Shown: piece after piece, positions 1-64,000 of the stretch
Numbering within the stretch: the first letter of the stretch is position 1
Layout of the letters: every line of letters begins with the position of its first letter
Source of the DNA: Nonomuraea basaltis
GTDB lineage: Bacteria; Actinomycetota; Actinomycetes; Streptosporangiales; Streptosporangiaceae
Assembly (NCBI RefSeq): GCF_005893125.1
Contig: NZ_VCJS01000027.1
Coordinates: 1 to 64,000 of the forward strand
Direction: 5' to 3'
DNA: 64,000 nucleotides
Position numbers and translations under genes: made by a program
The notes under the pieces: generated by a model
The model's database searches: none
What the model saw: only the letters and a program-made list of their open reading frames with translations
What the model was told of the DNA's origin: nothing

Positions 1-1
1 G

Positions 2-100
2 CTCCTGGTGTGCCTAGGGATCACGGTGATCGGTACCGCCCTCATGCTCGGTGTCGTCGGCTGGCGGCTGGCACGTTCCCGCCGGGCGCCGATGGCGTGA
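2..100 (+). CDS. C-terminus of a membrane protein (5' partial)
   Basis: The reading frame enters from the left edge and ends at TGA 98-100. The 32 visible residues form one hydrophobic helix (LLVCLGITVIGTALMLGVVGW) followed by a short basic tail (RLARSRR), as in a C-terminal membrane anchor with the tail in the cytoplasm. Nothing identifies the protein. The gene start lies outside the window. Confidence 0.5.
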   Translation, partial: LLVCLGITVIGTALMLGVVGWRLARSRRAPMA

Positions 101-183
101 CGTGTCACTTTCAGCGGATTTCGGCAGGTGAGGGCCCAAGTACCGGGTGGATCTGGATCTCGCTTGCGAGCGCGTCGAATCAA

Positions 184-381
184 GTGCGCGGCGCCCACGG
201 CGGCGAGGTCGAGTACGTGGGGCTCATCTACCGGGCCGGGACGCAGATGTTCCACCTGCTCCACATCGCCGACCACGAGGGCGGCTGGGAGTACACGCTG
301 TCCGGCGGGTGGCCGCTCGCCCGCGACGAGGAGGCCGTCGAGGCGTTTCAGGCGAAGGTCGCCGAGCACATCCACGCCTGA
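184..381 (+). CDS. hypothetical small protein
   Basis: About 65 residues with a soluble, mixed alpha/beta look (GEVEYVGLIYR, then HIADHEGGWEYTL) and an acidic helical end (ARDEEAVEAFQAKVAEHIHA). The frame is open further upstream, but that part overlaps the preceding gene and has no protein-like composition, so I take the GTG at 184. The start is uncertain. The family is not recognised. Its 3' end is repeated in degenerate form at about 970-1036, on the other side of the secreted-protein gene at 525. Confidence 0.35.
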   Translation: MRGAHGGEVEYVGLIYRAGTQMFHLLHIADHEGGWEYTLSGGWPLARDEEAVEAFQAKVAEHIHA

Positions 382-392
382 CCCCGGATATG
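311..392 (+). repeat. direct repeat copy 1, 3' end of small gene
   Basis: The last part of the gene ending at 381 (ggccgctcgcccgcgacgag, then caggcgaaggtcgccgagca and catccacgcctgacc) reappears at 972-1036 with point changes and an internal deletion. The two copies flank the secreted-protein gene at 525-950. Confidence 0.6.
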
Positions 393-524
393 GCAGCACC
401 TCGGCACGCACGAAACGGGCAGCGGTGGCAAATGTGCGAACTGTCACATTGAGCACGACTCGTGGGTGGCGGCCGTGAGCCACTGGTAATCATGATCACA
501 CCAATGGCAAACGAAAGGATATTC

Positions 525-950
525 GTGCGCACACGTAAGCTGACGACCCTCCTGGCTGGTGCGGCCCTGGCTGCCTCTACCACGCTGCTGGCGGGCGCTG
601 CTCCGGCCGGCGCGGCTGGACCCTGCGGCAGCAGCTACTCCCGGATCGGCGTCTACAGCATCGGCATCGAAAAGTACGGGTACCGTACGGGCATTCTGGA
701 GGTGTACTACAGCTCCAGCACCGGCAAGAACTGCGCCCTGACCTACGGCGACGGCCCTTACGCCAACACCACGAGCTGGAAGGGCGTCGTGATATCGAGA
801 GGCGACGGCAGCGGGAAAGACCCCGACGCCGACAATTACAAGTACTACGCTGGCCCCGTGTACGTCTCCGCGCGCGGCCAGTGTATCGACGTGGAAGGAA
901 TCTCCCCGTCGTGGACGAGCGTCAAGCTCAACAACGTGCACTGCGGCTGA
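525..950 (+). CDS. secreted SapA-like small protein
   Basis: GTG 525 follows a clear GAAAGGA site (513-519) with 5 nt spacing, so I prefer it to upstream in-frame starts. The protein opens with a basic stretch (RTRKL), a hydrophobic core (TTLLAGAALAASTTLLAGA) and an Ala-X-Ala cleavage region, so it is secreted by the Sec route. The mature part carries the pattern of Streptomyces spore-associated protein A: an early CG, YYSSSTGKNC in the middle, then YYAGPVYVSARGQC and a final cysteine. The same pattern ends the two peptidoglycan hydrolases at 22074 and 23188. The role of this domain is unknown; a cell-wall or aerial-surface location is likely by analogy. Confidence 0.7.
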   Translation: MRTRKLTTLLAGAALAASTTLLAGAAPAGAAGPCGSSYSRIGVYSIGIEKYGYRTGILEVYYSSSTGKNCALTYGDGPYANTTSWKGVVISRGDGSGKDPDADNYKYYAGPVYVSARGQCIDVEGISPSWTSVKLNNVHCG

Positions 951-971
951 ACCACTTCTGAACGCCAAGTG

Positions 972-1036
972 GCTGCTCGCTCGGGATGAGGCCCCTTGCA
1001 GGCGAAGGTCGCAAAGCGCATCCACGCCTGACCCGG
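972..1036 (+). repeat. direct repeat copy 2, degenerate
   Basis: This is a decayed copy of 311-392. It keeps gcaggcgaaggtcgc and gcatccacgcctgacc but has lost about 20 bp and carries substitutions. It is probably the footprint of the event that placed the secreted-protein gene here. Confidence 0.6.
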
Positions 1037-1046
1037 ACATGAAGAG

Positions 1047-1080
1047 AGGCCCACCGCGCGGCTGTGCGGCGGGCCTTTCT
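1047..1080 (+). terminator. rho-independent-like terminator
   Basis: AGGCCCACCGC (1047-1057) pairs with GCGGCGGGCCT (1066-1076) with one A.C mismatch and an 8-nt loop, followed by TTTCT. It sits after the secreted-protein gene and between it and the minus-strand acidic peptide, so it could serve both strands. Confidence 0.75.
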
Positions 1081-1106
1081 CCCCCAGGCGGTTCGGGTCT
1101 AGCTGG

Positions 1107-1217
1107 CTACTCGACCTCGACGGCCTCGTCCTCGGCCGTGTCGTCGGCCTCGGTCTCAGGGTCGGTGGTGGCCACCGGCTCGTGGTCGTTCAGCTCGTGA
1201 TCGTTGTACTCCGGCAT
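1107..1217 (-). CDS. 36-residue acidic peptide
   Basis: ATG at 1217 is preceded by an AAAGGCAGG-type ribosome site. The peptide begins MPEYNDHELNDHEP and ends in a run of Thr/Asp/Glu/Ala/Val (DTAEDEAVEVE). It has no cysteine, signal peptide or membrane segment. Such acidic mini-proteins occur in phages and as leader-like peptides, but nothing here assigns a function. The GTTGGCGG palindromes just upstream on this strand (1269-1324) may form its control region. Confidence 0.35.
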   Translation of the reverse strand: MPEYNDHELNDHEPVATTDPETEADDTAEDEAVEVE

Positions 1218-1642
1218 GGGGCCTGCCTTTCGCGAGGAGGTTCTATGGCCCTCACAGGATGCCGTGCCCGTTGGCGGTTCCGCATACATTCCGCCGAACT
1301 GGCACGTTGGCGGTGCCGCCAACGGTTGCACCCACGCGATCATGTGTGTCGCACTTCGTGCGGGCGGCACCCCTATGCCCATGTGGACCCCCTTTGAGCT
1401 GGGCATAAAGCGGAGCGCGGGACTGGCCGCGTTTCTGCCGGTGCGTGTGCCGCCCCTCTCCTATTCGGCCGACGCCGTTCGCGCGTCTACGGCCATCTCA
1501 GCGCGTCGATCATTCCGGGACGAAGCACCAAAAGCGGGGTGAACTGTTGGTGATCGCCCAACCTGTCACCTGCTCGACCTGTTTGTCACCTGGATGGCAT
1601 GATTCCCATCCATTCTGTCAACGCGCAGGTCGTGTCCGTCTC
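1218..1642. other. intergenic stretch with palindromes
   Basis: No convincing gene lies here; open frames on both strands lack ribosome sites and protein-like composition. It contains the GTTGGCGG-type inverted repeats annotated separately. It also has a short string (gatcatgtgtgtcgcacttc, 1340-1359) that resembles the end of the duplicated block near 8045. Confidence 0.4.
1305..1324. promoter_or_regulatory. inverted repeat CGTTGGCGG-tg-CCGCCAACG
   Basis: Perfect 9-bp arms with a 2-bp centre. A half-copy (CGTTGGCGGTTCCGC) lies at 1269-1283, and a second full site at 4686-4703 precedes the gene at 4753. The repetition before unrelated small genes suggests an operator for one DNA-binding protein, perhaps the HTH protein at 2433. 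The regulator is inferred only. Confidence 0.5.
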
Positions 1643-2077
1643 ATGAAAGTTGGCGCATCCGCTGAACCAGGCGCGTCTTACCTAGAGGCTTTGTACGATC
1701 AAGCGGTGAAGAAGGGTGCATTAGCGAGATACGAGCAGCCTGCCGCAGAGGTAGCAGTAGCGCTGTTCATGGATTTGCTCCTGCTCGCAGCCGCATGGTT
1801 CATCATCGGCCGAGCGGTCGATCGTGGCGTGCTGTGCGATGGATTCAGCGTGCTGTGCTCCGGCGGCGACCCGACACCTGCACAGTGGCTGGCGGAGATG
1901 AGCTAGCGCTCCACGGTTGCCTACACGTCGTACGCGGTCGTGGCCCTCGTCCTGGTCATGAGCGCCGTGATCGCGTGGCGGCATGGGCACAAGGCTGTCG
2001 TGGCCATGCAGTGCGTGTCGCTCACGGGCGTAGCGCTGCTTGCTGTCCTGTGGGAGCCGTACATCGGACTCCATTGA
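1643..2077 (+). pseudogene. small integral membrane protein interrupted by amber codon
   Basis: The frame from ATG 1643 runs to TAG 1904-1906 and continues in the same frame to TGA 2075-2077. The first part ends in a membrane helix (VAVALFMDLLLLAAAWFIIG) and a Cys-containing loop (GVLCDGFSVLCSGG). The part after the stop has two more helices (TSYAVVALVLVMSAVIAW and VVAMQCVSLTGVALLAVLW). Unbroken hydrophobic periodicity on both sides argues for one protein of about 143 residues with three helices, broken by a point mutation. The family is not recognised. Confidence 0.5.
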
Positions 2078-2432
2078 CCTTCCGACTTTAAGGGCGCCTA
2101 CTGTGCGCGGCCCAGTCGATCGCCCATACGGTGTGCCGTCGTGAGCGACACGGGTTTCATGATCGCACGCCAGGTCACCGGAGACGTTCGCAACCGCGCA
2201 CCATCTCTCCATGAGACAGCCTGCTCGGCGACTGTCTCACTGATGTTGGCGCTCAGCAGGTCAGCGCCGTGATCACGCGCCAAGCTCAGTGGACAGGACA
2301 TCGTGGTCCGGTGGCTGGTCCAGACCGGGGTTCTGCCAACTTGGGTGAGCACATCTCGGCTGGCTCTGCTCAACCAAGTTGTCAACGCACAGGCCACAGC
2401 CTCGCCCTGTGACATCTTCACCGAGCACCAAC
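2078..2432. other. no clear gene
   Basis: Short open frames exist, for example GTG near 2141, but none has a ribosome site plus a protein-like composition. I see no strong hairpin or operator. Confidence 0.4.
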
Positions 2433-2696
2433 ATGAACGTGACCCCGTACACTCCCGTGACCGCCCGTGGGGCTGCCCGCCGACTGGAGCGGGAGCCATG
2501 CACCATCCGCAAATGGGCGTCCCGCTACTACGCCCGCGTCCTCGGCCGCGCCGGGCGGGAGACCGTGTACGACTACGCCGACCTCGCCACCATCGAGTGG
2601 TGCATCTGGGCCGGCCACCCTTTTACCCGCCACGCCGGAGGACCGCGACGAGCTACGCGCCGCCCGCCGAGCCGCCGCAGCATGACTGTCAAATGA
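2433..2696 (+). CDS. MerR/excisionase-type HTH protein, frameshifted end
   Basis: From ATG 2433 the N-terminal 60 residues read as a winged-helix excisionase or MerR-like domain: VTARGAARRLEREPCTIRKW is the HTH, and GRAGRETVYDYADLATIEW is the wing and following helix. Near 2620 the natural ending (ATPEDRDELRAARRAAAA, stop at 2685) lies one frame over, so a 1-nt gain in the CCCTTTTACCC run probably changed the C-terminus to the present one ending at 2696. It is likely a DNA-binding protein of the decayed element. The DNA-binding part looks intact. Confidence 0.55.
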   Translation: MNVTPYTPVTARGAARRLEREPCTIRKWASRYYARVLGRAGRETVYDYADLATIEWCIWAGHPFTRHAGGPRRATRRPPSRRSMTVK

Positions 2697-2827
2697 CGCG
2701 CTACCAGATTCGTCGGCAGTGCTCCGGCGTTCACGCCGGGGGTGAAGCCGACCAGCCCGCGTAGCGGGGCAGGAATAGCCGATTCGCCGCCAGGCGAATC
2801 GGCGTCCACCGCACGCGAAGCTGGCCA

Positions 2828-3189
2828 TCACGCGCACCCCGTTCCCACGGCACTGATCTCGCACGCGGTCACGTACGCCCGATCGAGGGGGAGCGTCACC
2901 TCGTGCGTGGTCCGCCCGTCCAGGGTGCGGTGCACGTCGATGCCGTACTCCTCCACGTAGAACGCGAGAAGCGGGCTGTCGTCGTCCTCCCGAGCGAGAT
3001 GAGGAGCGTCGTGCCGGGCTCGGAGGCCGCGAGCAGGTCGATGACGCTCACGACGGCCATCGACGCGAGCCGGATCGGCTTGCCCGAGACGTTCAGCACG
3101 ATCGTCCCGCGCGGGGCGTCGGCCGGCGCCGGCTTCACGTCCAGGTAGGTGCCGTCCGTGCCGGTGTAGGTGGGGTTCGTCGTGTCACT
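2828..3189 (-). pseudogene. broken paralogue of the 3291-3800 protein
   Basis: On the minus strand the segment TDGTYLDVKPAPADAPRG, then TIVLNVSGKPIRL, parallels PDGTYFDVIDALPDAPPG, then GVIVNVSGILFGL, in the next gene. The frame is lost near 2997. The continuation (REDDDSPLLAFYVEEYGIDV, then a Cys-containing end) is in another frame and stops at 2828-2830. No start codon lies in the correct frame at the expected place either. The gene is therefore a decayed tandem duplicate. Confidence 0.5.
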
Positions 3190-3298
3190 CGTCGTGGGCC
3201 GCCTCTGGGTTGCCTTCGACGCAGGCGGCCAGCTGCTCCCAGGTGTGCTGGGCGTACAGCTGGCCGCAGTGGCAGAGAGCCAGGATGGTCTCACTCAC
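3185..3298 (-). CDS. 37-residue protein coupled to upstream gene
   Basis: A GTG start at 3298 overlaps the TGA of the upstream minus-strand gene (GGTGAGTGAG), a typical translational-coupling arrangement. The peptide has a CHCGQLYAQHTWEQLAAC core with three cysteines and one histidine between them, which could bind a metal. It ends in an acidic tail. The family is unknown, and it is too short for a firm call. Confidence 0.4.
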   Translation of the reverse strand: MSETILALCHCGQLYAQHTWEQLAACVEGNPEAAHDE

Positions 3299-3800
3299 CG
3301 CGGGCCTCCTCGATCGCCGCGCACACCACGGCGCACTGATCAGCCGGGACGGTCACCTGACAAGTCCGGCCCTGCCGCCGGTCGAGCGTGAATTCCGCGC
3401 CCTCCTCGCCGATCACGACGTGGAAGGACCACATGAAGGGCTCGATCGCCGCCCGCACCGCGTCGGACCGGTCGTGCGGGATGGTGACCGAGGCGTTGGC
3501 CTGGCACGCCGGGAAGGCCACCGCCAGCGCCAGGCCGTCCGGCCCCGAGGTGGCGACGAGCGACAGGTGGCCGTCCGGGTCGTTGATCGTGAGCGTGATG
3601 CTGTCGTACGTGACATCGGGGCCGAGCATGCCGAGCAGCAGGTTGAGGTCGTCGGTGTCCAGCCCGAAGAGGATGCCGGACACGTTGACGATCACTCCGC
3701 CGGGCGGGGCGTCCGGGAGAGCGTCGATCACGTCGAAGTAGGTGCCGTCCGGGCAGACGTAGACGGCGGTGTCGAGGAACGCGGCGGTACCGAGGTTCAT
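3291..3800 (-). CDS. hypothetical protein, 169 aa
   Basis: The sequence has beta-rich repeating segments (GGVIVNVSGILFGLD, then TYDSITLTINDPDGHLSLVA) and a C-terminal half with VTIPHDRSDAVRAAIEP and CQVTVPADQCAVVCAAIEEA. The last two repeat a V-T-[IV]-P-x-[DA]-[RQ] plus AIE motif, so the protein may hold an internal duplication. There is no signal peptide or membrane segment. AAAGACACC just upstream of the ATG is a weak ribosome site. A broken paralogue follows downstream. Function is unknown. Confidence 0.5.
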   Translation of the reverse strand: MNLGTAAFLDTAVYVCPDGTYFDVIDALPDAPPGGVIVNVSGILFGLDTDDLNLLLGMLGPDVTYDSITLTINDPDGHLSLVATSGPDGLALAVAFPACQANASVTIPHDRSDAVRAAIEPFMWSFHVVIGEEGAEFTLDRRQGRTCQVTVPADQCAVVCAAIEEARGE

Positions 3801-4073
3801 GGTGGTGTCTTTCGCGAGGAATTGGACGCCACCGTACGACCGGCACCTACATCATGTCGGGCATCCGCACGAAATCGCCGGGACGTGCTGGAGCCAGCGC
3901 TGCACGGCGTCACGGCGATGCCGGGTCCGCTGACGGGGGAGCTGCCTGCACACGCGGTGTAGCCGGTTCTCATGCTGGCGTACACAGCGGTCCGCGAATG
4001 AGGCCTCCGGCGGGGGTCTGCCATTCCTGTCCCATGCGGATTAAGATCCACCGTGGGAGAATAGGAGTGAGTC
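3801..4073. other. intergenic, no gene seen
   Basis: This stretch separates divergent genes at 3800 (minus) and 4074 (plus). I see no protein-like frame. The GGGAGAATAGGAG just before 4074 is the ribosome site of the DJ-1 gene. Confidence 0.4.
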
Positions 4074-4637
4074 ATGGCCCGAGTGCTTGTTCTGACTGGC
4101 GATGCGGCGGAAGAGCTGGACTCCATGTACCCCGTCTTCCGGCTCCGGGAAGGGGGCCATGAGGCGATCGTGGCCGCCCCCACCACGCGTGCGGTAAAGC
4201 TGGTGGTCCACGACTTCGAGCCCGGCTGGGACGCCTACACCGAGAAGCCCGGCCATCAGCTGCCGGTGGATCTTGCGTTCGCCGACGTGCACCCCGAGGA
4301 CTATCAGGCGCTGGTGATCCCGGGCGGCCGTGCGCCGGAGTACATCCGCACCGATCCCGACGTCGCCCGTATCGTGTACTACTTCTTCGAGCGCGGCCTG
4401 CCGGTGGGCACGATTTGCCACGGCCCGCAGGTGCCGGCCGCGCTTGGCCTGCTGCGCGGCCGTACCACGGCGGCGTTCCCGCCGTTGAGGAGCGACATGG
4501 AGATGGCCGGTGCGACCTTCATGGACGCCCCCGACGTGGTGGACGGCGCGATGGTCTCCTGTCGTGGCTGGCCGGACCTACCTGAATGGTCGCGTGCCTT
4601 CATGCGCGTGCTGGAGGGCGCGAACGTGTCGTTGTGA
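4074..4637 (+). CDS. DJ-1/PfpI family protein
   Basis: The 187 residues form one flavodoxin-like DJ-1/PfpI domain of normal length. The nucleophile elbow is GTICHGPQ with Cys115-His116, and the conserved glutamate region is IPGGRAPEY (about 83-91). Members act as glyoxalases, deglycase-like enzymes, chaperones or proteases, and the sequence does not tell these apart. ATG 4074 has a good GGAGAATAGGAG site. It stands alone between small unrelated genes and looks intact, unlike most of its neighbours. Confidence 0.9.
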   Translation: MARVLVLTGDAAEELDSMYPVFRLREGGHEAIVAAPTTRAVKLVVHDFEPGWDAYTEKPGHQLPVDLAFADVHPEDYQALVIPGGRAPEYIRTDPDVARIVYYFFERGLPVGTICHGPQVPAALGLLRGRTTAAFPPLRSDMEMAGATFMDAPDVVDGAMVSCRGWPDLPEWSRAFMRVLEGANVSL

Positions 4638-4685
4638 GATCGTTTTTCGACGCTCGTACAATCATGCTCTGATGTAGCCAAGAAC

Positions 4686-4703
4686 GTTGGCGGTTCCGCC
4701 AAC
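4686..4703. promoter_or_regulatory. inverted repeat GTTGGCGG-tt-CCGCCAAC
   Basis: A perfect 8-bp-arm palindrome 50 bp upstream of the ATG at 4753. It is the second full copy of the site seen at 1305-1324, so it is probably an operator for the following small-gene operon. Confidence 0.5.
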
Positions 4704-4752
4704 AAGAGCGTGCGATCGCGAGTGGATCACTCTCCTCGCGAAAGAGATGATC

Positions 4753-5559
4753 ATGAGCGAATCTCACAGCAGCGCATCCCGCGTCGCGACGTTCACCCCT
4801 CAGGGCGCGTTGCGTCCCGATTCCCCCGGACAGGTGTACGGCATCACCTACGCCGAGAACGGCGAGATCGTCGGTCGCGGGTTCGCGCGTTCCGATGAAC
4901 TGGCCTCCTGGCACGAGGATCTGACGGCTGGCGGCTGGACGGTCAAGGGCATCTACGAGTTCGGCGTCCGGTACACCGACGACACCGGTCAGTCGGGCAT
5001 CGCCTACGACCCGGACAAGTTCGACCCGCATGACCGCGCCTTCGCTGACATGCGCACCCGGGGTATGCGCACGGCGCAGGAGGACCGCGATATCCCGAAG
5101 GATGCCACCCTCATGCGCCGGCTGCCGGCGGGGAGTGGGAGGAAGACCCTGGCTGGGCGGCCGAGCTCCGAACCTGGGACGAGCTCTGCGCCCGCATCGA
5201 AGCCGCGGCCACCGAGGAGGAACGGCGGGAGGCCCGCGCTGAGCTGGACGCCCGGGTGGAGTTCACCACGACGGCGCGCGAGACCGGCCAGATCACGGTC
5301 AAAGTGCGCGACTACTCCGCCGAGGCCCCTCTGGGGTGTCGGCCTGACCAACCCGGTTGTCCGCAGCATCGTCATCTCCGCGTACTGCGTGGTGTGCGGC
5401 ACGCCGCGCGGCATGCCCCGGCAGATCCACCAGTGCGAGGACGGCGTCCACTACTGGCCGCATGTTTGGGACAATCCGTGTGGCCACGTGGACATGTACG
5501 CCGCCGTCGTCAAAGAAGCCAAGGAGTTCGCCGCCACAAGGGCAGGTGACGTCCGATGA
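4753..5559 (+). pseudogene. two-part hypothetical protein with two compensating frameshifts
   Basis: The frame from ATG 4753 stays open to TGA 5557-5559 (268 aa), but only its two ends look like protein. The N-terminus (SPGQVYGITYAENGEIVG, ELASWHEDLTAGGWTVKGIY) is well formed to about 5130. The C-terminus, from about 5335, has a CxxC pair and later cysteines (YCVVCGTPRG, HQCEDGVHYWPHVWDNPCGH). The middle (5130-5335) makes sense only one frame over: EWEEDPGWAAELRTWDELCA, then EEERREARAELDARVEF. A lost G in the GGGG at 5130 and a gained T near 5336 would explain this. The family is not known; it probably belongs to the decayed element. Confidence 0.55.
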
Positions 5560-5804
5560 GCGGAGCCCGCGAACCTGAGTGGTCGACCGATGTCAGACTC
5601 CGCCGGAACGGGCGGATGGTCTCCCTAGAGGTTGTCACCCTCATCACGGTTGAGCTGACCGCTGACCAGATGGACAACCTCACTCGCGCCGCGCACGACC
5701 TCGGGATGCAGAGGCACGAGGTTCTGGCCATGTTGGCGGGCCGGGTGCAGGTGGAGTCCGCCGGCCGGGGTCTACCTGGCGGGCGAGGACGAGGCGGGCG
5801 CTGA
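5556..5804 (+). CDS. hypothetical protein, 82 aa
   Basis: ATG 5556 overlaps the preceding stop (ATGA), so the two are coupled. The segment VVTLITVELTADQMDNLTRA followed by AHDLGMQRHEVLAMLAG is a beta strand plus two helices, like a short ribbon-helix-helix or dimerisation unit. The tail is Gly/Arg-rich and may be altered. No function can be assigned. It is the second gene of a run of small coupled genes reaching 6264. Confidence 0.45.
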   Translation: MSGAREPEWSTDVRLRRNGRMVSLEVVTLITVELTADQMDNLTRAAHDLGMQRHEVLAMLAGRVQVESAGRGLPGGRGRGGR

Positions 5805-5810
5805 GGCTCG

Positions 5811-5987
5811 ATGACGGTCATCTGCACTCGCCACGAATACACCTACGTGGCTGCGCCCGAGGTGAAGCCCGGCCACCGGATCGTCTACACGACCGCGCCG
5901 GGGCGTGGGCCGGGGACGCTGGCCATCGACTGCGACACGCACAAGGTGGTCGAGCCGCTCAAGCGCCACAACCGCCCCTGTGGGTGA
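5811..5987 (+). CDS. hypothetical protein, 58 aa
   Basis: ATG 5811 begins MTVICTRHEYTYVAAPEVKP, followed by RIVYTTAPGRGPGTLAIDCD and a basic end (EPLKRHNRPCG). It is beta-rich with three cysteines. It lies 6 bp after the previous stop and its own stop overlaps the next GTG. Unknown family. Confidence 0.45.
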   Translation: MTVICTRHEYTYVAAPEVKPGHRIVYTTAPGRGPGTLAIDCDTHKVVEPLKRHNRPCG

Positions 5988-6091
5988 TCCAGTGCGAGCG
6001 CGAGGTGTTTTTCAGCGAGCACGAGCACGCTGGAGTGCCCGTCGCCAACCCGAACCTGATGGACGACGGCATCGAGGGCGGTGGTGCCTGA
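5984..6091 (+). CDS. hypothetical peptide, 35 aa
   Basis: GTG 5984 overlaps the stop of the gene before (GTGA), and its TGA overlaps the next ATG (TGATG). The peptide starts VIQCEREVFFSEHEHAGVPV and ends DDGIEGGGA. The tight coupling on both sides is the main support. It might instead be the displaced C-terminus of the 58-aa gene, separated by a frameshift. Confidence 0.35.
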   Translation: MIQCEREVFFSEHEHAGVPVANPNLMDDGIEGGGA

Positions 6092-6264
6092 TGGCTCTCA
6101 CCGAGGCCGAGCGGCTGGAGCGGATCGCGTCGCTGATCTCGCCGTGCCCGCCGCTGAACGTCTGGGACGGCTTCGACCTGTGCCCGAACGATGGGGGCAT
6201 CTTCCGCCTGAGGTTGAACATTCATCCACTCGGGGCTGGGCGACGAATACCGGTTGTTCGGTAA
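6091..6264 (+). CDS. hypothetical protein, 57 aa, possibly truncated
   Basis: The ATG overlaps the preceding TGA. The first half is protein-like (ALTEAERLERIASLISPCPP, then LNVWDGFDLCPNDGG). The last 20 residues are not, so the 3' end may have been replaced by a rearrangement near 6215. Confidence 0.4.
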   Translation: MALTEAERLERIASLISPCPPLNVWDGFDLCPNDGGIFRLRLNIHPLGAGRRIPVVR

Positions 6265-6290
6265 GTCGATTCGATCCTGGGGGATACCTC

Positions 6291-6488
6291 ATGCGAAGAT
6301 CTCTGGTCCACCCTCGCTTCTCCGCCTTGGCGCTCGCGTTGGGCGTGCTGCTGGCCGCCGCGCTGATGCTGGCGGGCGGCTCGAAAGTGTCGCAGGCCGT
6401 CCAGTCCGAGTTCGCGCAGGGCTCCAACGCCAAACCGACCGTCCTGGCAGAAGGCGTACAGGGCATGAGGAAGCCTCTGGAGCCGTGA
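6291..6488 (+). CDS. small secreted or membrane-anchored protein, 65 aa
   Basis: ATG 6291 follows TGGGGGATACC. The N-terminus is MRRSLVHPRFSALALALG followed by VLLAAALMLAGGS, a positively charged start and one hydrophobic helix, then a polar stretch with no further motif. It could be cleaved at ALMLAGGS-K or stay as a membrane anchor. Unknown family. Confidence 0.45.
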   Translation: MRRSLVHPRFSALALALGVLLAAALMLAGGSKVSQAVQSEFAQGSNAKPTVLAEGVQGMRKPLEP

Positions 6489-6520
6489 CCGTTGTTCCCG
6501 CTCGGGTGTGACTGAGCAAG

Positions 6521-6804
6521 AATGATCTTCGCGTGCTGGCAGAATGCGGACTTGCCAGCACGCGCGGGGATGCTCATCATGGTGGCCGCTCGCGGCCTAA
6601 CTGACCTGGCCTGATGGCCTGCGTCGCTCGTGAGGTGAGGCGCTGATAATCGCTCTCAGTGCCTCACCTGTCTCACGACAAGATCACGAAATCCTCCCGG
6701 CGCGCGTGTCCGCACTTCGCGCTCGTCTCCGGAAGACATAGGCATGGACCTGCGTACCGGGTGACGAACTGCCCATGATCCCCCACACTTGCACCGCGGC
6801 CGGT
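6521..6804. repeat. long direct repeat, copy 1
   Basis: This block of about 284 bp recurs at 7866-8146 with about 10 per cent changes. It contains a conserved 30-codon open frame (6522-6614; 7867-7959 in copy 2), two hairpins and the start of a zinc-ribbon gene. In this copy the zinc-ribbon start is broken: MDLRTG is followed by a stop, and a base is missing in the Cys-Thr-Cys-Gly codons. The block then ends where 591 bp carrying a secreted-protein gene interrupt it. The continuation resumes at about 7396. Confidence 0.8.
6633..6669. terminator. hairpin in repeat copy 1
   Basis: AGGTGAGGCGCTGA (6633-6646) pairs with TCAGTGCCTCACCT (6656-6669) over 14 bp, including one G.T pair. The same hairpin is preserved in copy 2 (7979-8013). 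It has no T run, so it may be a structural RNA element rather than a terminator. Confidence 0.5.
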
Positions 6805-6817
6805 TCCGCCGCGGCAC

Positions 6818-7192
6818 CTAGGGTCGCTCGACGCGGGCCGCCTCGACGCTCCGACAGGCGAGGCAGTAGCGATAGAGGTCCACCCGGGTGAGCGTGCCAG
6901 CCGGGTTGTACCGCTTTTTGCAGTAGGCGCGCCAGCGGCCGGTGGCCTCGAGATCGGCGCCCGCGTCCTGGCACTTGCCGCACGCGTTGGGGTTGGAATG
7001 CGAGGAGTCGTAGTAGTAGCCGCCGCTATACGGGCCGTCCCCGCAGGGGACCGCAAGTGCCGCGTCCGATCGCGCCTGGCCGGCGCTCGCGTTCGCGGTG
7101 CCGCCCATTATCAGCACGACGGCCGTGCCAAGCATGGCGGCCGTGCCCAGCGCGACGCCTGGCTTCTTTAAACGCGATCCTGTGGATGCCAT
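6818..7192 (-). CDS. secreted Cys-rich small protein, 124 aa
   Basis: ATG 7192 has a GGAGGAAG site 7 nt upstream. A signal peptide is clear: a basic start (SRLKKPG), the core VALGTAAMLGTAVVLIMGG and an ANASA cleavage region. The mature part has six cysteines in pairs (PCGDGPYSGGYYYDSSHSNP, then ACGKCQD, RAYCKKRYNPAGT, RYCLACRS), suggesting disulphides or metal binding after export. The family is not recognised. The gene lies inside the insertion that splits repeat copy 1, so it arrived after the duplication. Confidence 0.6.
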   Translation of the reverse strand: MASTGSRLKKPGVALGTAAMLGTAVVLIMGGTANASAGQARSDAALAVPCGDGPYSGGYYYDSSHSNPNACGKCQDAGADLEATGRWRAYCKKRYNPAGTLTRVDLYRYCLACRSVEAARVERP

Positions 7193-7395
7193 GTCCGCTT
7201 CCTCCTGTTTCCAGTTCCTCCTGTTTCCAGCATTCATTCTCAGCGCGGGGAACCGGGCTAGACAGGGCGGCGACAGGGCATTGGGCGGACTCTTGCCGGT
7301 GTGCTGCTTCGCCCAGTGCCAGAAGGAGCGCAGAAACCCAGCTCAGACTAAGTTTGGCGGCTCTCGCATAGTTCTCGGCACCCGTGTATAGCAAG

Positions 7396-7477
7396 CCCGA
7401 CACCATCTCGTAGGCAGCTCGACGCGATCACTGCTTGAAGCGCGGCACCTTCTTGTACCGGTTGCGCAGGGCCTCCG
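7396..7477. repeat. direct repeat, second part of copy 1
   Basis: cccgacaccatctcgtag and actgcttgaagcgcggc match 8231-8309. On the minus strand both copies encode the same C-terminal end (EALRNRYKKVPRFKQ here, ALRDRYGEAPRFKQ in copy 2). The duplicated unit therefore originally held a plus-strand zinc-ribbon gene facing a minus-strand gene. Confidence 0.65.
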
Positions 7478-7580
7478 CCGGGCCCCCTCCCTCAACTGTG
7501 GTCTCGCACAGGTACGCGGTCGCGGGCGGCAGGACCGAGGTCGCGGCGGCGTGCGATCCTCGCCGGATCATGCTGGGCGG
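7428..7580 (-). pseudogene. C-terminal fragment of an unknown gene
   Basis: On the minus strand the last residues (LPPATAYLCETTVEGGGPAE, then ALRNRYKKVPRFKQ) look like a genuine C-terminus and are shared with the fragment at 8262. Upstream, protein-like character fades and no start is visible. It is a remnant of a duplicated gene. Confidence 0.35.
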
Positions 7581-7865
7581 GACGCGAGAAGCCTGCAACC
7601 GAGATCGAGGAGAGCTGGCGGTGCCGCCGATCGGCGTGCGCGGCCCTGCTCGCGCGGGCCGACCGGGAAGCGCGGGAGGCGGGGAACGGCTGAACCGCAT
7701 CCGTGCTGAGTTGCGCGCGGTCGCCCAGGGCGTCGTGGAACTCTTCCATGTGTTCGATGTGGTCTCGGTCGCGGGGGCGCCGTGGCGGTGGCGTGTGATT
7801 GACACCGCTTCCCATGAGCGGATCGCTGCTGTGCGCGCGGGCCAGCGGAGGGTCGGAGCCGATAA

Positions 7866-8146
7866 AATGATCTTCGCGTGCTGGCAGAATGCGAACCTGC
7901 CGGCACGCGCGGGGATGCTCATCATGGTGGCCGCTCGCGGCCTAACTGACCTGGCCTGATGGCCAGTGTCGCGCGAACGGTGAGGCGCTGATAATCGCTC
8001 TCAGCGCCTCACCTGTCTCACGACAAGATCGCGAAATTCTGGTGATCATGTGTCGCACTTCGTGCTTGTCTCCGGAAGACATAGGTATGGACCTGCGCAC
8101 CGGAGATGAACTTCCCATGATCCCCCGCACCTGCACCTGCGGCCGG
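7866..8146. repeat. long direct repeat, copy 2
   Basis: Partner of 6521-6804, and the more intact copy: its zinc-ribbon frame is open. Two hairpins are kept (7876-7905 around the CTGCCGGCACGC arm, and 7979-8013). Changes in the first hairpin keep pairing, which hints that the RNA fold or the 30-codon frame matters. Confidence 0.8.
7979..8013. terminator. hairpin in repeat copy 2
   Basis: GGTGAGGCGCTGA pairs perfectly with TCAGCGCCTCACC around a 9-nt loop. This is the same structure as 6633-6669. Confidence 0.5.
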
Positions 8147-8248
8147 GCCTTCTGGCCGCAACCGGGTGACGGTGGCTACTGCGGCATCTGTGAATTACCA
8201 GAGATCGGCGGGACGGACGTGTACGACGCACCCGACAACGTCTCGTAG
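8090..8248 (+). CDS. small zinc-ribbon protein
   Basis: From ATG 8090 (alternative 8117) the peptide has a four-cysteine ribbon: Cys-Thr-Cys-Gly, an 11-residue loop (RAFWPQPGDGG), then Tyr-Cys-Gly-Ile-Cys. An acidic tail follows. This is the usual shape of small actinophage or actinomycete zinc-ribbon proteins of unknown role. The equivalent gene in repeat copy 1 is destroyed. Confidence 0.5.
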   Translation, partial: DLRTGDELPMIPRTCTCGRAFWPQPGDGGYCGICELPEIGGTDVYDAPDNVS

Positions 8249-8261
8249 CACCTCGACCCAA

Positions 8262-8310
8262 TCACTGCTTAAAACGAGGCGCCTCCCCGTACCGGTCACG
8301 CAGCGCCTGA
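8262..8310 (-). pseudogene. C-terminal fragment, second copy
   Basis: The minus strand encodes ALRDRYGEAPRFKQ and a stop at 8262-8264, matching the end of the fragment at 7428. Upstream codons are not protein-like. Confidence 0.35.
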
Positions 8311-8511
8311 CCATGGGGTCTGATCCCTGCGCAGCGAGGGCATTCCTTCAGGGCGACATCGACGCTATCGGAGATATTCGTCAAGTATCTGCGGTCAATC
8401 GCGCCCGAAGAGGCTCGATATGGAACCGCATAGCAATGACCTGCTCGGACACGGCTTAGTGCACGATCCGGTTCCGATGTTCCTCGGCCCCGTGTCGCCG
8501 TAGGGGCCGAT

Positions 8512-8817
8512 TCAGCAGAGGCCCTTGTACCAGGCGTACTTGATATCGTATGTATACCCGAGAAGGGTGATCCCAGGCCGGACGCATTGGTCGTATCCGG
8601 GCCGATCGAAGGTCCGTTCGACGCGGATGAGGACGTTGACGTTGGAGTTGCAGTGGTTGTATCTGGCGACGGCGCCCTGGGGGTCCCAGCCGCAGGCGAA
8701 TGCCCCGGCCTCGGCTGTGCTGCCAGTGGTCGCGGTGGTGCTGGCGTACGCTGGCACGGTGGTCAGTGCCAGGGCGGTCAACGTCCCGCCGATCGCCTTG
8801 AGGATCTGTGTACGCAT
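8512..8817 (-). CDS. secreted DUF6355-like protein
   Basis: The 101 residues begin with a signal peptide (MRTQILKAIGGTLTALALTT, ending VPAYAS). The mature part fits the small actinobacterial secreted family named DUF6355: CGWDPQGAVARYNHC, then VLIRVERTFDRPGYDQCVRP and a C-terminal KYAWYKGLC, with four cysteines that could form two disulphides. Family members are often listed near natural-product genes, but no function is established. The minus-strand upstream region has GAGGCACTAGAG as a plausible ribosome site. The gene looks intact. Confidence 0.65.
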   Translation of the reverse strand: MRTQILKAIGGTLTALALTTVPAYASTTATTGSTAEAGAFACGWDPQGAVARYNHCNSNVNVLIRVERTFDRPGYDQCVRPGITLLGYTYDIKYAWYKGLC

Positions 8818-9181
8818 ATTTCTCTAGTGCCTCTTTCGTGTTGTGCCGGAATTTCGTCAAAGCTATCTACCGGATAGAGCCTCGCACTACCGAAATTCCT
8901 GCCAAGCACCGTAGGTTTGCTGCCAAAATCTTCCAGTCGGCGTCACAAGTCAGCGTAGGAGCACAGCGGGATAAACAGGTTCTTCGTAGCCGACGTGACC
9001 GCCGTAACCGTGCACCCCCATGGCGTTTTCTAGGCCTCGTACCGCGTCCACAAACCGAGTGGACGGAAATGCCCGCTCGGCGACCGGTTCTGGGTTCAGG
9101 TGTGCTGTGGAGCTCGCGCCGCCATGCGCCCACGCTGGTGTCCGGGCCGCCTTCTCACGAACCGACCCTAGCGAGGACCTG
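8818..9181. other. no gene seen
   Basis: The start of this gap is somewhat AT-richer (about 8818-8960), as expected for the promoter of the minus-strand secreted gene. The rest up to the ParB-like gene holds no convincing frame. Confidence 0.35.
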
Positions 9182-9804
9182 ATGCGCCGTATCGAACACA
9201 TGCCCCTCCCCGAGATCGCCCGCGCTGTCAGGAATCCAAAAGAACATGACCTCCCGGCCATCAGACGGTCGATCGAGGCGTTTGGCTGCACCCTCGCCGG
9301 GGAGTTGGACGAGCGCACCGGCCGCCTCGTCGCCGGGCACGGGCGCCTGCACGTCCTGGAGGAAATGGCAGACGACGGCAAATCCCCGCCCGAAGGCGTG
9401 CGCGTCGGCGACGACGGCGTGTGGCTGGTGCCCATCCTCCGCGGCTGGACCTCCCGCTCCGACGCGGACGCGGAAGCGTACCTGGTGGCGGCGAACCTGC
9501 TGACGGAACGCGGAGGGTGGGATCACGGCATGCTCGCCGACATGCTCACGGACATCGGGGCGGCCGACGAGGCGCTGTTGGCCGCGGCCGGGTACACGAG
9601 CGACGACCTGGCCGACCTGGACGAGCTGGCGCCCCGCGATCCCGAGCAAGCCCCGCCGAACCCCGTGACGGGGCCGGGGCCGGCCGAGCGGGTGGAGCGC
9701 CGACCGTGTGGGGCGTCGTCGTCACCTGCGAGTCGGAGGCCGAGCAGGTCGAACTCCTGGAGCGGCTGAGCGCGGAAGGTCACTCCGTCCGGGCGCTCAT
9801 GTAG
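9182..9804 (+). pseudogene. phage ParB-like nuclease-domain protein, frameshifted
   Basis: ATG 9182 follows GCGAGGACCT. The protein opens with a ParB/sulfiredoxin-type domain: EIARAVRNPKEHDLPAIRRS and a GRLVAGHGRLHVLEEM box, then WTSRSDADAEAYLVAANLLT. About 9695-9705 the frame changes. The natural C-terminus (TVWGVVVTCESEAEQVELLE, then RLSAEGHSVRALM) is in the next frame and stops at 9804. Such proteins are common in actinophages next to the terminase, and a terminase fragment follows directly. A 1-nt indel has therefore split an otherwise complete gene. Confidence 0.7.
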
Positions 9805-10334
9805 GCCGATCGTTCGACGCCGTCCTCATCGGCGTGTCCGTTCCTGACGAGCACGGGCAGCGCCGCATCTACGTGACCAACGAATGGCGGTGGGACTCCC
9901 GCGCGCAGAGGCGGCAGCTCACTGACGCCGAGTACTCGATGCGGCTGGGGGAGTGGCTGGACGGCATCCCCGACACGTACGGGCCGGGCACGAGAGGCGT
10001 CCGGCCAGCGTGGTTGATCGTGGACCCGTCCGCCGCGTCGTTCGTCACGCAGCTGCACCACGATGGGTTCCGGCCCCAGCAGGGCGACAACAGTGTGTTG
10101 GACGGCATCCGTACCGTCTCCAACCTGATGGCGGCCGACCATCTGCGGGTCCACGCGTCCTGCCGCGACCTCCTCGATGAGATCGTCGGCTACGCCTGGG
10201 ACGACCGCAAGGCGGAGCGCGGCGAGGACGCGCCCGTCAAGGAACACGACCACAGCGTCGATGCTCTCCGGTACGGACTTCACACGACGCAGGCGGTGTG
10301 GATGCGGCTGCTCGAACCCGTCCCTGCCTACTAA
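9801..10334 (+). pseudogene. terminase large subunit, C-terminal nuclease fragment
   Basis: From about 9801 the frame encodes the nuclease half of a phage terminase large subunit: SFDAVLIGVSVPDEHGQRRI, the LIVDPSAASFVTQLHHDG strand with its acidic residue, and the terminal HDHSVDALRYGLHT motif typical of this family. The N-terminal ATPase half is absent; the fragment starts right where the ParB-like gene ends. DNA packaging cannot be carried out by this piece, so it marks a decayed prophage. Confidence 0.75.
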
Positions 10335-10570
10335 GCACCTATCCGGAAGTTCTGCTTGTAACTGTGTGTGAGATCGCCGGAGCGGACGGGCGTTGACAAG
10401 GGCCTCGCCGGGCGTTGGATCGAAGTTTCCTACATCGTCCATCTGCCCGGCAAGGTCGTGGTCGGTATGCGCCCGGCTGCGGCCTTCGGCCACCGCATGA
10501 TCTTTGTTTGTCGACGCAATACTCAATCATCGCGGTGGCCGTCCACCTCTATGCACCGGATATCTGGAAA

Positions 10571-10927
10571 TCACTCGTGGCCGGGGATGCCGCCCAGATC
10601 GCGCCAGATTTCCTTGATATACCAGGGTACGAATTCTCTTCCCCACCGCTTCTCCTTCAATTCCTTCGATACCCCATCCGGCCTCTCCTCCTCCCTCTCC
10701 TCCTTCTCTTTCGCGGCGATGATCGCTCGAACTTGCTGCAAAAGGTTACTCAGGGCGATTTCTCGGACATTAGGCGGGATTGCGATGCCCCCTGTGGTTG
10801 CGGGTTGAGCAGCTCCCCCGTGCGTGTTGTTGCTGGGGGTATCCCGGGCGGACGCGGCAGACTGCGCCGCAATTGATAGGAACGCCGCCGAGACGGCAAC
10901 GCAGCACATGCGCATGAAGTTTTGCAT
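10571..10927 (-). CDS. secreted hypothetical protein
   Basis: AAGAAGGG (10934-10941) lies 6 nt before ATG 10927; a GTG at 10930 is possible. A signal peptide (MRMCCVAVSAAFLSIAAQSA, ending ASA-R) precedes a polar Thr/Asn/Gly linker. Then comes a very charged helical segment (AIIAAKEKEEREEERPDG, then SKELKEKRWG) and an aromatic end (EFVPWYIKEIWRDLGG). No family is recognised. It may coat the wall or bind membrane through the C-terminus; this is speculation. Confidence 0.5.
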   Translation of the reverse strand: MQNFMRMCCVAVSAAFLSIAAQSAASARDTPSNNTHGGAAQPATTGGIAIPPNVREIALSNLLQQVRAIIAAKEKEEREEERPDGVSKELKEKRWGREFVPWYIKEIWRDLGGIPGHE

Positions 10928-11267
10928 CACTAACCCTTCTTGACCTGGCTGGCTTCCTCGTCAGCGATACCCAGCATGTTTTACCTAATGCTCGGACTCG
11001 CCCATATGTGGCCGCTTCTATATTCCAAGAAGACCATAAGTTGGGAATGTCTGATTTGTCGCACTGGAAAGTAAAGGAGCTAAATAGAACGCGCGTCCCC
11101 GGAGCCCGGTTGTGGCGGCCCGGCCCCGGGGCGCGTCTGCTCCGCGTGGCTTCCCCGTACGCGCGTCGAGCACCCGGCGCGGGCCGCGCCCTTCGGCTGT
11201 TGAGGGGCAGCACGAAGGCCGGCCCGCGCCGCTGGACCCCACCCCTGACCTTTGAGGGAGAACGATC
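10928..11267. other. intergenic, no gene seen
   Basis: The left third is comparatively AT-rich and probably holds the promoter of the minus-strand gene at 10571. The right part is very GC-rich and ends in GAGGGAG, the ribosome site of the gene at 11268. Confidence 0.35.
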
Positions 11268-11750
11268 GTGGCCGACTTCACGTTCAACATTGCGCTCGGC
11301 AGGAGCGTCGAGCTGCTCCACCGCGTCAAGACCGGCGACCCGGCCGGGTCCACCCCGGTCATTGCCGCGCTCGCGGCCGCGGGCCTGGAGAGCGATGCGG
11401 TGCTGCGCGACAAGGACACCCTGGCTGACCTGGTGTCGGGCTCCACCAACGAGGTGCCGGTCGGCAACGGCTACGCGCGCAAGACGCTGGTGGCCGCCGA
11501 CCTGAACGTGGTTGCCCCGGACGACGCCAATGACCGGACGGACCTGGACATCCCCGACCAGACGTGGACGAGCGTGCTCGCCGCCTCGGGCGGCTGGTCC
11601 AAGCTCGTCGTCTGTTACAAGCCCGCCGCGGGCTCCACCGATGCGCAGATCATGCCGCTCACCTGCCACGACTTCGCGATCACACCGGACGGGACCGACA
11701 TCGTGGCGCAGATCGCCGTCGCGGGCTTCTTCCGCGCCACCCCCGTCTAA
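11268..11750 (+). CDS. phage structural-type protein
   Basis: GTG 11268 has a strong GAGGGAG site. The 160 residues contain no signal or membrane segment and show a beta-sandwich pattern with PDQTWTSVLAASGGWSKLVV, CYKPAAGSTDAQIMPLTCHD and VAQIAVAGFFRATPV. This is the style of short actinophage tail or head proteins and fits the ParB-terminase context, but I cannot name the family. The reading frame is intact. Confidence 0.5.
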   Translation: MADFTFNIALGRSVELLHRVKTGDPAGSTPVIAALAAAGLESDAVLRDKDTLADLVSGSTNEVPVGNGYARKTLVAADLNVVAPDDANDRTDLDIPDQTWTSVLAASGGWSKLVVCYKPAAGSTDAQIMPLTCHDFAITPDGTDIVAQIAVAGFFRATPV

Positions 11751-11768
11751 CCAGGCCCAGGGGGCGGC

Positions 11769-12074
11769 ATGCTGCGGAAGAACTCCTTCAACGGGGGCAC
11801 AGCCGGAACGTCGGTCACCACCGCGAACTCGGGGGGAAGCTCCGGAGACGCGTTCCAATCGGTCAACGGATCCCCCACCTACGTCGCCGCCACGGGAACC
11901 CGGGCGCCGCTTGCCGCTCTGCTCAACGACCCCGACACGGTGACGTGGCAGAACATCGTCACGGCCGGGCGCGAGATGTGGGTACGCGGCTACGTCCAGC
12001 TCGCGTCACTCCCGGCAAGCGAGGACTTGTTTCTTGAGCTGAACTTCCAGCCGACCAGCGGCTCACCCACCGCC
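11769..12074 (+). pseudogene. phage minor-tail-type protein, N-terminal fragment
   Basis: ATG 11769 lies 18 bp after the previous stop. The start MLRKNSFNGGTAGTSVTTAN, then SGGSSGDAFQSV, is typical of a jelly-roll/LamG-like phage protein. EMWVRGYVQLASLPASEDLF continues it. After about position 12068 the frame turns into low-quality Arg/Ala sequence, so the gene is cut by a rearrangement. Confidence 0.5.
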
Positions 12075-12275
12075 GTGCCGAGCGCTGCCACATTGGCTCG
12101 ACGTCAGCCCGTTCGCCGCGGTCGAGCGGGCGGCGGTGCCCCCTACCCCGATGAAACCTCTGGCTGCCACAACCAGCCGCGTACCGCACTCTCGACCGCT
12201 GGTGGACTCATGCGTGCCGATCCGGTGACCGCCCACCGGGCCCACCGCCGCGGCCGCCCGGAACGCGCGGATCTC

Positions 12276-12315
12276 CCTCCGCCGATCGGCGGAGGACATG
12301 CCCGCCGATCGGCGG
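12276..12315. promoter_or_regulatory. tandem CCGCCGATCGGCGG palindromes
   Basis: A 20-bp perfect palindrome lies at 12276-12295, with the same core again at 12302-12315. The centres are 23 bp apart, about two helix turns. A further hairpin (GGCCAGAGC/GCTCTGGCC, 12359-12384) lies just before the response-regulator fragment. They could be operators of that lost two-component system. Confidence 0.4.
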
Positions 12316-12398
12316 AGATGGTGCCCGCGTGGCTCCGCGTACCGGCGATGGTGCGGGGGGCCAGAGCTTCTGTACGCTCTGGCCATGCCAGGTGAGAC

Positions 12399-12664
12399 GT
12401 GACGATCAGGCTGGTCATCGCGGACGACCACGCCATGATCAGGGCGGGCCTGCGGCTGGTCGCGGAGAACGCCCTAGGGGTGGAAGTGGTCGGCGAGGCT
12501 GCGGACGGGGTGGAGGCCGTCGCCGTGACCAGGCGGCAGCGGCCGGACGTGCTGCTGCTCGACATCGCCATGCCGCGCCTGGACGGCCTGGACGCCGCCA
12601 GGATGTTGCTCGGCGATCCCGCCCCGCCGAGGATCGTGATGCTGACGACGTTCGGCCCGCCGGA
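12399..12664 (+). pseudogene. NarL/FixJ response regulator, receiver-domain fragment
   Basis: GTG 12399 begins a receiver domain: VIADDHAMIRAGLRLV carries the acidic pair, DVLLLDIAMPRLDG the phosphorylation Asp, and RIVMLTTFG the Thr strand. The sequence then breaks off at about 12664, inside the domain, and runs into an antisense FCD fragment. The HTH output domain is missing, so it cannot act as a DNA-binding regulator. Confidence 0.8.
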
Positions 12665-12930
12665 TCCACACCCGCAGCAGCGACCGGATGCTGCCGAGGA
12701 TGTCGTTGAGCACGGAGTTGCCCGCCGCGTGCGCCAGCGTGAGGTGGAACGCGACATCCGCCTCCACGAACGCGGTGCGGTCCGTCGCCGCCCGCATGTC
12801 CGCCAGGTGCGCACGCAGCTCCTCCACCGCGCCCGGGCCGGCCCGCTCGGCCGCCAGCTCCGCGATGATCACCTCGATGTGCTTACGCGCCTCGATCAGG
12901 TCGAGCACCTGCTGCTGGCCCAGCATGAGG
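12664..12930 (-). pseudogene. GntR-family FCD domain fragment
   Basis: The minus strand encodes the middle of an FCD ligand-binding domain: LDLIEARKHIEVIIAELAAE, FVEADVAFHLTLAHAAGN (Asp and His of the metal site), then SVLNDILGSIRSLLRVWI. The winged-helix N-terminus and the last helices are both lost. Junctions lie near 12664 and 12930. Confidence 0.75.
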
Positions 12931-13272
12931 CCCCAATCTCGCCGACGCTGACGGCACCTTGCCCTGCCTGACCAGGTCGTCGAGCGCCCCGAGCGTCTGC
13001 TCGAGAGGCGTGTCCGGATCGGGGTGGTGGGCGTAGTAGAGGTCCACGTGATCGGTACGCAGCCGCCGTAGGCTCTGCTTGCGCTGCTGGAACAGGTGCT
13101 GCTGGGACAGCCTCCTGTCGTTGGCCCCGGTGCCGACGGGCTCGGGCGCCTTGGTGGCACGCACGACCTCGTCCCGCCGCCCGGCCAGCGCCCGCCCGAG
13201 CAGCTCCTCGGCCGGCTCCCGCTCGGTCCACGGCGGCGCGCCCGGCCGGTCGAAGTGGGGGTTGCCCGCCAT
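12931..13272 (-). pseudogene. aldo/keto reductase fragment
   Basis: From ATG 13272 the minus strand encodes part of an aldo/keto reductase barrel: GRALAGRRDEVVRATKAP (catalytic Lys strand), then RRLRTDHVDLYYAHHPDPDT with its His, and LEQTLGALDDLVRQGKV. The N-terminal strand and the second half of the barrel are missing. It is joined head to tail with the FCD fragment. Confidence 0.75.
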
Positions 13273-13291
13273 TGATCAACCGGTTGACCAA
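13272..13291. promoter_or_regulatory. LacI-type operator and promoter of GH78 fragment
   Basis: TTGATCAACCGGTTGACCAA is a 20-bp near-palindrome with a perfect TCAACCGGTTGA core and a central CG, the usual LacI-family style. It overlaps the start of the aldo/keto reductase fragment and the -35 TTGACC (13284-13289) of a plus-strand promoter whose -10 TAACGT is at 13308-13313 (18 bp spacing). Confidence 0.5.
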
Positions 13292-13358
13292 TCGCGCAAC
13301 GTCAGCGTAACGTCGCCAAAACCACCCTTTAAAACGATTGAAGGGAGCGGTCACGAGC

Positions 13359-13720
13359 ATGCCGGGCCTGTCTCCGTACGGCCTCACCTGCGAATTCCTC
13401 GATCGTCCGCTGGGTGTCGACAAACCCGCCCCCCGCCTGACCTGGAAATTCCGCTCCGGCACGATGGGCGACGGCCAGACCGGCTACCGCCTGACCGTGC
13501 GGGCGGCCCGCGAGCCCGTGTGGGAGACGACGGGCGACGGCGATCGGCAGGCCGCCTACGAGGGCCGCCGCTACGGCCCTCGACCCGCTACGACTGGACG
13601 GTCGAGGTCCGCGACGCGTGGGGCGCGCCGGCGGGCCGCGCGGCGTCGTGGTTACAGACCGGGCTGATGGGCGGCTGGGACGATGGCGCCCGGCCGGTCT
13701 TCGAGCCCCGCGCGACGACG
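13359..13720 (+). pseudogene. GH78 alpha-L-rhamnosidase, N-terminal fragment
   Basis: ATG 13359 follows AAGGGAG. The text LSPYGLTCEFLDRPLGVD, then PAPRLTWKFRSG, is the standard N-terminal beta domain of bacterial GH78. The frame slips near 13575 (RYDWTVEVRDAWGAPAGRAA continues in the next frame), and the gene is cut at about 13720 by a TnpB remnant. No catalytic domain is present. Confidence 0.7.
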
Positions 13721-13721
13721 A

Positions 13722-13937
13722 TGCGGGTGTGTCGCCAAGGCGAATCGGCCGGCGCGGGGCCGGTTCGCCTGCACCGGGTGTGGCCTCGCTGGGCACACCG
13801 ATCACATCGCGGCCCGCAACATCGCCGCACGCGGCGCTGCGGGCTGGGCTGTTGTCAACCAGCCACACGCTACCGGCCTCCCTTCAGCCAGACGGGACCG
13901 TGAGAGCAAGTCACCGGCTTCATCCGGTGACAGTTGA
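13722..13937 (+). pseudogene. tnpB: TnpB (IS605/IS1341-type) C-terminal fragment
   Basis: The frame starting around 13722 reads RRCGCVAKANRPARGRFACT, then CGLAGHTDHIAARNIAARG. This matches the zinc ribbon and final RuvC-like Asp-x-x-A-A-R-N-I motif of TnpB, although the usual Asp-x-Asn is Asp-His-Ile here. The rest of the nuclease is absent. It is the tail of an IS200/IS605-family element inserted in the GH78 gene. Confidence 0.75.
13911..13930 (+). mobile_element. IS605-type right-end hairpin
   Basis: TCACCGG-cttcat-CCGGTGA is a perfect 7-bp hairpin at the very end of the TnpB frame, followed by cagttgatcc. It has the position and form of the right-end hairpin (and omega-RNA scaffold end) of actinobacterial IS605 and IS1341 elements. 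The left end is not visible. Confidence 0.6.
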
Positions 13938-13979
13938 TCCAGGAGATGACCGCCGCGCGCTCAAGTGAAAGGTGGAGTC

Positions 13980-14723
13980 ATGAGGTTGGCAGGCAAGAAG
14001 GCCGTCGTCACCGGCGCGGGCGGTGCCATGGGAAAGGTGTTCTCCGAGGTGCTGGCCAGGGAGGGGTGCGACGTCGCGGGGCTGGACGTGCAGGGCCTGG
14101 ACCTGTTCGGCGACGCCGTCCGGGCGACCGGGCGCGCGGCCCTGGAGCTGAAGGCCGACATCACGGACCTGGAGGCCACGCAGGCCGCGATCGGCCAGGC
14201 GGTCGAGGCGTGGGGCGGTGTGGACATCCTGGTCAACAACGCCGGCGGCGGCATGGTCCGGAAATTTCATGAAATGACAGCCGACGAGTGGCGCCGCATG
14301 GTGGACGTCAACCTGACCAGCGTCTTCAACGTCACCCGCGCCGTCGTACCGTCGATGCTGGAACGCGGCGGCGGCCGCATCGTGAACATCGCCTCCATCG
14401 CCGCCCTGCGCGGCGGCCGCCTCGTCAGGCACGCCACCGGCTACGCCGCCGCCAAGGCCGGCGTGGTCGGCCTGACCAAGGCCCTGGCCATCGAGTACGC
14501 CACCGACGGCATCACGGTCAACTGCATCGCCCCCGGCGCCCAGCAGACGCCCGGCCGCGACCGCGACACGCCCGAGGGGCGCGAGGCCTTGCTCGCCCAG
14601 ATCCCCACCAAGACCCTCGGTCGCCCCGAGGACCTGGCGGAGAGCATCGTGCACTTCTGCCTGCCCTCGGCCGCGTACCTGACCGGCGTCATCCTGCCCC
14701 AGGACGGAGGGCACGGGATCTAA
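13980..14723 (+). CDS. SDR-family NAD(P)-dependent oxidoreductase
   Basis: ATG 13980 follows AAAGGTGGAGTC. The 247 residues are a classical SDR: cofactor loop TGAGGAMG (11-18), NNAG (86-89), Asn111, Ser139, and Tyr155 with Lys159 in HATGYAAAKAG. The final VILPQDGGHGI is usual for FabG-like members. It probably oxidises or reduces a small hydroxy or keto acid or alcohol; the substrate is unknown. It starts a six-gene cluster with overlapping or nearly touching genes, 50 bp after the TnpB remnant. No promoter of its own is obvious. Confidence 0.9.
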   Translation: MRLAGKKAVVTGAGGAMGKVFSEVLAREGCDVAGLDVQGLDLFGDAVRATGRAALELKADITDLEATQAAIGQAVEAWGGVDILVNNAGGGMVRKFHEMTADEWRRMVDVNLTSVFNVTRAVVPSMLERGGGRIVNIASIAALRGGRLVRHATGYAAAKAGVVGLTKALAIEYATDGITVNCIAPGAQQTPGRDRDTPEGREALLAQIPTKTLGRPEDLAESIVHFCLPSAAYLTGVILPQDGGHGI

Positions 14724-15100
14724 TGGGTGACATGGAGCGGGGCAGGGCCAAGTACGACGAGGTCTACGGCGAAGGCGCGGCCGACCGGCTGCTCGCCGCC
14801 CTGTCGGGGCCCGGCTCCGACCTGGGCCGCTACGGCGTGGAGTTCAACTTCGGCGAGATCTACTCGCGTCCCGGCCTGGACCTCACGCAGCGGCAGATCG
14901 CCTCGATCGCGTCCCTGGTCAACATCGGCGGCGTCGAACCGCAGCTCACCGGGCACATCAACGCCGGGCTCAACGTGGGGCTCACCCCGGAGGAGATCGT
15001 CGAGGTGATCATCCACTGCGTCCAGTACGCGGGGTTCCCCAGGGCGATCAACGCACTCAACGTGGCCAAGAAGGTCTTCGAGCAGAGAGGTGTGGCATGA
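14723..15100 (+). CDS. carboxymuconolactone decarboxylase-like protein
   Basis: The ATG overlaps the SDR stop (TAATG). The 125 residues are one CMD/AhpD-type helical domain: FNFGEIYSRPGLDLTQRQIA, then IASLVNIGGVEPQLTGHINA, and EEIVEVIIHCVQYAGFPRAI with the usual Glu and Cys-containing helix. A single Cys rather than CxxC argues against alkyl-hydroperoxide reduction. A decarboxylase or lactone-type role in a catabolic pathway fits the context. It is translationally coupled to the SDR gene. Confidence 0.85.
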   Translation: MGDMERGRAKYDEVYGEGAADRLLAALSGPGSDLGRYGVEFNFGEIYSRPGLDLTQRQIASIASLVNIGGVEPQLTGHINAGLNVGLTPEEIVEVIIHCVQYAGFPRAINALNVAKKVFEQRGVA

Positions 15101-15101
15101 C

Positions 15102-16337
15102 ATGCCGTCCGTCGTACTGATCGGCACGCTCGACACCAAGGGCGAGGAGTACGCGTGGCTGCGCAACCGGCTCGTGGAGCTGGGCAGCGACGTGATCGTG
15201 GTCGACGCGGGCGTCGGCGACCACGGCTTCCTCGTCGACGTCTCCAATCAGCGGGTCGCCGAGGCGGCCGGAAGTGACCTGCGGGCCCTCAAGGAGGGGG
15301 GCGACCGCGGCGCAGCCGTGACCGCCATGGGCGAGGGCGCGGCGGCGATCCTGGCCGGGCTGCACGCCGACCGCCGCGTCGACGCCGTGCTGGCGCTGGG
15401 CGGCAGCGGCGGCTCGTCGATCGCCGCGCGGGCCGTGCGCGACCTGCCGATCGGCCTGCCCAAGCTGATCGTGTCCACGATGGCCGCCGGCGACGTCTCC
15501 CCTTATGTCGGGGCGAAGGACGTCACGCTGATGTACAGCGTCGTCGACATCGCGGGCATCAACCGCGTCTCCCGCGCCATCCTCGGCAACGCCGCCGCCG
15601 CTGCCGCCGGGATGGCCAGGTCGCACCAGCTCGCCAAGGCCGCGCTGACCGCGGGCGCCCCGGACCGGCCGCTGATCGGCGCGTCGATGTTCGGGGTGAC
15701 CACCCCGGCCGTGGACGCCGCCCGCGAGCGGCTGGACGAGCTCGGCTACGAGGTGCTCGTCTTCCACGCGACCGGCTCGGGCGGCCGGGCGCTCGAAGGG
15801 CTCGCGGCCAGCGGGATGCTGGCCGGCGTGCTCGACCTGACCACCACCGAGCTGGCCGACGACCTCGTGGGCGGCGTCCTGTCGGCCGGGCCCGAGCGGC
15901 TCACCGCGGCCGGCGCGCACGGCGTGCCGCAGGTCGTCGCGCCGGGCGCGCTCGACATGGTCAACTTCGGCCCCCGCGACACCGTGCCCGCGCCCTTCGC
16001 CGACCGCCTCCTCTACGTCCACAACCCGACCGTGACGTTGATGCGCACCACGCCCGACGAGATGCGTGAGCTCGGCCGCCGCGTGGCCGCCAAGCTGCGG
16101 GCCGCGACCGGGCCGGCCGCGCTGTTCGTGCCCCGCCAGGGGGTCTCCGCCCTCGACGCGCCCGGCGCGGCCTTCGCCGACCCGAAGGCCGACACGGCCT
16201 GCTTCGAGGCCATGGAGGAGGGCCTGCGCGGCTCCCCGGTCGCCATCGAGGACCTCGACCTGCACATCAACGACCCCGCCTTCGGCCGTGCCATGGCCGA
16301 AAGGCTCCACCACCTGATCTCCGGAGGTGCCTCGTGA
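15102..16337 (+). CDS. Tm-1-like ATP-binding (UPF0261) protein
   Basis: ATG 15102 lies just after the CMD stop; GTG 15090 is an alternative. The 411 residues match the two-domain Tm-1-like/UPF0261 family: [20 protein letters not shown] at the start, [20 protein letters not shown] (nucleotide-binding region), [20 protein letters not shown], and later [20 protein letters not shown]. Plant Tm-1 binds ATP and a viral replicase. Bacterial members are of unknown function and commonly neighbour the TIM-barrel gene that follows here. The metabolic role is unknown. Confidence 0.85.
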
Positions 16338-17155
16338 ACAGGCAGGACGTCCTCGACAGGCTCCGCGCCACGGTCACCGCCGGCCGGCCGATCGTCGGCG
16401 CGGGCGCCGGCACCGGCCTGTCGGCCAAATGCGCCGAGGCCGGCGGCGTCGACTTGATCATCATCTACAACTCGGGCCGCTACCGGATGGCGGGCCGCGG
16501 CTCGCTGGCCGGGCTGCTGCCGTACGGCGACGCCAACCAGATCGTCGTCGAGATGGCCTCCGAGGTGCTGCCGGTCGTCCGCGACACGCCCGTGCTCGCC
16601 GGGGTCTGCGGCACCGACCCGTTCCGCGTCATGCCGCTCTTCCTCGACCAGCTCAAAGCCATGGGCTTCGCGGGCGTCCAGAACTTCCCGACCGTGGGCC
16701 TGTACGACGGGACCTTCCGCCAGAACCTGGAGGAGACCGGCATGGGCTACGACCTGGAGATCGAGATGATCCGGCTGGCCCGCGAACGCGAGCTCGTCAC
16801 CGCCCCCTACGTCTTCGACGAGGACCAGGCGCGGGCCATGGCCGAGGCCGGCGCCGACGTGCTGGTGCCGCACGTGGGGCTGACCACCAAGGGCAGCATC
16901 GGCGCCGGCACCGCGCTCACCCTGGACCAGGCCGCCGAGCGGGTGCAGGCCATGCGGGACGCGGCGGTCGCCGTACGGCCCGACGTGCTCGTGCTCTGCC
17001 ACGGCGGCCCGATCGCCGAGCCTGACGACGCCGCGTACGTCCTGTCGCGCACCAAGGGCGTCGCCGGCTTCTTCGGCGCCTCGTCCGTCGAGCGGCTGCC
17101 GACCGAGCGCGCCATCACCGAGCAGGTCCGATCGTTCAAGTCGATCGCCTTCTGA
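16334..17155 (+). CDS. phosphoenolpyruvate hydrolase-like TIM-barrel protein
   Basis: GTG 16334 overlaps the preceding stop (GTGA). The 273 residues carry the family signatures of the PEP-hydrolase/TIM-barrel signal-transduction group: [63 protein letters not shown] and [13 protein letters not shown]. In plants and fungi this domain is joined to a Tm-1-like domain, so the adjacency here supports a joint function. Barrel chemistry on a phosphorylated or carboxylated C3 unit is plausible but unproven. Confidence 0.85.
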
Positions 17156-17165
17156 AGGAGCCGCC

Positions 17166-17573
17166 ATGCACGTCAGCCCCGACAACGTGCCCACGATGGC
17201 CTTCGACTGGGGGTCCATCAAGTGGTTCGTCACCCCGTCGGCCATCCCGGGGGCGAGCAGCACCCTGGGCGAGGTCATCGTCAACCCCGGCAAGGGGCAC
17301 GCCCGCCACAACCACCCCAACGCCGAGGAGATCATCTACGTGATCTCGGGCGAGGGGCGCCAGATGGTGGACGACGGCGAGGAGTTCACGATCAAGGAGG
17401 GCGACACCGTGCACATCCCGATAGGCGCCTACCACTCGACGTACAACACGACTTGGCGGCCGCTGCGCCTGATCGTCACGTACACGCCCGGGGGAGAGGA
17501 GAAGGCGCTGGAGGCCGCGCCCGACCTCAAACTGCACGACGCGGGCAGCGTCGCGGAGTGGCGCCAGGCCTGA
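17166..17573 (+). CDS. small cupin protein
   Basis: The ATG lies 10 bp after the previous stop, with AAGGAGCC as ribosome site. The 135 residues form one cupin barrel: motif 1 is GKGHARHNHPNAEEIIYVIS (metal ligands His-x-His and Glu) and motif 2 is GDTVHIPIGAYHSTYN with the final His. It probably isomerises, oxidises or binds a sugar- or acid-like intermediate of the cluster's pathway. Confidence 0.9.
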   Translation: MHVSPDNVPTMAFDWGSIKWFVTPSAIPGASSTLGEVIVNPGKGHARHNHPNAEEIIYVISGEGRQMVDDGEEFTIKEGDTVHIPIGAYHSTYNTTWRPLRLIVTYTPGGEEKALEAAPDLKLHDAGSVAEWRQA

Positions 17574-17587
17574 CGTAAGCTCTTCAG

Positions 17588-18181
17588 ATGTTGCTCGAAC
17601 ATCGCGGCCGGCGCCCGGTCGTCCCCGAGTCGGCGTACGTGGCCCCCTCGGCCGTCCTGTGCGGCGCGGTCGTCCTCGGCGACCGCGCCCGCATCCTGCA
17701 CGGCGCTGTCCTGACCGCCGAGGACGGGGAGGTCCGCGTCGGCGCCGACGTCGTGATCATGGAGAACGCCCTCGTCCGCGGCCGCGCCCTCCACCCGGCG
17801 CTGATCGGCGACGCCGTGCTCGTCGGCCCGCACGCGCACGTCAACGGGGCGAGGCTGGAGGACGAGGTGTTCCTGGCGACGGGCGCCTCGGCCTTTCCCG
17901 GCGCCGTCGTGGGCACCGGAGCGGAGCTGCGCATCAACAGCGTCCTGCACGCCAACTCCCGGCTCGCCCCGGGAACGGTGCTCCCGATCGGCTGGGTCGC
18001 CGCCGGCGACCCGGCCGAGCTGTTCTCTCCCGACCGGCACGACGAGCTGTGGGAGGTGCAGCGCGGCCTGGACTTTCCCGGCACGGTGTACGGCGTGCCG
18101 CGCGGCACGCCGATGCGCGAGATCATGGCGCGCCAGGCGGAGTTCTACGCCGCCCACCAGGACGACCGCCCGCTCGACTAG
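17588..18181 (+). CDS. gamma-carbonic-anhydrase-like left-handed beta-helix protein
   Basis: ATG 17588 is 14 bp after the cupin stop. The 197 residues show hexapeptide turns (APSAVLCGAVVLGDRARI, GARLEDEVFLATGASAFPGA) and a C-terminal helix, as in gamma-carbonic anhydrases and related acyltransferases. The zinc-ligand positions are not standard: the region reads ENALVRG, then LVGPHAHVNG, where active enzymes have paired His around GH and LHG. True carbonic-anhydrase activity is therefore doubtful. Position suggests membership of the cluster. Confidence 0.75.
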   Translation: MLLEHRGRRPVVPESAYVAPSAVLCGAVVLGDRARILHGAVLTAEDGEVRVGADVVIMENALVRGRALHPALIGDAVLVGPHAHVNGARLEDEVFLATGASAFPGAVVGTGAELRINSVLHANSRLAPGTVLPIGWVAAGDPAELFSPDRHDELWEVQRGLDFPGTVYGVPRGTPMREIMARQAEFYAAHQDDRPLD

Positions 18182-18257
18182 GGCGCCGAACTTCCACCTC
18201 GCCTCCCGACGCACCGGCGGCTGACGACTACGACGCCAGAGCGCGGCGGCGGGGTGG

Positions 18258-18749
18258 TCATCCTGCGGCACTGGGAAAAGGGCCCTCGGGGTCGATGGCG
18301 CGGGTGACGCGCTGCCCGATGTCGCGCAGCTGCCGGATCTGCGTCTTGGTGAGCGGGTCGAAGACGAAACGGCGTACCGCGTCCACGTGCCCGGGGGCGG
18401 TCTCGACGACCTTCTTCCATCCCTCTTCGGTGAGGATGGCCAGGGTGTAGCGGCCGTCGTCCGGGTCCGGCGTGCGGCGTACCCAGCCGCGCTTCTCCAG
18501 CCGCTTGACCACGTGGGACAGGCGCGACAGCGACCCGTCGGCGAGCGCCGCCAGCTCGCTCATGCGCGTGGTGCGTTCGGAGGTCATCGACAGCCTCGCC
18601 ATCACCTGGTACTCGAAATGGCTGATGCCGGCGTCGCGCTGCAGCTGCCCGTCCAGTGCGGCCGGCAGCCTGATCATCACGCTGACCAGCGCCAGCCAGG
18701 AGTCCATCTCCTCACTGGTCAGCCAGCGCGGCTCTTGCGGTGCGTCCAT
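18258..18749 (-). CDS. MarR-family transcriptional regulator
   Basis: From ATG 18749 (an upstream TTG is also open) the protein has 163 residues with a MarR fold: dimerisation helix DSWLALVSVMIRLPAALDGQ, recognition region MSELAALADGSLSRLSHVVK and wing RTPDPDDGRYTLAILTEEG. Two inverted repeats of one type lie directly upstream, so it likely represses itself. No divergent gene exists to be the target, and it converges with the beta-helix gene. Confidence 0.9.
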   Translation of the reverse strand: MDAPQEPRWLTSEEMDSWLALVSVMIRLPAALDGQLQRDAGISHFEYQVMARLSMTSERTTRMSELAALADGSLSRLSHVVKRLEKRGWVRRTPDPDDGRYTLAILTEEGWKKVVETAPGHVDAVRRFVFDPLTKTQIRQLRDIGQRVTRAIDPEGPFPSAAG

Positions 18750-18762
18750 GACGTCCACTCTA

Positions 18763-18811
18763 ACTTGAGCCGTCAAGTGATCGCGCCCGTTTGAGCACTT
18801 GATGCTTCAAG
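18763..18811. promoter_or_regulatory. two MarR operators ACTTGA-N4-TCAAGT type
   Basis: ACTTGAGCCGTCAAGT (18763-18778, 6-bp arms) and CTTGATGCTTCAAG (18798-18811, 5-bp arms) have centres 34 bp apart. They sit immediately upstream of the MarR start. The symmetry and place fit autoregulation. Confidence 0.6.
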
Positions 18812-18898
18812 CCCGGCTCAAGGGGCGAGCCCTGCCGCAGGCCGCACTCCGACTATCTGGCCGACGGCTGGGCTGGGACATCGTCAACCGGTCGATCA

Positions 18899-21865
18899 TC
18901 ATGAGGATGACGCGCTGAGCCGCCGCTCCGCGCCGTCGCGCAGCTCCCGGCGCAGCTCGACGGCGCGGTGCAGGTAGTGCGAGGCCAGCGCGGCACGCCC
19001 GGCCGAGCGGTACAGCTCGCCGAGCGTCTGGAACGTGTCGGCCTCGCCGCTCCGGTCGCCGAGCTGCTGGAAGATCGCCAGCGACTGCTGGAGCTGGTCG
19101 GAGCCGTGTGACCGGTCACCCTGCGCCGCCCGCAGCCCGCCCAGCCCCTGCAGGGCGTACGCCGAGCAGTGCCGGTCGCCGAGCGTCTCGAAGATGTCCA
19201 GCGCCCGCCCCTGGAACCGCATCGCCTCGTCCGGCTCGGCCACCAGGTCGTGCAGGCGGCCGAGCTGCATGGACACGCACCCCTCGCGATGGGCGTCGCC
19301 GAGCTCCCCGGCCAGCCGCAGCGCCTCCCCGAGCCACCGGGAGGCCTGGCCGAGGTCCTGAAGGGACAGGTACACCCGGCCGATCGCCTGCCGCGCGTAC
19401 GCCTCCCCGCTCGCGTCGCCCACCGCCAGGAACATGGCCAGGGCGTGCCGGAAATACCCCAGCGCATGGAGATGCCGGCCGGAGAACTGGTTGACCGCCC
19501 CCAGCCCGCAGATCGAGATCGCCTCGCCCCGCGGGTCGCCCAGCTCACGGAAGATCACCCGGGCGCGCCGCAACATCTCGCCGGCCTCGGCGTACCGGTC
19601 CTGGTAGAGGCACACCTGGCCGAGGCCGCGCAGCATGGCCGCCTCGCCGCGCCGATCGCCGGCCGCGCGGGCGCTGTCCAGGGCGACGCGGTGGGTGAGC
19701 TGCCACTCGTCGAAACGGCAATGCAGGTCGAAGTACGGGACGAGCGTCGCGGCGAGCCCCCACGCCGACTGCGCCAGCCCCGTGCGGGCCGCCAGCCGCA
19801 CCGCCTCCACGAGCGACTCCCGCTCGGCGTCGAACCACGACAGCGGGTCGGCCGTCAGCCGGCCGAGGGTGTCGCGTTCCAGGCTCCACCGGGGCGCCGC
19901 CTCGGACGTCATGCTGAACAGGGTGGTCGGCAGGCGCGTCGTGGCGTGCTCGGCGGCGGTCATCCAGCCGCCGAGCACCCGGGTGAGCGCCTGGCGTTCC
20001 ACCTCGCCGCCGGCCTTCTCCCTGGCGGTGCAGCGGACCAGGTCGTGCAGCCGGTAGCGGGGCTGGCCGAGGGGGTCGGTCCCGACCAGGCGCAGCAGGC
20101 TCACGTCCACCAGCGTGTCGACGACGGCGTCCGAGCGGTGCCGGTCGAGCACGGCGTCGGCCACCCAGCCGGGCACGGTCCCCGGGCCGAGCAGACCGAG
20201 CGTGCGGAAGGCCTGGGCCGCGTCGCCGGGCAGGCGCCGGTAGCTCAGGTCGAAGGAGGCGCGTACCTCCAGGTCGCCGGCGCGCAGCTCGTCGAGCCTG
20301 CTCGCATCGTCCGCCAGCCGCTGCTGGAGCACGCGCAGCGACCAGCCGGGCCGCCCGGCCAGGCGCGCTCCCGCCACCCGCACCGCGAGCGGCAGGTAGC
20401 CGCACGAGGCCAGGATCGCCAGAGCGGCCTCCCGCTCGGCGGCCACCCGCTCGGCGCCGGCGATCCTGCCCAGCAGCTCCTCGCTCTCCGCCGGCGACAG
20501 CACGTCGAGTTCGAGCAGCAGCGCACCGGGCAGCTCGGTGATGCGCCGGCGGCTCGTCACGACCACCGCGCAGCCGTTGCCGGGCAGCAGGTGCCGTACC
20601 TGGGCGGCGTCGGCGGCGTCGTCGAGGAAGACGAGCATGGGCCGCTCGGCCAGCAGCGAGCGGTACAGCGTGGCCCGCTCGTGCACCGAGACGGGCAGGG
20701 CCGCCTCGCCCACCCCCAGGGCCCGCAGCGCCTCGGCCAGCAGGTCGCCGGGATCGGCGGGGGCCGGGCCGGTGCCGTCCAGGCACAGGTGCAGCTGCCC
20801 CTCGGGGTAGCCAGCGCGCACGGCGTGCGCGCAGTGCACGGCAAGTGCCGACTTGCCCACCCCGGGCGGCCCCACCACCACGGCGATCGACGGCGGCCCG
20901 TCCAGCCGCGCCTGCGCCGGCGACAGGGCCCGGGTCAGGGTGGCGACCGCCTCGTCCCGGCCGGTGAAGTCCGGCACGTCGGCCGGCAGCTGATGAGGCA
21001 CGGGCACGGCGCGGCCGCGAACCGGCTCGCCCGGGGCGGGCACGGGCAGGCTCTGGGGGAGTCCCGGCGGGCTCGGGGCCGGCGCGGCTCCGAGCTGGGC
21101 GGGGGCGGTCTCCACAGGGTCCGGCGGTGGCTCGTCGGCCAGGACGGCGGCATGCGCGTCGCGCAGGTCCTGCCCCGGCTCGACGCCGAGCTCGTCGACG
21201 AGCTGCTGCCGGATCGTCGTGTACGCGTGCAGCGCCTCGGCCCGCCTGCCGCCGCGGTGCAGGGCGAGGATCAGCTGCTGCCACAGATCCTCCCGGTACG
21301 GGTGCTCGCCGATCAGCGTGCGCAGGTCATCGATCGCGGCGGTGTACTCCTCGCGGGCCATCTTCGTCGCGACCAGCTCCTCGGCCGCGCTCAGCCGCTC
21401 CTGCGTGAGCGAGCGCAGCCGCCCGTCCCACAGCGGGCTGGCGGGCAGGTCGTTCAGCGGGTTGCCGCGCCACAACGCCAGCGCGTCGCGCAGGTGCCCG
21501 GCCGCCTCGCCGGTGCGCCCCGCCGCCCGGGCCCTGACCACCAGGTCCTCGAACAGCAGCACGTCGAACTGCTCGGTCCCCAGCTCGACCGCGTAGCCGG
21601 AGGGCTGGGCCACGATCCGGGCCCCCGCCTCGCCCACGGGGCCGCGCAGCGAGCTCACATAGGTCCGCAGGTTGGCCAGGGCGGACGACGGCGGGTTCGC
21701 CGGCCACAGCACCTCGATGAGCACGTCCGAGCCGACCACCTGGTTCGCCTCGAGCAGCAGAGAGGCCAGCAGCAGCCTGGGCTTCTTGCCGGCGATGCGG
21801 ACATTCTGATCCGGCGTCCGGACCCGTAAAGGCCCGAGAATGCCGAAATTCGGCTGGTCAACCAC
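18899..21865 (-). CDS. SARP-family regulator with NB-ARC ATPase and TPR repeats
   Basis: I take GTG 21865 (VVDQPNFGILGPLRV), preceded at 14 nt by GAGGAG; the frame is open to 21904. Domains in order: OmpR-like winged helix (KKPRLLLASLLLEANQVV, residues about 20-90), BTAD helical domain (to about 250), a Pro-rich linker, an NB-ARC ATPase with Walker A VVVGPPGVGKSALAVH (about 325) and Walker B MLVFLDDA, then at least seven TPR repeats ending with many Gly-x-Leu-x-x-Ala units. This is the AfsR-like architecture of antibiotic pathway regulators. No biosynthetic cluster is adjacent, so it may act on distant genes or on the wall hydrolases next to it. Confidence 0.9.
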   Translation of the reverse strand: MVDQPNFGILGPLRVRTPDQNVRIAGKKPRLLLASLLLEANQVVGSDVLIEVLWPANPPSSALANLRTYVSSLRGPVGEAGARIVAQPSGYAVELGTEQFDVLLFEDLVVRARAAGRTGEAAGHLRDALALWRGNPLNDLPASPLWDGRLRSLTQERLSAAEELVATKMAREEYTAAIDDLRTLIGEHPYREDLWQQLILALHRGGRRAEALHAYTTIRQQLVDELGVEPGQDLRDAHAAVLADEPPPDPVETAPAQLGAAPAPSPPGLPQSLPVPAPGEPVRGRAVPVPHQLPADVPDFTGRDEAVATLTRALSPAQARLDGPPSIAVVVGPPGVGKSALAVHCAHAVRAGYPEGQLHLCLDGTGPAPADPGDLLAEALRALGVGEAALPVSVHERATLYRSLLAERPMLVFLDDAADAAQVRHLLPGNGCAVVVTSRRRITELPGALLLELDVLSPAESEELLGRIAGAERVAAEREAALAILASCGYLPLAVRVAGARLAGRPGWSLRVLQQRLADDASRLDELRAGDLEVRASFDLSYRRLPGDAAQAFRTLGLLGPGTVPGWVADAVLDRHRSDAVVDTLVDVSLLRLVGTDPLGQPRYRLHDLVRCTAREKAGGEVERQALTRVLGGWMTAAEHATTRLPTTLFSMTSEAAPRWSLERDTLGRLTADPLSWFDAERESLVEAVRLAARTGLAQSAWGLAATLVPYFDLHCRFDEWQLTHRVALDSARAAGDRRGEAAMLRGLGQVCLYQDRYAEAGEMLRRARVIFRELGDPRGEAISICGLGAVNQFSGRHLHALGYFRHALAMFLAVGDASGEAYARQAIGRVYLSLQDLGQASRWLGEALRLAGELGDAHREGCVSMQLGRLHDLVAEPDEAMRFQGRALDIFETLGDRHCSAYALQGLGGLRAAQGDRSHGSDQLQQSLAIFQQLGDRSGEADTFQTLGELYRSAGRAALASHYLHRAVELRRELRDGAERRLSASSS

Positions 21866-22073
21866 TACGAACGCACCTACTCCTCGCTGGAGGCGTTGCA
21901 CCAATTCGTCGGGTCGTCGTTCTAGCTGGCTGAGCCTTTATACCGATTTTGGATGTTCTTTGTATGCCGGACTCCCAATCTTGGTCCCCAGCAAGAGCGC
22001 TTCGAGAGATCCAGCAGACCATTCGCGCGCCGGTCGGGACATTCGTTCCTGGGCGCGCGCAGAAAGGATCCGT

Positions 22074-23099
22074 ATGAGACCCAGAGGGGTGCTTACGGTG
22101 GGGTTCGTCCTGTTCGCCGGTGTCATGTCCGGCCAGGCCGCCTCGGCGGGACCCATCACGGCGGCGCAGCCGGCCGCGGCCCAGGCCGCTCCGACGCCGG
22201 CGCCCACGCCGACTCCCGCGCCGACTGCCACGCGGGACCCGAACGACCCGGCGAACACTGTCGAGGTCCCGCCGGTGTCGACCCTGGCCGCGCCGCGCCT
22301 CCAGCTGCCCTTCCCGTGCGGACAGCGCTGGACGGGCAACTCCAGCAACAGCAGCGCCCACCGCGCGTACGAGATCGACTTCAACCGGGGCAGCACGGCC
22401 GACGCCGATCGCGGTGACACCGTCTCCGCCGCCGCGGCCGGCACCGTCGTCATCTCCGCCCACCAGGGCTCCGCGAACGGCTTCGGCAACCTGGTCAAGA
22501 TCGACCACGGGGGCGGCTGGACGACGTACTACGCGCACCTGACCGTGCGCTCCGTCGCCGCCGGCGCCCGTGTTTCGCAGGGCCAGAAGATCGGCACGGT
22601 GGGCAACACCAGCAAGCCCGGCAACAACATCAGCCCGCACCTGCACTTCGAGGTGCGCCAGGGCGAGGGATACCCCGGCAACATCCGCAAGGCCGTCTTC
22701 AACGGCGTCACCTTCGGCTACCCGAACCAGACGCTGACCTCCAACAACGCCTGCGGTGGCGGTGGCGGCGGCACCAACCCGCACACGCCGGAGAAGGTGT
22801 GCGGCACCGGCTACAAGGTGATCGACTCGGCCCCGCTGGGCTCGGCGGGCACCGCGTACCTGCTGTACAACTCCGGCAACGGCAACAACTGCGTGGCCAC
22901 GATCAAGAAGACGTCGCTGGGCAAGGCCACGGCCGCCGGCGCCTTCCTGGAGCCGCAGGGCAAGACGCGGGTGACCGACAGCGGCAGCTTCACCTACTAC
23001 GCGGGGCCGGTACGTGCCGCCGCGTCCGGCAAGTGCGTCAAGTGGGGTGGCAAGGCCGGTTCGGCCACGTACACCAGCCCGTTCGAGCACTGCGACTGA
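22074..23099 (+). CDS. secreted M23 peptidase with C-terminal SapA-like domain
   Basis: GAAAGGA precedes ATG 22074. The 341-residue protein has a signal peptide (GVLTVGFVLFAGVMSGQAAS) and a Pro/Thr/Ala linker with Pro-Thr-Pro-Ala repeats. It then has an M23 (LytM-type) zinc endopeptidase: first ligands in HRAYEIDF (about 98-105), later SPHLHFEV (about 185-192). A Gly-rich linker leads to a SapA-like domain with five cysteines (VCGTGYKVIDSAPLG, NNCVATIKKTSLG, YYAGPVRAAASGKCVKWGG, HC). It probably cuts peptide cross-links in peptidoglycan, while the last domain may anchor it. Confidence 0.9.
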   Translation: MRPRGVLTVGFVLFAGVMSGQAASAGPITAAQPAAAQAAPTPAPTPTPAPTATRDPNDPANTVEVPPVSTLAAPRLQLPFPCGQRWTGNSSNSSAHRAYEIDFNRGSTADADRGDTVSAAAAGTVVISAHQGSANGFGNLVKIDHGGGWTTYYAHLTVRSVAAGARVSQGQKIGTVGNTSKPGNNISPHLHFEVRQGEGYPGNIRKAVFNGVTFGYPNQTLTSNNACGGGGGGTNPHTPEKVCGTGYKVIDSAPLGSAGTAYLLYNSGNGNNCVATIKKTSLGKATAAGAFLEPQGKTRVTDSGSFTYYAGPVRAAASGKCVKWGGKAGSATYTSPFEHCD

Positions 23100-23106
23100 G
23101 ACCGGG

Positions 23107-23142
23107 GCGGCCGCCGCTCCCCCTCCTGTGTGCGGCGGCCGC
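23107..23142 (+). terminator. strong hairpin between wall-hydrolase genes
   Basis: GCGGCCGCCGC (23107-23117) pairs perfectly with GCGGCGGCCGC (23132-23142). It lies between the M23 and amidase genes and may attenuate read-through. Confidence 0.7.
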
Positions 23143-23187
23143 TCCCATTCGCGCGTGCCACCCAGGAACTTTCCCGAGGAGAAAACT

Positions 23188-24633
23188 GTGCACCCCCGAT
23201 TCCGCCGCTCAGCAGCGCTGCTGACCGGCGCGCTGATCCCCCTCTCGCTGCTCATGGGGCAGCCGGCCGCCAACGCGGCCGCAGACCCCATGGCCGACGC
23301 GTTCGCCGGCGCGGCCACCACGTACGAGGTGCCCCGCGACCTGCTGGTGTCGCTCGCCTACGCCGAGACCCACCTGGACGGACACGACGGCGAGCCCAGC
23401 ATGAGCGGCGGCTACGGCGTGATGCACCTGGTCAGCAACCCCAGCACGCGCACCCTGGAGCGCGCGGCCACGCTGACCGACCAGCCCGTCTCGAAGCTGA
23501 AGAGCGACGACGCGGCCAACATCGCCGGCGGCGCCGCCGTGCTCCGCGCCTACGCCGACGACCTCGGGCTGAGCGCCGCCGCCCGCAAGGACGCGGGCAA
23601 GTGGTACGAGGCCGTCGCCAAGTACGGCAACGCCTCCTCCGCGGACGTGGCCCGCCTGTACGCCGACACGGTCTACGACCTGATGGCCAAGGGCGTGAGC
23701 GCCACCACCCCCGATGGCGAGACCGTCACGGTGCCGCCGCGTGCCGTCCAGCCCGAGCGCGGCCCGTACGCCAAGGCCAAGGACCTGGACGCGCCCAGCA
23801 CGCTAGCGGCGAACACCGACTACCCCGGCGCCGCCTGGGTGCCGGCGAACAGCGGCAACTACGCCGTCTCCAACCGGCCGACCAGTGACAAGATCGACAA
23901 GATCGTCATCCACGTGACGCAGGGCTCGTACGCCGGGACGATCTCATGGTTCCAGAATCCCAGCGCCAACGTCTCGGCCCACTACGTCGTCCGCTCCTCC
24001 GACGGCGCCGTCACCCAGATGGTCAGGGAGAAGAACCGGGCCTTCCACGCCGGCAGCTACAACAGGCGCTCGGTCGGCATCGAGCACGAGGGCTTCGTGG
24101 ACAACGCGACGTGGTTCACCGACGCGATGTACCGCTCCTCGGCCGCGCTGACCCGCAACATCGCCGACCGGTACGGCATCCCCAAGACCCGGGCCAACAT
24201 CGTCGGCCACAACGCGGTCCCCGGCGTCGACCACACCGACCCGGGCCCGCACTGGAACTGGACCAAATACATGCAGTACGTCACCGGCGGCAGTGGCGGC
24301 GGCACCCCTAACCCGCACACGCCCGAGTCGGTGTGCGGCGCCGGATACAAGGTGATCGACTCCGCGCCGCTGGGCACGGCGGGCACCGTCCACCTGCTGT
24401 ACAACACGGGCAACGGCGGCAACTGCGTGGCCACGATCAAGAAGACGTCGCTCGGCACGGCCACCGCCGCCAGCGCCTACCTGGAGGTGGAGGGCAAGAC
24501 GCGGGTGACCGACAGCGGCAACTTCGCCTACTACGCGGGCCCGGTACGCGCCTCCGCGGCCGGCAAGTGCGTCAAGTGGGGCGGCAAGGCCGGTTCGGCC
24601 ACCTACGACAGCCCCTTCGAGCACTGCGGATAG
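23188..24633 (+). CDS. secreted N-acetylmuramoyl-L-alanine amidase with SapA-like domain
   Basis: GTG 23188 has GAGGAG 6 nt upstream. The 481 residues begin with a signal peptide (AALLTGALIPLSLLMGQPAA). A helical lysozyme-like N-terminal region follows (TYEVPRDLLVSLAYAETHLD to about 170). Then comes a zinc amidase_2 domain: KIVIHVTQG, HAGSYNRRSVGIEHEG, and NIVGHNAVPGVDHTDPG with the last ligands. After a Gly-rich linker comes a SapA-like domain over 85 per cent like that of the M23 gene upstream. The pair could remodel peptidoglycan during sporulation or predation. Confidence 0.9.
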   Translation: MHPRFRRSAALLTGALIPLSLLMGQPAANAAADPMADAFAGAATTYEVPRDLLVSLAYAETHLDGHDGEPSMSGGYGVMHLVSNPSTRTLERAATLTDQPVSKLKSDDAANIAGGAAVLRAYADDLGLSAAARKDAGKWYEAVAKYGNASSADVARLYADTVYDLMAKGVSATTPDGETVTVPPRAVQPERGPYAKAKDLDAPSTLAANTDYPGAAWVPANSGNYAVSNRPTSDKIDKIVIHVTQGSYAGTISWFQNPSANVSAHYVVRSSDGAVTQMVREKNRAFHAGSYNRRSVGIEHEGFVDNATWFTDAMYRSSAALTRNIADRYGIPKTRANIVGHNAVPGVDHTDPGPHWNWTKYMQYVTGGSGGGTPNPHTPESVCGAGYKVIDSAPLGTAGTVHLLYNTGNGGNCVATIKKTSLGTATAASAYLEVEGKTRVTDSGNFAYYAGPVRASAAGKCVKWGGKAGSATYDSPFEHCG

Positions 24634-24645
24634 TTCCCCGTCCAA

Positions 24646-24677
24646 GCGCCGGCCGGTCCAGCAGGACCGGCCGGCGC
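24646..24677 (+). terminator. terminator hairpin after amidase gene
   Basis: GCGCCGGCCGGTCC pairs perfectly over 14 bp with GGACCGGCCGGCGC around a 4-nt AGCA loop, 13 bp after the stop codon. Confidence 0.8.
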
Positions 24678-25215
24678 ACGCGCGTGCCGCGCGAGGCACA
24701 GCGAGGACGGCCATCGACACCCGCTGTAGACGTTCACAGTCATGCCCAAGCCGGAATAGCGCACCTCGCGTCTCGCAAAGGGAATTCCGGTGAGCCCGGC
24801 TTGGCGATGCACCCGTGAAAGTTTCATCTCCGGACAGACGATCGACAGGTAGATGTTAACGCGAACATTCGCGTGCGGCTCAAGAGGGGCCCGCCGCGGA
24901 ATCGCTCAGCGGGACGACGTGACTTTCCGCGCCCCGCAGCGGCCCGGGCGGCAACTTGTCATCGGTGTGCCCCGCTCAGGTAACCGAAACTTTCTGGAAA
25001 CTTAGCGCCACCCAGAACGCTCTTGGGGCTGTGACCCGGGAGAACGTCCTTGACGAGGTCAGCAACGTAACGGTGGGTGCGCCTCTTGACACGTCCGATT
25101 GCGACCCCTAAGTTGCCGCAATATTAACGGATCTTCTCGAAAGTTTCGGTGTCCCCCAGCGTGACGGTTCCCGCTGGCAACGTGGGATGACGCCGTCATT
25201 GGCCGAAAGGATGGC
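24678..25215 (+). promoter_or_regulatory. control region of the GH3 operon
   Basis: No gene lies here. It contains a promoter with -35 TTGACA (25086-25091), a 17-bp spacer and -10 TAAGTT (25109-25114). Palindromes of one family occur at 24816-24826 (TGAAAGTTTCA), 24985-24994 (CGAAACTTTC, followed by TGGAAACTT) and 25138-25148 (CGAAAGTTTCG, perfect). The last sits about 18-28 bp after the expected transcription start, an ideal position for a repressor. Similar GAAA-N-TTTC elements are known upstream of streptomycete xylanase genes. Confidence 0.65.
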
Positions 25216-27558
25216 ATGAGGGGTCAGATACCAAGTGACACGAGCCCCGCGTCCGGCGAGAGCCCGCCGTGGCAGGACCCGCGGCTGCAGCCCGCCGAGC
25301 GGGCCGCGGCGCTCATCCCGCACATGACGCTGGAAGAGAAGGTCGCCCAGCTCGTCGGCGTGTGGGTCGGCGCCGATGCCTCAGGGGGAGGCGTCGCGCC
25401 GCACCAGTCCGAGATGACGGGCGCGGACTGGAGCACGGTCATCGGCAACGGGCTGGGCCAGCTGACCCGCCCGTTCGGGACCGCGCCGGTCGATCCCGTC
25501 GCCGGCGCCCGCTCGCTGGCCGCCTCCCAGACCGAGATCATGGCCGCCGGCAGGTTCGGGATCCCGGCCCAGGTGCACGAGGAGTGCCTGACCGGGTTCG
25601 CCGCCTGGCGGGCGACCGTGTACCCGGCGCCGCTGAGCTGGGGGGCGTCCTTCGACCCCGACCTGGTCGAGGAGATGGCCGGGCAGGTCGGCAGGTCCCT
25701 CCGGGCCGCGGGCGTCCACCAGGGCCTCGCCCCGGTGCTCGACGTGACCAGGGACTACCGCTGGGGCCGTACCGAGGAGACGATCGGCGAGGATCCGTAC
25801 CTGGTCGGGACGGTCGGCGCCGCGTACGTGCGCGGGATCGAGGGCGCCGGGGTCGTCGCCACGCTGAAGCACTTCGCCGGGTACGCCGCCTCCCGCGGCG
25901 GCCGCAACCTGGCCCCCGTGCCGATGGGGCGCCGGGAGCTGGCCGACACCGTCCTGCCGCCGTTCGAGATGGCCCTGCGCCTGGGCGGCGCCCGGTCGGT
26001 GATGAACTCGTACGCCGAGATCGACGGCGTCCCGGTGGCCGCCGACGAGGGCCTGCTGACCGGGCTGCTGCGGGACGAGTGGGGCTTCTCCGGCACGGTC
26101 GTCTCCGACTACTTCGCGGTCCGGTTCCTGCAGCGCCTGCACCGCGTCGCCGCGGAGGCGGGGGACGCGGCCGGGCTGGCCTTGCGGGCCGGGATCGACG
26201 TCGAGCTGCCCACCGTTGACGCGTTCGGCGCCCCGCTGATCGAGGCGGTCAAGGCCGGAGAGGTCCCCGAGTCGCTGATCGACCGCGCGCTGCACCGGGT
26301 GCTGGCGCAGAAGGCCGAGCTCGGCCTGCTCGACGCGGACTGGCAGCCGTTGCCCGAGGACGTCGAGGAGCTCCGCCTCGACGACGAGACCGGCCAGGAC
26401 ATCGCCCTGCGCCTGGCACGGGAGTCCGTCGTCCTGCTGCGGAACACCGGCGGGATCCTGCCGCTGCCCGCAGGCCGGCGCGTCGCCATCGTCGGCCCGG
26501 TCGCCGACGACCCGATGGCGATGCTCGGCTGCTACACCTTTCCCGCGCACGTGGGCCCGCACCCCGAGCACGGGCTCGGGGTCGAAATCCCGTCGCTGCG
26601 CGAGGAGCTCGCCCGGCTGGTCCCGGACCTCACGTACGCGCCCGGCTGCGAGATCACCGGCGACGACACCTCCGGCATCGCCGCGGCGGCCGCCGCAGCC
26701 GCCGAGTCCGACGTGTGCGTGGTCGCCGTCGGGGACCGGGCGGGGCTGTTCGGGCGCGGCACGTCCGGCGAGGGCTGCGACGCCGCCGACCTGCGACTGC
26801 CGGGCGTGCAGGCCGAGCTCGTCCGGGCCGTGCTCGCCACCGGCACCCCCGTGGTCCTGGTGCTGCTCGCCGGGCGGCCGTACGCGCTGGGGGAGGAGGC
26901 CGACGCGGCCGCGGGCGTCGTCTACGGCTTCTTCCCCGGCCAGCGGGGCGCCCAGGCGCTGGCGGAGGTGCTCACCGGCGCGGTGAACCCGTCCGGGCGG
27001 CTGCCGGTCAGCGTGCCCCGTGACGCCGGTGGGCTGCCGTCGACGTACCTGTCGCCGCCGCTCGGACGCCGCTCTGACGTGTCGTCCGTGGACCCGACGC
27101 CCGCGTTCCCGTTCGGGCACGGGCTGAGCTACACGACCTTCGAGTGGAGCGACGCGCGCGGACCGGCCGTCTGGCCGGTCGACGGCGAGATCAGCGTCGA
27201 GGTCACGGTGCGCAACACCGGATCGCGGCCCGGCACCGAGGTCGTGCAGCTGTACCTGCACGACCCGGTCGCGCAGACGACGCGGCCGGTGGTCCGCCTG
27301 GTCGGCTACGTCCGGGTCCCGCTGGAGCCCGGGGAGGCCGCCCGCGCGAGCTTCACGGTCCCGGCCGACGTCACCTCGTTCACCGGGGTGCGCGGCCGGC
27401 GCATCGTCGAGCCCGGCGACGTCGAGCTGCGCTTCGGCCGCTCCAGCGCCGAGACGGCAGCGGCTCTGCCGCTGCGCCTGACCGGCGCCGAGCGCGAGGC
27501 CGGCTACCACAGGCAGCTGCTGGCGCGGGCTCGTGTCACACCGGAGGGAGCGGGATGA
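25216..27558 (+). CDS. GH3 glycoside hydrolase (beta-xylosidase/beta-glucosidase)
   Basis: AAAGGATGGC precedes ATG 25216. The 780 residues have the three usual parts: a barrel (LIPHMTLEEKVAQLVG to about 330), an alpha/beta sandwich (ESVVLLRNTGGILPLPAGRR onward) and a C-terminal Fn3-like domain (VTVRNTGSRPGTEVVQLYLH). The nucleophile is Asp298 in VVSDYFAV; substrate contacts include LKHFAGYAASRGGRN. There is no signal peptide, so it acts inside the cell on imported oligosaccharides. The GH67 gene and the xylan-type operators favour beta-xylosidase. Its stop overlaps the next start (ATGA). Confidence 0.9.
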   Translation: MRGQIPSDTSPASGESPPWQDPRLQPAERAAALIPHMTLEEKVAQLVGVWVGADASGGGVAPHQSEMTGADWSTVIGNGLGQLTRPFGTAPVDPVAGARSLAASQTEIMAAGRFGIPAQVHEECLTGFAAWRATVYPAPLSWGASFDPDLVEEMAGQVGRSLRAAGVHQGLAPVLDVTRDYRWGRTEETIGEDPYLVGTVGAAYVRGIEGAGVVATLKHFAGYAASRGGRNLAPVPMGRRELADTVLPPFEMALRLGGARSVMNSYAEIDGVPVAADEGLLTGLLRDEWGFSGTVVSDYFAVRFLQRLHRVAAEAGDAAGLALRAGIDVELPTVDAFGAPLIEAVKAGEVPESLIDRALHRVLAQKAELGLLDADWQPLPEDVEELRLDDETGQDIALRLARESVVLLRNTGGILPLPAGRRVAIVGPVADDPMAMLGCYTFPAHVGPHPEHGLGVEIPSLREELARLVPDLTYAPGCEITGDDTSGIAAAAAAAAESDVCVVAVGDRAGLFGRGTSGEGCDAADLRLPGVQAELVRAVLATGTPVVLVLLAGRPYALGEEADAAAGVVYGFFPGQRGAQALAEVLTGAVNPSGRLPVSVPRDAGGLPSTYLSPPLGRRSDVSSVDPTPAFPFGHGLSYTTFEWSDARGPAVWPVDGEISVEVTVRNTGSRPGTEVVQLYLHDPVAQTTRPVVRLVGYVRVPLEPGEAARASFTVPADVTSFTGVRGRRIVEPGDVELRFGRSSAETAAALPLRLTGAEREAGYHRQLLARARVTPEGAG

Positions 27559-28541
27559 GCACGACCAGGACGCTGGACAACCCGCCACCGGGCACGCGCC
27601 CGGTCAAGCCGGAGATCGGCCGCCGCAGGCGCGCGAAGCCGGGAACGTGGCGGCACGCGATCCGCCGGGACTGGCGGCTGTACTCGCTGGTGCTCCTGCC
27701 CCTGCTGTTCTTCGCGATCTTCCGGTACGCCCCGATGATCGGCAACGTGATCGCCTTCCGCAAGTTCGAGCCCGGCGGCAGCATGTTCGGCGAGTCCTGG
27801 GTGGGCCTGCGGTACGTGAAGATGTTCCTCGGCGACCCGACGTTCTGGAACGTGTTCAAGAACACGCTGGTCCTCGGCGGGCTGACCCTGCTGTTCTGCT
27901 GGCCGCTGCCGATCGTGCTGGCGCTGCTGCTCAACGAGGTGCGCAACCGGAAGATCAAGCGGTTCCTGCAGTCGGTGTCCTACCTGCCGCACTTCCTGTC
28001 GATCGTCATCGTGGCCGGCATCGTCATGCAGATGCTGGCCATCGACGGGCCGGTCAACCAGATGGTGAAGGCGTTCGGCGGGGAAGCCACCGCGTTCATG
28101 CAGAAACCGGAGTGGTTCCGCACGATCTTCGTCTCGTCGGAGGTCTGGCAGACCGTCGGCTGGGGAACCATCCTCTACCTGGCCGCGCTGACCACCATCG
28201 ACGACCAGCTCTACGAGGCGGCCCGGATGGACGGCGCCACCCGGTGGCGGCAGATCTGGCACGTCACCCTGCCGGGCCTGCGTCCCACGGCGATCACGCT
28301 GCTGATCCTCAACATCGGCACGTTCATGGGCACGGGCTTCGAGAAGGTCCTGCTGTTGTACAACCCGCTGACGTATCCGACCGCCGACGTGATCTCCACG
28401 TACCTGTACCGCATGGGCGTGGAGTCCAGCAACCTGAGTTACGCCGCCGCGATCGGCCTGTTCGAGGCAGTGGTCGGCGTGGTCCTGATCCTGGGGGCGA
28501 ACCTGATCTCCCGCCGCACAGTTGGGACGGGCCTGTGGTGA
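27555..28541 (+). CDS. ABC sugar permease, LplB type
   Basis: GGAGGGAGCGGG precedes ATG 27555. The 328 residues have six membrane helices after a long basic N-terminus; the first is YSLVLLPLLFFAIFRYAPM. The cytoplasmic EAA loop is EAARMDGATRWRQIWHVTLP. It is closest in style to LplB/YtcB permeases, which import oligosaccharides such as aldouronates and use a shared ATPase encoded elsewhere; no ATPase is present here. It overlaps both neighbouring genes by 4 bp. Confidence 0.9.
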   Translation: MSTTRTLDNPPPGTRPVKPEIGRRRRAKPGTWRHAIRRDWRLYSLVLLPLLFFAIFRYAPMIGNVIAFRKFEPGGSMFGESWVGLRYVKMFLGDPTFWNVFKNTLVLGGLTLLFCWPLPIVLALLLNEVRNRKIKRFLQSVSYLPHFLSIVIVAGIVMQMLAIDGPVNQMVKAFGGEATAFMQKPEWFRTIFVSSEVWQTVGWGTILYLAALTTIDDQLYEAARMDGATRWRQIWHVTLPGLRPTAITLLILNIGTFMGTGFEKVLLLYNPLTYPTADVISTYLYRMGVESSNLSYAAAIGLFEAVVGVVLILGANLISRRTVGTGLW

Positions 28542-29413
28542 CGATCGCCAAGAGCCGTGGCTACCGCGTCTTCCAAGGGGTCAACGCCGTCATCCTGACC
28601 GGCGTCGTGATCGTGACGCTGTATCCCTTCATCAACATCATCGCCCGCTCGTTCAGCGAAGAGCGCTACATCATCACCGGGCAGGTCAACCTGCTCCCGC
28701 GCGGGTTCAATCTCACGACGTACCGGATCGTGGTCTCCGACCCGATGTTCTGGACGAACTACCGCAACACCGTGGTGTACACCGTCGTCGCCACGGTCAT
28801 CGCGATGGTGCTGACGACCTGCTACGCGTACGTGCTGTCGAAGAAGCACCTCAAGGGCCGCACGTTCCTGATCTGGGTGGCAGTCTTCACCATGATCTTC
28901 TCCGGCGGCCTCATCCCGCAGTACGTGCTGGTCAACGGCCTCGGGCTGACGAACTCCATCTGGGCCGTCGTCCTGCCCAACGCCATCAGCGTCTTCAACC
29001 TCCTGGTCATGAAGGCGTTCTTCGAGAACCTGCCGAGCGACTTGGAAGAGGCCGCCGCCATCGACGGCCTCAATACCTACGGCATCCTGTGGCGAATCGT
29101 GCTGCCGCTGTCGAAGGCGGTCATCGCCACGATGGTGCTGTTCTACACGGTCTCGTTCTGGAACTCGTGGTTCACGGCTTTCCTCTATCTGAACGAGCAG
29201 GAGCTGTTCCCGGTGACGATCTACCTGCGCAACCTCATCGCCGGGGCCACCGGCGCCGAGTCCGCCGGCGCAGGACTCTCCGACGTGGGGCAGGCCGCCT
29301 CCAACATCCAGTCGGTAACGATCATGCTCACCGTCCTTCCCATCCTCGCGGTCTACCCCTTCGTCCAGAGGTACTTCGTCTCCGGAGTCATGCTCGGCGC
29401 GGTCAAGGGCTAG
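28538..29413 (+). CDS. ABC sugar permease, LplC/YtcC type
   Basis: GTG 28538 overlaps the previous stop (GTGA); GTG 28535 is equally possible. Six helices begin with NAVILTGVVIVTLYPFINII. The EAA-loop equivalent is EEAAAIDGLNTYGILWRIVL. The motif RSFSEERYIITGQVNLLPRG after helix 1 is typical of the LplC group. It pairs with the LplB-type permease and the binding protein that follows. Confidence 0.9.
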   Translation: MTIAKSRGYRVFQGVNAVILTGVVIVTLYPFINIIARSFSEERYIITGQVNLLPRGFNLTTYRIVVSDPMFWTNYRNTVVYTVVATVIAMVLTTCYAYVLSKKHLKGRTFLIWVAVFTMIFSGGLIPQYVLVNGLGLTNSIWAVVLPNAISVFNLLVMKAFFENLPSDLEEAAAIDGLNTYGILWRIVLPLSKAVIATMVLFYTVSFWNSWFTAFLYLNEQELFPVTIYLRNLIAGATGAESAGAGLSDVGQAASNIQSVTIMLTVLPILAVYPFVQRYFVSGVMLGAVKG

Positions 29414-29465
29414 CCCTCCCCAACGCCTCACCACCCCCCCGGACCCACGGCAAAGGAATCCCCCA

Positions 29466-31103
29466 ATGCGCGAACTCTCACGGCGTCAGGCGATCATCGG
29501 ACTGGGTGCGTTCACCCTCGTACTGGCCGGCTGCGGCGAGGACGAGGCCCCGAAGAAGGCCGCCGACGTGTCCGCGAACAAGGCGGGCGCGATGGCGAGC
29601 TACGGCGTCAACCAGCAGTTCAAGGCCACCGAGCCGGTCTCGTTCGACGTGCTCTACAACAACCACCCGTTCTATCCCCACAAGGACGACTGGCTGTTCT
29701 GGCAGGAGCTCACCAAGCGGACCAACGTGACGATCAAGCCGCTGGCCGTCCCGCTCAGCGACTACGAGAAGAAGCGCGGCCTGCTGGTGGGCTCCGGCCA
29801 GGCCCCGCTCATCATCCCGAAGACCTACCACCCGGCCGAAGAGGCGTTCGTGTCCTCCGGCGCCATCCTGCCGGTCAGCGACTACCTCGACCTGATGCCG
29901 AACTTCAAGGACAAGGTCGCCAAGTGGCGGCTCGAGCCCGAGCTGAACACCTTCCGGCAGACCGACGGCCGCTTCTACCTGCTGCCCGGCCTCCACGAGG
30001 AGATCTGGGCCGACTACTCCCTGGCGATCAGGACCGACATCCTGGAGAAGCTCGGCCTCGAGGTCCCGAAGACCTGGGACGAGCTGTACACCGTGCTCAA
30101 GGCGATGAAGAAGGAATACCCCGACCTCTACCCCATGACCGACCGGTGGGGCGTCCCCACGCCGGGCGGCAACCTGCTCAAGCTGGTCGCGCAGGCGTAC
30201 GGGACCAAGGGCGGCTGGGAGTACCAGCACGCGGTCTGGGACTCCGCCGCCGGGAAGTTCGCCTACACCGGCGCCATGCCGCAGTACAAGCAGATGATCG
30301 AGTATCTGCGCAAGCTGGTGGACGAGAAGCTGCTCGACCCGGAGAGCTTCACGCAGCAGGACGAGCAGGCCAAGCAGAAGTTCAACTCCGGCAAGTCCTT
30401 CGTCATCAGCGCCAACGCGCAGACCATCATCAACGACCACCGGGAGACGCTGACCAAGACCGTGGAGGGCGCCAAGCTCGTCAAGATCCCGGTGCCCATG
30501 GGCCCGGTCGGGGACTACAAGATCGGCGTCCGCACCGAGAACGGCGTCATGATCTCCAAGAAGGCCCTGGAGAACAAGAACTTCGTCGCCATGATGCAGT
30601 TCATCGACTGGCTCTACTACTCCGACCAGGGGCAGGAGTTCGCCAAGTGGGGCGTCGAGGGCACGACGTTCACCAAGGACGCCTCCGGCAACTACAAGAT
30701 CGCCAAGGACGTCGACTTCGTCGGCCTCACCCCCGGGGCGCCCAAGCACCTGCAGAAGGACTTCGGCTTCTCCAACGGAGTGTTCGCCTACGGCGGCACC
30801 ACCAAGCTCCTGCAGTCCACCTTCTCCGAGGAGGAGCTGGAGTTCCAGAACGTGATGAACGCCAGGAAGCCGTGGCCGGTGGATCCGCCGCGCCCGTTCA
30901 CCGACGAGGAGCGCGAGCAGGTCTCGCTGTGGGAGACGCCGCTGAAGGACCACGTCACCCAGAACACGCTCAAGTTCATCCTCGGCGAGCGCGACCTGAG
31001 CGAGTGGGACGCCTACGTCAAGGAGTTGGAGGCCAAGAACTCGACCACCTACGTCAGCATGGTCAACACCGCCTACGAGCGGTTCAAGAAGGACCACGGC
31101 TGA
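29466..31103 (+). CDS. lipoprotein sugar-binding protein (LplA type)
   Basis: AAAGGAATCC precedes ATG 29466. The 545 residues start with twin-Arg-like RRQAIIGLG and the lipobox LVLAGC, so it is lipidated and membrane-anchored outside the cell. Its length and text (KTWDELYTVLKAMKKEYPDL, YKIGVRTENGVMISKKALEN) fit the large LplA/LipO class of extracellular solute-binding proteins. Such proteins bind xylo- or aldouronic oligosaccharides in Paenibacillus-type clusters with GH67. Confidence 0.9.
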   Translation: MRELSRRQAIIGLGAFTLVLAGCGEDEAPKKAADVSANKAGAMASYGVNQQFKATEPVSFDVLYNNHPFYPHKDDWLFWQELTKRTNVTIKPLAVPLSDYEKKRGLLVGSGQAPLIIPKTYHPAEEAFVSSGAILPVSDYLDLMPNFKDKVAKWRLEPELNTFRQTDGRFYLLPGLHEEIWADYSLAIRTDILEKLGLEVPKTWDELYTVLKAMKKEYPDLYPMTDRWGVPTPGGNLLKLVAQAYGTKGGWEYQHAVWDSAAGKFAYTGAMPQYKQMIEYLRKLVDEKLLDPESFTQQDEQAKQKFNSGKSFVISANAQTIINDHRETLTKTVEGAKLVKIPVPMGPVGDYKIGVRTENGVMISKKALENKNFVAMMQFIDWLYYSDQGQEFAKWGVEGTTFTKDASGNYKIAKDVDFVGLTPGAPKHLQKDFGFSNGVFAYGGTTKLLQSTFSEEELEFQNVMNARKPWPVDPPRPFTDEEREQVSLWETPLKDHVTQNTLKFILGERDLSEWDAYVKELEAKNSTTYVSMVNTAYERFKKDHG

Positions 31104-31143
31104 CCGATGCGGACCGTGGGCACGGCCTGGGAGAGGAGACCCG

Positions 31144-31830
31144 ATGAGCGAGATGACGGCCGCACGGCGGTTCGGCGAGGGACCACTCTCGCGCGCCGCC
31201 GCGCTGATCTACAACCTGCTGGTGGCCGAGTTCCTCTTCCTGGTCGCGACCGCGCCGGGCCTGGCCGGGCTCACCCTGCTCGACCGCGACGCGGCCAACG
31301 TCCCGCTGGCCGCGGCCTGCGCGCTGCCGCTCGGCCCGGCCCTTTCCGCCGCCCTGTACGCGCTGCGCCGCCGCAGCCGTGACCTGACCGACCTCCACCC
31401 GGCGGCGGCGTTCTGGCGCGGATACAAGATCAACCTGCGCGGGGTGCTGAAGATCTGGGTCCCGTGGCTGGCAGGGCTTGCCGTCATCGGGACGAACCTG
31501 GCGAACTTCGCCGCCGCCGGCGTACCCGGCTGGTGGGCGGTGCTGCTGGTTCTCGTCGCGGTGGCGGCGACCCTGTGGGCCGGCCACGCGCTGGTGATCA
31601 CGTCGCTGTTCGAGTTCCGGGCCGTTGACGTCGCCCGGCTGGCCGTGTACTTCCTCATGCGCCACCCGAAGGCGACCCTGGGCAACGCGTTCCTGCTGAT
31701 CGTGGCGGCGGGCATCACGATGCTCGCGACCGAGCTGCTGCCGGCGCTCCTGGCCTCGGTGTTCGCCGCGGGGCTGCTGTGGAACAGCCGTCCGGTGATC
31801 GCCGAGGTCCAGGAGAGGTTCACGCTGTGA
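31144..31830 (+). CDS. YesL-like (DUF624) membrane protein
   Basis: GAGAGGAGACCC precedes ATG 31144. The 228 residues have about five membrane helices (LIYNLLVAEFLFLVATAPG; PWWAVLLVLVAVAAT-like segment; NAFLLIVAAGITMLATELLP). The family regularly accompanies LplA/B/C-type transporters and uronic-sugar enzymes; its function is unknown, possibly a transporter accessory. It ends the operon and converges with GH67. Confidence 0.85.
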   Translation: MSEMTAARRFGEGPLSRAAALIYNLLVAEFLFLVATAPGLAGLTLLDRDAANVPLAAACALPLGPALSAALYALRRRSRDLTDLHPAAAFWRGYKINLRGVLKIWVPWLAGLAVIGTNLANFAAAGVPGWWAVLLVLVAVAATLWAGHALVITSLFEFRAVDVARLAVYFLMRHPKATLGNAFLLIVAAGITMLATELLPALLASVFAAGLLWNSRPVIAEVQERFTL

Positions 31831-31868
31831 CGGATCCGCAGCGGAGCGAGGACATCCGTCACAGCCCT

Positions 31869-31883
31869 CCGAGCGAAGCTCGG
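31869..31883. terminator. short hairpin between convergent genes
   Basis: CCGAGC-gaa-GCTCGG forms a 6-bp stem with a GNA-type loop between the YesL stop and the GH67 stop. It is a modest candidate for termination in both directions. Confidence 0.45.
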
Positions 31884-31903
31884 CAATCAGACGCTGACCT
31901 GGG

Positions 31904-33919
31904 TCAGGGGATGCGCCGGCCGTGCGCGTCGGGCACCCCTGACTTGCGGAAGAAGTAGGCGTTGATCTGGTCGCGCCATTCCTCGGCGCAGCGGAGCTGC
32001 TCGTCGAGCCGCTCCCGCACGCGGGCGTAGAGCGCCGGGTCCACCAGCCCGGCGCCCTCCAGCTTGTCCCAGTGCAGCCGGATCGCGGCCACCTCCTCCG
32101 CCCCGGCGAAGTGGGTGTCGTAGATGTGCTGGATGACGGTCGAGCCGCTGTGCAGCACATGCCCGTAAGGCACGTGGTGGAAGAACAGCAGCAGCTCGTC
32201 CGGGCACTGCTCGAGGGACTCGTAGACATCCGACCACGGCTCCGGATACTGGCCGGCGCAGCCGGTCCCGGTCGCGCGGGTGCGGTCCACGCCGATGCCG
32301 TCCCGGTCGGCGAAGTGGTAGGTCCCCCACGGCGTGTACTCGTAGCCGTCCACATCCGGCCCGTAGTGATGTCCTGGCCGGACCATGAAGCCGACGCCCA
32401 ACGGCGCCGTGTAACGCTCATAGGTCCGCCAGGAGCCGTCCATCATCGCGTGCAGCGTGCGCCGCAGCGGCTCGGGGGCCGGGGCGAACGTGAGGTCGAT
32501 CCACTCGTCCAGGATGGCCGCGGGAGCCAGGCGCGGGTCCCAGGCCAGCCGGCCGAAGGCGTACAGATTGGCCTGGGCGAGGGGGTGGCCCGTCCAGTAC
32601 GGGTCGTCGCCCACGTTGGAGACCGCGACCACGCCGCCCTTGACCGCCACATCGGCCACGCTGGGACCGTCCGGGCCCCACAGACCGAACCCGAGCACGT
32701 CGCTCCACATCGGAGCCAGGTAGCACATGTGCTTCTGCTGGCCGGTGTACTCCTGCGTCACCTGCAGCTCCACCGCCAGCCGGGTCGCCGGCATCGCCGC
32801 GATCACCGGTGACACCGGCTCGCGCGCCTGGAAGTCCATCGGGCCGTACTTGACCTGCAGGATCGCGTTGTCGCGGAACGCACCGTCGAGTGGGGCGAAG
32901 TGGTCATAAGCCGCGCGGGCCCTGTCGGTCGACCGGTCGCGCCAATCCTGCCGGTGGTTGTAGACGAAGGCCCGCCAGTGCACGACCCCGCCGTGCGGCG
33001 CCAGCGCGTCGGCGAGCATGTTGGCGCCGTCGGCATGGGTGCGCTCGTACGCGAACGGGCCCGGCTGCCCCTCCGAATCGGCCTTCACCACGTAGCCGCC
33101 GAAGTCGGGGATCGTCGCGTACACCCGCTCGGTGGTCCGCGCCCACCACTCCCGCACGGCCGCGTCGAGCGGGTCGGCGGCCGGCAGCCCGCCGAGCGCG
33201 ATGGGGGAGGCGAAGTTGACCGACAGGTGCACCCTGATCCCGTACGGGCGCAGCTCCGCGGCGATCGCGGCGACCTCTCCGAGCCGGTCCGTCAGCAGAT
33301 GGGCCTCCGTGGCGTGCACGTTCACGTTGTTGACCGCGACCGCGTTGATCCCGCACGCGGCCAGCAGCCGCCCGTAGGCCCGCACCCGTGTCAGGTCGTC
33401 GCGCAGCACGCCGTCCCGCCAGAAGATCGACCCGCCCGAGTAGCCGCGCTCGACCTGGCCCATCACCGGATGCACGTCGATGTTGTCCCAGTGGTCGAGC
33501 ATGCGCCGCCGCATCGCCGGCCGGTGCCGCTCCGCCGGCAGCGCCGGGCCGAACGCGGACTCGCCGAGCCTGACCACGTGGAACAGGCCGTAGAGCAGGC
33601 CGGCCGGGTCGTCGGCGAGCACCACCGTGACGCCGTCGCGGCGGGCGAGCACGAAACCCTCCTCGCCGGCCGGCCCGGCCTCGGCCTTGACCGCCTGCGC
33701 GGCGGCCGGCAGGGGCTCGGCGGTGGAGACAGCGAGCACGAGGCCGGCGGGTTCGCCGCCGGTCCGGCGCACGCTGCCGCCGAACCGGGCGCAGGCCTGG
33801 GCCACCTCGTCGTGCACGGTCCCGTCGTCGCACACGATGACGCTCCGGGAACCGATCGCCCGGAACGCCTCCGGCGGAAGCCACGCCGCGTGCACGCCGG
33901 TCGGCTCAGGAATGATCAC
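31904..33919 (-). CDS. aguA: GH67 alpha-glucuronidase
   Basis: GTG 33919 has GGAGGA 4 nt upstream; the frame extends to an ATG at 33973 that lacks such a site. The protein of about 671 residues has an N-terminal beta domain, a TIM barrel and a C-terminal helical domain. Hallmarks are the general-acid motif GGYVVKADSEGQPGP (about residue 280) and the VKYGPMDFQAREP motif (about 355) with the catalytic acidic pair. It removes 4-O-methylglucuronic acid from the non-reducing end of imported xylo-oligosaccharides. No signal peptide is seen. It is convergent with the transporter operon. Confidence 0.92.
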   Translation of the reverse strand: MIIPEPTGVHAAWLPPEAFRAIGSRSVIVCDDGTVHDEVAQACARFGGSVRRTGGEPAGLVLAVSTAEPLPAAAQAVKAEAGPAGEEGFVLARRDGVTVVLADDPAGLLYGLFHVVRLGESAFGPALPAERHRPAMRRRMLDHWDNIDVHPVMGQVERGYSGGSIFWRDGVLRDDLTRVRAYGRLLAACGINAVAVNNVNVHATEAHLLTDRLGEVAAIAAELRPYGIRVHLSVNFASPIALGGLPAADPLDAAVREWWARTTERVYATIPDFGGYVVKADSEGQPGPFAYERTHADGANMLADALAPHGGVVHWRAFVYNHRQDWRDRSTDRARAAYDHFAPLDGAFRDNAILQVKYGPMDFQAREPVSPVIAAMPATRLAVELQVTQEYTGQQKHMCYLAPMWSDVLGFGLWGPDGPSVADVAVKGGVVAVSNVGDDPYWTGHPLAQANLYAFGRLAWDPRLAPAAILDEWIDLTFAPAPEPLRRTLHAMMDGSWRTYERYTAPLGVGFMVRPGHHYGPDVDGYEYTPWGTYHFADRDGIGVDRTRATGTGCAGQYPEPWSDVYESLEQCPDELLLFFHHVPYGHVLHSGSTVIQHIYDTHFAGAEEVAAIRLHWDKLEGAGLVDPALYARVRERLDEQLRCAEEWRDQINAYFFRKSGVPDAHGRRIP

Positions 33920-33982
33920 GAACTCCTCCGATTGGGCAGGCCAGGCCGTCACGGAGAATCTACCGAAATCCATGATCAGCGG

Positions 33983-34127
33983 TCATACCAGGCCGACCAT
34001 GAACCCCTCGTCCTTGACGCCCAGGTACGCCGCCGGGCGGAGCTGCCGCATCGCCTGCTCGATGACCGGGATGTACTTCGGGTTGGAGCCGAGCGGCAGC
34101 CGGTAGCCGTTCTCGACCAGCGCCGGC
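33983..34127 (-). pseudogene. C-terminal fragment of an unknown enzyme
   Basis: The minus strand holds 47 protein-like codons (ALVENGYRLPLGSNPKYIPV, then QAMRQLRPAAYLGVKDEGFM) ending at TGA 33983-33985, with no start or upstream domain. It is a stranded 3' gene end between GH67 and the FixH-like gene. I do not recognise the family. Confidence 0.4.
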
Positions 34128-34139
34128 CGGGATGGTCGT

Positions 34140-34526
34140 CTAGCCGGTGATCAGTGTGTTGACGACGAGCACCTCTTCGCCCGCGGGCCCGTCCAGCCGG
34201 ATCGACAGCTCCCAGGCTCCGGTCATGGGGAACAGCTCGCCCTCGGCCAGGAAGCGACCGGGCTCCAGCTCACGGGCGGCGACCTCGGGCGTGGTGTGCC
34301 CCATGCTGGACATCACCGCCGAGACGGCCACCGTGTCCGGATCGCCGGAGTCCAGCCGCACCTCGACCGAGGCGCGGCCCGTCGTGGGCCTGTCGATCAG
34401 GACGGTGGCGGCGTAGCGCGTTCCCACAGAGCTCGCCTGGAAGGGCTCGCCCGCCAGGCTCCGGCCGACGACGAAGACCGCCAGCGCCGCCACCACCAGG
34501 GCGACGGCGATCACGGCCCGCCTCAT
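34140..34526 (-). CDS. FixH/YtkA-like membrane-anchored protein
   Basis: The 128 residues start with one membrane helix (AVIAVALVVAALAVFVVG). An Ig-like beta domain outside follows: TRYAATVLIDRPTTGRASVE, VSAVMSSMGHTTPEVAAREL (Met/His-rich segment) and GAWELSIRLDGPAGEEVLVV. This is the FixH/YtkA pattern linked to copper handling for oxidases and multicopper proteins. Its ATG overlaps the stop of the upstream gene (ATGA), so the two are coupled. Confidence 0.75.
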   Translation of the reverse strand: MRRAVIAVALVVAALAVFVVGRSLAGEPFQASSVGTRYAATVLIDRPTTGRASVEVRLDSGDPDTVAVSAVMSSMGHTTPEVAARELEPGRFLAEGELFPMTGAWELSIRLDGPAGEEVLVVNTLITG

Positions 34527-35881
34527 CGAAGTGTCTCCGATGCCTTGACGTCGACGGTGAACGGCACGGTCACGATCCGGTCGGCCAGGGCGTACTGCGC
34601 CCAGGCGAGATACCGCCCCGCCTCGGGAAAGCTGAAGGTGAAGCGCAGCCGGGTGCCGGACGAGCCCATCTCGTGCACGTGGCCGAGGAGGGCCCCGTCC
34701 TGGCTGCGTACGATCAGGTGGCCGGCCATGCCCAGCCAGGGCCGCACGGTGCCCGTGGCGTCGAGCTCGATCGTCGCCGGGCGGCCCGCGACGGGAGCGG
34801 CGGGCTGCAACCGCGGCGGCGCAGCCGACTCGCCGCCGGTGGCTTGGGACGCCGCGGGATCGCGGTCACCGGCTCCGGACGCCTCCGAGCCATCACCCGC
34901 GCCATCGCCGCCCACGCTGAATCGCGTGGTGATGAGCTGCCCGCCGGAGTCCTCGCGCTCCAGCTCGGCGTGTGCAAGATACCGGCCGGGACGGTCGGCC
35001 CGCATCCGGACCTCCAGCCGGCCGGGTGCCGTGCGCAGCGGGTGCACATGGCGGAAGTACCGCCCGTCCTCGCTGGTGACGATCACGTGGGCGAGCGCCT
35101 CGTGGTGAACGGCGAGGTCGTCCACGGGCCGCCCGGTGGACCCGTCGGTGAGATGGACGCGCAAGGTGAACTCCTCTCCCGCGGCCGGGCGCGCCGGCGC
35201 CGTCTCCACCCGCCCCTGCGCGAACGGGCGCCCGCCCGCCTGTGTCTCGGCCACGGGCGCGGCGCCGTCGGGCGGCCCGGCGGGCAGCATCGGCTCGAAG
35301 ACGATGACCATGACGGCCACCGTCACCCCGACGGCCGCGCCGCCGGACAGCAGCATGGCCGTGTTCCGCCGGGCCAGCGCCCCGGTGAGCAGGCCGCCCA
35401 CCAGCAGCAGCCCGGTCACGAAGAGGCCGCCGTAGATCAGGAACTCCGCCCCGGACCCGCGCTCCACGAGGACGCGGAACGGCACCACGGCGACCTCGTT
35501 CCCCGCCCGCAGCTTGAGCTCGTGCGGGCCGGTCCGCTCCACCCTGAGCTGGGCGTACTGCGGCTCGCGCGCCGCCGCCCCGGTCACGCCCGTCACCGTG
35601 CGGCCGTCCTCGACCGACCGGACCTCCAGGGCGACCGGGAGATCGGCGACCGGCTGGAAGGCGATGACGCCGATCCGCAGCGGTCCTGGGACCCGCGCCG
35701 TCCCCTTGATCACCACCGTGAGCTCCGTGCCCGCGATCGTCTGGGCGATCCGCAGATCCGCCCCGGCCGAGACGTTGTGCGCCGCGGCCGGGGTGGCGCA
35801 TGCCAGCACGAGGACGGCGACCAGGCAGAGGAGCCGGATCATGCTGAGCCGGGCCCGCTGCGAAGCCAGGACGTCCATCAC
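34523..35881 (-). CDS. large membrane protein with YtkA-like repeats
   Basis: A signal or anchor helix (MIRLLCLVAVLVLACATPAA) leads to an N-terminal beta domain, a pair of membrane helices (FLIYGGLFVTGLLLVGGLLT and LLSGGAAVGVTVAVMVIVFE) and two YtkA-like domains. Each repeats a HVHPLRTAPGRLEVRM or HVHEMGSSGTRLRFTF motif. A Ser/Ala/Gly-rich linker separates the last two. His-x-His pairs outside the membrane would suit copper binding. It lies between two membrane proteins in one operon. Confidence 0.7.
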   Translation of the reverse strand: MMDVLASQRARLSMIRLLCLVAVLVLACATPAAAHNVSAGADLRIAQTIAGTELTVVIKGTARVPGPLRIGVIAFQPVADLPVALEVRSVEDGRTVTGVTGAAAREPQYAQLRVERTGPHELKLRAGNEVAVVPFRVLVERGSGAEFLIYGGLFVTGLLLVGGLLTGALARRNTAMLLSGGAAVGVTVAVMVIVFEPMLPAGPPDGAAPVAETQAGGRPFAQGRVETAPARPAAGEEFTLRVHLTDGSTGRPVDDLAVHHEALAHVIVTSEDGRYFRHVHPLRTAPGRLEVRMRADRPGRYLAHAELEREDSGGQLITTRFSVGGDGAGDGSEASGAGDRDPAASQATGGESAAPPRLQPAAPVAGRPATIELDATGTVRPWLGMAGHLIVRSQDGALLGHVHEMGSSGTRLRFTFSFPEAGRYLAWAQYALADRIVTVPFTVDVKASETLR

Positions 35882-37005
35882 CCCCCGCCGAGCGGAGCCC
35901 GCTCAGAAGGTTCGCCGGCGTCGACCGAGTCCGGCAGGGCGTCCTCCGAGTCCGGCACGGCGTTCGGCAGGAACAGCGCCCCGAGCACCAGACCGAGCAG
36001 CCCGGCCACGATCGGCGCGCCGGTCCACAGCTCGGGCACCGCGGGCAGCCCGCCGCCCGTCGCCGACGCGAACCCGATGTACAGCGCCCACGTGGCCAGG
36101 GCCGACAACCCGGCGAAGGCCCAGTAGGCGTTCCGCCTCGCGGCCGACGGGCGCAGCCACCGGATCAGCAGGTCGCTCACGACACCCGCGGCCACGACCG
36201 CCAGCAGGATCGACACGTTCTCGAACTCCGTCTGCGCGCCCGGCATCAGGACGGCCACCGCGTACATGAGGGTCACGCTGCCGAACGGCAGCCGCCACCG
36301 GCGTACCACCAGCAGCACGGGGGCGAGCAGCACGACGTTGGTGAGGGCCAGCGTGGTCGCGAGCCGGTCGGCGCCCGGGTCGTCCAGGTTGGAGAACGCC
36401 TCGACGATGCGTACGGCGCGCCACTGCATGGCGTCGCCGTACGACAGGAACAGCGACACCAGCGTGGTCGCGAACGCGAGCCCGATCAGCGCCGGGAGCA
36501 GCCGGCCGAGCGACGGCCGCGCGCCCACGTCGGGGGCGTTCCAGGCGGAGCGGAGCGGCGTGGTGAGGATCAGGATCATCGTCGAGATCAGCCCGAGATG
36601 CGACGGGCTGAACAGGATGTCGGTGCTCGTCTCGATGCCGAGCAGGGTGTGCCACATCAGGTCGGCGAAGCCGAAGGCGGCGAACACGGGCACCGCGACG
36701 AGCCCGGCCAGATAGCCCTGGGGCACCGCCGCCAGCCCCTGCCGGCCGGTCCTGACATTCCGCCACACCTGCCAGATGATCCAGCCGGAGACGGCCGCGA
36801 AGCCCGAGTAGAACGCCGCGTGCCAGGGCGTGAAGAACGTCTCCAGCTCGGTGAGATTGGTGTGCGCCCAGGCGTCGATCATCAGCCCGATGCCGAACCA
36901 TACTCCGAGCAATGCCGTGATGAGGTCTGTACGGGGTGACACCCACTCACGTGGCTCCCCCGTGTCCGCCAGTAATCGCCGTAAGCCGGCATTTGCCAAA
37001 GCCAC
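35878..37005 (-). CDS. polytopic membrane protein, unknown
   Basis: GTG 37005 has GGGAGG 8 nt upstream. The 375 residues have nine or so membrane helices, with conserved-looking His and Trp in loops (IDAWAHTNLTELETFFTPWH, DLMWHTLLGIETSTDILFSP and SHLGLIS). Together with the two YtkA-like genes downstream it forms a three-gene operon with 4-bp overlaps. The histidine-rich helices could bind metal ions; a copper- or oxidase-related role is inference. Confidence 0.6.
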   Translation of the reverse strand: MALANAGLRRLLADTGEPREWVSPRTDLITALLGVWFGIGLMIDAWAHTNLTELETFFTPWHAAFYSGFAAVSGWIIWQVWRNVRTGRQGLAAVPQGYLAGLVAVPVFAAFGFADLMWHTLLGIETSTDILFSPSHLGLISTMILILTTPLRSAWNAPDVGARPSLGRLLPALIGLAFATTLVSLFLSYGDAMQWRAVRIVEAFSNLDDPGADRLATTLALTNVVLLAPVLLVVRRWRLPFGSVTLMYAVAVLMPGAQTEFENVSILLAVVAAGVVSDLLIRWLRPSAARRNAYWAFAGLSALATWALYIGFASATGGGLPAVPELWTGAPIVAGLLGLVLGALFLPNAVPDSEDALPDSVDAGEPSERAPLGGG

Positions 37006-37456
37006 CTCAGGCCTCCCTTCTACGACATCGATCTTTCCAGACGCGATGGAGAATCGGGGAATCCAATTTCAAGCCCGAGTGTGGCTTTGGGTAATGGCGA
37101 TATCGCACTGCGTTTTCCATATGCCGAGGGTGACGCCGAATAACACAATGTTGATAACTTCGGTGACAGATTTCGAAGAGTCGATGCACTCCACGTCACC
37201 GCCACGGGCCGAGAGCACCGCTCATCAGAAGAAGCCGGCCCTCTTCGACGGAGCGCGCGGTGCGGCGGCCGCGAGGTGCGGGGAGGCGACGGCACCGGGC
37301 GGAGGGCGGGCGAAGCGCCGGAATCTTTTTGGCCGGGCCTGTCACGTTTTCCCCTCGTGCCCCGTCATAGCGGTGGATCCCGGCAGACTGGGTCCGCTGA
37401 ACCGGAACCACGCGAAGGGCGCGACCGCGTCCGCATCCCTAAGAGGAGCTTGTGAG
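37006..37456. other. divergent promoter region
   Basis: There is no gene. The stretch around 37060-37190 is markedly richer in A and T than its surroundings (for example aataacacaatgttgataac), as expected for promoters of the divergent operons at 37005 and 37457. No clean operator is apparent. Confidence 0.4.
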
Positions 37457-38770
37457 ATGACGAACACCGACCTGCGCAGCGCCGTCGACGGCCGGGTGCT
37501 GCTGCCCGGCGACGACGGGTTCGAGCAGGCGTCCAAGGCATGGAACCTGTCGGTGGAGCAACCGGTGGCCGCCGTCGTCGAGGTCGCGGGCGTCGACGAC
37601 GTGGCGGCCGTCGCCAGGTACGCCCGCCGGTCCGGCCTGGCGGTGAGCGCCCAGCCGAGCGGCCACGGTGCCTCCGGCGACACCGACGGTGTGATCCTGC
37701 TGCGTACCGGCAGGCTGGACGGTGTCGAGGTGAACCCCGAAGAGCGGACCGCCCGCGTAGGGGCGGGCGCCAAGTGGGGGCAGGTGCTGGCGGCGGCCGG
37801 GTCGCACGGGCTGACCGGACTGGCGGGGAGCAGCCCCGTCGTGAGCGTGACGGGCTACACCCTGGGCGGCGGCGTGAGCTGGTTCAGCCGCAAGCACGGC
37901 TTCGCCGCCGACAGCGTGCGGGCCTTCGACGTCGTCACCGCCGGCGGCGAGCATGCGAAGATCACGGCGGACTCCGACCCCGACCTGTTCTGGGCGCTGC
38001 GCGGCGGAGGCGGCGACTTCGCGCTGGTGACCGCCGTCGAGTTCGGCCTGTACCCGGCCCCCAGCCTGTACGGCGGCCGCGTGATGTGGCCCGGCCACCG
38101 CACCCGCGAGGTGTTCGACGCCTTCCTGGAGATCACCGACGAGGCCCCGGACGAGCTGGCCGTCTGGTTCAACCGGCTGCAGTTCCCGCAGGCGCCGCCC
38201 ATGGTCGCGCTCGACGTCGCCTTCCTCGGCGACGAGGCCGAGGGGCGGACGCTGCTGGCCCGCCTGGACAAGATCGACGACGTGATCGCCGACAAGAGGG
38301 GCCCGGTCGCCGTGGCGAACCTGGGCGACATCACCGCCGAGCCCACCGACCCGGCGCCCGGCCGCTCGCGGGCGGAGCTGCTGACCGGGCTGGACGACGC
38401 CGCGATCGAGATCCTGGTGGGTCAGCCGATCGAGCCGCTGATCGGCCTCCAGATCAGGCACCTGGGCGGTGCGCTGGCCGCCTCCCGTCCCGGCGCGGGG
38501 CCGAGCGGTCCGGTGGCGGAGCCGTACCTGCTCTACATGCTCGGGCTGGCGCTCAACCCGGAGCTGTCCGCTGCCGTGGGCGCCAAGCAGGCCGGTGTCG
38601 CCGAGGGGCTCGGCGCGAGCGTCAGCGGGCGCAAGCCGTACACGATGCTGACGCGGGGAGAGCGGGCGGCGGCGGCCTTCTCCGAGGAGACGATCGCCAG
38701 GCTGCGGGAGATCAAGCGCGCCCGCGACCCGCACAACGTGCTGCGCGCCAACTTCCCCGTGGTGGCGTGA
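37457..38770 (+). CDS. FAD-linked oxidoreductase, BBE type
   Basis: AGAGGAGCTTGTGAG precedes ATG 37457. The 437 residues have the PP-loop FAD domain (VSAQPSGHGASGDTDGVILL; the His is the usual covalent flavin site), TGYTLGGGVSWFSRKHGFAA with the second FAD contact region, and a C-terminal BBE segment (REIKRARDPHNVLRANFPV). The second Cys-linkage motif is not present, so FAD is bound through one residue. Members oxidise sugars, alkaloids or polyketides; the substrate is unknown. Confidence 0.85.
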   Translation: MTNTDLRSAVDGRVLLPGDDGFEQASKAWNLSVEQPVAAVVEVAGVDDVAAVARYARRSGLAVSAQPSGHGASGDTDGVILLRTGRLDGVEVNPEERTARVGAGAKWGQVLAAAGSHGLTGLAGSSPVVSVTGYTLGGGVSWFSRKHGFAADSVRAFDVVTAGGEHAKITADSDPDLFWALRGGGGDFALVTAVEFGLYPAPSLYGGRVMWPGHRTREVFDAFLEITDEAPDELAVWFNRLQFPQAPPMVALDVAFLGDEAEGRTLLARLDKIDDVIADKRGPVAVANLGDITAEPTDPAPGRSRAELLTGLDDAAIEILVGQPIEPLIGLQIRHLGGALAASRPGAGPSGPVAEPYLLYMLGLALNPELSAAVGAKQAGVAEGLGASVSGRKPYTMLTRGERAAAAFSEETIARLREIKRARDPHNVLRANFPVVA

Positions 38771-38814
38771 CCAAGCGGGGCCGACTTCCCGTGCCGGCGT
38801 GACCAAGCGTGCCC

Positions 38815-38945
38815 GGCCCTCCCCGTGCCGGCCAGGAGGACCACCGGGTGCGGCTCGCCCCAGCACGTCTTCACGACCTCGGCGGCGTCCTGCTCGCGCA
38901 GCAGCGCGTGCAGGCTGCCGTCGAGGCGTCCGTGCAGGTGGGCGA
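38815..38945 (-). pseudogene. luciferase-family (DUF5519-like) fragment
   Basis: The minus strand reads ELAHLHGRLDGSLHALLREQ, then VVKTCWGEPHPVVLLAGTGR, like the core of the DUF5519 luciferase-fold family, but without start or stop in proper context. It is a short decayed remnant between the flavoprotein and the sugar transporter. Confidence 0.35.
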
Positions 38946-38946
38946 G

Positions 38947-39774
38947 CTATTTGACAGCGCCGCTGGTGATACCCGAGATGATCTTCCGCTGGGCGACGGC
39001 GAACACCGCGATCAGCGGCAGGCTCATCACCACCACGTAGGCGAAGATGAGGTGCCAGTTGTTCAGGTAGAGGCCTGCGCTGGCCACCCGGAACAGGTTC
39101 AGCGGCAGCGTGTCCACCCGGCCGCCGATGACGAAGAAGGCGTAGAAGACGTCGTTCCACACGTACAGGCAGACCAGGATGGTCGCCGTGGCCAGCACCG
39201 GCCGGAGCAGCGGCAGCACCACCAGCCAGAACACCTTCATCGGACCCGCCCCGTCCATCTGCGCCGCCTCCTCCAGCGACGCGGGGATCGTCCGGACGAA
39301 GCCGGTGACGAAGAAGATCACCGTGGACATGTAGATGCCCATGTAGACGCCGATCATCCCGACCGCGGTGCCGGCCAGGCCGAGCTGGCGTAGCAGCAGC
39401 ACCACGGTCACCACGGCGGGCGGCAGCACGATGCCACTGATCGCCAGCGCGTACAGGACCGCGTTCAGCCGGGTGGCGCGGCGCGCCAGGATCCAGGCGG
39501 CCATCGACCCGAACAGCAGCACCCCGAGCACGGAGGGCACGACCACGAGCAGGCTGCCCAGCGACGCCGGCAGCACCTCGCCCTCCACCCACACCTGCCG
39601 CAGGTTCTCCAGCAGGTGCCACTCGGTGGGCAGCGACAGGTCCGGGTTCAGCGCCTCGCCGCGCGACTTGGCCGCCGTCACCAGCACCAGCCACAGCGGG
39701 ATGCCGATGGCGACCATCACCAGGACGGGCGTGATCACCGGCTGCAAGCGCCGCCACACCTGAGAGTCGCTCAT
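38947..39774 (-). CDS. ABC sugar permease, MalG type
   Basis: ATG 39774 lies inside the end of the upstream permease gene (4-bp overlap), with GAGATCC as a weak ribosome site. The 275 residues have six membrane helices and the EAA loop EEAAQMDGAGPMKVFWLVVL. It forms the heteromeric membrane channel with the next protein. No ATPase gene is nearby, so the MsiK-like shared ATPase of actinomycetes probably drives it. Confidence 0.9.
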   Translation of the reverse strand: MSDSQVWRRLQPVITPVLVMVAIGIPLWLVLVTAAKSRGEALNPDLSLPTEWHLLENLRQVWVEGEVLPASLGSLLVVVPSVLGVLLFGSMAAWILARRATRLNAVLYALAISGIVLPPAVVTVVLLLRQLGLAGTAVGMIGVYMGIYMSTVIFFVTGFVRTIPASLEEAAQMDGAGPMKVFWLVVLPLLRPVLATATILVCLYVWNDVFYAFFVIGGRVDTLPLNLFRVASAGLYLNNWHLIFAYVVVMSLPLIAVFAVAQRKIISGITSGAVK

Positions 39775-40679
39775 AGGATCTCCTCCCGCTTGCGAAGGAC
39801 GTAGATGACCGGGAAGGCCATGAGGGCCACCAGCAGGAACAGCACCAGGCTCATCGTCGTGGCCTGCGCGAACAGGCCCTGCCCGAAGGTGCGGTAGATG
39901 AAGATGTTCAGGATCTCCGTCGTGCGGGCCGGCCCTCCGCCCGTGGTGGCCTGGGCGACGTCGAAGCCGTTCATCGACCCCAGCAGCGCCGTCGCGACAT
40001 TGAACGTGATCGCGGGCGCCAGCAGCGGGAAGCGGACGGTCCAGAACGTACGCCACCGCGACGCCCCGTCGATCCTGGCGGCCTCGATGACGTCCTCGGG
40101 GATCGTCTTCAGCCCGGCCAGGTAGATGAGCATCGTCAGCCCCATCCACTTCCACGAGTGGATCAGCGCCACGATCACGATCGTCCACGTCGTGTCGCCC
40201 AGCCAGGCGTAGTCGATCCCCAGGAGCTGGTTCACGGCGCCGGTCGGCTTGAGCAGGGCCTGGAAGATGTAGCCGACGGCCAGCGCGGACATCAGCACCG
40301 GGATGAGGAAGAACACCCGGGCGACCCGGTTGAGCCAGGTGTCGCGTTCGAGCAGCACGGCCAGGCCGAAGCCGAACGCGTTCTGGAAGATCGCCACCAG
40401 CACCGCGTACACCACCGTGACCCGCAGCGAGCGGAACAGCGTGCCGTTGGAGGCCAGGTCGGTGAAGTTGTCCACGCCGACCGGCCGGATCTCGCTCTTG
40501 AAACCCGACCAGTCGGTGAAGGCGTAGATGAAGTTGAACAGGGTCGGCAGGAAGAAGAACAGCAGCAGGATGGCGAACGCGGGCCCCATGAACCACATGG
40601 GGTGCGTTCGCCGCCGGATGGCCGGCCTGCTGCGGGTCGCGGGCGGGCGGGCGGTGCCCGCCCGCGCGGTCGTCAGCAT
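39771..40679 (-). CDS. ABC sugar permease, MalF type
   Basis: The 302 residues carry six membrane helices starting at MWFMGPAFAILLLFFFLPTL and the EAA loop EAARIDGASRWRTFWTVRFP. Its ATG is 10 bp from the binding-protein stop, so the three transport genes are one operon running from the GH genes. Confidence 0.9.
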   Translation of the reverse strand: MLTTARAGTARPPATRSRPAIRRRTHPMWFMGPAFAILLLFFFLPTLFNFIYAFTDWSGFKSEIRPVGVDNFTDLASNGTLFRSLRVTVVYAVLVAIFQNAFGFGLAVLLERDTWLNRVARVFFLIPVLMSALAVGYIFQALLKPTGAVNQLLGIDYAWLGDTTWTIVIVALIHSWKWMGLTMLIYLAGLKTIPEDVIEAARIDGASRWRTFWTVRFPLLAPAITFNVATALLGSMNGFDVAQATTGGGPARTTEILNIFIYRTFGQGLFAQATTMSLVLFLLVALMAFPVIYVLRKREEIL

Positions 40680-40689
40680 GTGTCGTTCC

Positions 40690-42015
40690 CTAGAATCCGG
40701 GCGCCCCGGCCGCCTTGGCGAGCTGCGCGAACTGCTCCTGCGTGGCCGAGGCGACCTTCTCCGGCGTCAGGGTCCCGGTGATCATGTCGGAGAGGTTGAG
40801 GTACAGGTCGGGGTTGGCGACCGCCAGCGCCTGCATCGACCCCACGGACGCCGGCAGCGAGGCGTGCACGTCGAGCAGCGCCTGCGGCACGCCCTCCGGG
40901 CTGGGCACCGAAGGCTGCAGCGACACCGTGTTGCGGTCGGCGACGAAGTCCTTGTAGCCGGGCCCCATCCAGTACGCCAGCAGCTGCCGCGCCGCGGCCT
41001 CCCGCTTGGCGTCCCCGGTCTTGAACGCCACCAGCGCGTTGGACTGGTCGGGAATGAACGTGCCCACGTTGCCCGACGGCGAGATCGGGAAGAACCCGAT
41101 CTTCTTGTCCAGCGTCGCGGTGTCCGCCGTGGCCTGCAACTGCCCGAAGAACGAGTTGACCTGCACCACCATCGCGGCCTTGCCGGACAGCAGCGCCGCG
41201 CCCTGGTCCTCGAACTTGGCCGTCTTGATGTCGGCGTTGAACAGCCCCTCGTCGATCAGCGACTTGTACGTCTTGATCGCCCCGAGCACGGCAGGTCCGC
41301 CGAACGTCTCCTTGCCGGTGTTGATCTGCTCCCAGAGGCCGTCCTTGGCGGCGTCGGCGAGCTGGACCTGCACCCACCACTGGGTGGCCCACTTGTCGGC
41401 GGCCATCTCGAAGAACGGGGTGACGCCCTTGCCCTTGAGCGTGCGCGCCAGCTCCACCATCTCGCCGAAGCTCTTGGGCGTCTCGGTGATCTTGTTGGCG
41501 GCGAAGACCTCCTTGTTGTAATAGACGCCCTCGACGGCCGGGCTGGTGATCAGCGCGGCGTACCGGGCGCCGTCCAGGATGCCGGTGATGTCGCGCAGGT
41601 CCGGCGCCAGCTGCGGCAGCCACGGCGCGTCGTCGAGCGGCTGGAGGTTCGTCTTCGCGTTGATCGCGGTCAGCATGGACGCGGTGGGCTGCCAGAAGGC
41701 CAGGTCGGGCTTGTCACCGGTGGCGACCTTGGTCTGGATGCCCTGCTCGTAGGGGTCCGGGATCGTGACGACCTCGACCGTGGCGCCGGTCGCCTGCCGG
41801 AAGCCCTCGATGACCTTCTTGGGCATGGTGTTGCTGTTCTGCGCGGCCCAGATCGTCAGCTTGACGCCGTCGAGCTTGGCCTGTGGGTCGGCCCAGGTCG
41901 CGGCGGCGGCCGTGCCGGCGCTCGCGTCCGGGGTCTCGACGGAGGGGTCGCTGCAGGCGGTGAGCCCGAGCGCGAGCGCCGCCACACCGGCGACGGCTGT
42001 CCATCTCTTGTTCAT
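40690..42015 (-). CDS. lipoprotein sugar-binding protein
   Basis: The 441 residues start with a lipoprotein signal (MNKRWTAVAGVAALALGLTAC). The fold is the usual family 1 extracellular binding protein: KLTIWAAQNSNTMPKKVIEG, DLAFWQPTASMLTAINAKTN, YYNKEVFAANKITETPKSFG. It delivers oligosaccharides, most likely alpha-galactosides given the adjacent GH36, to the two permeases. Confidence 0.9.
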   Translation of the reverse strand: MNKRWTAVAGVAALALGLTACSDPSVETPDASAGTAAAATWADPQAKLDGVKLTIWAAQNSNTMPKKVIEGFRQATGATVEVVTIPDPYEQGIQTKVATGDKPDLAFWQPTASMLTAINAKTNLQPLDDAPWLPQLAPDLRDITGILDGARYAALITSPAVEGVYYNKEVFAANKITETPKSFGEMVELARTLKGKGVTPFFEMAADKWATQWWVQVQLADAAKDGLWEQINTGKETFGGPAVLGAIKTYKSLIDEGLFNADIKTAKFEDQGAALLSGKAAMVVQVNSFFGQLQATADTATLDKKIGFFPISPSGNVGTFIPDQSNALVAFKTGDAKREAAARQLLAYWMGPGYKDFVADRNTVSLQPSVPSPEGVPQALLDVHASLPASVGSMQALAVANPDLYLNLSDMITGTLTPEKVASATQEQFAQLAKAAGAPGF

Positions 42016-42067
42016 GCTGATCTCTCAAGGGGTGATCGGTGGCCCGCGATCGGCGGACCAGGAGGCT

Positions 42068-44170
42068 TCATCGAGTAGGTCGGAGGTGGAGGATCCGGGC
42101 GGACAGCGGCTCGTCGCCGCTGGGCGTGAGGGTCAGTGTGCCGGTGCCGGGGTCCCAGGCGCGTTCCCAGGACGGCAGGTGCCGCGGGTAGCTGACGTCG
42201 ATCTCGACCGGGCGGCCGGCCAGGTGCGGCAGCTCCAGCCGGACCGGCGGCGCGCCGCCGTCCCGCCGCCACACCCCGAGGTAGGTGTCCTCCCCGGCGC
42301 GCAGGGCGAGGGCCAGCCACGGGTCGTCCCAGCGCGGCAGCCCGAGCGGCCACAGCGGCGTGGCCCGCGCCAGGTCCGCGCGCATCTCCTGGTGGACGCG
42401 CACGGCGTCGCGCACGGAGTCGAGCTGCGCGGCCGACATCCCGTCCAGGCGCCCGGACAGGTACAGCCGCCCCAGCATGCCCGTGCACAGGGTGAACGCG
42501 ATCTCCTCGTCGGACATGCCGGGCTGCGGGTAGGCCCAGCTCGCCGACTGCTCCGGCAGGATCGACAGGGGCGCCGCCACCGCGACCGGCGGATACAGGC
42601 GCGGGTCCTGCTGGTCGCTGGTGGACTGCAACTGCATCCTGGACAGCAGCGCGTAGTCCATGCGCATGGCGCCGGACGCGCAGTTCTCCAGGATCAGGCC
42701 GGGATGGCGGGCCAGCACCCCGTCCAGCCACGCCAGGTGCGCGCGGTTGTGCCCCAGCAGCCCGGCACCCGCGCTGCCGGCGTCCAGGTCGGTGCCGGCG
42801 CCCGGATCGATGTTGTAGTCGAGCTTGAAGTAGCCGACGCCCAGCTCCTCCACCAGCCGGTCCACGACCTGGTCCAGGTGCGCGACCGCGCGCGGATGGC
42901 GCAGGTCGAGGTGGTAGCGGCCGTGCTCGGCCAGCCGTACGCCGCCGCGCTGCAGGAACGCCTCGGGCGGCAGCTTGTCCGCCATGGGGCTGCGTACCCC
43001 GATCACCTCCGGCTCCAGCCACAGGCCCGGCACCAGGCCGAGCTCGCGGATGTGGCCGAGGACCTCCTCGATGCCGCGCGGGAACCGGCTCTGCGACGGC
43101 TGCCACTCGCCGACGCTGTCCCACCAGGCGCCGCCGTCGTCGTACCAGCCGGCGTCCACGCAGAACACCTCGGCGCCGGCGGAGGCGGCGGCCTCGATCA
43201 GGGGCAGCAGCTTGGCCGTGGTCGGGTCGCCCATCAGCGTGTTCATGTAGTCGTTGAACACCACGGGCAGCGCCTCCCGGTCGGGATGCGGCCGGACGAT
43301 CGCCCGCCGGTGCGCGGTGAGCGCGGCCGCGGCGCCGTCGAGGCCCTCGCCGGACACCGCGACCGACACCGGCACCGTGGTGAACGACTCTCCCGGCGCC
43401 AGCCACTGCTGCCACTGGTGGTCGAGGTCGTTCGGGCCGAGCAGCGCGACGTAGGCGCCGTCGAGCCGTTCACCCACCTCCCATCGCCACGGGCCGTTGT
43501 GCTCGATCTGCCACAGCCACGCCTGCCCGCCGTCACGGTCGACGAGCCCGCCCGTGGGCAGGTGGGTGCCGGTGGACCAGGTGCCGGTGCTGACCACCGC
43601 GAGCACGCCGCGGCCGTCCTGCCCGTGCGCGGCCAGATGCAGATCGGGTACGGCGCCCGCGCGCAGCGGCTCCCGGGTCCAGCGGCTCTCGCCGAGCCAT
43701 TCGCTGTCGGCGCGCAGCACGTCCGTGGACTCCACCGAGCCGCCCGCGAAGGAGGCGGCGAACGAGGTGACGGCGAGCAGCAGCGCCGGCTCCTGGCCGC
43801 GGTTGGTCACCCGCGTCCAGACCTGGAACGCCGGCACCCCGTCGGCCGAGCGGAAGAACACCTCGGCGTCCAGCCCGCTCGCCGCGTCGTGCAGGTCCAT
43901 CCGCAGGACGTGCCACTGACCGTCCCTGCTCTGCTCGCAGCCCCGGTAGGCCAGGCGGACACCGGCGGCCGTCTGGGAGAAGCGGTGCGCGGAGCGTGCC
44001 CGCCCCGCGCCGGGGAGCAGCAGCTCCACCAGCGGCTGCGTCGTCCTCGGGCGCGGCGCGGCGCCGCCGGCCGACAGCGACCGCACGCCGACCGGGCCGT
44101 CGGGGGAGACGTCCAGCACGACCCGGAGGCTCGGATGGCCCCAGACCACGCTGGTGTTCGTTGGCTTCAA
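42068..44170 (-). CDS. GH36 alpha-galactosidase
   Basis: TTG 44170 has GAGGAG 7 nt upstream. The 700 residues comprise an N-terminal beta-supersandwich, the GH36 barrel and a C-terminal beta domain. Signature text: FCVDAGWYDDGGAWWDSVGE, LWLEPEVIGVRSPMADKLPP, nucleophile Asp in VGYFKLDYNIDPG (about 452) and acid Asp in QSTSDQQDPRLYPP (about 518). There is no signal peptide, so it is intracellular, hydrolysing imported raffinose- or galactan-derived oligosaccharides. It lies 52 bp from the binding-protein gene. Confidence 0.92.
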   Translation of the reverse strand: MKPTNTSVVWGHPSLRVVLDVSPDGPVGVRSLSAGGAAPRPRTTQPLVELLLPGAGRARSAHRFSQTAAGVRLAYRGCEQSRDGQWHVLRMDLHDAASGLDAEVFFRSADGVPAFQVWTRVTNRGQEPALLLAVTSFAASFAGGSVESTDVLRADSEWLGESRWTREPLRAGAVPDLHLAAHGQDGRGVLAVVSTGTWSTGTHLPTGGLVDRDGGQAWLWQIEHNGPWRWEVGERLDGAYVALLGPNDLDHQWQQWLAPGESFTTVPVSVAVSGEGLDGAAAALTAHRRAIVRPHPDREALPVVFNDYMNTLMGDPTTAKLLPLIEAAASAGAEVFCVDAGWYDDGGAWWDSVGEWQPSQSRFPRGIEEVLGHIRELGLVPGLWLEPEVIGVRSPMADKLPPEAFLQRGGVRLAEHGRYHLDLRHPRAVAHLDQVVDRLVEELGVGYFKLDYNIDPGAGTDLDAGSAGAGLLGHNRAHLAWLDGVLARHPGLILENCASGAMRMDYALLSRMQLQSTSDQQDPRLYPPVAVAAPLSILPEQSASWAYPQPGMSDEEIAFTLCTGMLGRLYLSGRLDGMSAAQLDSVRDAVRVHQEMRADLARATPLWPLGLPRWDDPWLALALRAGEDTYLGVWRRDGGAPPVRLELPHLAGRPVEIDVSYPRHLPSWERAWDPGTGTLTLTPSGDEPLSARILHLRPTR

Positions 44171-44195
44171 GCTGCTGCTCCTCTTTGTCCTTTGT

Positions 44196-44240
44196 CGTTG
44201 ATCTCTTTGCCGTTGATCTCTTTGCCGTTGATCTCTTGGC
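44196..44240. repeat. 15-bp tandem repeat, three units
   Basis: CGTTGATCTCTTTGC occurs twice without change (44196-44210, 44211-44225) and once as CGTTGATCTCTTGGC (44226-44240). The units lie in the gap between the GH36 start and the upstream gene's stop. Fifteen bp is not a helical period. Confidence 0.85.
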
Positions 44241-44245
44241 GCGTT

Positions 44246-46408
44246 TCAGCCGAGCGGTGCGGCGATCTGGATGAGGTCGATGTCGGGCGCGTAGCCGGCC
44301 GAGGCGTTGCCGAACGTGATCGTGTTCGCGCCCGCGGCCAGGACCACGTCCATGACCGTGGTGCGGTAGTTCGACCAGCCCAGCGTGTTGCGGAAGGAGT
44401 GCCTCACGGCCGGACCGCCGTTGACGGCGACGTCGGCGTAGCGGTCGACGATGTTGGAGTTGTAGTTGGTTGCGCCCTCGCCCAGCTCGCCGTTGGCGTA
44501 GGTGACGACCATGCGGTAGCGACCGGCCGCCGGGACGGACACGTTGTTGAAGCGCAGCGTGTTGGCCGCGCCGGCGCCGATGTAGCCGACGTACGCGCCG
44601 CCCGACGCCGCCGGGTTGGACGCCACCCTGGCGGCGCCGCCCAGCGTGTTGGCGGGGGATTCGGCCTGGTAGGAAGCGATGGTACCGGTCGTGGGCGTGA
44701 GGTCGACGTAGTCGATGTTGACCGCGTCCCGGTCGTCGGCGGCGAAGGCGTTGACGTCGATCCGGTTGATGCCGGCCGTCAGGAACACCTTCGTGGTGAC
44801 CGTGTTCCAGGTGTTCCAGTCGGCGGTGCCGGGCAGCGCGACGTCGGTGAGATCGGAGCCGTTGAGCCGCATCCGCACCGAGCGGGTGGCCGGCGCGCCG
44901 GTGTACGGGCCCGCCGAGTAGCGCAGGGCCACGTTGACGTAGCCGTCGGCCGCCGCGGTCACCACGAACCTGGTGCTCGCGGTGGTGCTGCCGCCGTACC
45001 CCTCGGAGAACGACGTGCCCGAGTAGCCGGTGTTCGAGCCGTAGGTGACGCGGGCGGAGCCGGCCAGGGCGGCGTACTCGGCCTCGTACCGCTGCGGCGA
45101 CCCCGCCTGGGACAGGTCCTTGTCCGGGGTCACGATCACGTGGTACGCCGACGCGCCCTTCAGACCGGTCAACGGGATCGTGATCTGACCGCCGGAGGCG
45201 GTGAAGTCGCTCTCGCTGACCCGGTACGGGCCGGGGGAGGGGTTCAGGCCGGTGTTGTCGACGCCCCAGACGGTGGCGTGGACCGTGCCACCCAGGGAGG
45301 ACGGGATGCCCTTGACCAGCAGGTTCGTGTCATAGGTGCCGCTCGCCGGGTTGTTGCCCCCGAAGATCACGCGGGCCTGCCTCTTGGCCGGGTCGAGCGC
45401 CGCCACGCCCTGCAGAGAGCCGCCCGGCGCGGGCGGGGTGACGGCGACGGTCGTGCCGGTCAGCTCGCCGTACCACTTGTACAGCCACCAGCCGCCGGTC
45501 GCCTGGTTGTTCCTGGTGACCAGGTCGTTGAGCCCGCCGGCCGTCGTCCAGTACGCCAGGCAGCCGTCGACCTTGCTGTTCTCGAACTTGGCCACGAACT
45601 GCACCAGGTTGCCCGGCACGCCGAGATCGCCGGAGAATCGGCCGTATTCGTTGATCGTGATGGGGCGCTGACTGATGCCCAGGCTGCTCTCGATCGCCCG
45701 GTAGTCGGCGTAGTGCTGGTGCCAGCCGGTGAAGAAGTCGTCGCCCAGTTCGTGCCACGTCGTCACGTCGGGCAGCACGTTGTTGTCGCGGGCGAACCGC
45801 ATGAACTCGCGCAGGTCGGCCGAGCGGTAGGCGGCGAAGTTCGGGCCGGCGATGCGGGCGCCGGGGTCGATGGAGCGGATCCGCCGGTAGACGGTCCGGT
45901 AGTCGTTGAGGAAACCGGTCAGGTTGCCGCCGTACCAGATCTGGTCGGGCTCGTTGAACGGGACGTACACGTACGAGGTGCGGTACGGGTCGGCGACGAC
46001 CTTCCTGGTCATCGTGTCCACCTTGGCCAGGTAGTCGTTGATGCCGAGGTTGTCGTACGGCCACTGCTTGTAGATGTCCTGCATGTAGATCTGGATGTCA
46101 CGGCCGCCCGCCCGCTTGAACATCGGGGCCACCTTGAGCGCGTCGCCGTTCGGATGCTGCAGGCCGTCGGGCGCCTTCTGGGCGGTGACCTGGGGCTTGA
46201 GCGCGGCGAGCATGGTCTCGTTCGGGATGCCCTCGTCGCCGAGCCCGTACAGGAAGCCGGTGGCGCCGTAGCGCAGCGGGCCGGTCTGGGTGGCGAGGTC
46301 GACGACGAGCTGGGACGGCGCGGCCGCGGCGGCGCCTTGGGTCGCGGGTAGCACGCTGATCACGATGGCCGCTGCCAGGGCCGCGGACCAAGCATGGTTC
46401 CTCCTCAT
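44246..46408 (-). CDS. secreted clan-A-type glycosidase with two carbohydrate-binding modules
   Basis: AAGGAGCGCC precedes ATG 46408. A signal peptide (AALAAAIVISVLPATQGAAA) is followed by a TIM-barrel domain like GH39 or other clan GH-A enzymes: acid/base Glu in YVYVPFNEPDQIW (about 153) and nucleophile Glu in ITINEYGRFSG (about 253). An Ig-like linker domain leads to two CBM35/CBM6-like modules (RYEAEYAALAGSARVTYGSN; IASYQAESPANTLGGAARVA). It acts outside the cell, presumably releasing oligosaccharides for the transporter. The exact family is not certain. Confidence 0.75.
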   Translation of the reverse strand: MRRNHAWSAALAAAIVISVLPATQGAAAAAPSQLVVDLATQTGPLRYGATGFLYGLGDEGIPNETMLAALKPQVTAQKAPDGLQHPNGDALKVAPMFKRAGGRDIQIYMQDIYKQWPYDNLGINDYLAKVDTMTRKVVADPYRTSYVYVPFNEPDQIWYGGNLTGFLNDYRTVYRRIRSIDPGARIAGPNFAAYRSADLREFMRFARDNNVLPDVTTWHELGDDFFTGWHQHYADYRAIESSLGISQRPITINEYGRFSGDLGVPGNLVQFVAKFENSKVDGCLAYWTTAGGLNDLVTRNNQATGGWWLYKWYGELTGTTVAVTPPAPGGSLQGVAALDPAKRQARVIFGGNNPASGTYDTNLLVKGIPSSLGGTVHATVWGVDNTGLNPSPGPYRVSESDFTASGGQITIPLTGLKGASAYHVIVTPDKDLSQAGSPQRYEAEYAALAGSARVTYGSNTGYSGTSFSEGYGGSTTASTRFVVTAAADGYVNVALRYSAGPYTGAPATRSVRMRLNGSDLTDVALPGTADWNTWNTVTTKVFLTAGINRIDVNAFAADDRDAVNIDYVDLTPTTGTIASYQAESPANTLGGAARVASNPAASGGAYVGYIGAGAANTLRFNNVSVPAAGRYRMVVTYANGELGEGATNYNSNIVDRYADVAVNGGPAVRHSFRNTLGWSNYRTTVMDVVLAAGANTITFGNASAGYAPDIDLIQIAAPLG

Positions 46409-46462
46409 GGCGCTCCTTACGTGCTGGGGCTCTCGCCCTCGGGGGGTACGTGGAGACGCTGA

Positions 46463-46507
46463 TGTGACCGGTCACATGTACTTGCTGCATGAGTGTGAAC
46501 GGTCACA
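46463..46507. promoter_or_regulatory. paired TGTGA-N4-TCACA operators
   Basis: TGTGACCGGTCACA (46463-46476) is a perfect palindrome and TGTGAACGGTCACA (46494-46507) has one changed base. Their centres are 31 bp apart, three helix turns. They lie upstream of the glycosidase-GH36-ABC operon. A central CG suits LacI-family binding, but the regulator gene is not in this locus. Confidence 0.7.
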
Positions 46508-46567
46508 TCGAGAAGAAAAAGGGGGTGTTACCAGGTTGTTACTAGGAAATGTCGGGCGACCTCGCGT

Positions 46568-46589
46568 ACGAGTGTTGGCCTACACTCGT
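46568..46589. promoter_or_regulatory. TetR autoregulation site
   Basis: ACGAGTGT and ACACTCGT are perfect 8-bp arms around TGGCCT, ending 4 bp before the TetR start codon at 46594. Binding would cover the ribosome-loading zone or the transcription start of a nearly leaderless gene. Confidence 0.7.
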
Positions 46590-46593
46590 TGTC

Positions 46594-47151
46594 ATGGTGT
46601 TCACCGAGAGATCGGCGGCGACACGGACCTCGATCCTCTCGGCCGCCAGGAAGCTGCTCATCGAGCGGGGCTACGAGGCCATGACGATCCGGGCCGTCGC
46701 CGCGCAGGTCGGCGTCGACCCGTCGATGGTCATGCGCTACTACGGGAGCAAGGCCGGGCTGTTCAGCGCCGCCGTGGACGTGGACCTGCGGCTGGGCGAG
46801 GTGCCACCGCCACCCGCGGACCGGCTCGGCGAGCTGCTCGTGCGCCACTTCCTGGCCCGCTGGGAAGGCGGCCTGTCGGACGACGTGCTCATCCTGCTGC
46901 TGCGCTCGGCCTCCACCAACCCCATGGCCGCCGAGCGCATGCGGGAGGTGTTCGAGACGCAGATCGTCGCGTTCGTGGCCCGGGCGACGGGGGCGGCCGA
47001 CGCCGCCCACCGGGCCGGGCTGGTCAGCACGCAAATGCTGGGCCTGGCCCTGACCCGCTACGTGCTGGAGCTGCCGCCGATGGCCCGCGCCGACGCTGAG
47101 ACCCTGGTGCGCGACCTGGGGCCCGTGGTGCAGCGCTTCCTGACTGGCTGA
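46594..47151 (+). CDS. TetR-family regulator
   Basis: ATG 46594 is chosen because it directly follows the palindrome; an upstream frame is open to 46549 but would cross the operator. The 185 residues have a standard TetR HTH: ARKLLIERGYEAMTIRAVAA, then QVGVDPSMVMRYYGSKAGLF. The C-terminal half (VLILLLRSASTNPMAAERMR) is the usual TetR_C helical domain. Likely targets: itself and perhaps the flavin monooxygenase, with which it converges. Confidence 0.85.
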   Translation: MVFTERSAATRTSILSAARKLLIERGYEAMTIRAVAAQVGVDPSMVMRYYGSKAGLFSAAVDVDLRLGEVPPPPADRLGELLVRHFLARWEGGLSDDVLILLLRSASTNPMAAERMREVFETQIVAFVARATGAADAAHRAGLVSTQMLGLALTRYVLELPPMARADAETLVRDLGPVVQRFLTG

Positions 47152-47167
47152 CGCGACCGCGTGTGGT

Positions 47168-48364
47168 TCATTCGGCCTTCGAGCCCAGCCGGCGCTTGAG
47201 CCCGCGCAGCGACCAGAGCTGCCCGGCCACATGACCGGCCGCTTGACCTGCCCGGTAGTACAGCCGCGGCGGGACGTGCGGAAGAAGCCGGGAGCGCCGC
47301 TGGAAGAGCAGCGCGAACAGCTGCATCGGTGGAAGGTTCACGTAGCGCGGGAGGTTCTCGTACCACTGGGCGCTGTAGCGGGCCGCCTTCTGGGCGGACC
47401 GGATCGCGGATTTGCGTTCCCGCTCGTAGCGGGCGAGGGCGGACTCGAGCCGCGTCTCCCCGTGCAGCGCGTTGACCAGGGAGAAGGCGTCCCCCAGCGC
47501 GAGGGCGGTGCCCGCGCCGACGGAGTAGTGCGTGGTGTGCGCGGCGTCCCCCATCAGGACGAGGCTGCCGCGGTACCACTTCCGGTTGGTCAGGGTGCGG
47601 AAGTGCAGCCAGTGGGCGCTGCCGTCGGCGTCCGCCCGGCCGATCAGCGGGTGCCCGTCCAATATGTCGGCGAAGAGCTTCTCCAGGAGGGCCAGACTGT
47701 CGGCCTCGCTCGCCTCGTGGAGCCCGAGTCCCTGCCACGTCGCGGGGGAGCACTCGATGACGCAGGTGCTGTGATCCTTGCCGAATCCGTAGCCGTAACA
47801 CCAGATCCAGCCGTGCTCGGTCTCCACGAAGGCGAAGGTGAAGGCGTCGAAGACCTTGGTGGTGCCGAGCCAGATGTAGGTGTTCCGCCCGACCGCCACG
47901 TCGGTGCCGAAGTGGTCGGCGTGGCGCTCGCGCAGCACGCTGTTGACACCGTCGCCGGCCACGACCAGGTCGGCACCGGCCAGCTCGTCTTCGTCGGCGA
48001 TCTCACGAGAGAACTCGACGCGCACGCCGAGTGAGGCTGCCCGTTCGGTGAGGATGCCGAGCAGCTTGTGCCGGCCGATGCCGAAGCCCTCCTCCCCTTC
48101 CTCCGCCCTCACCGTCGCGCGGTCGCGGACGTGCACGACCCAGCTGTCCCAGCGGACCGAGCTCTCGCTGATCTCACGCGCGGACTCGGGGTCGGCAGCC
48201 TGGAGATTGTGGAGCAACTCGTCCCAATAGGTCACGCCCCAGCCATACGTCGACCCGGCTGGGTTCCGCTCGTAGATGGTGATGTCATGGGACGGGTCCA
48301 CCAGTTTCGTCAGGATCGAGAAGTACAGGCTGGCCGGCCCTCCGCCGACGCAGGCGATCTTCAT
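47168..48364 (-). CDS. FAD-dependent aromatic monooxygenase
   Basis: ATG 48364 (MKIACVGGGPASLYFSIL) starts at the Rossmann loop GGGPAS, so I prefer it to the start 9 codons upstream. The 398 residues keep the group A flavin-hydroxylase layout: YERNPAGSTYGWGVTYWDEL, DLVVAGDGVNSVLRERHADH and GDAAHTTHYSVGAGTALALG. The text resembles salicylyl-CoA 5-hydroxylase and VioD-like enzymes. It probably hydroxylates an aromatic thioester or indole substrate using NAD(P)H. Confidence 0.8.
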   Translation of the reverse strand: MKIACVGGGPASLYFSILTKLVDPSHDITIYERNPAGSTYGWGVTYWDELLHNLQAADPESAREISESSVRWDSWVVHVRDRATVRAEEGEEGFGIGRHKLLGILTERAASLGVRVEFSREIADEDELAGADLVVAGDGVNSVLRERHADHFGTDVAVGRNTYIWLGTTKVFDAFTFAFVETEHGWIWCYGYGFGKDHSTCVIECSPATWQGLGLHEASEADSLALLEKLFADILDGHPLIGRADADGSAHWLHFRTLTNRKWYRGSLVLMGDAAHTTHYSVGAGTALALGDAFSLVNALHGETRLESALARYERERKSAIRSAQKAARYSAQWYENLPRYVNLPPMQLFALLFQRRSRLLPHVPPRLYYRAGQAAGHVAGQLWSLRGLKRRLGSKAE

Positions 48365-48549
48365 AACAGGCCCCGTTGTGACGTTACGCAATCAATTTAT
48401 GACATAGAGTAGCAGTGCTGTATGCGGCGGGACGATCTCATCCCGCTAAGCCGCCGGTTATGAGATGGCCAATCATCGGAATACCGCCAACTCACGGCGA
48501 TCTCGCTGAGCGCTCTCGATTTGGTGGTGTGATCCGGGATGATCGCCGT

Positions 48550-49380
48550 ATGGCCCGATTCCAGTGCGACGTCGCGATCGAAGCGCTCCCGCGGCCGTGG
48601 CTCGAGGATTTCGTTCACAGCCTGTTCGACCGTGCGGAAAGCCTGGCTCTGGACGGCGATGGATGGGTCGAGGACGTTGAAGAGCTCGCGGACGTCACCC
48701 TCGTCGAGGGAGAGCATCTGACCGCCGGTGCGCGTTACCAGCGGCACAACGCGCGGCTGGATGCCGATGGCGAGGTCCAGGATGAGGGCGGCACGACGAC
48801 CGAGCTGGTCATCACGTCGTGGAATCGCCGCGGCGAGGTGAGTGCCGAGATCACGACCTGGCTCGACGACGACGAGAAGATCACCTGGACGGTGAGGTTG
48901 CGCAGTCCCGAGAAGGCGGAGAAGGCATCGGCCGGGGGCACGTATCAGGGGCACAAGCGGTGGCGGCGGCTGACCTGGGCGATCCGGTTCGACGCCGGCC
49001 AGTGGTGGAAGGCGGCGGAGGGACGCGCCTGGGGCCGCCGCGATGAACCGGCGATGGCGATGCTCCGCCATCCCCTCGCCGAGGCGGTGCTGAGGATCAG
49101 GCCCAAGACTGCGGGGGATCGCAACTGGCGGGTAGGCGTCACCTTGACCGTGCGGGGGCGGAGCTGGGCTCGCCCGGTCGTGGCGATCTTCCTGCCCTTC
49201 GTCCGGCGGCGGTTGCGGAACGAGTTTCGCAAGGTGGTCGCCGACGTCGCGAAACAGTGGAACGAGCAGATTCCCGGGATACGGGAGCTCGATCCGCGCC
49301 AGGCCGAGATCTGGTTCCCGGTCATACAGGCCGACCGGGAGGAGCTCGACCGCTGGATCGCCGAGCAGGGCAACTCGTGA
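48550..49380 (+). CDS. hypothetical protein, 276 aa
   Basis: ATG 48550 is preceded by GGGATGATC. The sequence alternates acidic and hydrophobic segments (FVHSLFDRAESLALDGDGWV, EVSAEITTWLDDDEKITWTV) and ends with a basic amphipathic segment (RPVVAIFLPFVRRRLRNEFR) before a helical tail. This could be a START/SRPBCC-like or membrane-associated domain, but I do not recognise it with confidence. It diverges from the flavin monooxygenase. Confidence 0.5.
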   Translation: MARFQCDVAIEALPRPWLEDFVHSLFDRAESLALDGDGWVEDVEELADVTLVEGEHLTAGARYQRHNARLDADGEVQDEGGTTTELVITSWNRRGEVSAEITTWLDDDEKITWTVRLRSPEKAEKASAGGTYQGHKRWRRLTWAIRFDAGQWWKAAEGRAWGRRDEPAMAMLRHPLAEAVLRIRPKTAGDRNWRVGVTLTVRGRSWARPVVAIFLPFVRRRLRNEFRKVVADVAKQWNEQIPGIRELDPRQAEIWFPVIQADREELDRWIAEQGNS

Positions 49381-49688
49381 GGCGAGACCGGACACCCCTT
49401 CGCCGTCCCGGGACGATCCGGCCGTTGGAGACGACGAACGCCGCCTAGCCCCCGATCAGGTCGCGGCTGTTCGCTCGACTTTCTCCTGCACGTTCACCAG
49501 GTGCGGTGAACGCTGTCGCACACGCCGGCCCGGCGGTGCTGCGCCCCAGGTCACGTGCCCGATCGTGGCCGGCATGGTGCGCTCCGCCCTCGCGTGCGAC
49601 GTAAGGGACAGCGGCAGGACGCGGACCACAATGCATGCGCAACGCCGGTCCGGTGCTGCGGGTAGCGGTCGCTATTTCGCGTGTAGCG
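49381..49688. other. intergenic, no gene seen
   Basis: Several open frames exist, but none has start, ribosome site and protein-like text together. The promoter of the NmrA-type gene is presumably near its right end. Confidence 0.35.
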
Positions 49689-49726
49689 CCTCCTGGTTGA
49701 GACGTCGGAAGCATTCGACCAGGAGG
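49689..49726 (+). promoter_or_regulatory. hairpin that covers the ribosome site of the next gene
   Basis: CCTCCTGGTTGA (49689-49700) pairs with TCGACCAGGAGG (49715-49726), including one G.T pair; the loop is 14 nt. The 3' arm contains the AGGAGG Shine-Dalgarno of the gene starting at 49736. Folding would hide it. Confidence 0.65.
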
Positions 49727-49735
49727 TTTTCTTTC

Positions 49736-50563
49736 ATGACGATTCTCGTGACCGGCGCCACGGGGACGGTCGGTCGTCAGATCGTGGCGCAGCTCGTCGA
49801 GCGCGGCGCGCCCGTGCGCGCCCTGACCAGGAACCCGGCCGCCGCCAGGCTGCCCGGCTCCGTCGAGGTGGCCTATGGCGATCTGACCGAGCCGCGGTCA
49901 CTCACCCCGGCGCTGGAGGGCGTGACCGCACTGCACCTGATCACCGTCGGCGGCAACAGCTACGCGGACTACGCGCCGCTCCAGACCGGCCCCGAGATCG
50001 TCGCGCTGGCCGCCAAGGCCGGCGTGCGGCGCGTCAGCGTGCTGGGCGGCTGGGACGAGACCTCGGTCGAGGAGGCCCTGCGGGCCTCGGATCTCGGCTG
50101 GACGCAGTTGCTGTGCGTGGAGTTCATGGCGAACGCGTTCGAATGGGCCGAGTCCATTCGGGACGAGGGTGTGGTGCGGGTCTTCGGCGACCACCCTGGG
50201 GTCGTGGTCCACGAGGCCGACATCGCCGCCGTGGCCGTGGCCGCGCTGGTCGAGGAGGGGCACGCCGGCAGGTCGTACGAGCTCACCGGGCCGCAGGCGC
50301 TGACCCCCGCCGAGCGGGTCCGCCTGATCGGCGAGGCCGTGGGGCGCCAGATCCGGTTCGAGGAGCTCAGCGCGGACGAGTACCGGGCGTCGATGCGGGC
50401 GGCCGGTGAGAGCGACGAGCTGATCGAGTTCGCCGTTCAGCTCGGCGCGAATCCACCGGCCGCCAGCTCCATCGTCCAGCCCACCGTCGAACAGGTCATC
50501 GGCCGTCCCGCGCGGACGTTCGCCCAGTGGGCCGTTGAACACGCCGACGCCTTCCGCCGATAA
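49736..50563 (+). CDS. NmrA-type NAD(P)-binding protein
   Basis: ATG 49736 with AGGAGG 9 nt upstream. The 275 residues start with the dinucleotide loop ILVTGATGTVGRQIV and go on as an atypical SDR: VEVAYGDLTEPRSLTPALEG, VRRVSVLGGWDETSV, LCVEFMANAFEWAE. The catalytic Tyr-x-x-x-Lys is absent, as in redox-sensor NmrA proteins. It may sense NADP or reduce small quinones. It is 43 bp ahead of the epoxide hydrolase, so the two are probably co-transcribed. Confidence 0.85.
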   Translation: MTILVTGATGTVGRQIVAQLVERGAPVRALTRNPAAARLPGSVEVAYGDLTEPRSLTPALEGVTALHLITVGGNSYADYAPLQTGPEIVALAAKAGVRRVSVLGGWDETSVEEALRASDLGWTQLLCVEFMANAFEWAESIRDEGVVRVFGDHPGVVVHEADIAAVAVAALVEEGHAGRSYELTGPQALTPAERVRLIGEAVGRQIRFEELSADEYRASMRAAGESDELIEFAVQLGANPPAASSIVQPTVEQVIGRPARTFAQWAVEHADAFRR

Positions 50564-50605
50564 TCCCGGGCCTTTCCGCCTTAACACTGAATGAGGAGAA
50601 ATATC

Positions 50606-51826
50606 GTGACCATTCGTCCCTTCCGGATCGACATCCCCCAGCAGGACCTGGACGACCTGCGTACCCGGCTGGCGATGACCCGCTGGCAGGACCAGCTCCC
50701 CGGGACCGGCTGGGAGCGCGGGGTTCCCGTCGGCTACCTCAAGGAGCTGGCCGAATACTGGCGCACCGGGTACGACTGGCGCGCCCACGAGGCCAGGCTC
50801 AACGAACTCCCGCAGTTCACCACCACGATCGACGGACAGAACATCCATTTCATCCACATCCGCTCGGACAACGACTCGGCGCTGCCGCTCATGCTCCTGC
50901 ACGGCTGGCCGACCACGTTCGTGGAGTTCCTGGACGTGATCGAGCCGCTCTCCCGCGACTTCCACCTGGTCATCCCGTCGCTGCCCGGCTTCGGCTTCTC
51001 GGTCCCGCTGTCCGGTACGGGCTGGGACGCCGCCCGCGTCGCCAAGGCGTTCACGCGGCTGATGGCGATGCTGGGTTACGACAGGTACGGCGTACAGGGC
51101 GGCGACGCCGGGTCATTCGTCGCGCCGGAGATGGGCAAGCTGGACGCAGGCCACATCGTCGGCATCCACCTGAACGCCGCCCTCACCTTCCCCATCGGCC
51201 AGGAGGGCGAGATGGACAAGCTCACCGAGGAGGAACGGCGCCGCTGGAACACGATGGAGAACTTCAACGACGGTTACCTCCAGACCCAGTCCAAGCGGCC
51301 CCAGACCGTCTCGTACGGGCTCCACGACTCGCCGGTGGCGCAGCTCGCGTGGATCATGGAGAAGTTCAAGGAGCTGACCGAGCCGGTGGCCGGGCTCCCG
51401 GAGGACTCCCTGGACCGCGACCTCATGCTGACCGACGTCACCATCTACTGGCTGACCGGCACGGCGGGTTCGTCGGCGCAGTTCTACTACGAGAACATGA
51501 ACGCCGCCGACTGGAGCGAGGGCGACGCGGGGGAGTGGGGTTCGGCCTCCTCCGACGACTCCGCCTCCTGGGGAGGAGGCGACGCGGGCGGCTGGAACTC
51601 GGCGGACTCCGGCGGCGCCGGGGACTGGGCCGCGGCGGAGCGGGGGACCGTACCCACCGGGGTGCTCGTGTCCAAGGCGTGCGACGTCACGATCCGCTCC
51701 TGGGCCGAGCGCGACCACAACATCGTGCACTGGGCCGAGTACGACAAGGGCGGCCACTTCTTCGGCGCGGAGCAGCCCGCGCTCTTCGCCGAAGACGTCA
51801 CCGCCTTCTTCGCGAAGCTGCGCTGA
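50606..51826 (+). CDS. epoxide hydrolase with Gly/Ser/Asp/Trp-rich insertion
   Basis: GTG 50606 has GAGGAG 7 nt upstream. The 406 residues match the N-terminal-domain epoxide hydrolase family: [20 protein letters not shown], oxyanion HGWPTT, nucleophile Asp167 in VQGGDAGSF, and the catalytic His in YDKGGHFFG. Between [11 protein letters not shown] and RGTVPTG, where relatives have only a few residues, an extra 40-odd residues (about 304-347) rich in Gly, Ser, Asp, Ala and Trp are inserted. They contain near-repeats GDAGEWGSA and GDAGGWNSA. The insertion lies in the cap region and could change access to the site. Confidence 0.85.
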
Positions 51827-51910
51827 CCGGCCCGCCCTCGGGCGATCGGGGGCGGCCGTCCCCGTCCTTGATCTCCTGCGCTGCCTCGTGAGGAGCGGGC
51901 GAGGTGCCGG

Positions 51911-54900
51911 TCAGGGCCAGCGGAGGCCCGAGGCGGCGGCGGGGGGCTGGTAGCGGCACGTGGAACCGGTCGTGACCGAGGCCCGCAGGTGGGCGGCCAG
52001 CTCGGGGTGGCGCTGGTCGAGCTGGCGCAGCGTGTTGCGGATGCGGTTGGTGACCGCCTTGCGGGCGCGTTCGGCCTCGTCGCCCAGCCTGCGCGGCCGG
52101 CCGCCCAGCCCGGCGGCGGTGCGCAGCTCGTCGAGCAGCGCCTGCCGCTCCGCGTCGAGCTCGGCCGCGCGCCGGTCGTGGCCCAGCTCGGCGGCCCGGT
52201 CGATCTCGTCGTCGAGCAGCTCCAGCCGTCTCCGGTAGCGAGTCCTGGCCTCCTCGTCGAGCACGTCGTCGCCGCCCAGGCCGCGCGCGGCGACGACGAC
52301 CTCGCCGCCCGACGGGTTGAGCAGCTCGACCGCGGACACGTCCACTCCCGGACGGCCGAGCAGCACCCGCAGGTCGGCCAGGCCCTTGGAGTCGGGCAGG
52401 TGCACGGTCCGGCCGGCGAAGGTCAGGGTCCAGACCTCGCCGTCGAAGCGGAAGGCGCTGGCTCCGGGGCGCGGCAGGCGTACGAGCATGCCCAGGTCCG
52501 CCGCCTCCCGCTCCACCTGCTCGATCAGCGCCGACGCGTCGTCGCCGCGGGCCTGCAGTGCCTCCGCCAGGCGGGCCCGTGGCTCGATCGACCACGGGCG
52601 CGCGCCCAGCAGGTCGGCGGCGCGGCAGGCGGCGGTGAAGCCGGCGACCGCGTCGTCCCAGCGCTCCTGCGCCGCGTCGAGCACGGCCGCCCAGTGCGCG
52701 TACGGGCCCTCGACGGCCACGGTGGCCGTCACACCCCACTGGCCGACGTACGGTGTGATCGCGGCCCGCGCGTGCTCGCAGAGCACCGGATCCTTCGACA
52801 GGGCGGCGGCCTGCGCCTGGAACCTCAGCCACAGCGGCGCCATCCAGCGCAGGTACTGCTCGCCCGCGGCCATGATCTTCGCCAGGTGCCGCAGGGCGGC
52901 CTCGCCGCCGTCACCGCGTTGCACCGCCGTCACCGCGTCGTAGAGCGGGAAGTGCCGGCTGTCCGCGCGTTCCATCTCGGCGAGCACGGCGTCGGCGTCG
53001 TCGAAGCGACCCCGGAGCAGCGCGGCCGACCAGCGCTGCATCCAGCGCAGATCCCGCCGGTCGATGGCGGGCTGCTCGCCGAGCTCGTAGGCGGCGTCGA
53101 TGTGCGTGCCCGCCTCGTCGAAGCGGCCGGCGAGCGTCGCGAACATGGCCTTGAGCACGGTGGCCTCGTGCTGGAACAACGGCAGCTCCGACTCCTGCGC
53201 GGCTCCGGCGAAGGCCCGCTGCTCGCTCAGGCAGCGGGGGTCGCCCAGCTCGAGCAGCGCCCCCACGCGCCAGGACCGCGCGGTCAGCTCGAGCTGCCGG
53301 TCCCGCGTGCGCCGCGCCACCGCCGCCAGCTCGTCGGTGATGGCCAGCCGCTCTGTCGTGGTGTCCGGCCCCCAGATGGCGCCCAGCCTTGCCAGCAGGC
53401 TGAACCCGAGCGTCTCGTCGTCCTCGCCCCGCCTGGCCAGCTCCGCCGCGACCGCACTCAACTCCCGCGCCGCCACATCAAGCCATGCTCCGTCTTCCCC
53501 CACGGCACGCGCGTCCTCCGGGCGGTGCTCGTTCCCGTGCGTGTCCTCCGCGGGATTCAGCCCGGTCGCGTTCTGCCGCACCAGGCGTCGGTGTGCGTCG
53601 TGGACGAAGTCGGTCCAGCGGCCACGGCCGTCATAGCAGAGCTCGTGCAGCTTCAGCGCGGTGAGCGCGAGCAGCTCGGGGTCGTCGAGCCGGTGTGTGA
53701 TCGCGATGGCCGCGTCGAGCGTGCGCACGCCGGCGGCCTCCTCGCCCGCGCGGTGCTGCGCCACGCCGAGGTCCAGACCGATCGTGGCACGCCGGCGCGG
53801 CTCGGACGCGGGTGTCATCTCCAGAGCGCGGCGGTAGTGCGCGACGGCCTCCTCGTCGGCCAGCCGCGCCTCGGCGTCCCTGGCGGCGGCGAGGAGCAGG
53901 TCGGGAGCGCCCGGGACGGCGGCGAGATAGGCGTGACGCGCGCGCGTCGCCGGCAGGGCGGCCGGATCGAGGGCATGGAGCGCGGCCGCGTGCCGAGCCC
54001 GGGCCCCGGCCGAGTCGAGCTCGCCGTAGAGGGTCTCACGGACCAGATCATGGACGAAGGCGTGGCGGCCCGTGCCGAGCACGGTGACCAGCTTGGCCGA
54101 CACGGCCTGGTCAAGCGCGCCACCCACCCGCTCGCTCGCCATGATCGAGCCGAGGGCCGCGGACAGCTCTTCCTCCGTGAACTCCCGCCCCAGCACCGCC
54201 GCCATCCGCAGCACGCCGAGCACTTCGTCCGGCAGCCGGGACAGCCGCCGCCGCACAGCCGCACCCACCCCCGGCGGGATAGTGGCGAGCGGGCTGCCGC
54301 CCTGCCACAGGCGGGCGGTCTGCTCGACGAAGAACGGGTTGCCCCCGGTCCGCCGGTGGATCTCGGTCACCAGCTCCTCGCCCGGCTCGAGCCCGGTGAT
54401 GTGCGCGACCAGCCGGCCGACCGCCTCCCGATCGAGCCCGGTCAGCGCCAGCGTGATGGCCTTGGCCTCCAGCGGCAGGCTGAGCGGGCCGTCGACCTCG
54501 GCGTCGCGGTAGGTGCCGATCACCAGCAGCCGTTCGAACCAGGCGTGCCGCACCACGAACTCCAGCAGCCTGAGCGAGGCGGAGTCGGCCCAGTGGAGAT
54601 CCTCGAGCACCACCACGACCGGCCGCTCCCGCGAGGCGTCCACCAGCAGCGCGGTCACCGCGTCGTACAGCTCGAACGCCTCCGCGTCCGCCCCCGCCAG
54701 GCTCTGCGGCGTGGTCCCGGGCGCGAGCTGGCGGACCACCTGCACCCACGGCCAGTAGCCCGGCGCTCCCTCGCCCTCCCAGCAGGCGCCGCTGAGCAGC
54801 CGGGCGCCGCCCCGGACGGCCTCCTGCGCCGCGCTCGCCACCAGCGTGCTCTTGCCGATGCCCGCCTCGCCCGTGACGAGCACCAGCGACCCGTGGCTGA

Positions 54901-54967
54901 CCAGCGCCCGCTCGACCTCGCCGCGCAGGACGGCCACGGGCCGGCCCCGTCCGATGAGCATCGCCAT
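51911..54967 (-). CDS. large AAA/LuxR-type ATPase regulator without HTH
   Basis: ATG 54967. The 1018 residues start with a LAL-type ATPase: Walker A VLVTGEAGIGKSTLVASA (about 28-45), Walker B VVVVLEDLHWADSASLRLLE, and sensor text RTGGNPFFVEQTARL. A long TPR-like region follows (about 350-800). The C-terminus has a small beta domain (FRFDGEVWTLTFAGRTVHLP) and a helical segment (GDEAERARKAVTNRIRNTLR, then QLDQRHPELAAHLRASV). The expected LuxR HTH is missing, so it may signal through a partner. It converges with the epoxide hydrolase. Confidence 0.8.
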   Translation of the reverse strand: MAMLIGRGRPVAVLRGEVERALVSHGSLVLVTGEAGIGKSTLVASAAQEAVRGGARLLSGACWEGEGAPGYWPWVQVVRQLAPGTTPQSLAGADAEAFELYDAVTALLVDASRERPVVVVLEDLHWADSASLRLLEFVVRHAWFERLLVIGTYRDAEVDGPLSLPLEAKAITLALTGLDREAVGRLVAHITGLEPGEELVTEIHRRTGGNPFFVEQTARLWQGGSPLATIPPGVGAAVRRRLSRLPDEVLGVLRMAAVLGREFTEEELSAALGSIMASERVGGALDQAVSAKLVTVLGTGRHAFVHDLVRETLYGELDSAGARARHAAALHALDPAALPATRARHAYLAAVPGAPDLLLAAARDAEARLADEEAVAHYRRALEMTPASEPRRRATIGLDLGVAQHRAGEEAAGVRTLDAAIAITHRLDDPELLALTALKLHELCYDGRGRWTDFVHDAHRRLVRQNATGLNPAEDTHGNEHRPEDARAVGEDGAWLDVAARELSAVAAELARRGEDDETLGFSLLARLGAIWGPDTTTERLAITDELAAVARRTRDRQLELTARSWRVGALLELGDPRCLSEQRAFAGAAQESELPLFQHEATVLKAMFATLAGRFDEAGTHIDAAYELGEQPAIDRRDLRWMQRWSAALLRGRFDDADAVLAEMERADSRHFPLYDAVTAVQRGDGGEAALRHLAKIMAAGEQYLRWMAPLWLRFQAQAAALSKDPVLCEHARAAITPYVGQWGVTATVAVEGPYAHWAAVLDAAQERWDDAVAGFTAACRAADLLGARPWSIEPRARLAEALQARGDDASALIEQVEREAADLGMLVRLPRPGASAFRFDGEVWTLTFAGRTVHLPDSKGLADLRVLLGRPGVDVSAVELLNPSGGEVVVAARGLGGDDVLDEEARTRYRRRLELLDDEIDRAAELGHDRRAAELDAERQALLDELRTAAGLGGRPRRLGDEAERARKAVTNRIRNTLRQLDQRHPELAAHLRASVTTGSTCRYQPPAAASGLRWP

Positions 54968-55332
54968 GCGGGAACCCTACGCGGGGCGACCGACAAGAAG
55001 GGATGATCGGCGAAGCCAGAGAGGCCGAGCCCGCACCTCGTGCGGAAAGTGAAAGTTTCACCGGAAACTCGCAGGTGGGTGAAAGGAGCTGCATGTGCCA
55101 TTTGACGCATGACGCAGCTCGTGCGATCAAAGCTCAAGTGGGTACGGTCGTGGCTTGAATTCGGCTGCCCTCTCAACTAACTCGACGGCGGGGAACGTCG
55201 TCCGCCCGCCGGGAAGGCGTTGACCGAATCATCGGGAGCGATCTTGACATCCGCTAGCACGAGCCGGACCTTGAGGCAGCGCGCCCTTCCTCGAGGCCCA
55301 CGGCTGTTAGCGCTACCACCCGGAGACACCGC
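54968..55332. promoter_or_regulatory. divergent promoter region with GAAAGTTTC site
   Basis: There is no gene. At 55050-55060 lies TGAAAGTTTCA, identical to the site at 24816-24826, followed by CCGGAAACT. It may bring the metalloprotease at 55333, or the ATPase gene, under the same regulator as the GH3 operon. A plausible -35 TTGAAT with TAACTC at 17 bp lies near 55160-55180. Confidence 0.4.
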
Positions 55333-56583
55333 ATGAAACGTCTGGCGATCCTGCCCCTCCTCTTGATCACCTGCTTCCTGCTGCCCGTCGAGAGCGCCTT
55401 GGCCGACACGAACGTGGCCAGGTCGGCGACCGCGTCGGCCTCGTACACCTCGCCGTGGGAGAGCGTCGCGGCGATCAACGACGGCATCGACCCGCCCAGC
55501 TCCAACGACACCGTCAACCGCCGCTGGGGCACCTGGCCCAACACCGGCACCCAATGGGCCGAGCTGACCTGGCCCTCCGCCCAGAACCTCCGATCCGCCG
55601 ACATCTACTTCTTCGACGACGGCGGCGGCGTCCGTCTGCCCGCCTCCTGGAAGCTCCAGCGTTGGACCGGCAGTGCGTACGCCGACATCCCCGGCACGTA
55701 CCCGGCCGCCGTCAACGCCTACAACACGGTCACCTTCGCGCAGGTCAGCACCACGCGGCTGCGGGTGGTCCTGCAGAGCGGCCAGGCGTCGGTCGGGCTG
55801 CTGGAGGTCAAGGCGTTCACCCCCGACTCGGGCGGAGGCACGAGCGGCTGGAACCCGCCCGCCAACCTGGTCGTCCCGCTCAACGAGGTGTGGCAGCACC
55901 AGGAGAGCACGTACCCGAACCTGTACGGGTTCCGCAACTACGGCTGGGACCAGATCATGGCCAACGGCGGCTCGATCAACTACTGCGTGCGCTGGGACAC
56001 CAGCGCCACGGTGACCGCCGCCCAGCGTGACCAGATCCACGCCACGCTGGCCCGCCAGTTCAAGAAGTGGATGGACGTCATGGCCGGCCACAACGGGTGG
56101 CCGTACGCGAACGTGCCGCTCAAGGTGGTGGGCTGGGCCGTCCGCGACCGCGCCCAGCTCCAGTGGAGCGACACCTCCGTCGACATCTACGTGAACAACA
56201 TTCGCGAGAACGCGCCGCAGTGCGCCGAGCCGTGCGGCCGCTTCTTCAACCAGAGCGGCAACTACCCGAACTGCCCGGGCGGCCCGTCCCACCACTACGA
56301 CATGTCGCTCTGGCTGACCGCGGGCTTCGGCGGCGGCGCCGGGGGCGACTGGGGGCAGCGGCTCGGCAGCGAGTACTACATGTCCAACCTCAACACCGAC
56401 AACATGCACATCCTGCTGCATGAGATGGGCCACTCGTTCGGCCTGGACGACTTCTACGACTGGACGCCGACCGGGGTGTGCTGCTTCCTCATGAAGGCGG
56501 GCAGCGCGACGTCGATCACGGAGTTCGACGCGTGGATGTTCCGCGACTGGTGGCGCCACCTGAAGAGCCGCTACGGCCTCTGA
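55333..56583 (+). CDS. secreted discoidin-linked HExxH metalloprotease
   Basis: CCCGGAGACACC precedes ATG 55333. The 416 residues have a signal peptide (LAILPLLLITCFLLPVESAL) and an F5/8 type C (discoidin) module at about 27-160 (SYTSPWESVAAINDGIDPPS, SVGLLEVKAF). A metalloprotease-like domain follows with HEMGHSFGLDDFYDW (about 362-376): HExxH, a Gly, and a third ligand Asp. Six Cys near the site (CAEPCGRFFNQ; GVCCFLM) suggest disulphides. The discoidin module should bind carbohydrate. It is convergent with two other metalloprotease genes. Confidence 0.8.
   Translation: MKRLAILPLLLITCFLLPVESALADTNVARSATASASYTSPWESVAAINDGIDPPSSNDTVNRRWGTWPNTGTQWAELTWPSAQNLRSADIYFFDDGGGVRLPASWKLQRWTGSAYADIPGTYPAAVNAYNTVTFAQVSTTRLRVVLQSGQASVGLLEVKAFTPDSGGGTSGWNPPANLVVPLNEVWQHQESTYPNLYGFRNYGWDQIMANGGSINYCVRWDTSATVTAAQRDQIHATLARQFKKWMDVMAGHNGWPYANVPLKVVGWAVRDRAQLQWSDTSVDIYVNNIRENAPQCAEPCGRFFNQSGNYPNCPGGPSHHYDMSLWLTAGFGGGAGGDWGQRLGSEYYMSNLNTDNMHILLHEMGHSFGLDDFYDWTPTGVCCFLMKAGSATSITEFDAWMFRDWWRHLKSRYGL
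55433..55634. repeat. 202-bp perfect inverted repeat, left arm
   Basis: This segment inside the discoidin module is identical base for base to the reverse complement of 58353-58554. Identity stops sharply at both ends. Neither copy shows a single change over 202 bp, including third codon positions. Confidence 0.95.
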
Positions 56584-56604
56584 GCTGAAAGAGCCGTAAC
56601 GTCT

Positions 56605-56642
56605 GGAAGGGCCGGCCGCCAGGTGCGGCGGCCGGCCCTTCC
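56605..56642. terminator. bidirectional terminator
   Basis: GGAAGGGCCGGCCGCC (56605-56620) pairs perfectly over 16 bp with 56627-56642 around a 6-nt loop, between the convergent genes ending at 56583 and 56647. Confidence 0.85.
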
Positions 56643-56646
56643 GGGG

Positions 56647-58146
56647 TCAGGCCACGGTGAGGGTGTACTCGCGGGTGACGGGAGCGCTCAGCTTGTCGTA
56701 GTCCCTGAGCTGCACGGTGAACTTGTACGACCCGGCCGCGGCCGGCTTGCCGATGATCGCGCCGGTGAACCTGTCGAGGGTCAGCCCCTCGGGCAGCGCC
56801 CCGCGCACGACCTGCCAGTCGTAGAACGGCACGCCGCCCTTGGCCCGCAGCCGCTGCTCGTACCCGGCCCCGGCCGTCCCCGCCGGCAGCTCCGCCGTCT
56901 CGATCGAGGGCTTGAGGAACGGGGTCAGGCTCCTGTTCAGCTTCCACCCGGCGTTCTCGGCGATCAGGAGCGTCAGCTTGGTCAGCTCCCACCGGCGCGT
57001 CGGGAAGTGGTGCCGCCAGCCGCCGTTCTGGCCGCTGAGCCGGTCCCAGTACGGCTCGTCCGCGGGCACGTGGTAGCTGGTGTCGAGCGGGACGGGATAG
57101 CCCTGGTAGTCGATGACGTCCTGGTCGTCCCTGCCCTTGGACGCCACGTAGCCGGCCATGCCCTTCCAGTCGCTGTGGAAGGCGACCGCGTGGCCGTACT
57201 CGTGCATGACCAGGCCCTGCACGTCGATCACCTGGCCGAGGTCGGTCTTGTACCAGTCCTCGTCGTTCAGGGAGGTGAACAGCTTCATGAGTTGCTCGTC
57301 GTACTCGAGGATCATGCTGGTCGAGCGGTGGTACGGAGTGGGCTCGCCGTTCCTGGTGTGGAACTTGCCGTTGATCGTCGGGTAGCCGGTCGAGTACGGG
57401 GTCTGGATGCCGCGGAAGAACACGTACATGCCGTTGTACGGCTCGGCGTTCGTCGCCTCGACCTCGTTCTGCCAGTCGTCGCCCGGCAGCCGGTTGACCT
57501 CGTCGCCCGCCGGGACCGTGTCGAACGGCTCCAGGTCGAAGAAGGCGAACCAGTTCCGTACCGCGCTCTCGGCTGCCTCGCGCACGCCGCGGTCGGAGAA
57601 GTAGCCGGTGATCGTGTCGTACCGGTAGTCGAAGTCGATCGGGATGGCCGGCTCAAGCGGGGTCTTCTCGTCCTGCTGCACCCTGATCGGCATCGTCTGC
57701 GTGCGCCTGGCGCCGGTCGCGTCGGTGGTCTTCATGACCCACTGGTGCAGCTCGTCGCGGCCCGCGCCCTGCATGGAGTGGATGGCCAGCCGCACGGTCT
57801 CGCGGTCGGCCGGGCCGGTCAGGGTGAACGACTTGGTGGCGCCGGTGGCGGTCAGCTCGCTCGGCATGTTGAGCATAAGCCTGGAGGTGCCCTTGGCGTG
57901 CAGGTCGACCTTCAGTGGATAGGAGATCCCGGGCACTTTCGGCGCCCGTACGGTCAGCTCGACGTACGGGTTGGCCAGGTAGCCCTGCCAGTCCACGAGC
58001 TGGACGCCGTAGTCGTTCACCTTGCGGAAGAAGATGTCGTAGACCTCCAGCGCGGGCGCCTCCCGTCGGGCGGCGAGGCTGGGGGAGGGGGCGGACACCG
58101 CGCCGGCCAGGGCGGCCAGCGCGGCGAGGGTGGTGATCTTCCTCAT
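56647..58146 (-). CDS. secreted HExxH metalloprotease-like protein without discoidin module
   Basis: GGAAGGG precedes ATG 58146. The 499 residues start with a signal peptide (LAALAALAGAVSAPSPSLAA) and an N-terminal beta domain (NDYGVQLVDWQGYLANPYVE). The catalytic-like domain has LVMHEYGHAVAFHSDW (about 313-328), so HExxH plus a third His. A C-terminal putative-Ig domain follows (LPEGLTLDRFTGAIIGKPAA). It is a close paralogue of the next gene upstream, which additionally has a discoidin module. The 16-bp gap suggests the two are co-transcribed. Confidence 0.8.
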   Translation of the reverse strand: MRKITTLAALAALAGAVSAPSPSLAARREAPALEVYDIFFRKVNDYGVQLVDWQGYLANPYVELTVRAPKVPGISYPLKVDLHAKGTSRLMLNMPSELTATGATKSFTLTGPADRETVRLAIHSMQGAGRDELHQWVMKTTDATGARRTQTMPIRVQQDEKTPLEPAIPIDFDYRYDTITGYFSDRGVREAAESAVRNWFAFFDLEPFDTVPAGDEVNRLPGDDWQNEVEATNAEPYNGMYVFFRGIQTPYSTGYPTINGKFHTRNGEPTPYHRSTSMILEYDEQLMKLFTSLNDEDWYKTDLGQVIDVQGLVMHEYGHAVAFHSDWKGMAGYVASKGRDDQDVIDYQGYPVPLDTSYHVPADEPYWDRLSGQNGGWRHHFPTRRWELTKLTLLIAENAGWKLNRSLTPFLKPSIETAELPAGTAGAGYEQRLRAKGGVPFYDWQVVRGALPEGLTLDRFTGAIIGKPAAAGSYKFTVQLRDYDKLSAPVTREYTLTVA

Positions 58147-58162
58147 CTAAGCCCTTCCGGCG

Positions 58163-60124
58163 TCAGGAATAAGCCTTCACTTCGAGCAGCCCGACCGAGC
58201 CCGCCCCGCTCTGGAGCGCGACCCGGAGCCTGGTCGTGGTCACGGCGTTGAACGTGACCCGGTTGTAGGCGTTCAGCGCGGTGGAGTAGGTGCCGGGGAT
58301 GTCGGCGTAGGAGTTGCCGGTCCACTGCTGGAGCTTCCAGGAGGCGGGTACGCGGACGCCGCCGCCGTCGTCGAAGAAGTAGATGTCGGCGGATCGGAGG
58401 TTCTGGGCGGAGGGCCAGGTCAGCTCGGCCCATTGGGTGCCGGTGTTGGGCCAGGTGCCCCAGCGGCGGTTGACGGTGTCGTTGGAGCTGGGCGGGTCGA
58501 TGCCGTCGTTGATCGCCGCGACGCTCTCCCACGGCGAGGTGTACGAGGCCGACGGCGTCGCGCTCCCGGCCACGTTCATCGGCGTGCCGCCGCCGTTCCC
58601 GACGGTAAGTGTGAACGTCCTGGTCACCGGCGTGCTGAGCCGATCGTAGTCCCTGAGCTGGAGGGTGAACGTGGACGTGCCGGCCGTGCTCGGCGTGCCG
58701 GTGATGGCGCCGGTGAAGCGGTCGAGGCTCAGCCCGGCGGGCAGCGACCCGCTGGTGATCTGCCAGTCGTAGAAGGGGACGCCGCCCTTGGCGGCGAGCG
58801 TCTGCTGGTAGGCGGTGCCCGGCGTGGCCTGGGGGAGCGAGGTGGTGACGATGGACGGCGGCAGGAACGGGGTGAGGTTGCGGTTGAGCCGCCAGCCCGC
58901 GTTCTCGGCCACCAGCAGGGCCAGCTTGGTCAGCATCCACCTGCGGGTGGGGAACAGGTGCGTCCAGCCGCCGCTCTGCCCGCTGAGCCGATCCCAGTAA
59001 CGCTGCTCGCCGGGGATGTGATAGCTCCCGTCGAGGGGCACGGCGTAGCCCTGATACGCGACCACGTCCGGGTCGTTGCCGCCTGCGGACACGTAAGAGC
59101 GCATCCCGGCCCAGTCGCTGTGGAAGGCGACCGCGTGGCCGTACTCGTGCATGACCAGGCCGTGCACGTCGAGCACCGAGCCCTGGATCTCCGTCTTGTA
59201 CCAGTCTTCGTCGGCCAGGGAGGTGAACAGCTGCTTGCCGGCCTCGTCGTACTCGAAGATCATCGCGGTGGAGCGGTGCAGCGGGCCCGGGAGCTGCTGG
59301 CCGTTCCTGGTGCTGTAGCGGCCGTTGGCGGCGGGGTAGCCGGTCGAGTACGGGGTCTGGATGCCGCGGAAGAACACGTACATGCCGTTGTAGGCGGCGT
59401 TGTTGGTCACGTTTATGGTGTTCTGCCAGTCGTTGCCCGGCAGGTGGTTGGGCTCCGCCCCGGCCGCCACGGTGTCGAACGGCTGCATGTCGAAGAACCG
59501 GAACCAGTCCTTCACCGCCTCCTCCGCCGCCGTCTTGAAGGCCGCGTCGGAGAAGTATCCGGTGATCGTGTCGTACCGGTAGTCGAACGCGAGCGGCAGG
59601 CTCGGCTGCAGCGCGGTCTTCTCGTCCTGCTGCACCCTGATCGGCATGGACTGCTGGTACGTCGCGCCGTCGGCGTCCCGGATGTTCAGTCTCAGTGTGT
59701 AACTTTCATCCTGGCCCGGGCCGCGCTTGGAGTGGATCGCGAGCTTGAACGGCTTCTGCTCGGCGGCGCCGGCGAACGTGAGGGTCTTGGTCGCGCCCGT
59801 GGCGGTGAGCTGGCTGGGCACGTCCATCATCAGTCTGGAGGTGCCCTCGGCCTTCAGGTCGACGGTGACGGGGTAGCGCACGTCGGGCGGGGGTTTGACG
59901 GTGAGCTCGACGTACGGGTTGGCGAGGTATCCCTGCCAGTCCACCAGCTTGACGCCGTAGTCGTTGACGGTCCTGCCGAACATGTCCACCACCGTGGCGG
60001 TGGGGGCTGCGGCGTGCGCGGACTGCGGCACGCTGGTGAGTAAGGAGGCTAATAGAACTGCCGCGACGGTCAGTCGCCTGGCGCCCTTCGCGGCTCTCGG
60101 GGCGCGGCGGCATCCTTGGTCCAT
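58163..60124 (-). CDS. secreted HExxH metalloprotease-like protein with C-terminal discoidin module
   Basis: GAGGAGTCCGG precedes ATG 60124. The 653 residues have a signal peptide (RLTVAAVLLASLLTSVPQSA, cleavage near AHAAA) and an N-terminal beta domain (FGRTVNDYGVKLVDWQGYLA). The metalloprotease-like domain carries LVMHEYGHAVAFHSDWAGMR at about 325-344 and the family marker FFRGIQTPYSTGYPA. A putative-Ig domain (LPAGLSLDRFTGAITGTPST) and a C-terminal discoidin module (SYTSPWESVAAINDGIDPPS) follow. The promoter and operator lie directly upstream and match those of GH127. Substrate unknown; probably a glycoprotein. Confidence 0.82.
   Translation of the reverse strand: MDQGCRRAPRAAKGARRLTVAAVLLASLLTSVPQSAHAAAPTATVVDMFGRTVNDYGVKLVDWQGYLANPYVELTVKPPPDVRYPVTVDLKAEGTSRLMMDVPSQLTATGATKTLTFAGAAEQKPFKLAIHSKRGPGQDESYTLRLNIRDADGATYQQSMPIRVQQDEKTALQPSLPLAFDYRYDTITGYFSDAAFKTAAEEAVKDWFRFFDMQPFDTVAAGAEPNHLPGNDWQNTINVTNNAAYNGMYVFFRGIQTPYSTGYPAANGRYSTRNGQQLPGPLHRSTAMIFEYDEAGKQLFTSLADEDWYKTEIQGSVLDVHGLVMHEYGHAVAFHSDWAGMRSYVSAGGNDPDVVAYQGYAVPLDGSYHIPGEQRYWDRLSGQSGGWTHLFPTRRWMLTKLALLVAENAGWRLNRNLTPFLPPSIVTTSLPQATPGTAYQQTLAAKGGVPFYDWQITSGSLPAGLSLDRFTGAITGTPSTAGTSTFTLQLRDYDRLSTPVTRTFTLTVGNGGGTPMNVAGSATPSASYTSPWESVAAINDGIDPPSSNDTVNRRWGTWPNTGTQWAELTWPSAQNLRSADIYFFDDGGGVRVPASWKLQQWTGNSYADIPGTYSTALNAYNRVTFNAVTTTRLRVALQSGAGSVGLLEVKAYS
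58353..58554. repeat. 202-bp perfect inverted repeat, right arm
   Basis: Reverse complement of 55433-55634 without mismatch. It lies within the discoidin module of the minus-strand metalloprotease gene. The arms are separated by about 2.7 kb. Confidence 0.95.
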
Positions 60125-60138
60125 CCGGACTCCTCAAG

Positions 60139-60193
60139 GTTGGGAATAGGTTTTCCCAACGCGCACGGTAAGGTGTTACACAGCACCGGTCAA
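60139..60193 (-). promoter_or_regulatory. promoter and LacI-type operator of the metalloprotease operon
   Basis: On the minus strand: -35 TTGACC (60193-60188), 17-bp spacer, -10 TACCGT (60170-60165). The operator is a palindrome with arms GTTGGGAA and TTCCCAAC around TAGGTT (60139-60160). The 20-bp core TTGGGAATAGGTTTTCCCAA matches the site before GH127 at 18 of 20 positions. ACACCTTAC at the -10 is also shared. Confidence 0.75.
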
Positions 60194-60274
60194 CCCTCCC
60201 CGCTCCGGGCCGTCGCGGCCCCGGAGCCGCCCCATGTCCGCTGATGCCGATACATCAAACCGGAAAGTGGCGGC

Positions 60275-61501
60275 TCAGTCGTCGTGGGCGATGTGCATGA
60301 GCTGCCGCCACAGCAGCACCACGAACACCGCGGAGCCGGCGAAGGCGAACCAGAACGGCGCCGCGACGCCGAAGCGGGTGGCCAGAACACCGCCGATCAG
60401 CGAGCCGACCACCAGGCCGGCGTAGACGCAGATGGTGTTGACGCTGCCCACCCGGCCCTGCAGCTCGCGCGGGACCGCGCGCTGGCGGATGGTGACCGAG
60501 GTCGTGCCCCATATGAACGCGTGCGCGCCGAAGACCAGGAAGATGCCCCCGGCGACCCACGGCGAACGGGTCAGGGCCAGGCCCAAGTGGGTGAACGTTT
60601 CGATGATGAGCCCGATCCGCATCAGGGCGCCGAGGCTCACCCTGCGGGTGATGGCCCCGTACAGGCCGGTGCCGATCAGGCCGCCGATCCCGCCGATGGT
60701 GGTCATCAGGCCGAAGCCGATGGCGCCGAGGCCGAGCTGCTCCTGGGTGTAGAGGACGAGAACCGACCAGGCCGCGCCGAAGGTGAAGTTGAAGATCAGG
60801 ATCGTGAGCGCCAGCGTGCGGACCGCCGCATGCCGGATGGTCCAGCTGAACCCGGCGATGAGTTCCCGTACGGTGTCGGGCTTGGGATCGGCGCCCTGTC
60901 GGCCGTGCGGCGGCAACGTGAGCCGGGAGACCAGGACGATCCCCGCCACCACCAGGAGCAGCTGGCCCGCGAACGGCCAGGTGAAGCCCAGGCCGAACAG
61001 CGCCGCGCCGATCGGCGGCCCGGCAAGCTGATTGAGCGTGATGAACCCCGTGCCCAGGCGGGCGTTGGCGATGACGAGATCGTCCTTGCTGACCATCATG
61101 GGCGTCAGCGTGGCCGTCGCGTTGTCGGCGAACACCTCGGCGATGGACCGGAGCGTGAGCGCCACCAGCGCCGTCACCACGGTCACCGTGCCGGTCACCA
61201 TGAGCACGACGAGTGCCGCCAGCACCAGAGCCCGCACCGCGTTCGCGACGAGCACGATCCTGCGCCGGTCGTGCCGATCCGACAGCACGCCCGCATACAG
61301 GCTGAACAGCAGCGGCGGCGCCCAGCCCGCCAGGGCCGACAGCGAGATCATCAGTGGATCGCGGGTCAACGTCGCGATCAGCAGCGGGCCTGCGGCGGCC
61401 GCGACCCCGTCACCGAGATTCGTCAGCCAGCTCGACGCCAGCAACCATCGGAATCCTGTCCCCAGGCGGGCAGGCAGGATCCTCTCCACCACTGTGATCA
61501 C
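60275..61501 (-). CDS. MFS transporter
   Basis: GTG 61501 is the first start in frame. The 408 residues have 12 membrane helices and the loop motif GVLSDRHDRRRIVLVANAVR (motif A-like) between helices 2 and 3. The style is that of the drug/macrolide exporter group. It sits between the LacI gene and the metalloproteases, all on the minus strand. Its substrate may be a sugar or peptide released by the neighbouring hydrolases, but export of an unrelated compound is just as likely. Confidence 0.85.
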   Translation of the reverse strand: MITVVERILPARLGTGFRWLLASSWLTNLGDGVAAAAGPLLIATLTRDPLMISLSALAGWAPPLLFSLYAGVLSDRHDRRRIVLVANAVRALVLAALVVLMVTGTVTVVTALVALTLRSIAEVFADNATATLTPMMVSKDDLVIANARLGTGFITLNQLAGPPIGAALFGLGFTWPFAGQLLLVVAGIVLVSRLTLPPHGRQGADPKPDTVRELIAGFSWTIRHAAVRTLALTILIFNFTFGAAWSVLVLYTQEQLGLGAIGFGLMTTIGGIGGLIGTGLYGAITRRVSLGALMRIGLIIETFTHLGLALTRSPWVAGGIFLVFGAHAFIWGTTSVTIRQRAVPRELQGRVGSVNTICVYAGLVVGSLIGGVLATRFGVAAPFWFAFAGSAVFVVLLWRQLMHIAHDD

Positions 61502-61506
61502 GAGCG

Positions 61507-61523
61507 CAAAACCATACGTTTTG
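61507..61523. promoter_or_regulatory. palindrome CAAAAC-catac-GTTTTG before the MFS gene
   Basis: Perfect 6-bp arms lie 5 bp from the MFS start codon. The site could be bound by an unknown repressor. It differs from the GGGAATAGGTTTTC operator. Confidence 0.4.
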
Positions 61524-61825
61524 GGGCGATCTGTGGCAACACGTTTTCGCGTCTACGCGCTATGCCGGACGGTCGCGGCAGGCGCGCGGAAAAGCGCGTG
61601 CCGGGCGCTGTTCGCCCGCTAGGCGCAGACGCGCCCGCGTCCGGGATGAGCCGGTGGGGGTCGGACTTGGTGGATGTTCGGGCCCCGCACAAACGAATCT
61701 ACAACGTAAAGGCGCTCGGCCTGTTCAATGCCGTCAACGGACATACGGGTCTCACCACGCTGAATCCGCACACCAACGGCCAGGAAGATCGGCCGGCGGT
61801 GTCGGCCGGGGCGGGGCGGCGGGCG
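61524..61825. other. intergenic, no gene seen
   Basis: The left half is a GC-rich region with short stems. The right half has a comparatively A-rich segment (acaaacgaatctacaacg) but no good start or frame. Confidence 0.35.
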
Positions 61826-62857
61826 TCAGGACGCGGCGCGTCGTGTGGACTCCCGCAGCACCAGACTGGCGGGGACGATCGTCACCCCGCCACCGGATGT
61901 CTGGCCGGCGATGGCGTCCAGCAGGTGCCGGGCCGCCAGCCGGCCGATCTCGCCCAGGTTCATGTCCACGGTCGTCAGCGGCGGCCGGCAGCCCAGCGCC
62001 ATCGGCTCCCAGTTGTCGAACCCCACCAGCGCCACGTCCTCGGGAACCCGCCGCCCCCGCTCCCGCAGCGTCTCGGCCACCCCGCGGGCGATCTGGTCGC
62101 TGCCGCAGAAGACGGCGTCCACGTCGGGCGCGGCGTGCAGCAGCACGTCGGCGCCCTGCCGCCCCCACTCCTCGCTCCACTGCCCGAAAAGGATCTCCCC
62201 GGCCGGCTCGAGGCCGGCCTCGGACAGGGCGGTGCTCAGCCCGTGTGCCCGCCGGCGCGCCGCCTGGAACCGCTGCGGCCCGGTGACATGCCCGATGCGG
62301 GTGCGGCCGGTCGCCAGCAGGTGGCGGGCGGCCAGCGCCCCGCCGCCCTCGTCGTCCGGGATGATCGACACGTCCCCCTCGTCGGTGGACTGCGTCATGG
62401 CGTAGACGACGGGGACCGGCAGGTCACGGCCGATGCCGGGGCGCGGCTCGGTGCGCCGGCCGGTGACGATGATGCCCTCGACGCGCCTGGCCAGCAGCCG
62501 TTCGACGTAGTGGCGTTCCCTGATCGGGTCGTCGCGCGTGTCGCACATGAACACCGAGATCTTCCCGGCGCCGAGCGCGTCCTCCGCGCCCAGCATCACC
62601 GGGATGCTGAAGCGCCCGAAGCTGTCGCCCGTGACCAGGCCGACCGTGTACGTGCGCCCGGCCAGCAGGCCCTGGGCGAGCGGGTTGGGCCGGAAGCCGA
62701 GCCGCTCGGCGGCGGCGAGCACCCGGTCGCGGGTCTCCGCGCGCATCCGGCCCCGGCCGTTGAGCGCTTTGGAGGCGGTGCCGATCGACACGTCGGCGGC
62801 CGCCGCGACGTCCCTGATCGTGACGGTTCTCGTAGTCCCTTGGGAGGGGCTGGTCAA
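61826..62857 (-). CDS. LacI-family transcriptional regulator
   Basis: The only good start is TTG 62857, with GAAAGGGG 6-7 nt upstream. The 343 residues have the LacI HTH at 14-33 (VTIRDVAAAADVSIGTASKA) with hinge NPLAQGLLAG, and a periplasmic-binding-protein-like effector domain (VGLVTGDSFGRFSIPVMLGA, VALVGFDNWEPMALGCRPPL). It diverges from GH127, with the operator between them, so it probably represses both GH127 and the metalloproteases until an arabinose-type oligosaccharide binds. Confidence 0.88.
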   Translation of the reverse strand: MTSPSQGTTRTVTIRDVAAAADVSIGTASKALNGRGRMRAETRDRVLAAAERLGFRPNPLAQGLLAGRTYTVGLVTGDSFGRFSIPVMLGAEDALGAGKISVFMCDTRDDPIRERHYVERLLARRVEGIIVTGRRTEPRPGIGRDLPVPVVYAMTQSTDEGDVSIIPDDEGGGALAARHLLATGRTRIGHVTGPQRFQAARRRAHGLSTALSEAGLEPAGEILFGQWSEEWGRQGADVLLHAAPDVDAVFCGSDQIARGVAETLRERGRRVPEDVALVGFDNWEPMALGCRPPLTTVDMNLGEIGRLAARHLLDAIAGQTSGGGVTIVPASLVLRESTRRAAS

Positions 62858-62901
62858 CCGATTCCCCTTTCGCGATCACACCTTAACGCGCGGGATCACT
62901 C

Positions 62902-62963
62902 TTGACCCGTGGTGTATCACACCTTACTCTCCGGTTGAGAAAACCTATTCCCATGTTTTCTCA
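62902..62963 (+). promoter_or_regulatory. promoter and LacI-type operator of GH127
   Basis: -35 TTGACC (62902-62907), 17-bp spacer, -10 TACTCT (62925-62930). Over the expected start lies the operator: the reverse strand of 62935-62954 reads ATGGGAATAGGTTTTCTCAA. A wider palindrome TGAGAAAAC-N10-GTTTTCTCA spans 62936-62963. Direct repeats of ATCACACCTTA (about 62876 and 62917) flank the -35. Confidence 0.75.
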
Positions 62964-62981
62964 CTCGGGTGAGGAGCTCGA

Positions 62982-64000
62982 TTGGAACAGATCCTTGGTC
63001 CCGCCGTACCCTCCAGCCGGGCGGTGTGGCGGCCCCTCGGCATCCCGCACGTCGCCATCACCGGCGGGCCGTTCGCGCGCTGGCAGCGGATCAACCACGA
63101 GGCGAGCATCCCGCTGGGCCTGGAGCAGATGGAGCGCTCGGGCGCGCTGCCCAACCTGCGGCGCGCCGGAGCTCGGGCGGGCGAGGGCGACGGGCCCTTC
63201 CAGGGCTACCGGTTCCAGGATTCCGACCTCTACAAGCAGCTCGAGGCCGTGGCGTGGGAGCACGCCCGCGCCCCGGAGACCCGGTACGCGGAGTTCATCG
63301 AGCAGGCGGCGGCGGTGCTGGCCAGGGCGCAGCGGCCCGACGGCTACCTCAACTCGCACTATCAGGTCGTCAAACCAGACAAGATCTACGCCGAGCTCGA
63401 GTACAGCCACGAGCTGTACTGCGCCGGCCACCTGTTCCAGGCCGCGGTGGCGGCCGCCCGCGCCGGCGTCGGCGACAGCCTGCTCGCGGTCGCCCGCCGC
63501 TTCGCCGACCACCTGGTCGAGGTGTTCCTCACCGGCGGGAACGACGGCATCGACGGCCATGCGGAGGTCGAGACCGCGCTGGTCGAGCTGCACCGGCTGA
63601 CCGGCGAGCGGGCCTATCTGGAGCTGGCCGGCAAGCTGATCGACAACCGCGGCAAGGGCCTGATCGCCGACAGCGGCATGGGCATGCTGTACGCCCAGGA
63701 CCACCTGCCGGTACGTGAGGCCGACACCCCGGTAGGGCACGCCGTGCGCCAGCTCTACCTGGAGGCCGGCATCGTCGACGTCTACCTGGAGACGGGCGAC
63801 GAGTCGCTGCTGGAGTGCTCGGTTCGGCGCTGGGAGGACATGGTCGCCACCAAGACGTACATCACCGGTGGCCACGGCTCGCGCCACGACGGCGAGGCGT
63901 TCGGCGAGCGCTACGAGCTGCCGCCCGACCGCGCCTACAGCGAGAGCTGCGCGGCCATCGCGAGCATCCACTGGAACTGGCGGCTGCTGCTGGCCACCGG
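62982..64000 (+). CDS. GH127 beta-L-arabinofuranosidase (3' partial)
   Basis: TTG 62982 has GAGGAG 5 nt upstream. The visible 339 residues begin the alpha/alpha barrel of GH127: WRPLGIPHVAITGGPFARWQ, SDLYKQLEAVAWEHARAPET and RAQRPDGYLNSHYQVVKPDK. Near the edge come GEAFGERYELPPDRAYSESC and AAIASIHWNWRLLLATG. The Glu of GEAFGE matches the family's acid, and Glu-x-Cys matches the first zinc ligands. The cysteine nucleophile and C-terminal beta domains lie beyond the window. No signal peptide, so it acts on imported oligosaccharides. Known relatives remove beta-L-arabinofuranose from hydroxyproline-linked glycans. Confidence 0.88.
   Translation, partial: MEQILGPAVPSSRAVWRPLGIPHVAITGGPFARWQRINHEASIPLGLEQMERSGALPNLRRAGARAGEGDGPFQGYRFQDSDLYKQLEAVAWEHARAPETRYAEFIEQAAAVLARAQRPDGYLNSHYQVVKPDKIYAELEYSHELYCAGHLFQAAVAAARAGVGDSLLAVARRFADHLVEVFLTGGNDGIDGHAEVETALVELHRLTGERAYLELAGKLIDNRGKGLIADSGMGMLYAQDHLPVREADTPVGHAVRQLYLEAGIVDVYLETGDESLLECSVRRWEDMVATKTYITGGHGSRHDGEAFGERYELPPDRAYSESCAAIASIHWNWRLLLAT

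What the first reader, a model, noticed from the sequence alone, without database searches (positions are those of the whole stretch)
60139..62963. A shared promoter and operator joins GH127 to secreted metalloproteases: a possible LacI-controlled system for arabinosylated plant glycoproteins
Two control regions about 2.8 kb apart have the same layout: TTGACC, 17 bp, TAC-x-x-T, then a palindromic box. The boxes TTGGGAATAGGTTTTCCCAA (60140-60159) and, on the reverse strand, ATGGGAATAGGTTTTCTCAA (62935-62954) agree at 18 of 20 bases. ACACCTTAC is also common to both. One controls GH127, the other an operon of two secreted HExxH proteins, one with a discoidin module. A LacI gene lies between. GH127 enzymes cut beta-L-arabinofuranosides of hydroxyproline-rich glycoproteins, so co-induction with proteases suggests a full extensin- or AGP-degrading unit, which I do not know to be described.
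Basis: partly seen in the sequence, partly recalled or inferred. Interest (0 to 1): 0.8.

Follow-up and report, generated by a model that had tools for sequence, protein, structure and literature searches.

The report
Arabinoside regulon with secreted metalloproteases
In a soil actinomycete, genes for taking up and cutting an unusual plant-protein sugar share a conserved DNA switch with genes for secreted, probably protein-cutting enzymes, so the bacterium may strip both sugar and protein from plant cell-wall glycoproteins as one program.

Summary
In detail: both 20-bp boxes are as stated (18 of 20 bases alike), lie over the expected transcription starts of matched promoters, and have no other copy within 2 mismatches in the 14.3-Mb genome. 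GH127 heads an operon with a sugar ABC importer (beyond the window).

In 54 Nonomuraea genomes the box occurs 19 times, always before GH127 (12) or metalloprotease MP1 (7). Where MP1 lies in the GH127 operon it has no box of its own. Where it left the operon it carries an operator: box-1 in one clade, box-2 in another. Box-2 (75 exact sites) otherwise precedes a second LacI/ABC locus (44) and HypBA2 (GH121) operons (23); one site is unassigned. MP1's carbohydrate-binding-type module occurs in this genome only on MP1, DM3 and two HypBA2-type gene sets. All 23 MP1-positive genomes of 250 in the family have HypBA2, which 45 have.

Best reading: a beta-arabino-oligosaccharide regulon (Bifidobacterium BauR/HypBA type) extended by secreted metzincin-like proteases, for extensin-type glycoproteins. 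LacI binding, proteolysis and substrate are inferred. Against: box-1 persists at GH127 in 6 of 7 clade-C loci that lack this LacI. New variant of a known kind.

The parts
60140..60159 (-). box-1 operator of the MP1-MP2 operon (TTGGGAAAACCTATTCCCAA read towards MP1)
   Evidence: core present at this place in 11 of 11 layout-A loci
60165..60193 (-). promoter of MP1-MP2: TTGACC 60193-60188, 17 bp, TACCGT 60170-60165
   Evidence: sequence
58163..60124 (-). MP1, 653 aa: HExxH protein with Ig-like domains and a C-terminal discoidin-like module (residues 514-653)
56647..58146 (-). MP2, 499 aa: paralogue of MP1 without the discoidin module
55333..56583 (+). DM3, 416 aa: discoidin-like module plus HExxHxxGxxD domain; likely member of the program, under a different operator
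   Evidence: no box-1-like site upstream
55305..55318 (+). box-3 (TGTTAGCGCTACCA) just upstream of DM3, one of 18 such places in the genome
61826..62857 (-). LacI-1, 343 aa, proposed repressor of both boxes
62902..62930 (+). promoter of GH127-ABC: TTGACC, 17 bp, TACTCT
   Evidence: sequence
62935..62954 (+). box-1 operator of the GH127-ABC operon (TTGAGAAAACCTATTCCCAT)
62982..64000 (+). GH127 beta-L-arabinofuranosidase-type gene; continues past the window end (627 aa), then sugar-binding protein and two permeases
60275..61501 (-). MFS transporter gene between MP1 and LacI, probably an insertion in this lineage and not part of the system
   Evidence: absent from the other 29 loci

Best explanation
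A LacI-controlled beta-L-arabino-oligosaccharide utilisation regulon that includes its own secreted metalloproteases. Outside the cell, GH43 and GH121 (HypBA2-type) enzymes would trim the Hyp-O-arabinosides of extensin-type glycoproteins while MP1, MP2 and DM3 cut the protein backbone, MP1 and DM3 being held on the substrate by a shared discoidin-like module. The ABC importer takes up beta-arabinobiose or small arabinosides and the cytoplasmic GH127 splits them to L-arabinose. LacI-1 sits on box-1 over the transcription starts of GH127-ABC and MP1-MP2 and leaves when an arabinose-type inducer appears. Shown: gene content, operators, their conservation and rewiring, module sharing, co-occurrence. 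Inferred: LacI binding, inducer, protease activity, extensin as substrate.
For: Box-1 only at GH127 (12) and MP1 (7) in 54 genomes (places compared). Operator at MP1 depends on layout: A 11 of 11 box-1, B 0 of 10, C 0 of 8; in C box-2 instead, 7 of 8 by scan and the eighth, a broken copy, by exact match. Box-2: 44 sites beside LacI-2, 23 before HypBA2, 7 before MP1, 1 unassigned, of 75; 0 for the reversed control. One-operon forms GH127-ABC-MP1(-MP2) in several genera. MP1 beside HypBA2 and/or GH43 in Acrocarpospora, Streptosporangium, Sphaerisporangium and three Nonomuraea. Module limited to 8 places on MP1, DM3, HypBA2b, its GH43 and the C666 HypBA2-like locus. 23 of 23 MP1 genomes have HypBA2 against 45 of 250.
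Against: No biochemical test. Box-1 persists at GH127 in 6 of 7 clade-C loci without LacI-1. The MP1 catalytic domain itself reaches no Pfam peptidase family and its fold was not identified; two distant relatives have HQxxH. GH127 also holds other specificities (NCBIfam's nearest model is aceric acid hydrolase, far under its cut-off). 4 of 14 MP1/MP2 loci of other genera show none of the partner genes nearby. MP1 is missing or broken in 3 of 30 GH127 genomes, one of which keeps MP2. Kinship inflates the counts: A and C are each essentially one clade.
Confidence: 0.7

Rival explanations
1. Co-regulation is real, but the metalloproteases act on something else met in the same plant debris, such as other wall proteins or lectins, or process the cell's own secreted enzymes.
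For: No substrate was tested; MP2 lacks the module; MP1 occurs without recognised partners nearby in 4 of 14 loci of other genera.
Against: The module is shared only with HypBA2-type and GH43 proteins and DM3, and every MP1 genome in the family sample has HypBA2.
Confidence: 0.2
2. MP1 and MP2 are not proteases but HExxH-bearing binding or scaffolding proteins.
For: No Pfam peptidase match for MP1 or MP2 even at E 10; HQxxH in two distant relatives; no Met-turn methionine evident (by eye).
Against: Both His of HExxH are invariant and the Glu nearly so in 29 sequences, with invariant D365 and H369 as further possible ligands; one distant relative passes the Matrixin cut-off.
Confidence: 0.12
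3. Box-1 is bound mainly by another regulator (a LacI paralogue elsewhere), not by the neighbouring LacI-1.
For: Box-1 at GH127 in 6 of 7 clade-C loci without LacI-1; LacI-1, -2 and -3 have nearly the same recognition helix and box-1 and box-2 share the core GAAAACCT.
Against: In clade A box-1 flanks LacI-1 on both sides and has no other sites in those genomes; clade C has a separate LacI-3-type box.
Confidence: 0.2
4. The two boxes are alike by chance or by recent copying of one promoter, without shared control.
For: The promoters resemble each other beyond the box.
Against: 0 of 100 shuffles; box core kept at both promoters in 11 of 11 layout-A loci; no box at MP1 when it is inside the operon.
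Confidence: 0.03

Closest known systems
BauR1 regulon (hypBA1, hypBA2, bauABC) of Bifidobacterium (PMC5928203 and PMC7263609, passages read)
   Same: LacI-family local repressor; GH127, GH121 and an ABC importer for beta-arabino-oligosaccharides of Hyp-rich glycoproteins; GH43 HypAA in the same B. longum cluster
   Different: No protease in the published regulon table (the words protease and peptidase do not occur in PMC5928203). Here secreted metalloproteases are in the regulon, and GH121/GH43 and GH127-ABC are split between paralogous LacI regulators.
Xanthomonas euvesicatoria XeHypBA1/BA2/AA (PMC6085000, passages read)
   Same: The three glycosidases, with a putative peptidase gene (predicted prolyl oligopeptidase) beside xehypAA
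   Different: Different peptidase type; HrpX-type control is reported there; no LacI operator shared with a metalloprotease is mentioned in the passages seen.
Svx extensin peptidase of Pectobacterium (PMC13164431 abstract; PMC9266454 and PMC10815107 passages)
   Same: Secreted zinc peptidase whose second domain recognises arabinan substituents of extensin; the same working idea of module-guided proteolysis
   Different: Svx is a gluzincin HEXXHX(8,28)E with an acyltransferase-like domain; MP1 and MP2 lack that Glu and MP1 has a discoidin-like module. Svx is a virulence factor; here the genes sit in a nutrient regulon.
Matrixin/metzincin peptidases
   Same: A distant MP1 relative (L130) passes the Pfam Matrixin cut-off; the catalytic profile weakly hits astacins and an MMP, E 0.17-0.5; DM3 has HExxHxxGxxD
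   Different: MP1 itself matches no peptidase family; its conserved D365 and H369 lie far downstream of HExxH

Membership tests
GH127 beta-L-arabinofuranosidase | PF07944 catalytic domain over cut-off | tested here: met
   3.2e-67, 227.6 bits against 24.9, on the part inside the window
GH127 beta-L-arabinofuranosidase | Cys/Glu zinc-site residues of HypBA1-type enzymes (motifs recalled, not from a call) | tested here: met
   ESC and CACCPPN stretches align with those of 4qjy, a solved GH127 enzyme, 1.6e-115
GH127 beta-L-arabinofuranosidase | activity on beta-1,2-arabinobiose | not testable with these tools
   needs an enzyme assay
BauR/HypBA-type beta-arabino-oligosaccharide regulon | LacI regulator with operators at hypBA1 and the importer genes | tested here: met
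   box-1 at the GH127-ABC promoter beside LacI-1; binding not shown
BauR/HypBA-type beta-arabino-oligosaccharide regulon | hypBA2 under the same regulator | tested here: not met
   In this genome GH43-HypBA2b is on C70 under box-2, and box-1 has no third place within 2 mismatches. Hence 'works like' rather than 'is' a BauR1 regulon.
BauR/HypBA-type beta-arabino-oligosaccharide regulon | orthology of LacI-1 with BauR1/BauR2 | not tested
   no BauR sequence was fetched
GH121 HypBA2 | similarity to solved HypBA2 over the catalytic region | tested here: met
   HypBA2b of this genome against 6M5A, 5.9e-184; NF041578 matches strongly, but 0 of 54 genomes exceed its 3200-bit equivalog cut-off
HypAA (GH43) | GH43 with alpha-1,3 specificity for Ara4-Hyp | not testable with these tools
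   GH43 fold by sequence (PDB hits to 7e-70; PF04616 for the L106 and L121 copies); specificity unknown, HypAA itself not compared
Svx peptidases | HEXXHX(8,28)E motif | tested here: not met
   No Glu 8-28 residues after HExxH in MP1 or MP2 (sequence)
Matrixin/metzincin peptidases | HExxHxxGxxH/D and family profile | tested here: inconclusive
   MP1 and MP2: HExxH without His/Asp at the usual third place, no family hit; relative L130: Matrixin over cut-off; DM3: motif present, profile hits under cut-off
Discoidin-like (F5/8 type C, CBM32-like) module of MP1 | fold of the family | tested here: met

The most novel reading that the evidence does not exclude
An undescribed extensin-degrading system of actinomycetes: glycosidases, importer and a new family of arabinoside-targeted secreted metalloproteases under paralogous LacI regulators. 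When the protease gene left the GH127 operon it came under an operator of one or the other arabinoside regulator (box-1 or box-2), so the wiring changed while the nutritional program stayed the same.
Probability: 0.55. Interest if true: 0.75.

Novelty: new variant of a known kind. Interest (0 to 1): 0.62.

Why it matters
How bacteria degrade extensins, the cross-linked Hyp-arabinosylated scaffold of plant walls, is known mainly from the sugar side. This regulon offers specific protease candidates with a likely arabinoside-directed module, tied to the sugar enzymes by operators, so the protein side can be tested directly. It is also a clear natural case of operator exchange between paralogous LacI regulators with the target gene kept in the same program.

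Tried and rejected
The third genome match of the box (C632, 3 mismatches) was set aside: it lies between another LacI-type gene and an oxidoreductase-type gene (by eye). DM3 as a box-1 or box-2 target: no GAAAACCTNTTC-like site within 2 mismatches in 250 bp upstream in 18 rows, which are 12 distinct genes; it has box-3 instead. DM3 structure prediction failed (mean pLDDT 40.9), so no fold search was made with it. The catalytic profiles of MP1 and DM3 compared at probability 17.5, so no relation is claimed. Svx membership was rejected on the Glu motif. My first SBP coordinates were out of frame; corrected, and nothing rests on the SBP identities. Genes outside the window were called by my own third-position G+C script, not a gene finder. 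Not counted in layouts A/B/C: L068 and L076 (no GH127 held beside MP1) and L083 and L084 (no intact MP1). In one search, 14 of the 20 Nonomuraea A and B loci were scanned, and 5 of 6 LacI-3 loci (that of G027 was not fetched). The 29 MP1 genomes used were chosen by hand: 27 full-length, G009 split and G016 in pieces; one search's own tally of 43 of 54 counts matches to the module alone. Literature searches for a GH127 or HypBA plus protease regulon; the library holds open-licence papers only.
Full report
OBSERVATION. Each follows a TTGACC-17-TANNNT promoter and covers the expected transcription start, so a bound repressor would block RNA polymerase. Shuffles give none (0 of 100), and the 14.3-Mb genome has no other copy within 2 mismatches. 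The window is part of contig C225 (92.6 kb) of a 670-contig assembly; its congeners carry the name Nonomuraea (titles).

SYNTENY. Thirty Nonomuraea loci were compared. Three layouts: A, MP1 behind LacI, which is divergent from GH127-ABC (11 loci); B, MP1 or MP2 downstream of GH127-ABC in the same direction (9 loci, plus 3 of other genera); C, MP1 divergent from GH127 without LacI between (8 loci). The other two loci (L068, L076) have no GH127 held beside MP1. Of 54 genomes 30 have the GH127 orthologue and 29 have MP1 (27 full-length, 2 broken), 27 in common. Of the three GH127 genomes without MP1, G031 keeps MP2, G013 shows remnants and G026 shows none. The GH127 tree makes C one clade; A plus the two loci without intact MP1 form one clade; B is spread over the tree and over genera.

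OPERATORS. Box-1 within 2 mismatches: 19 sites in 12 of 54 genomes, 12 at GH127 and 7 at MP1, none elsewhere (places compared). With a 16-base core and up to 3 mismatches within 150 bp: A has it at both promoters in 11 of 11; B at GH127 in 10 of 12 and at MP1 in 0 of 10; C at GH127 in 7 of 8 and at MP1 in 0 of 8. In C, MP1 has another box, CCGAAAACCTTT(T/C)AG: 7 of 8 by scan; the eighth, L082, is a broken copy with an exact site 36 bp ahead. The exact pattern TYCCGAAAACCTTTHAG occurs 75 times in the 54 genomes, 0 times for the reversed control. By place: 44 beside LacI-2, in front of an ABC operon that in L090 runs on to a second GH127 and a HypBA2; 23 within 0.9-1.6 kb upstream of a HypBA2 gene, the gap being filled by a GH43 gene where I looked (window genome, L079); 7 before MP1; 1 unassigned (G048, contig edge, 4.8 kb ahead of a HypBA2 gene). 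The pattern was drawn from MP1 and LacI-2-locus sites, so the 23 HypBA2 sites are an independent outcome. Thus in both clades where MP1 lies outside the GH127 operon it carries an arabinoside-regulon operator, box-1 in one and box-2 in the other.

REGULATOR TURNOVER. Of the 8 C loci only L064 has LacI-1. Six of the other seven belong to genomes with a further paralogue, LacI-3 (61-63% identity). A box GGMAANCGNTTKCC lies in front of LacI-3 in 4 of 5 loci tested and in the MP1-GH127 intergenic region of those six genomes (5 exact, 1 with a mismatch); in the other two C loci it is absent within 1 mismatch, and it is in 0 of 14 A and B loci tested. This suggests replacement of the regulator; yet box-1 remains at GH127 in 6 of the 7 loci without LacI-1, which is unexplained and counts against LacI-1 as its only ligand.

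SUGAR ENZYMES. HypBA2b of this genome matches solved HypBA2 (6M5A, 5.9e-184); the GH43 beside it matches GH43 structures, and identity with HypAA was not tested. HypBA2b lies within the MP1/GH127 locus in three Nonomuraea genomes (G015, G040, G041). In Acrocarpospora (L095) MP1 sits beside LacI-2, an ABC importer, a second-type GH127 and HypBA2; L099 has the same LacI, permeases and GH127. In Streptosporangium (L106) and Sphaerisporangium (L121) MP1 is in one neighbourhood with GH43 and HypBA2. Of 14 loci from other actinobacterial genera, 10 have GH127, its ABC, HypBA2 or DM3 near MP1/MP2 and 4 show none of these. In 250 genomes of the family 23 have the MP1 catalytic part (two only as fragments) and all 23 have HypBA2, against 45 overall; Fisher 2e-20, ignoring kinship. 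Outside Nonomuraea it is 11 of 11. In the genus set it is 28 of 29; the exception, G044, is an assembly of some 640 contigs.

BINDING MODULE. Searched alone (E 1e-8), MP1's module hits 8 places in the genome: MP1, DM3, HypBA2b (two), its GH43, and three at C666, where another HypBA2-like gene lies. So the module, like the operators, is confined to this program. That it binds Hyp-arabinosides is inferred; PMC7263609 (passages) suggests substrate-binding functions for the F5/8C domains of HypBA2.

PROTEASE CLASS. H326, H330, D365 and H369 are invariant in the 29 sequences aligned, E327 nearly so. A planctomycete relative passes the Pfam Matrixin cut-off and weak profile hits are to astacins and an MMP, so a metzincin-like peptidase with a distant third ligand is likely but not shown. 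Two distant relatives have HQxxH and may not be peptidases.

LITERATURE. The Bifidobacterium BauR1 regulon lists bauR, hypBA1, hypBA2 and bauABC (passages). Xanthomonas has the three glycosidases and a predicted prolyl oligopeptidase beside them (passages). Svx of Pectobacterium cleaves extensins, its second domain recognising arabinan substituents (abstract). No title or abstract start in the listings describes metalloproteases within a LacI-controlled HypBA regulon; subscription journals are mostly not held.

VERDICT. It is a known kind of sugar regulon with a new, probably protein-cutting arm; its regulator, protease activity and substrate remain to be shown at the bench.

Noticed in passing
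window 55305-55318; G000 contigs C70, C193, C225, C236, C277, C336, C339, C510, C555, C620, C635, C666: Box-3, TGTTAGCGCTAACA within 1 mismatch, at 18 places in the genome, including DM3, the GH43-HypBA2b operon, the LacI-2 locus (two) and the C666 HypBA2-like locus; many other neighbours look like secreted carbohydrate enzymes by eye. It may mark a wider arabinose or plant-polysaccharide regulator.
   Followed up: partly
L063, L065, L066, L070, L080, L082 (MP1-GH127 intergenic) and L087-L091: A LacI-3 box (GGMAANCGNTTKCC) appears at GH127 in the clade-C genomes that lack LacI-1 and have LacI-3, while box-1 also remains there.
   Followed up: partly
window 60275-61501: An MFS transporter gene separates MP1 from LacI in this genome only, among 30 loci compared.
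   Followed up: no
L120 8424-11398 (Paractinoplanes): MP1 and a DM3-type gene are divergent with two box-2-like sites (CCGAAAACCTTTTCGA/T) between them.
   Followed up: no
L107, L109, L111, L112 (Acrocarpospora catenulata, Herbidospora): MP1 orthologues without recognised partner genes nearby, but with a different palindrome, (A/C)CGAAAACGCTTTCGG, upstream.
   Followed up: no
L129, L131 (Rhodothermales, Bacteroidota MAGs): Distant MP1 relatives with HQxxH in place of HExxH, so part of the family may be inactive or act differently.
   Followed up: no
L171 (G000 C635): Another LacI, ABC importer and a gene starting like GH127 with two box-3 sites, next to a 1209-aa secreted protein (by eye).
   Followed up: no
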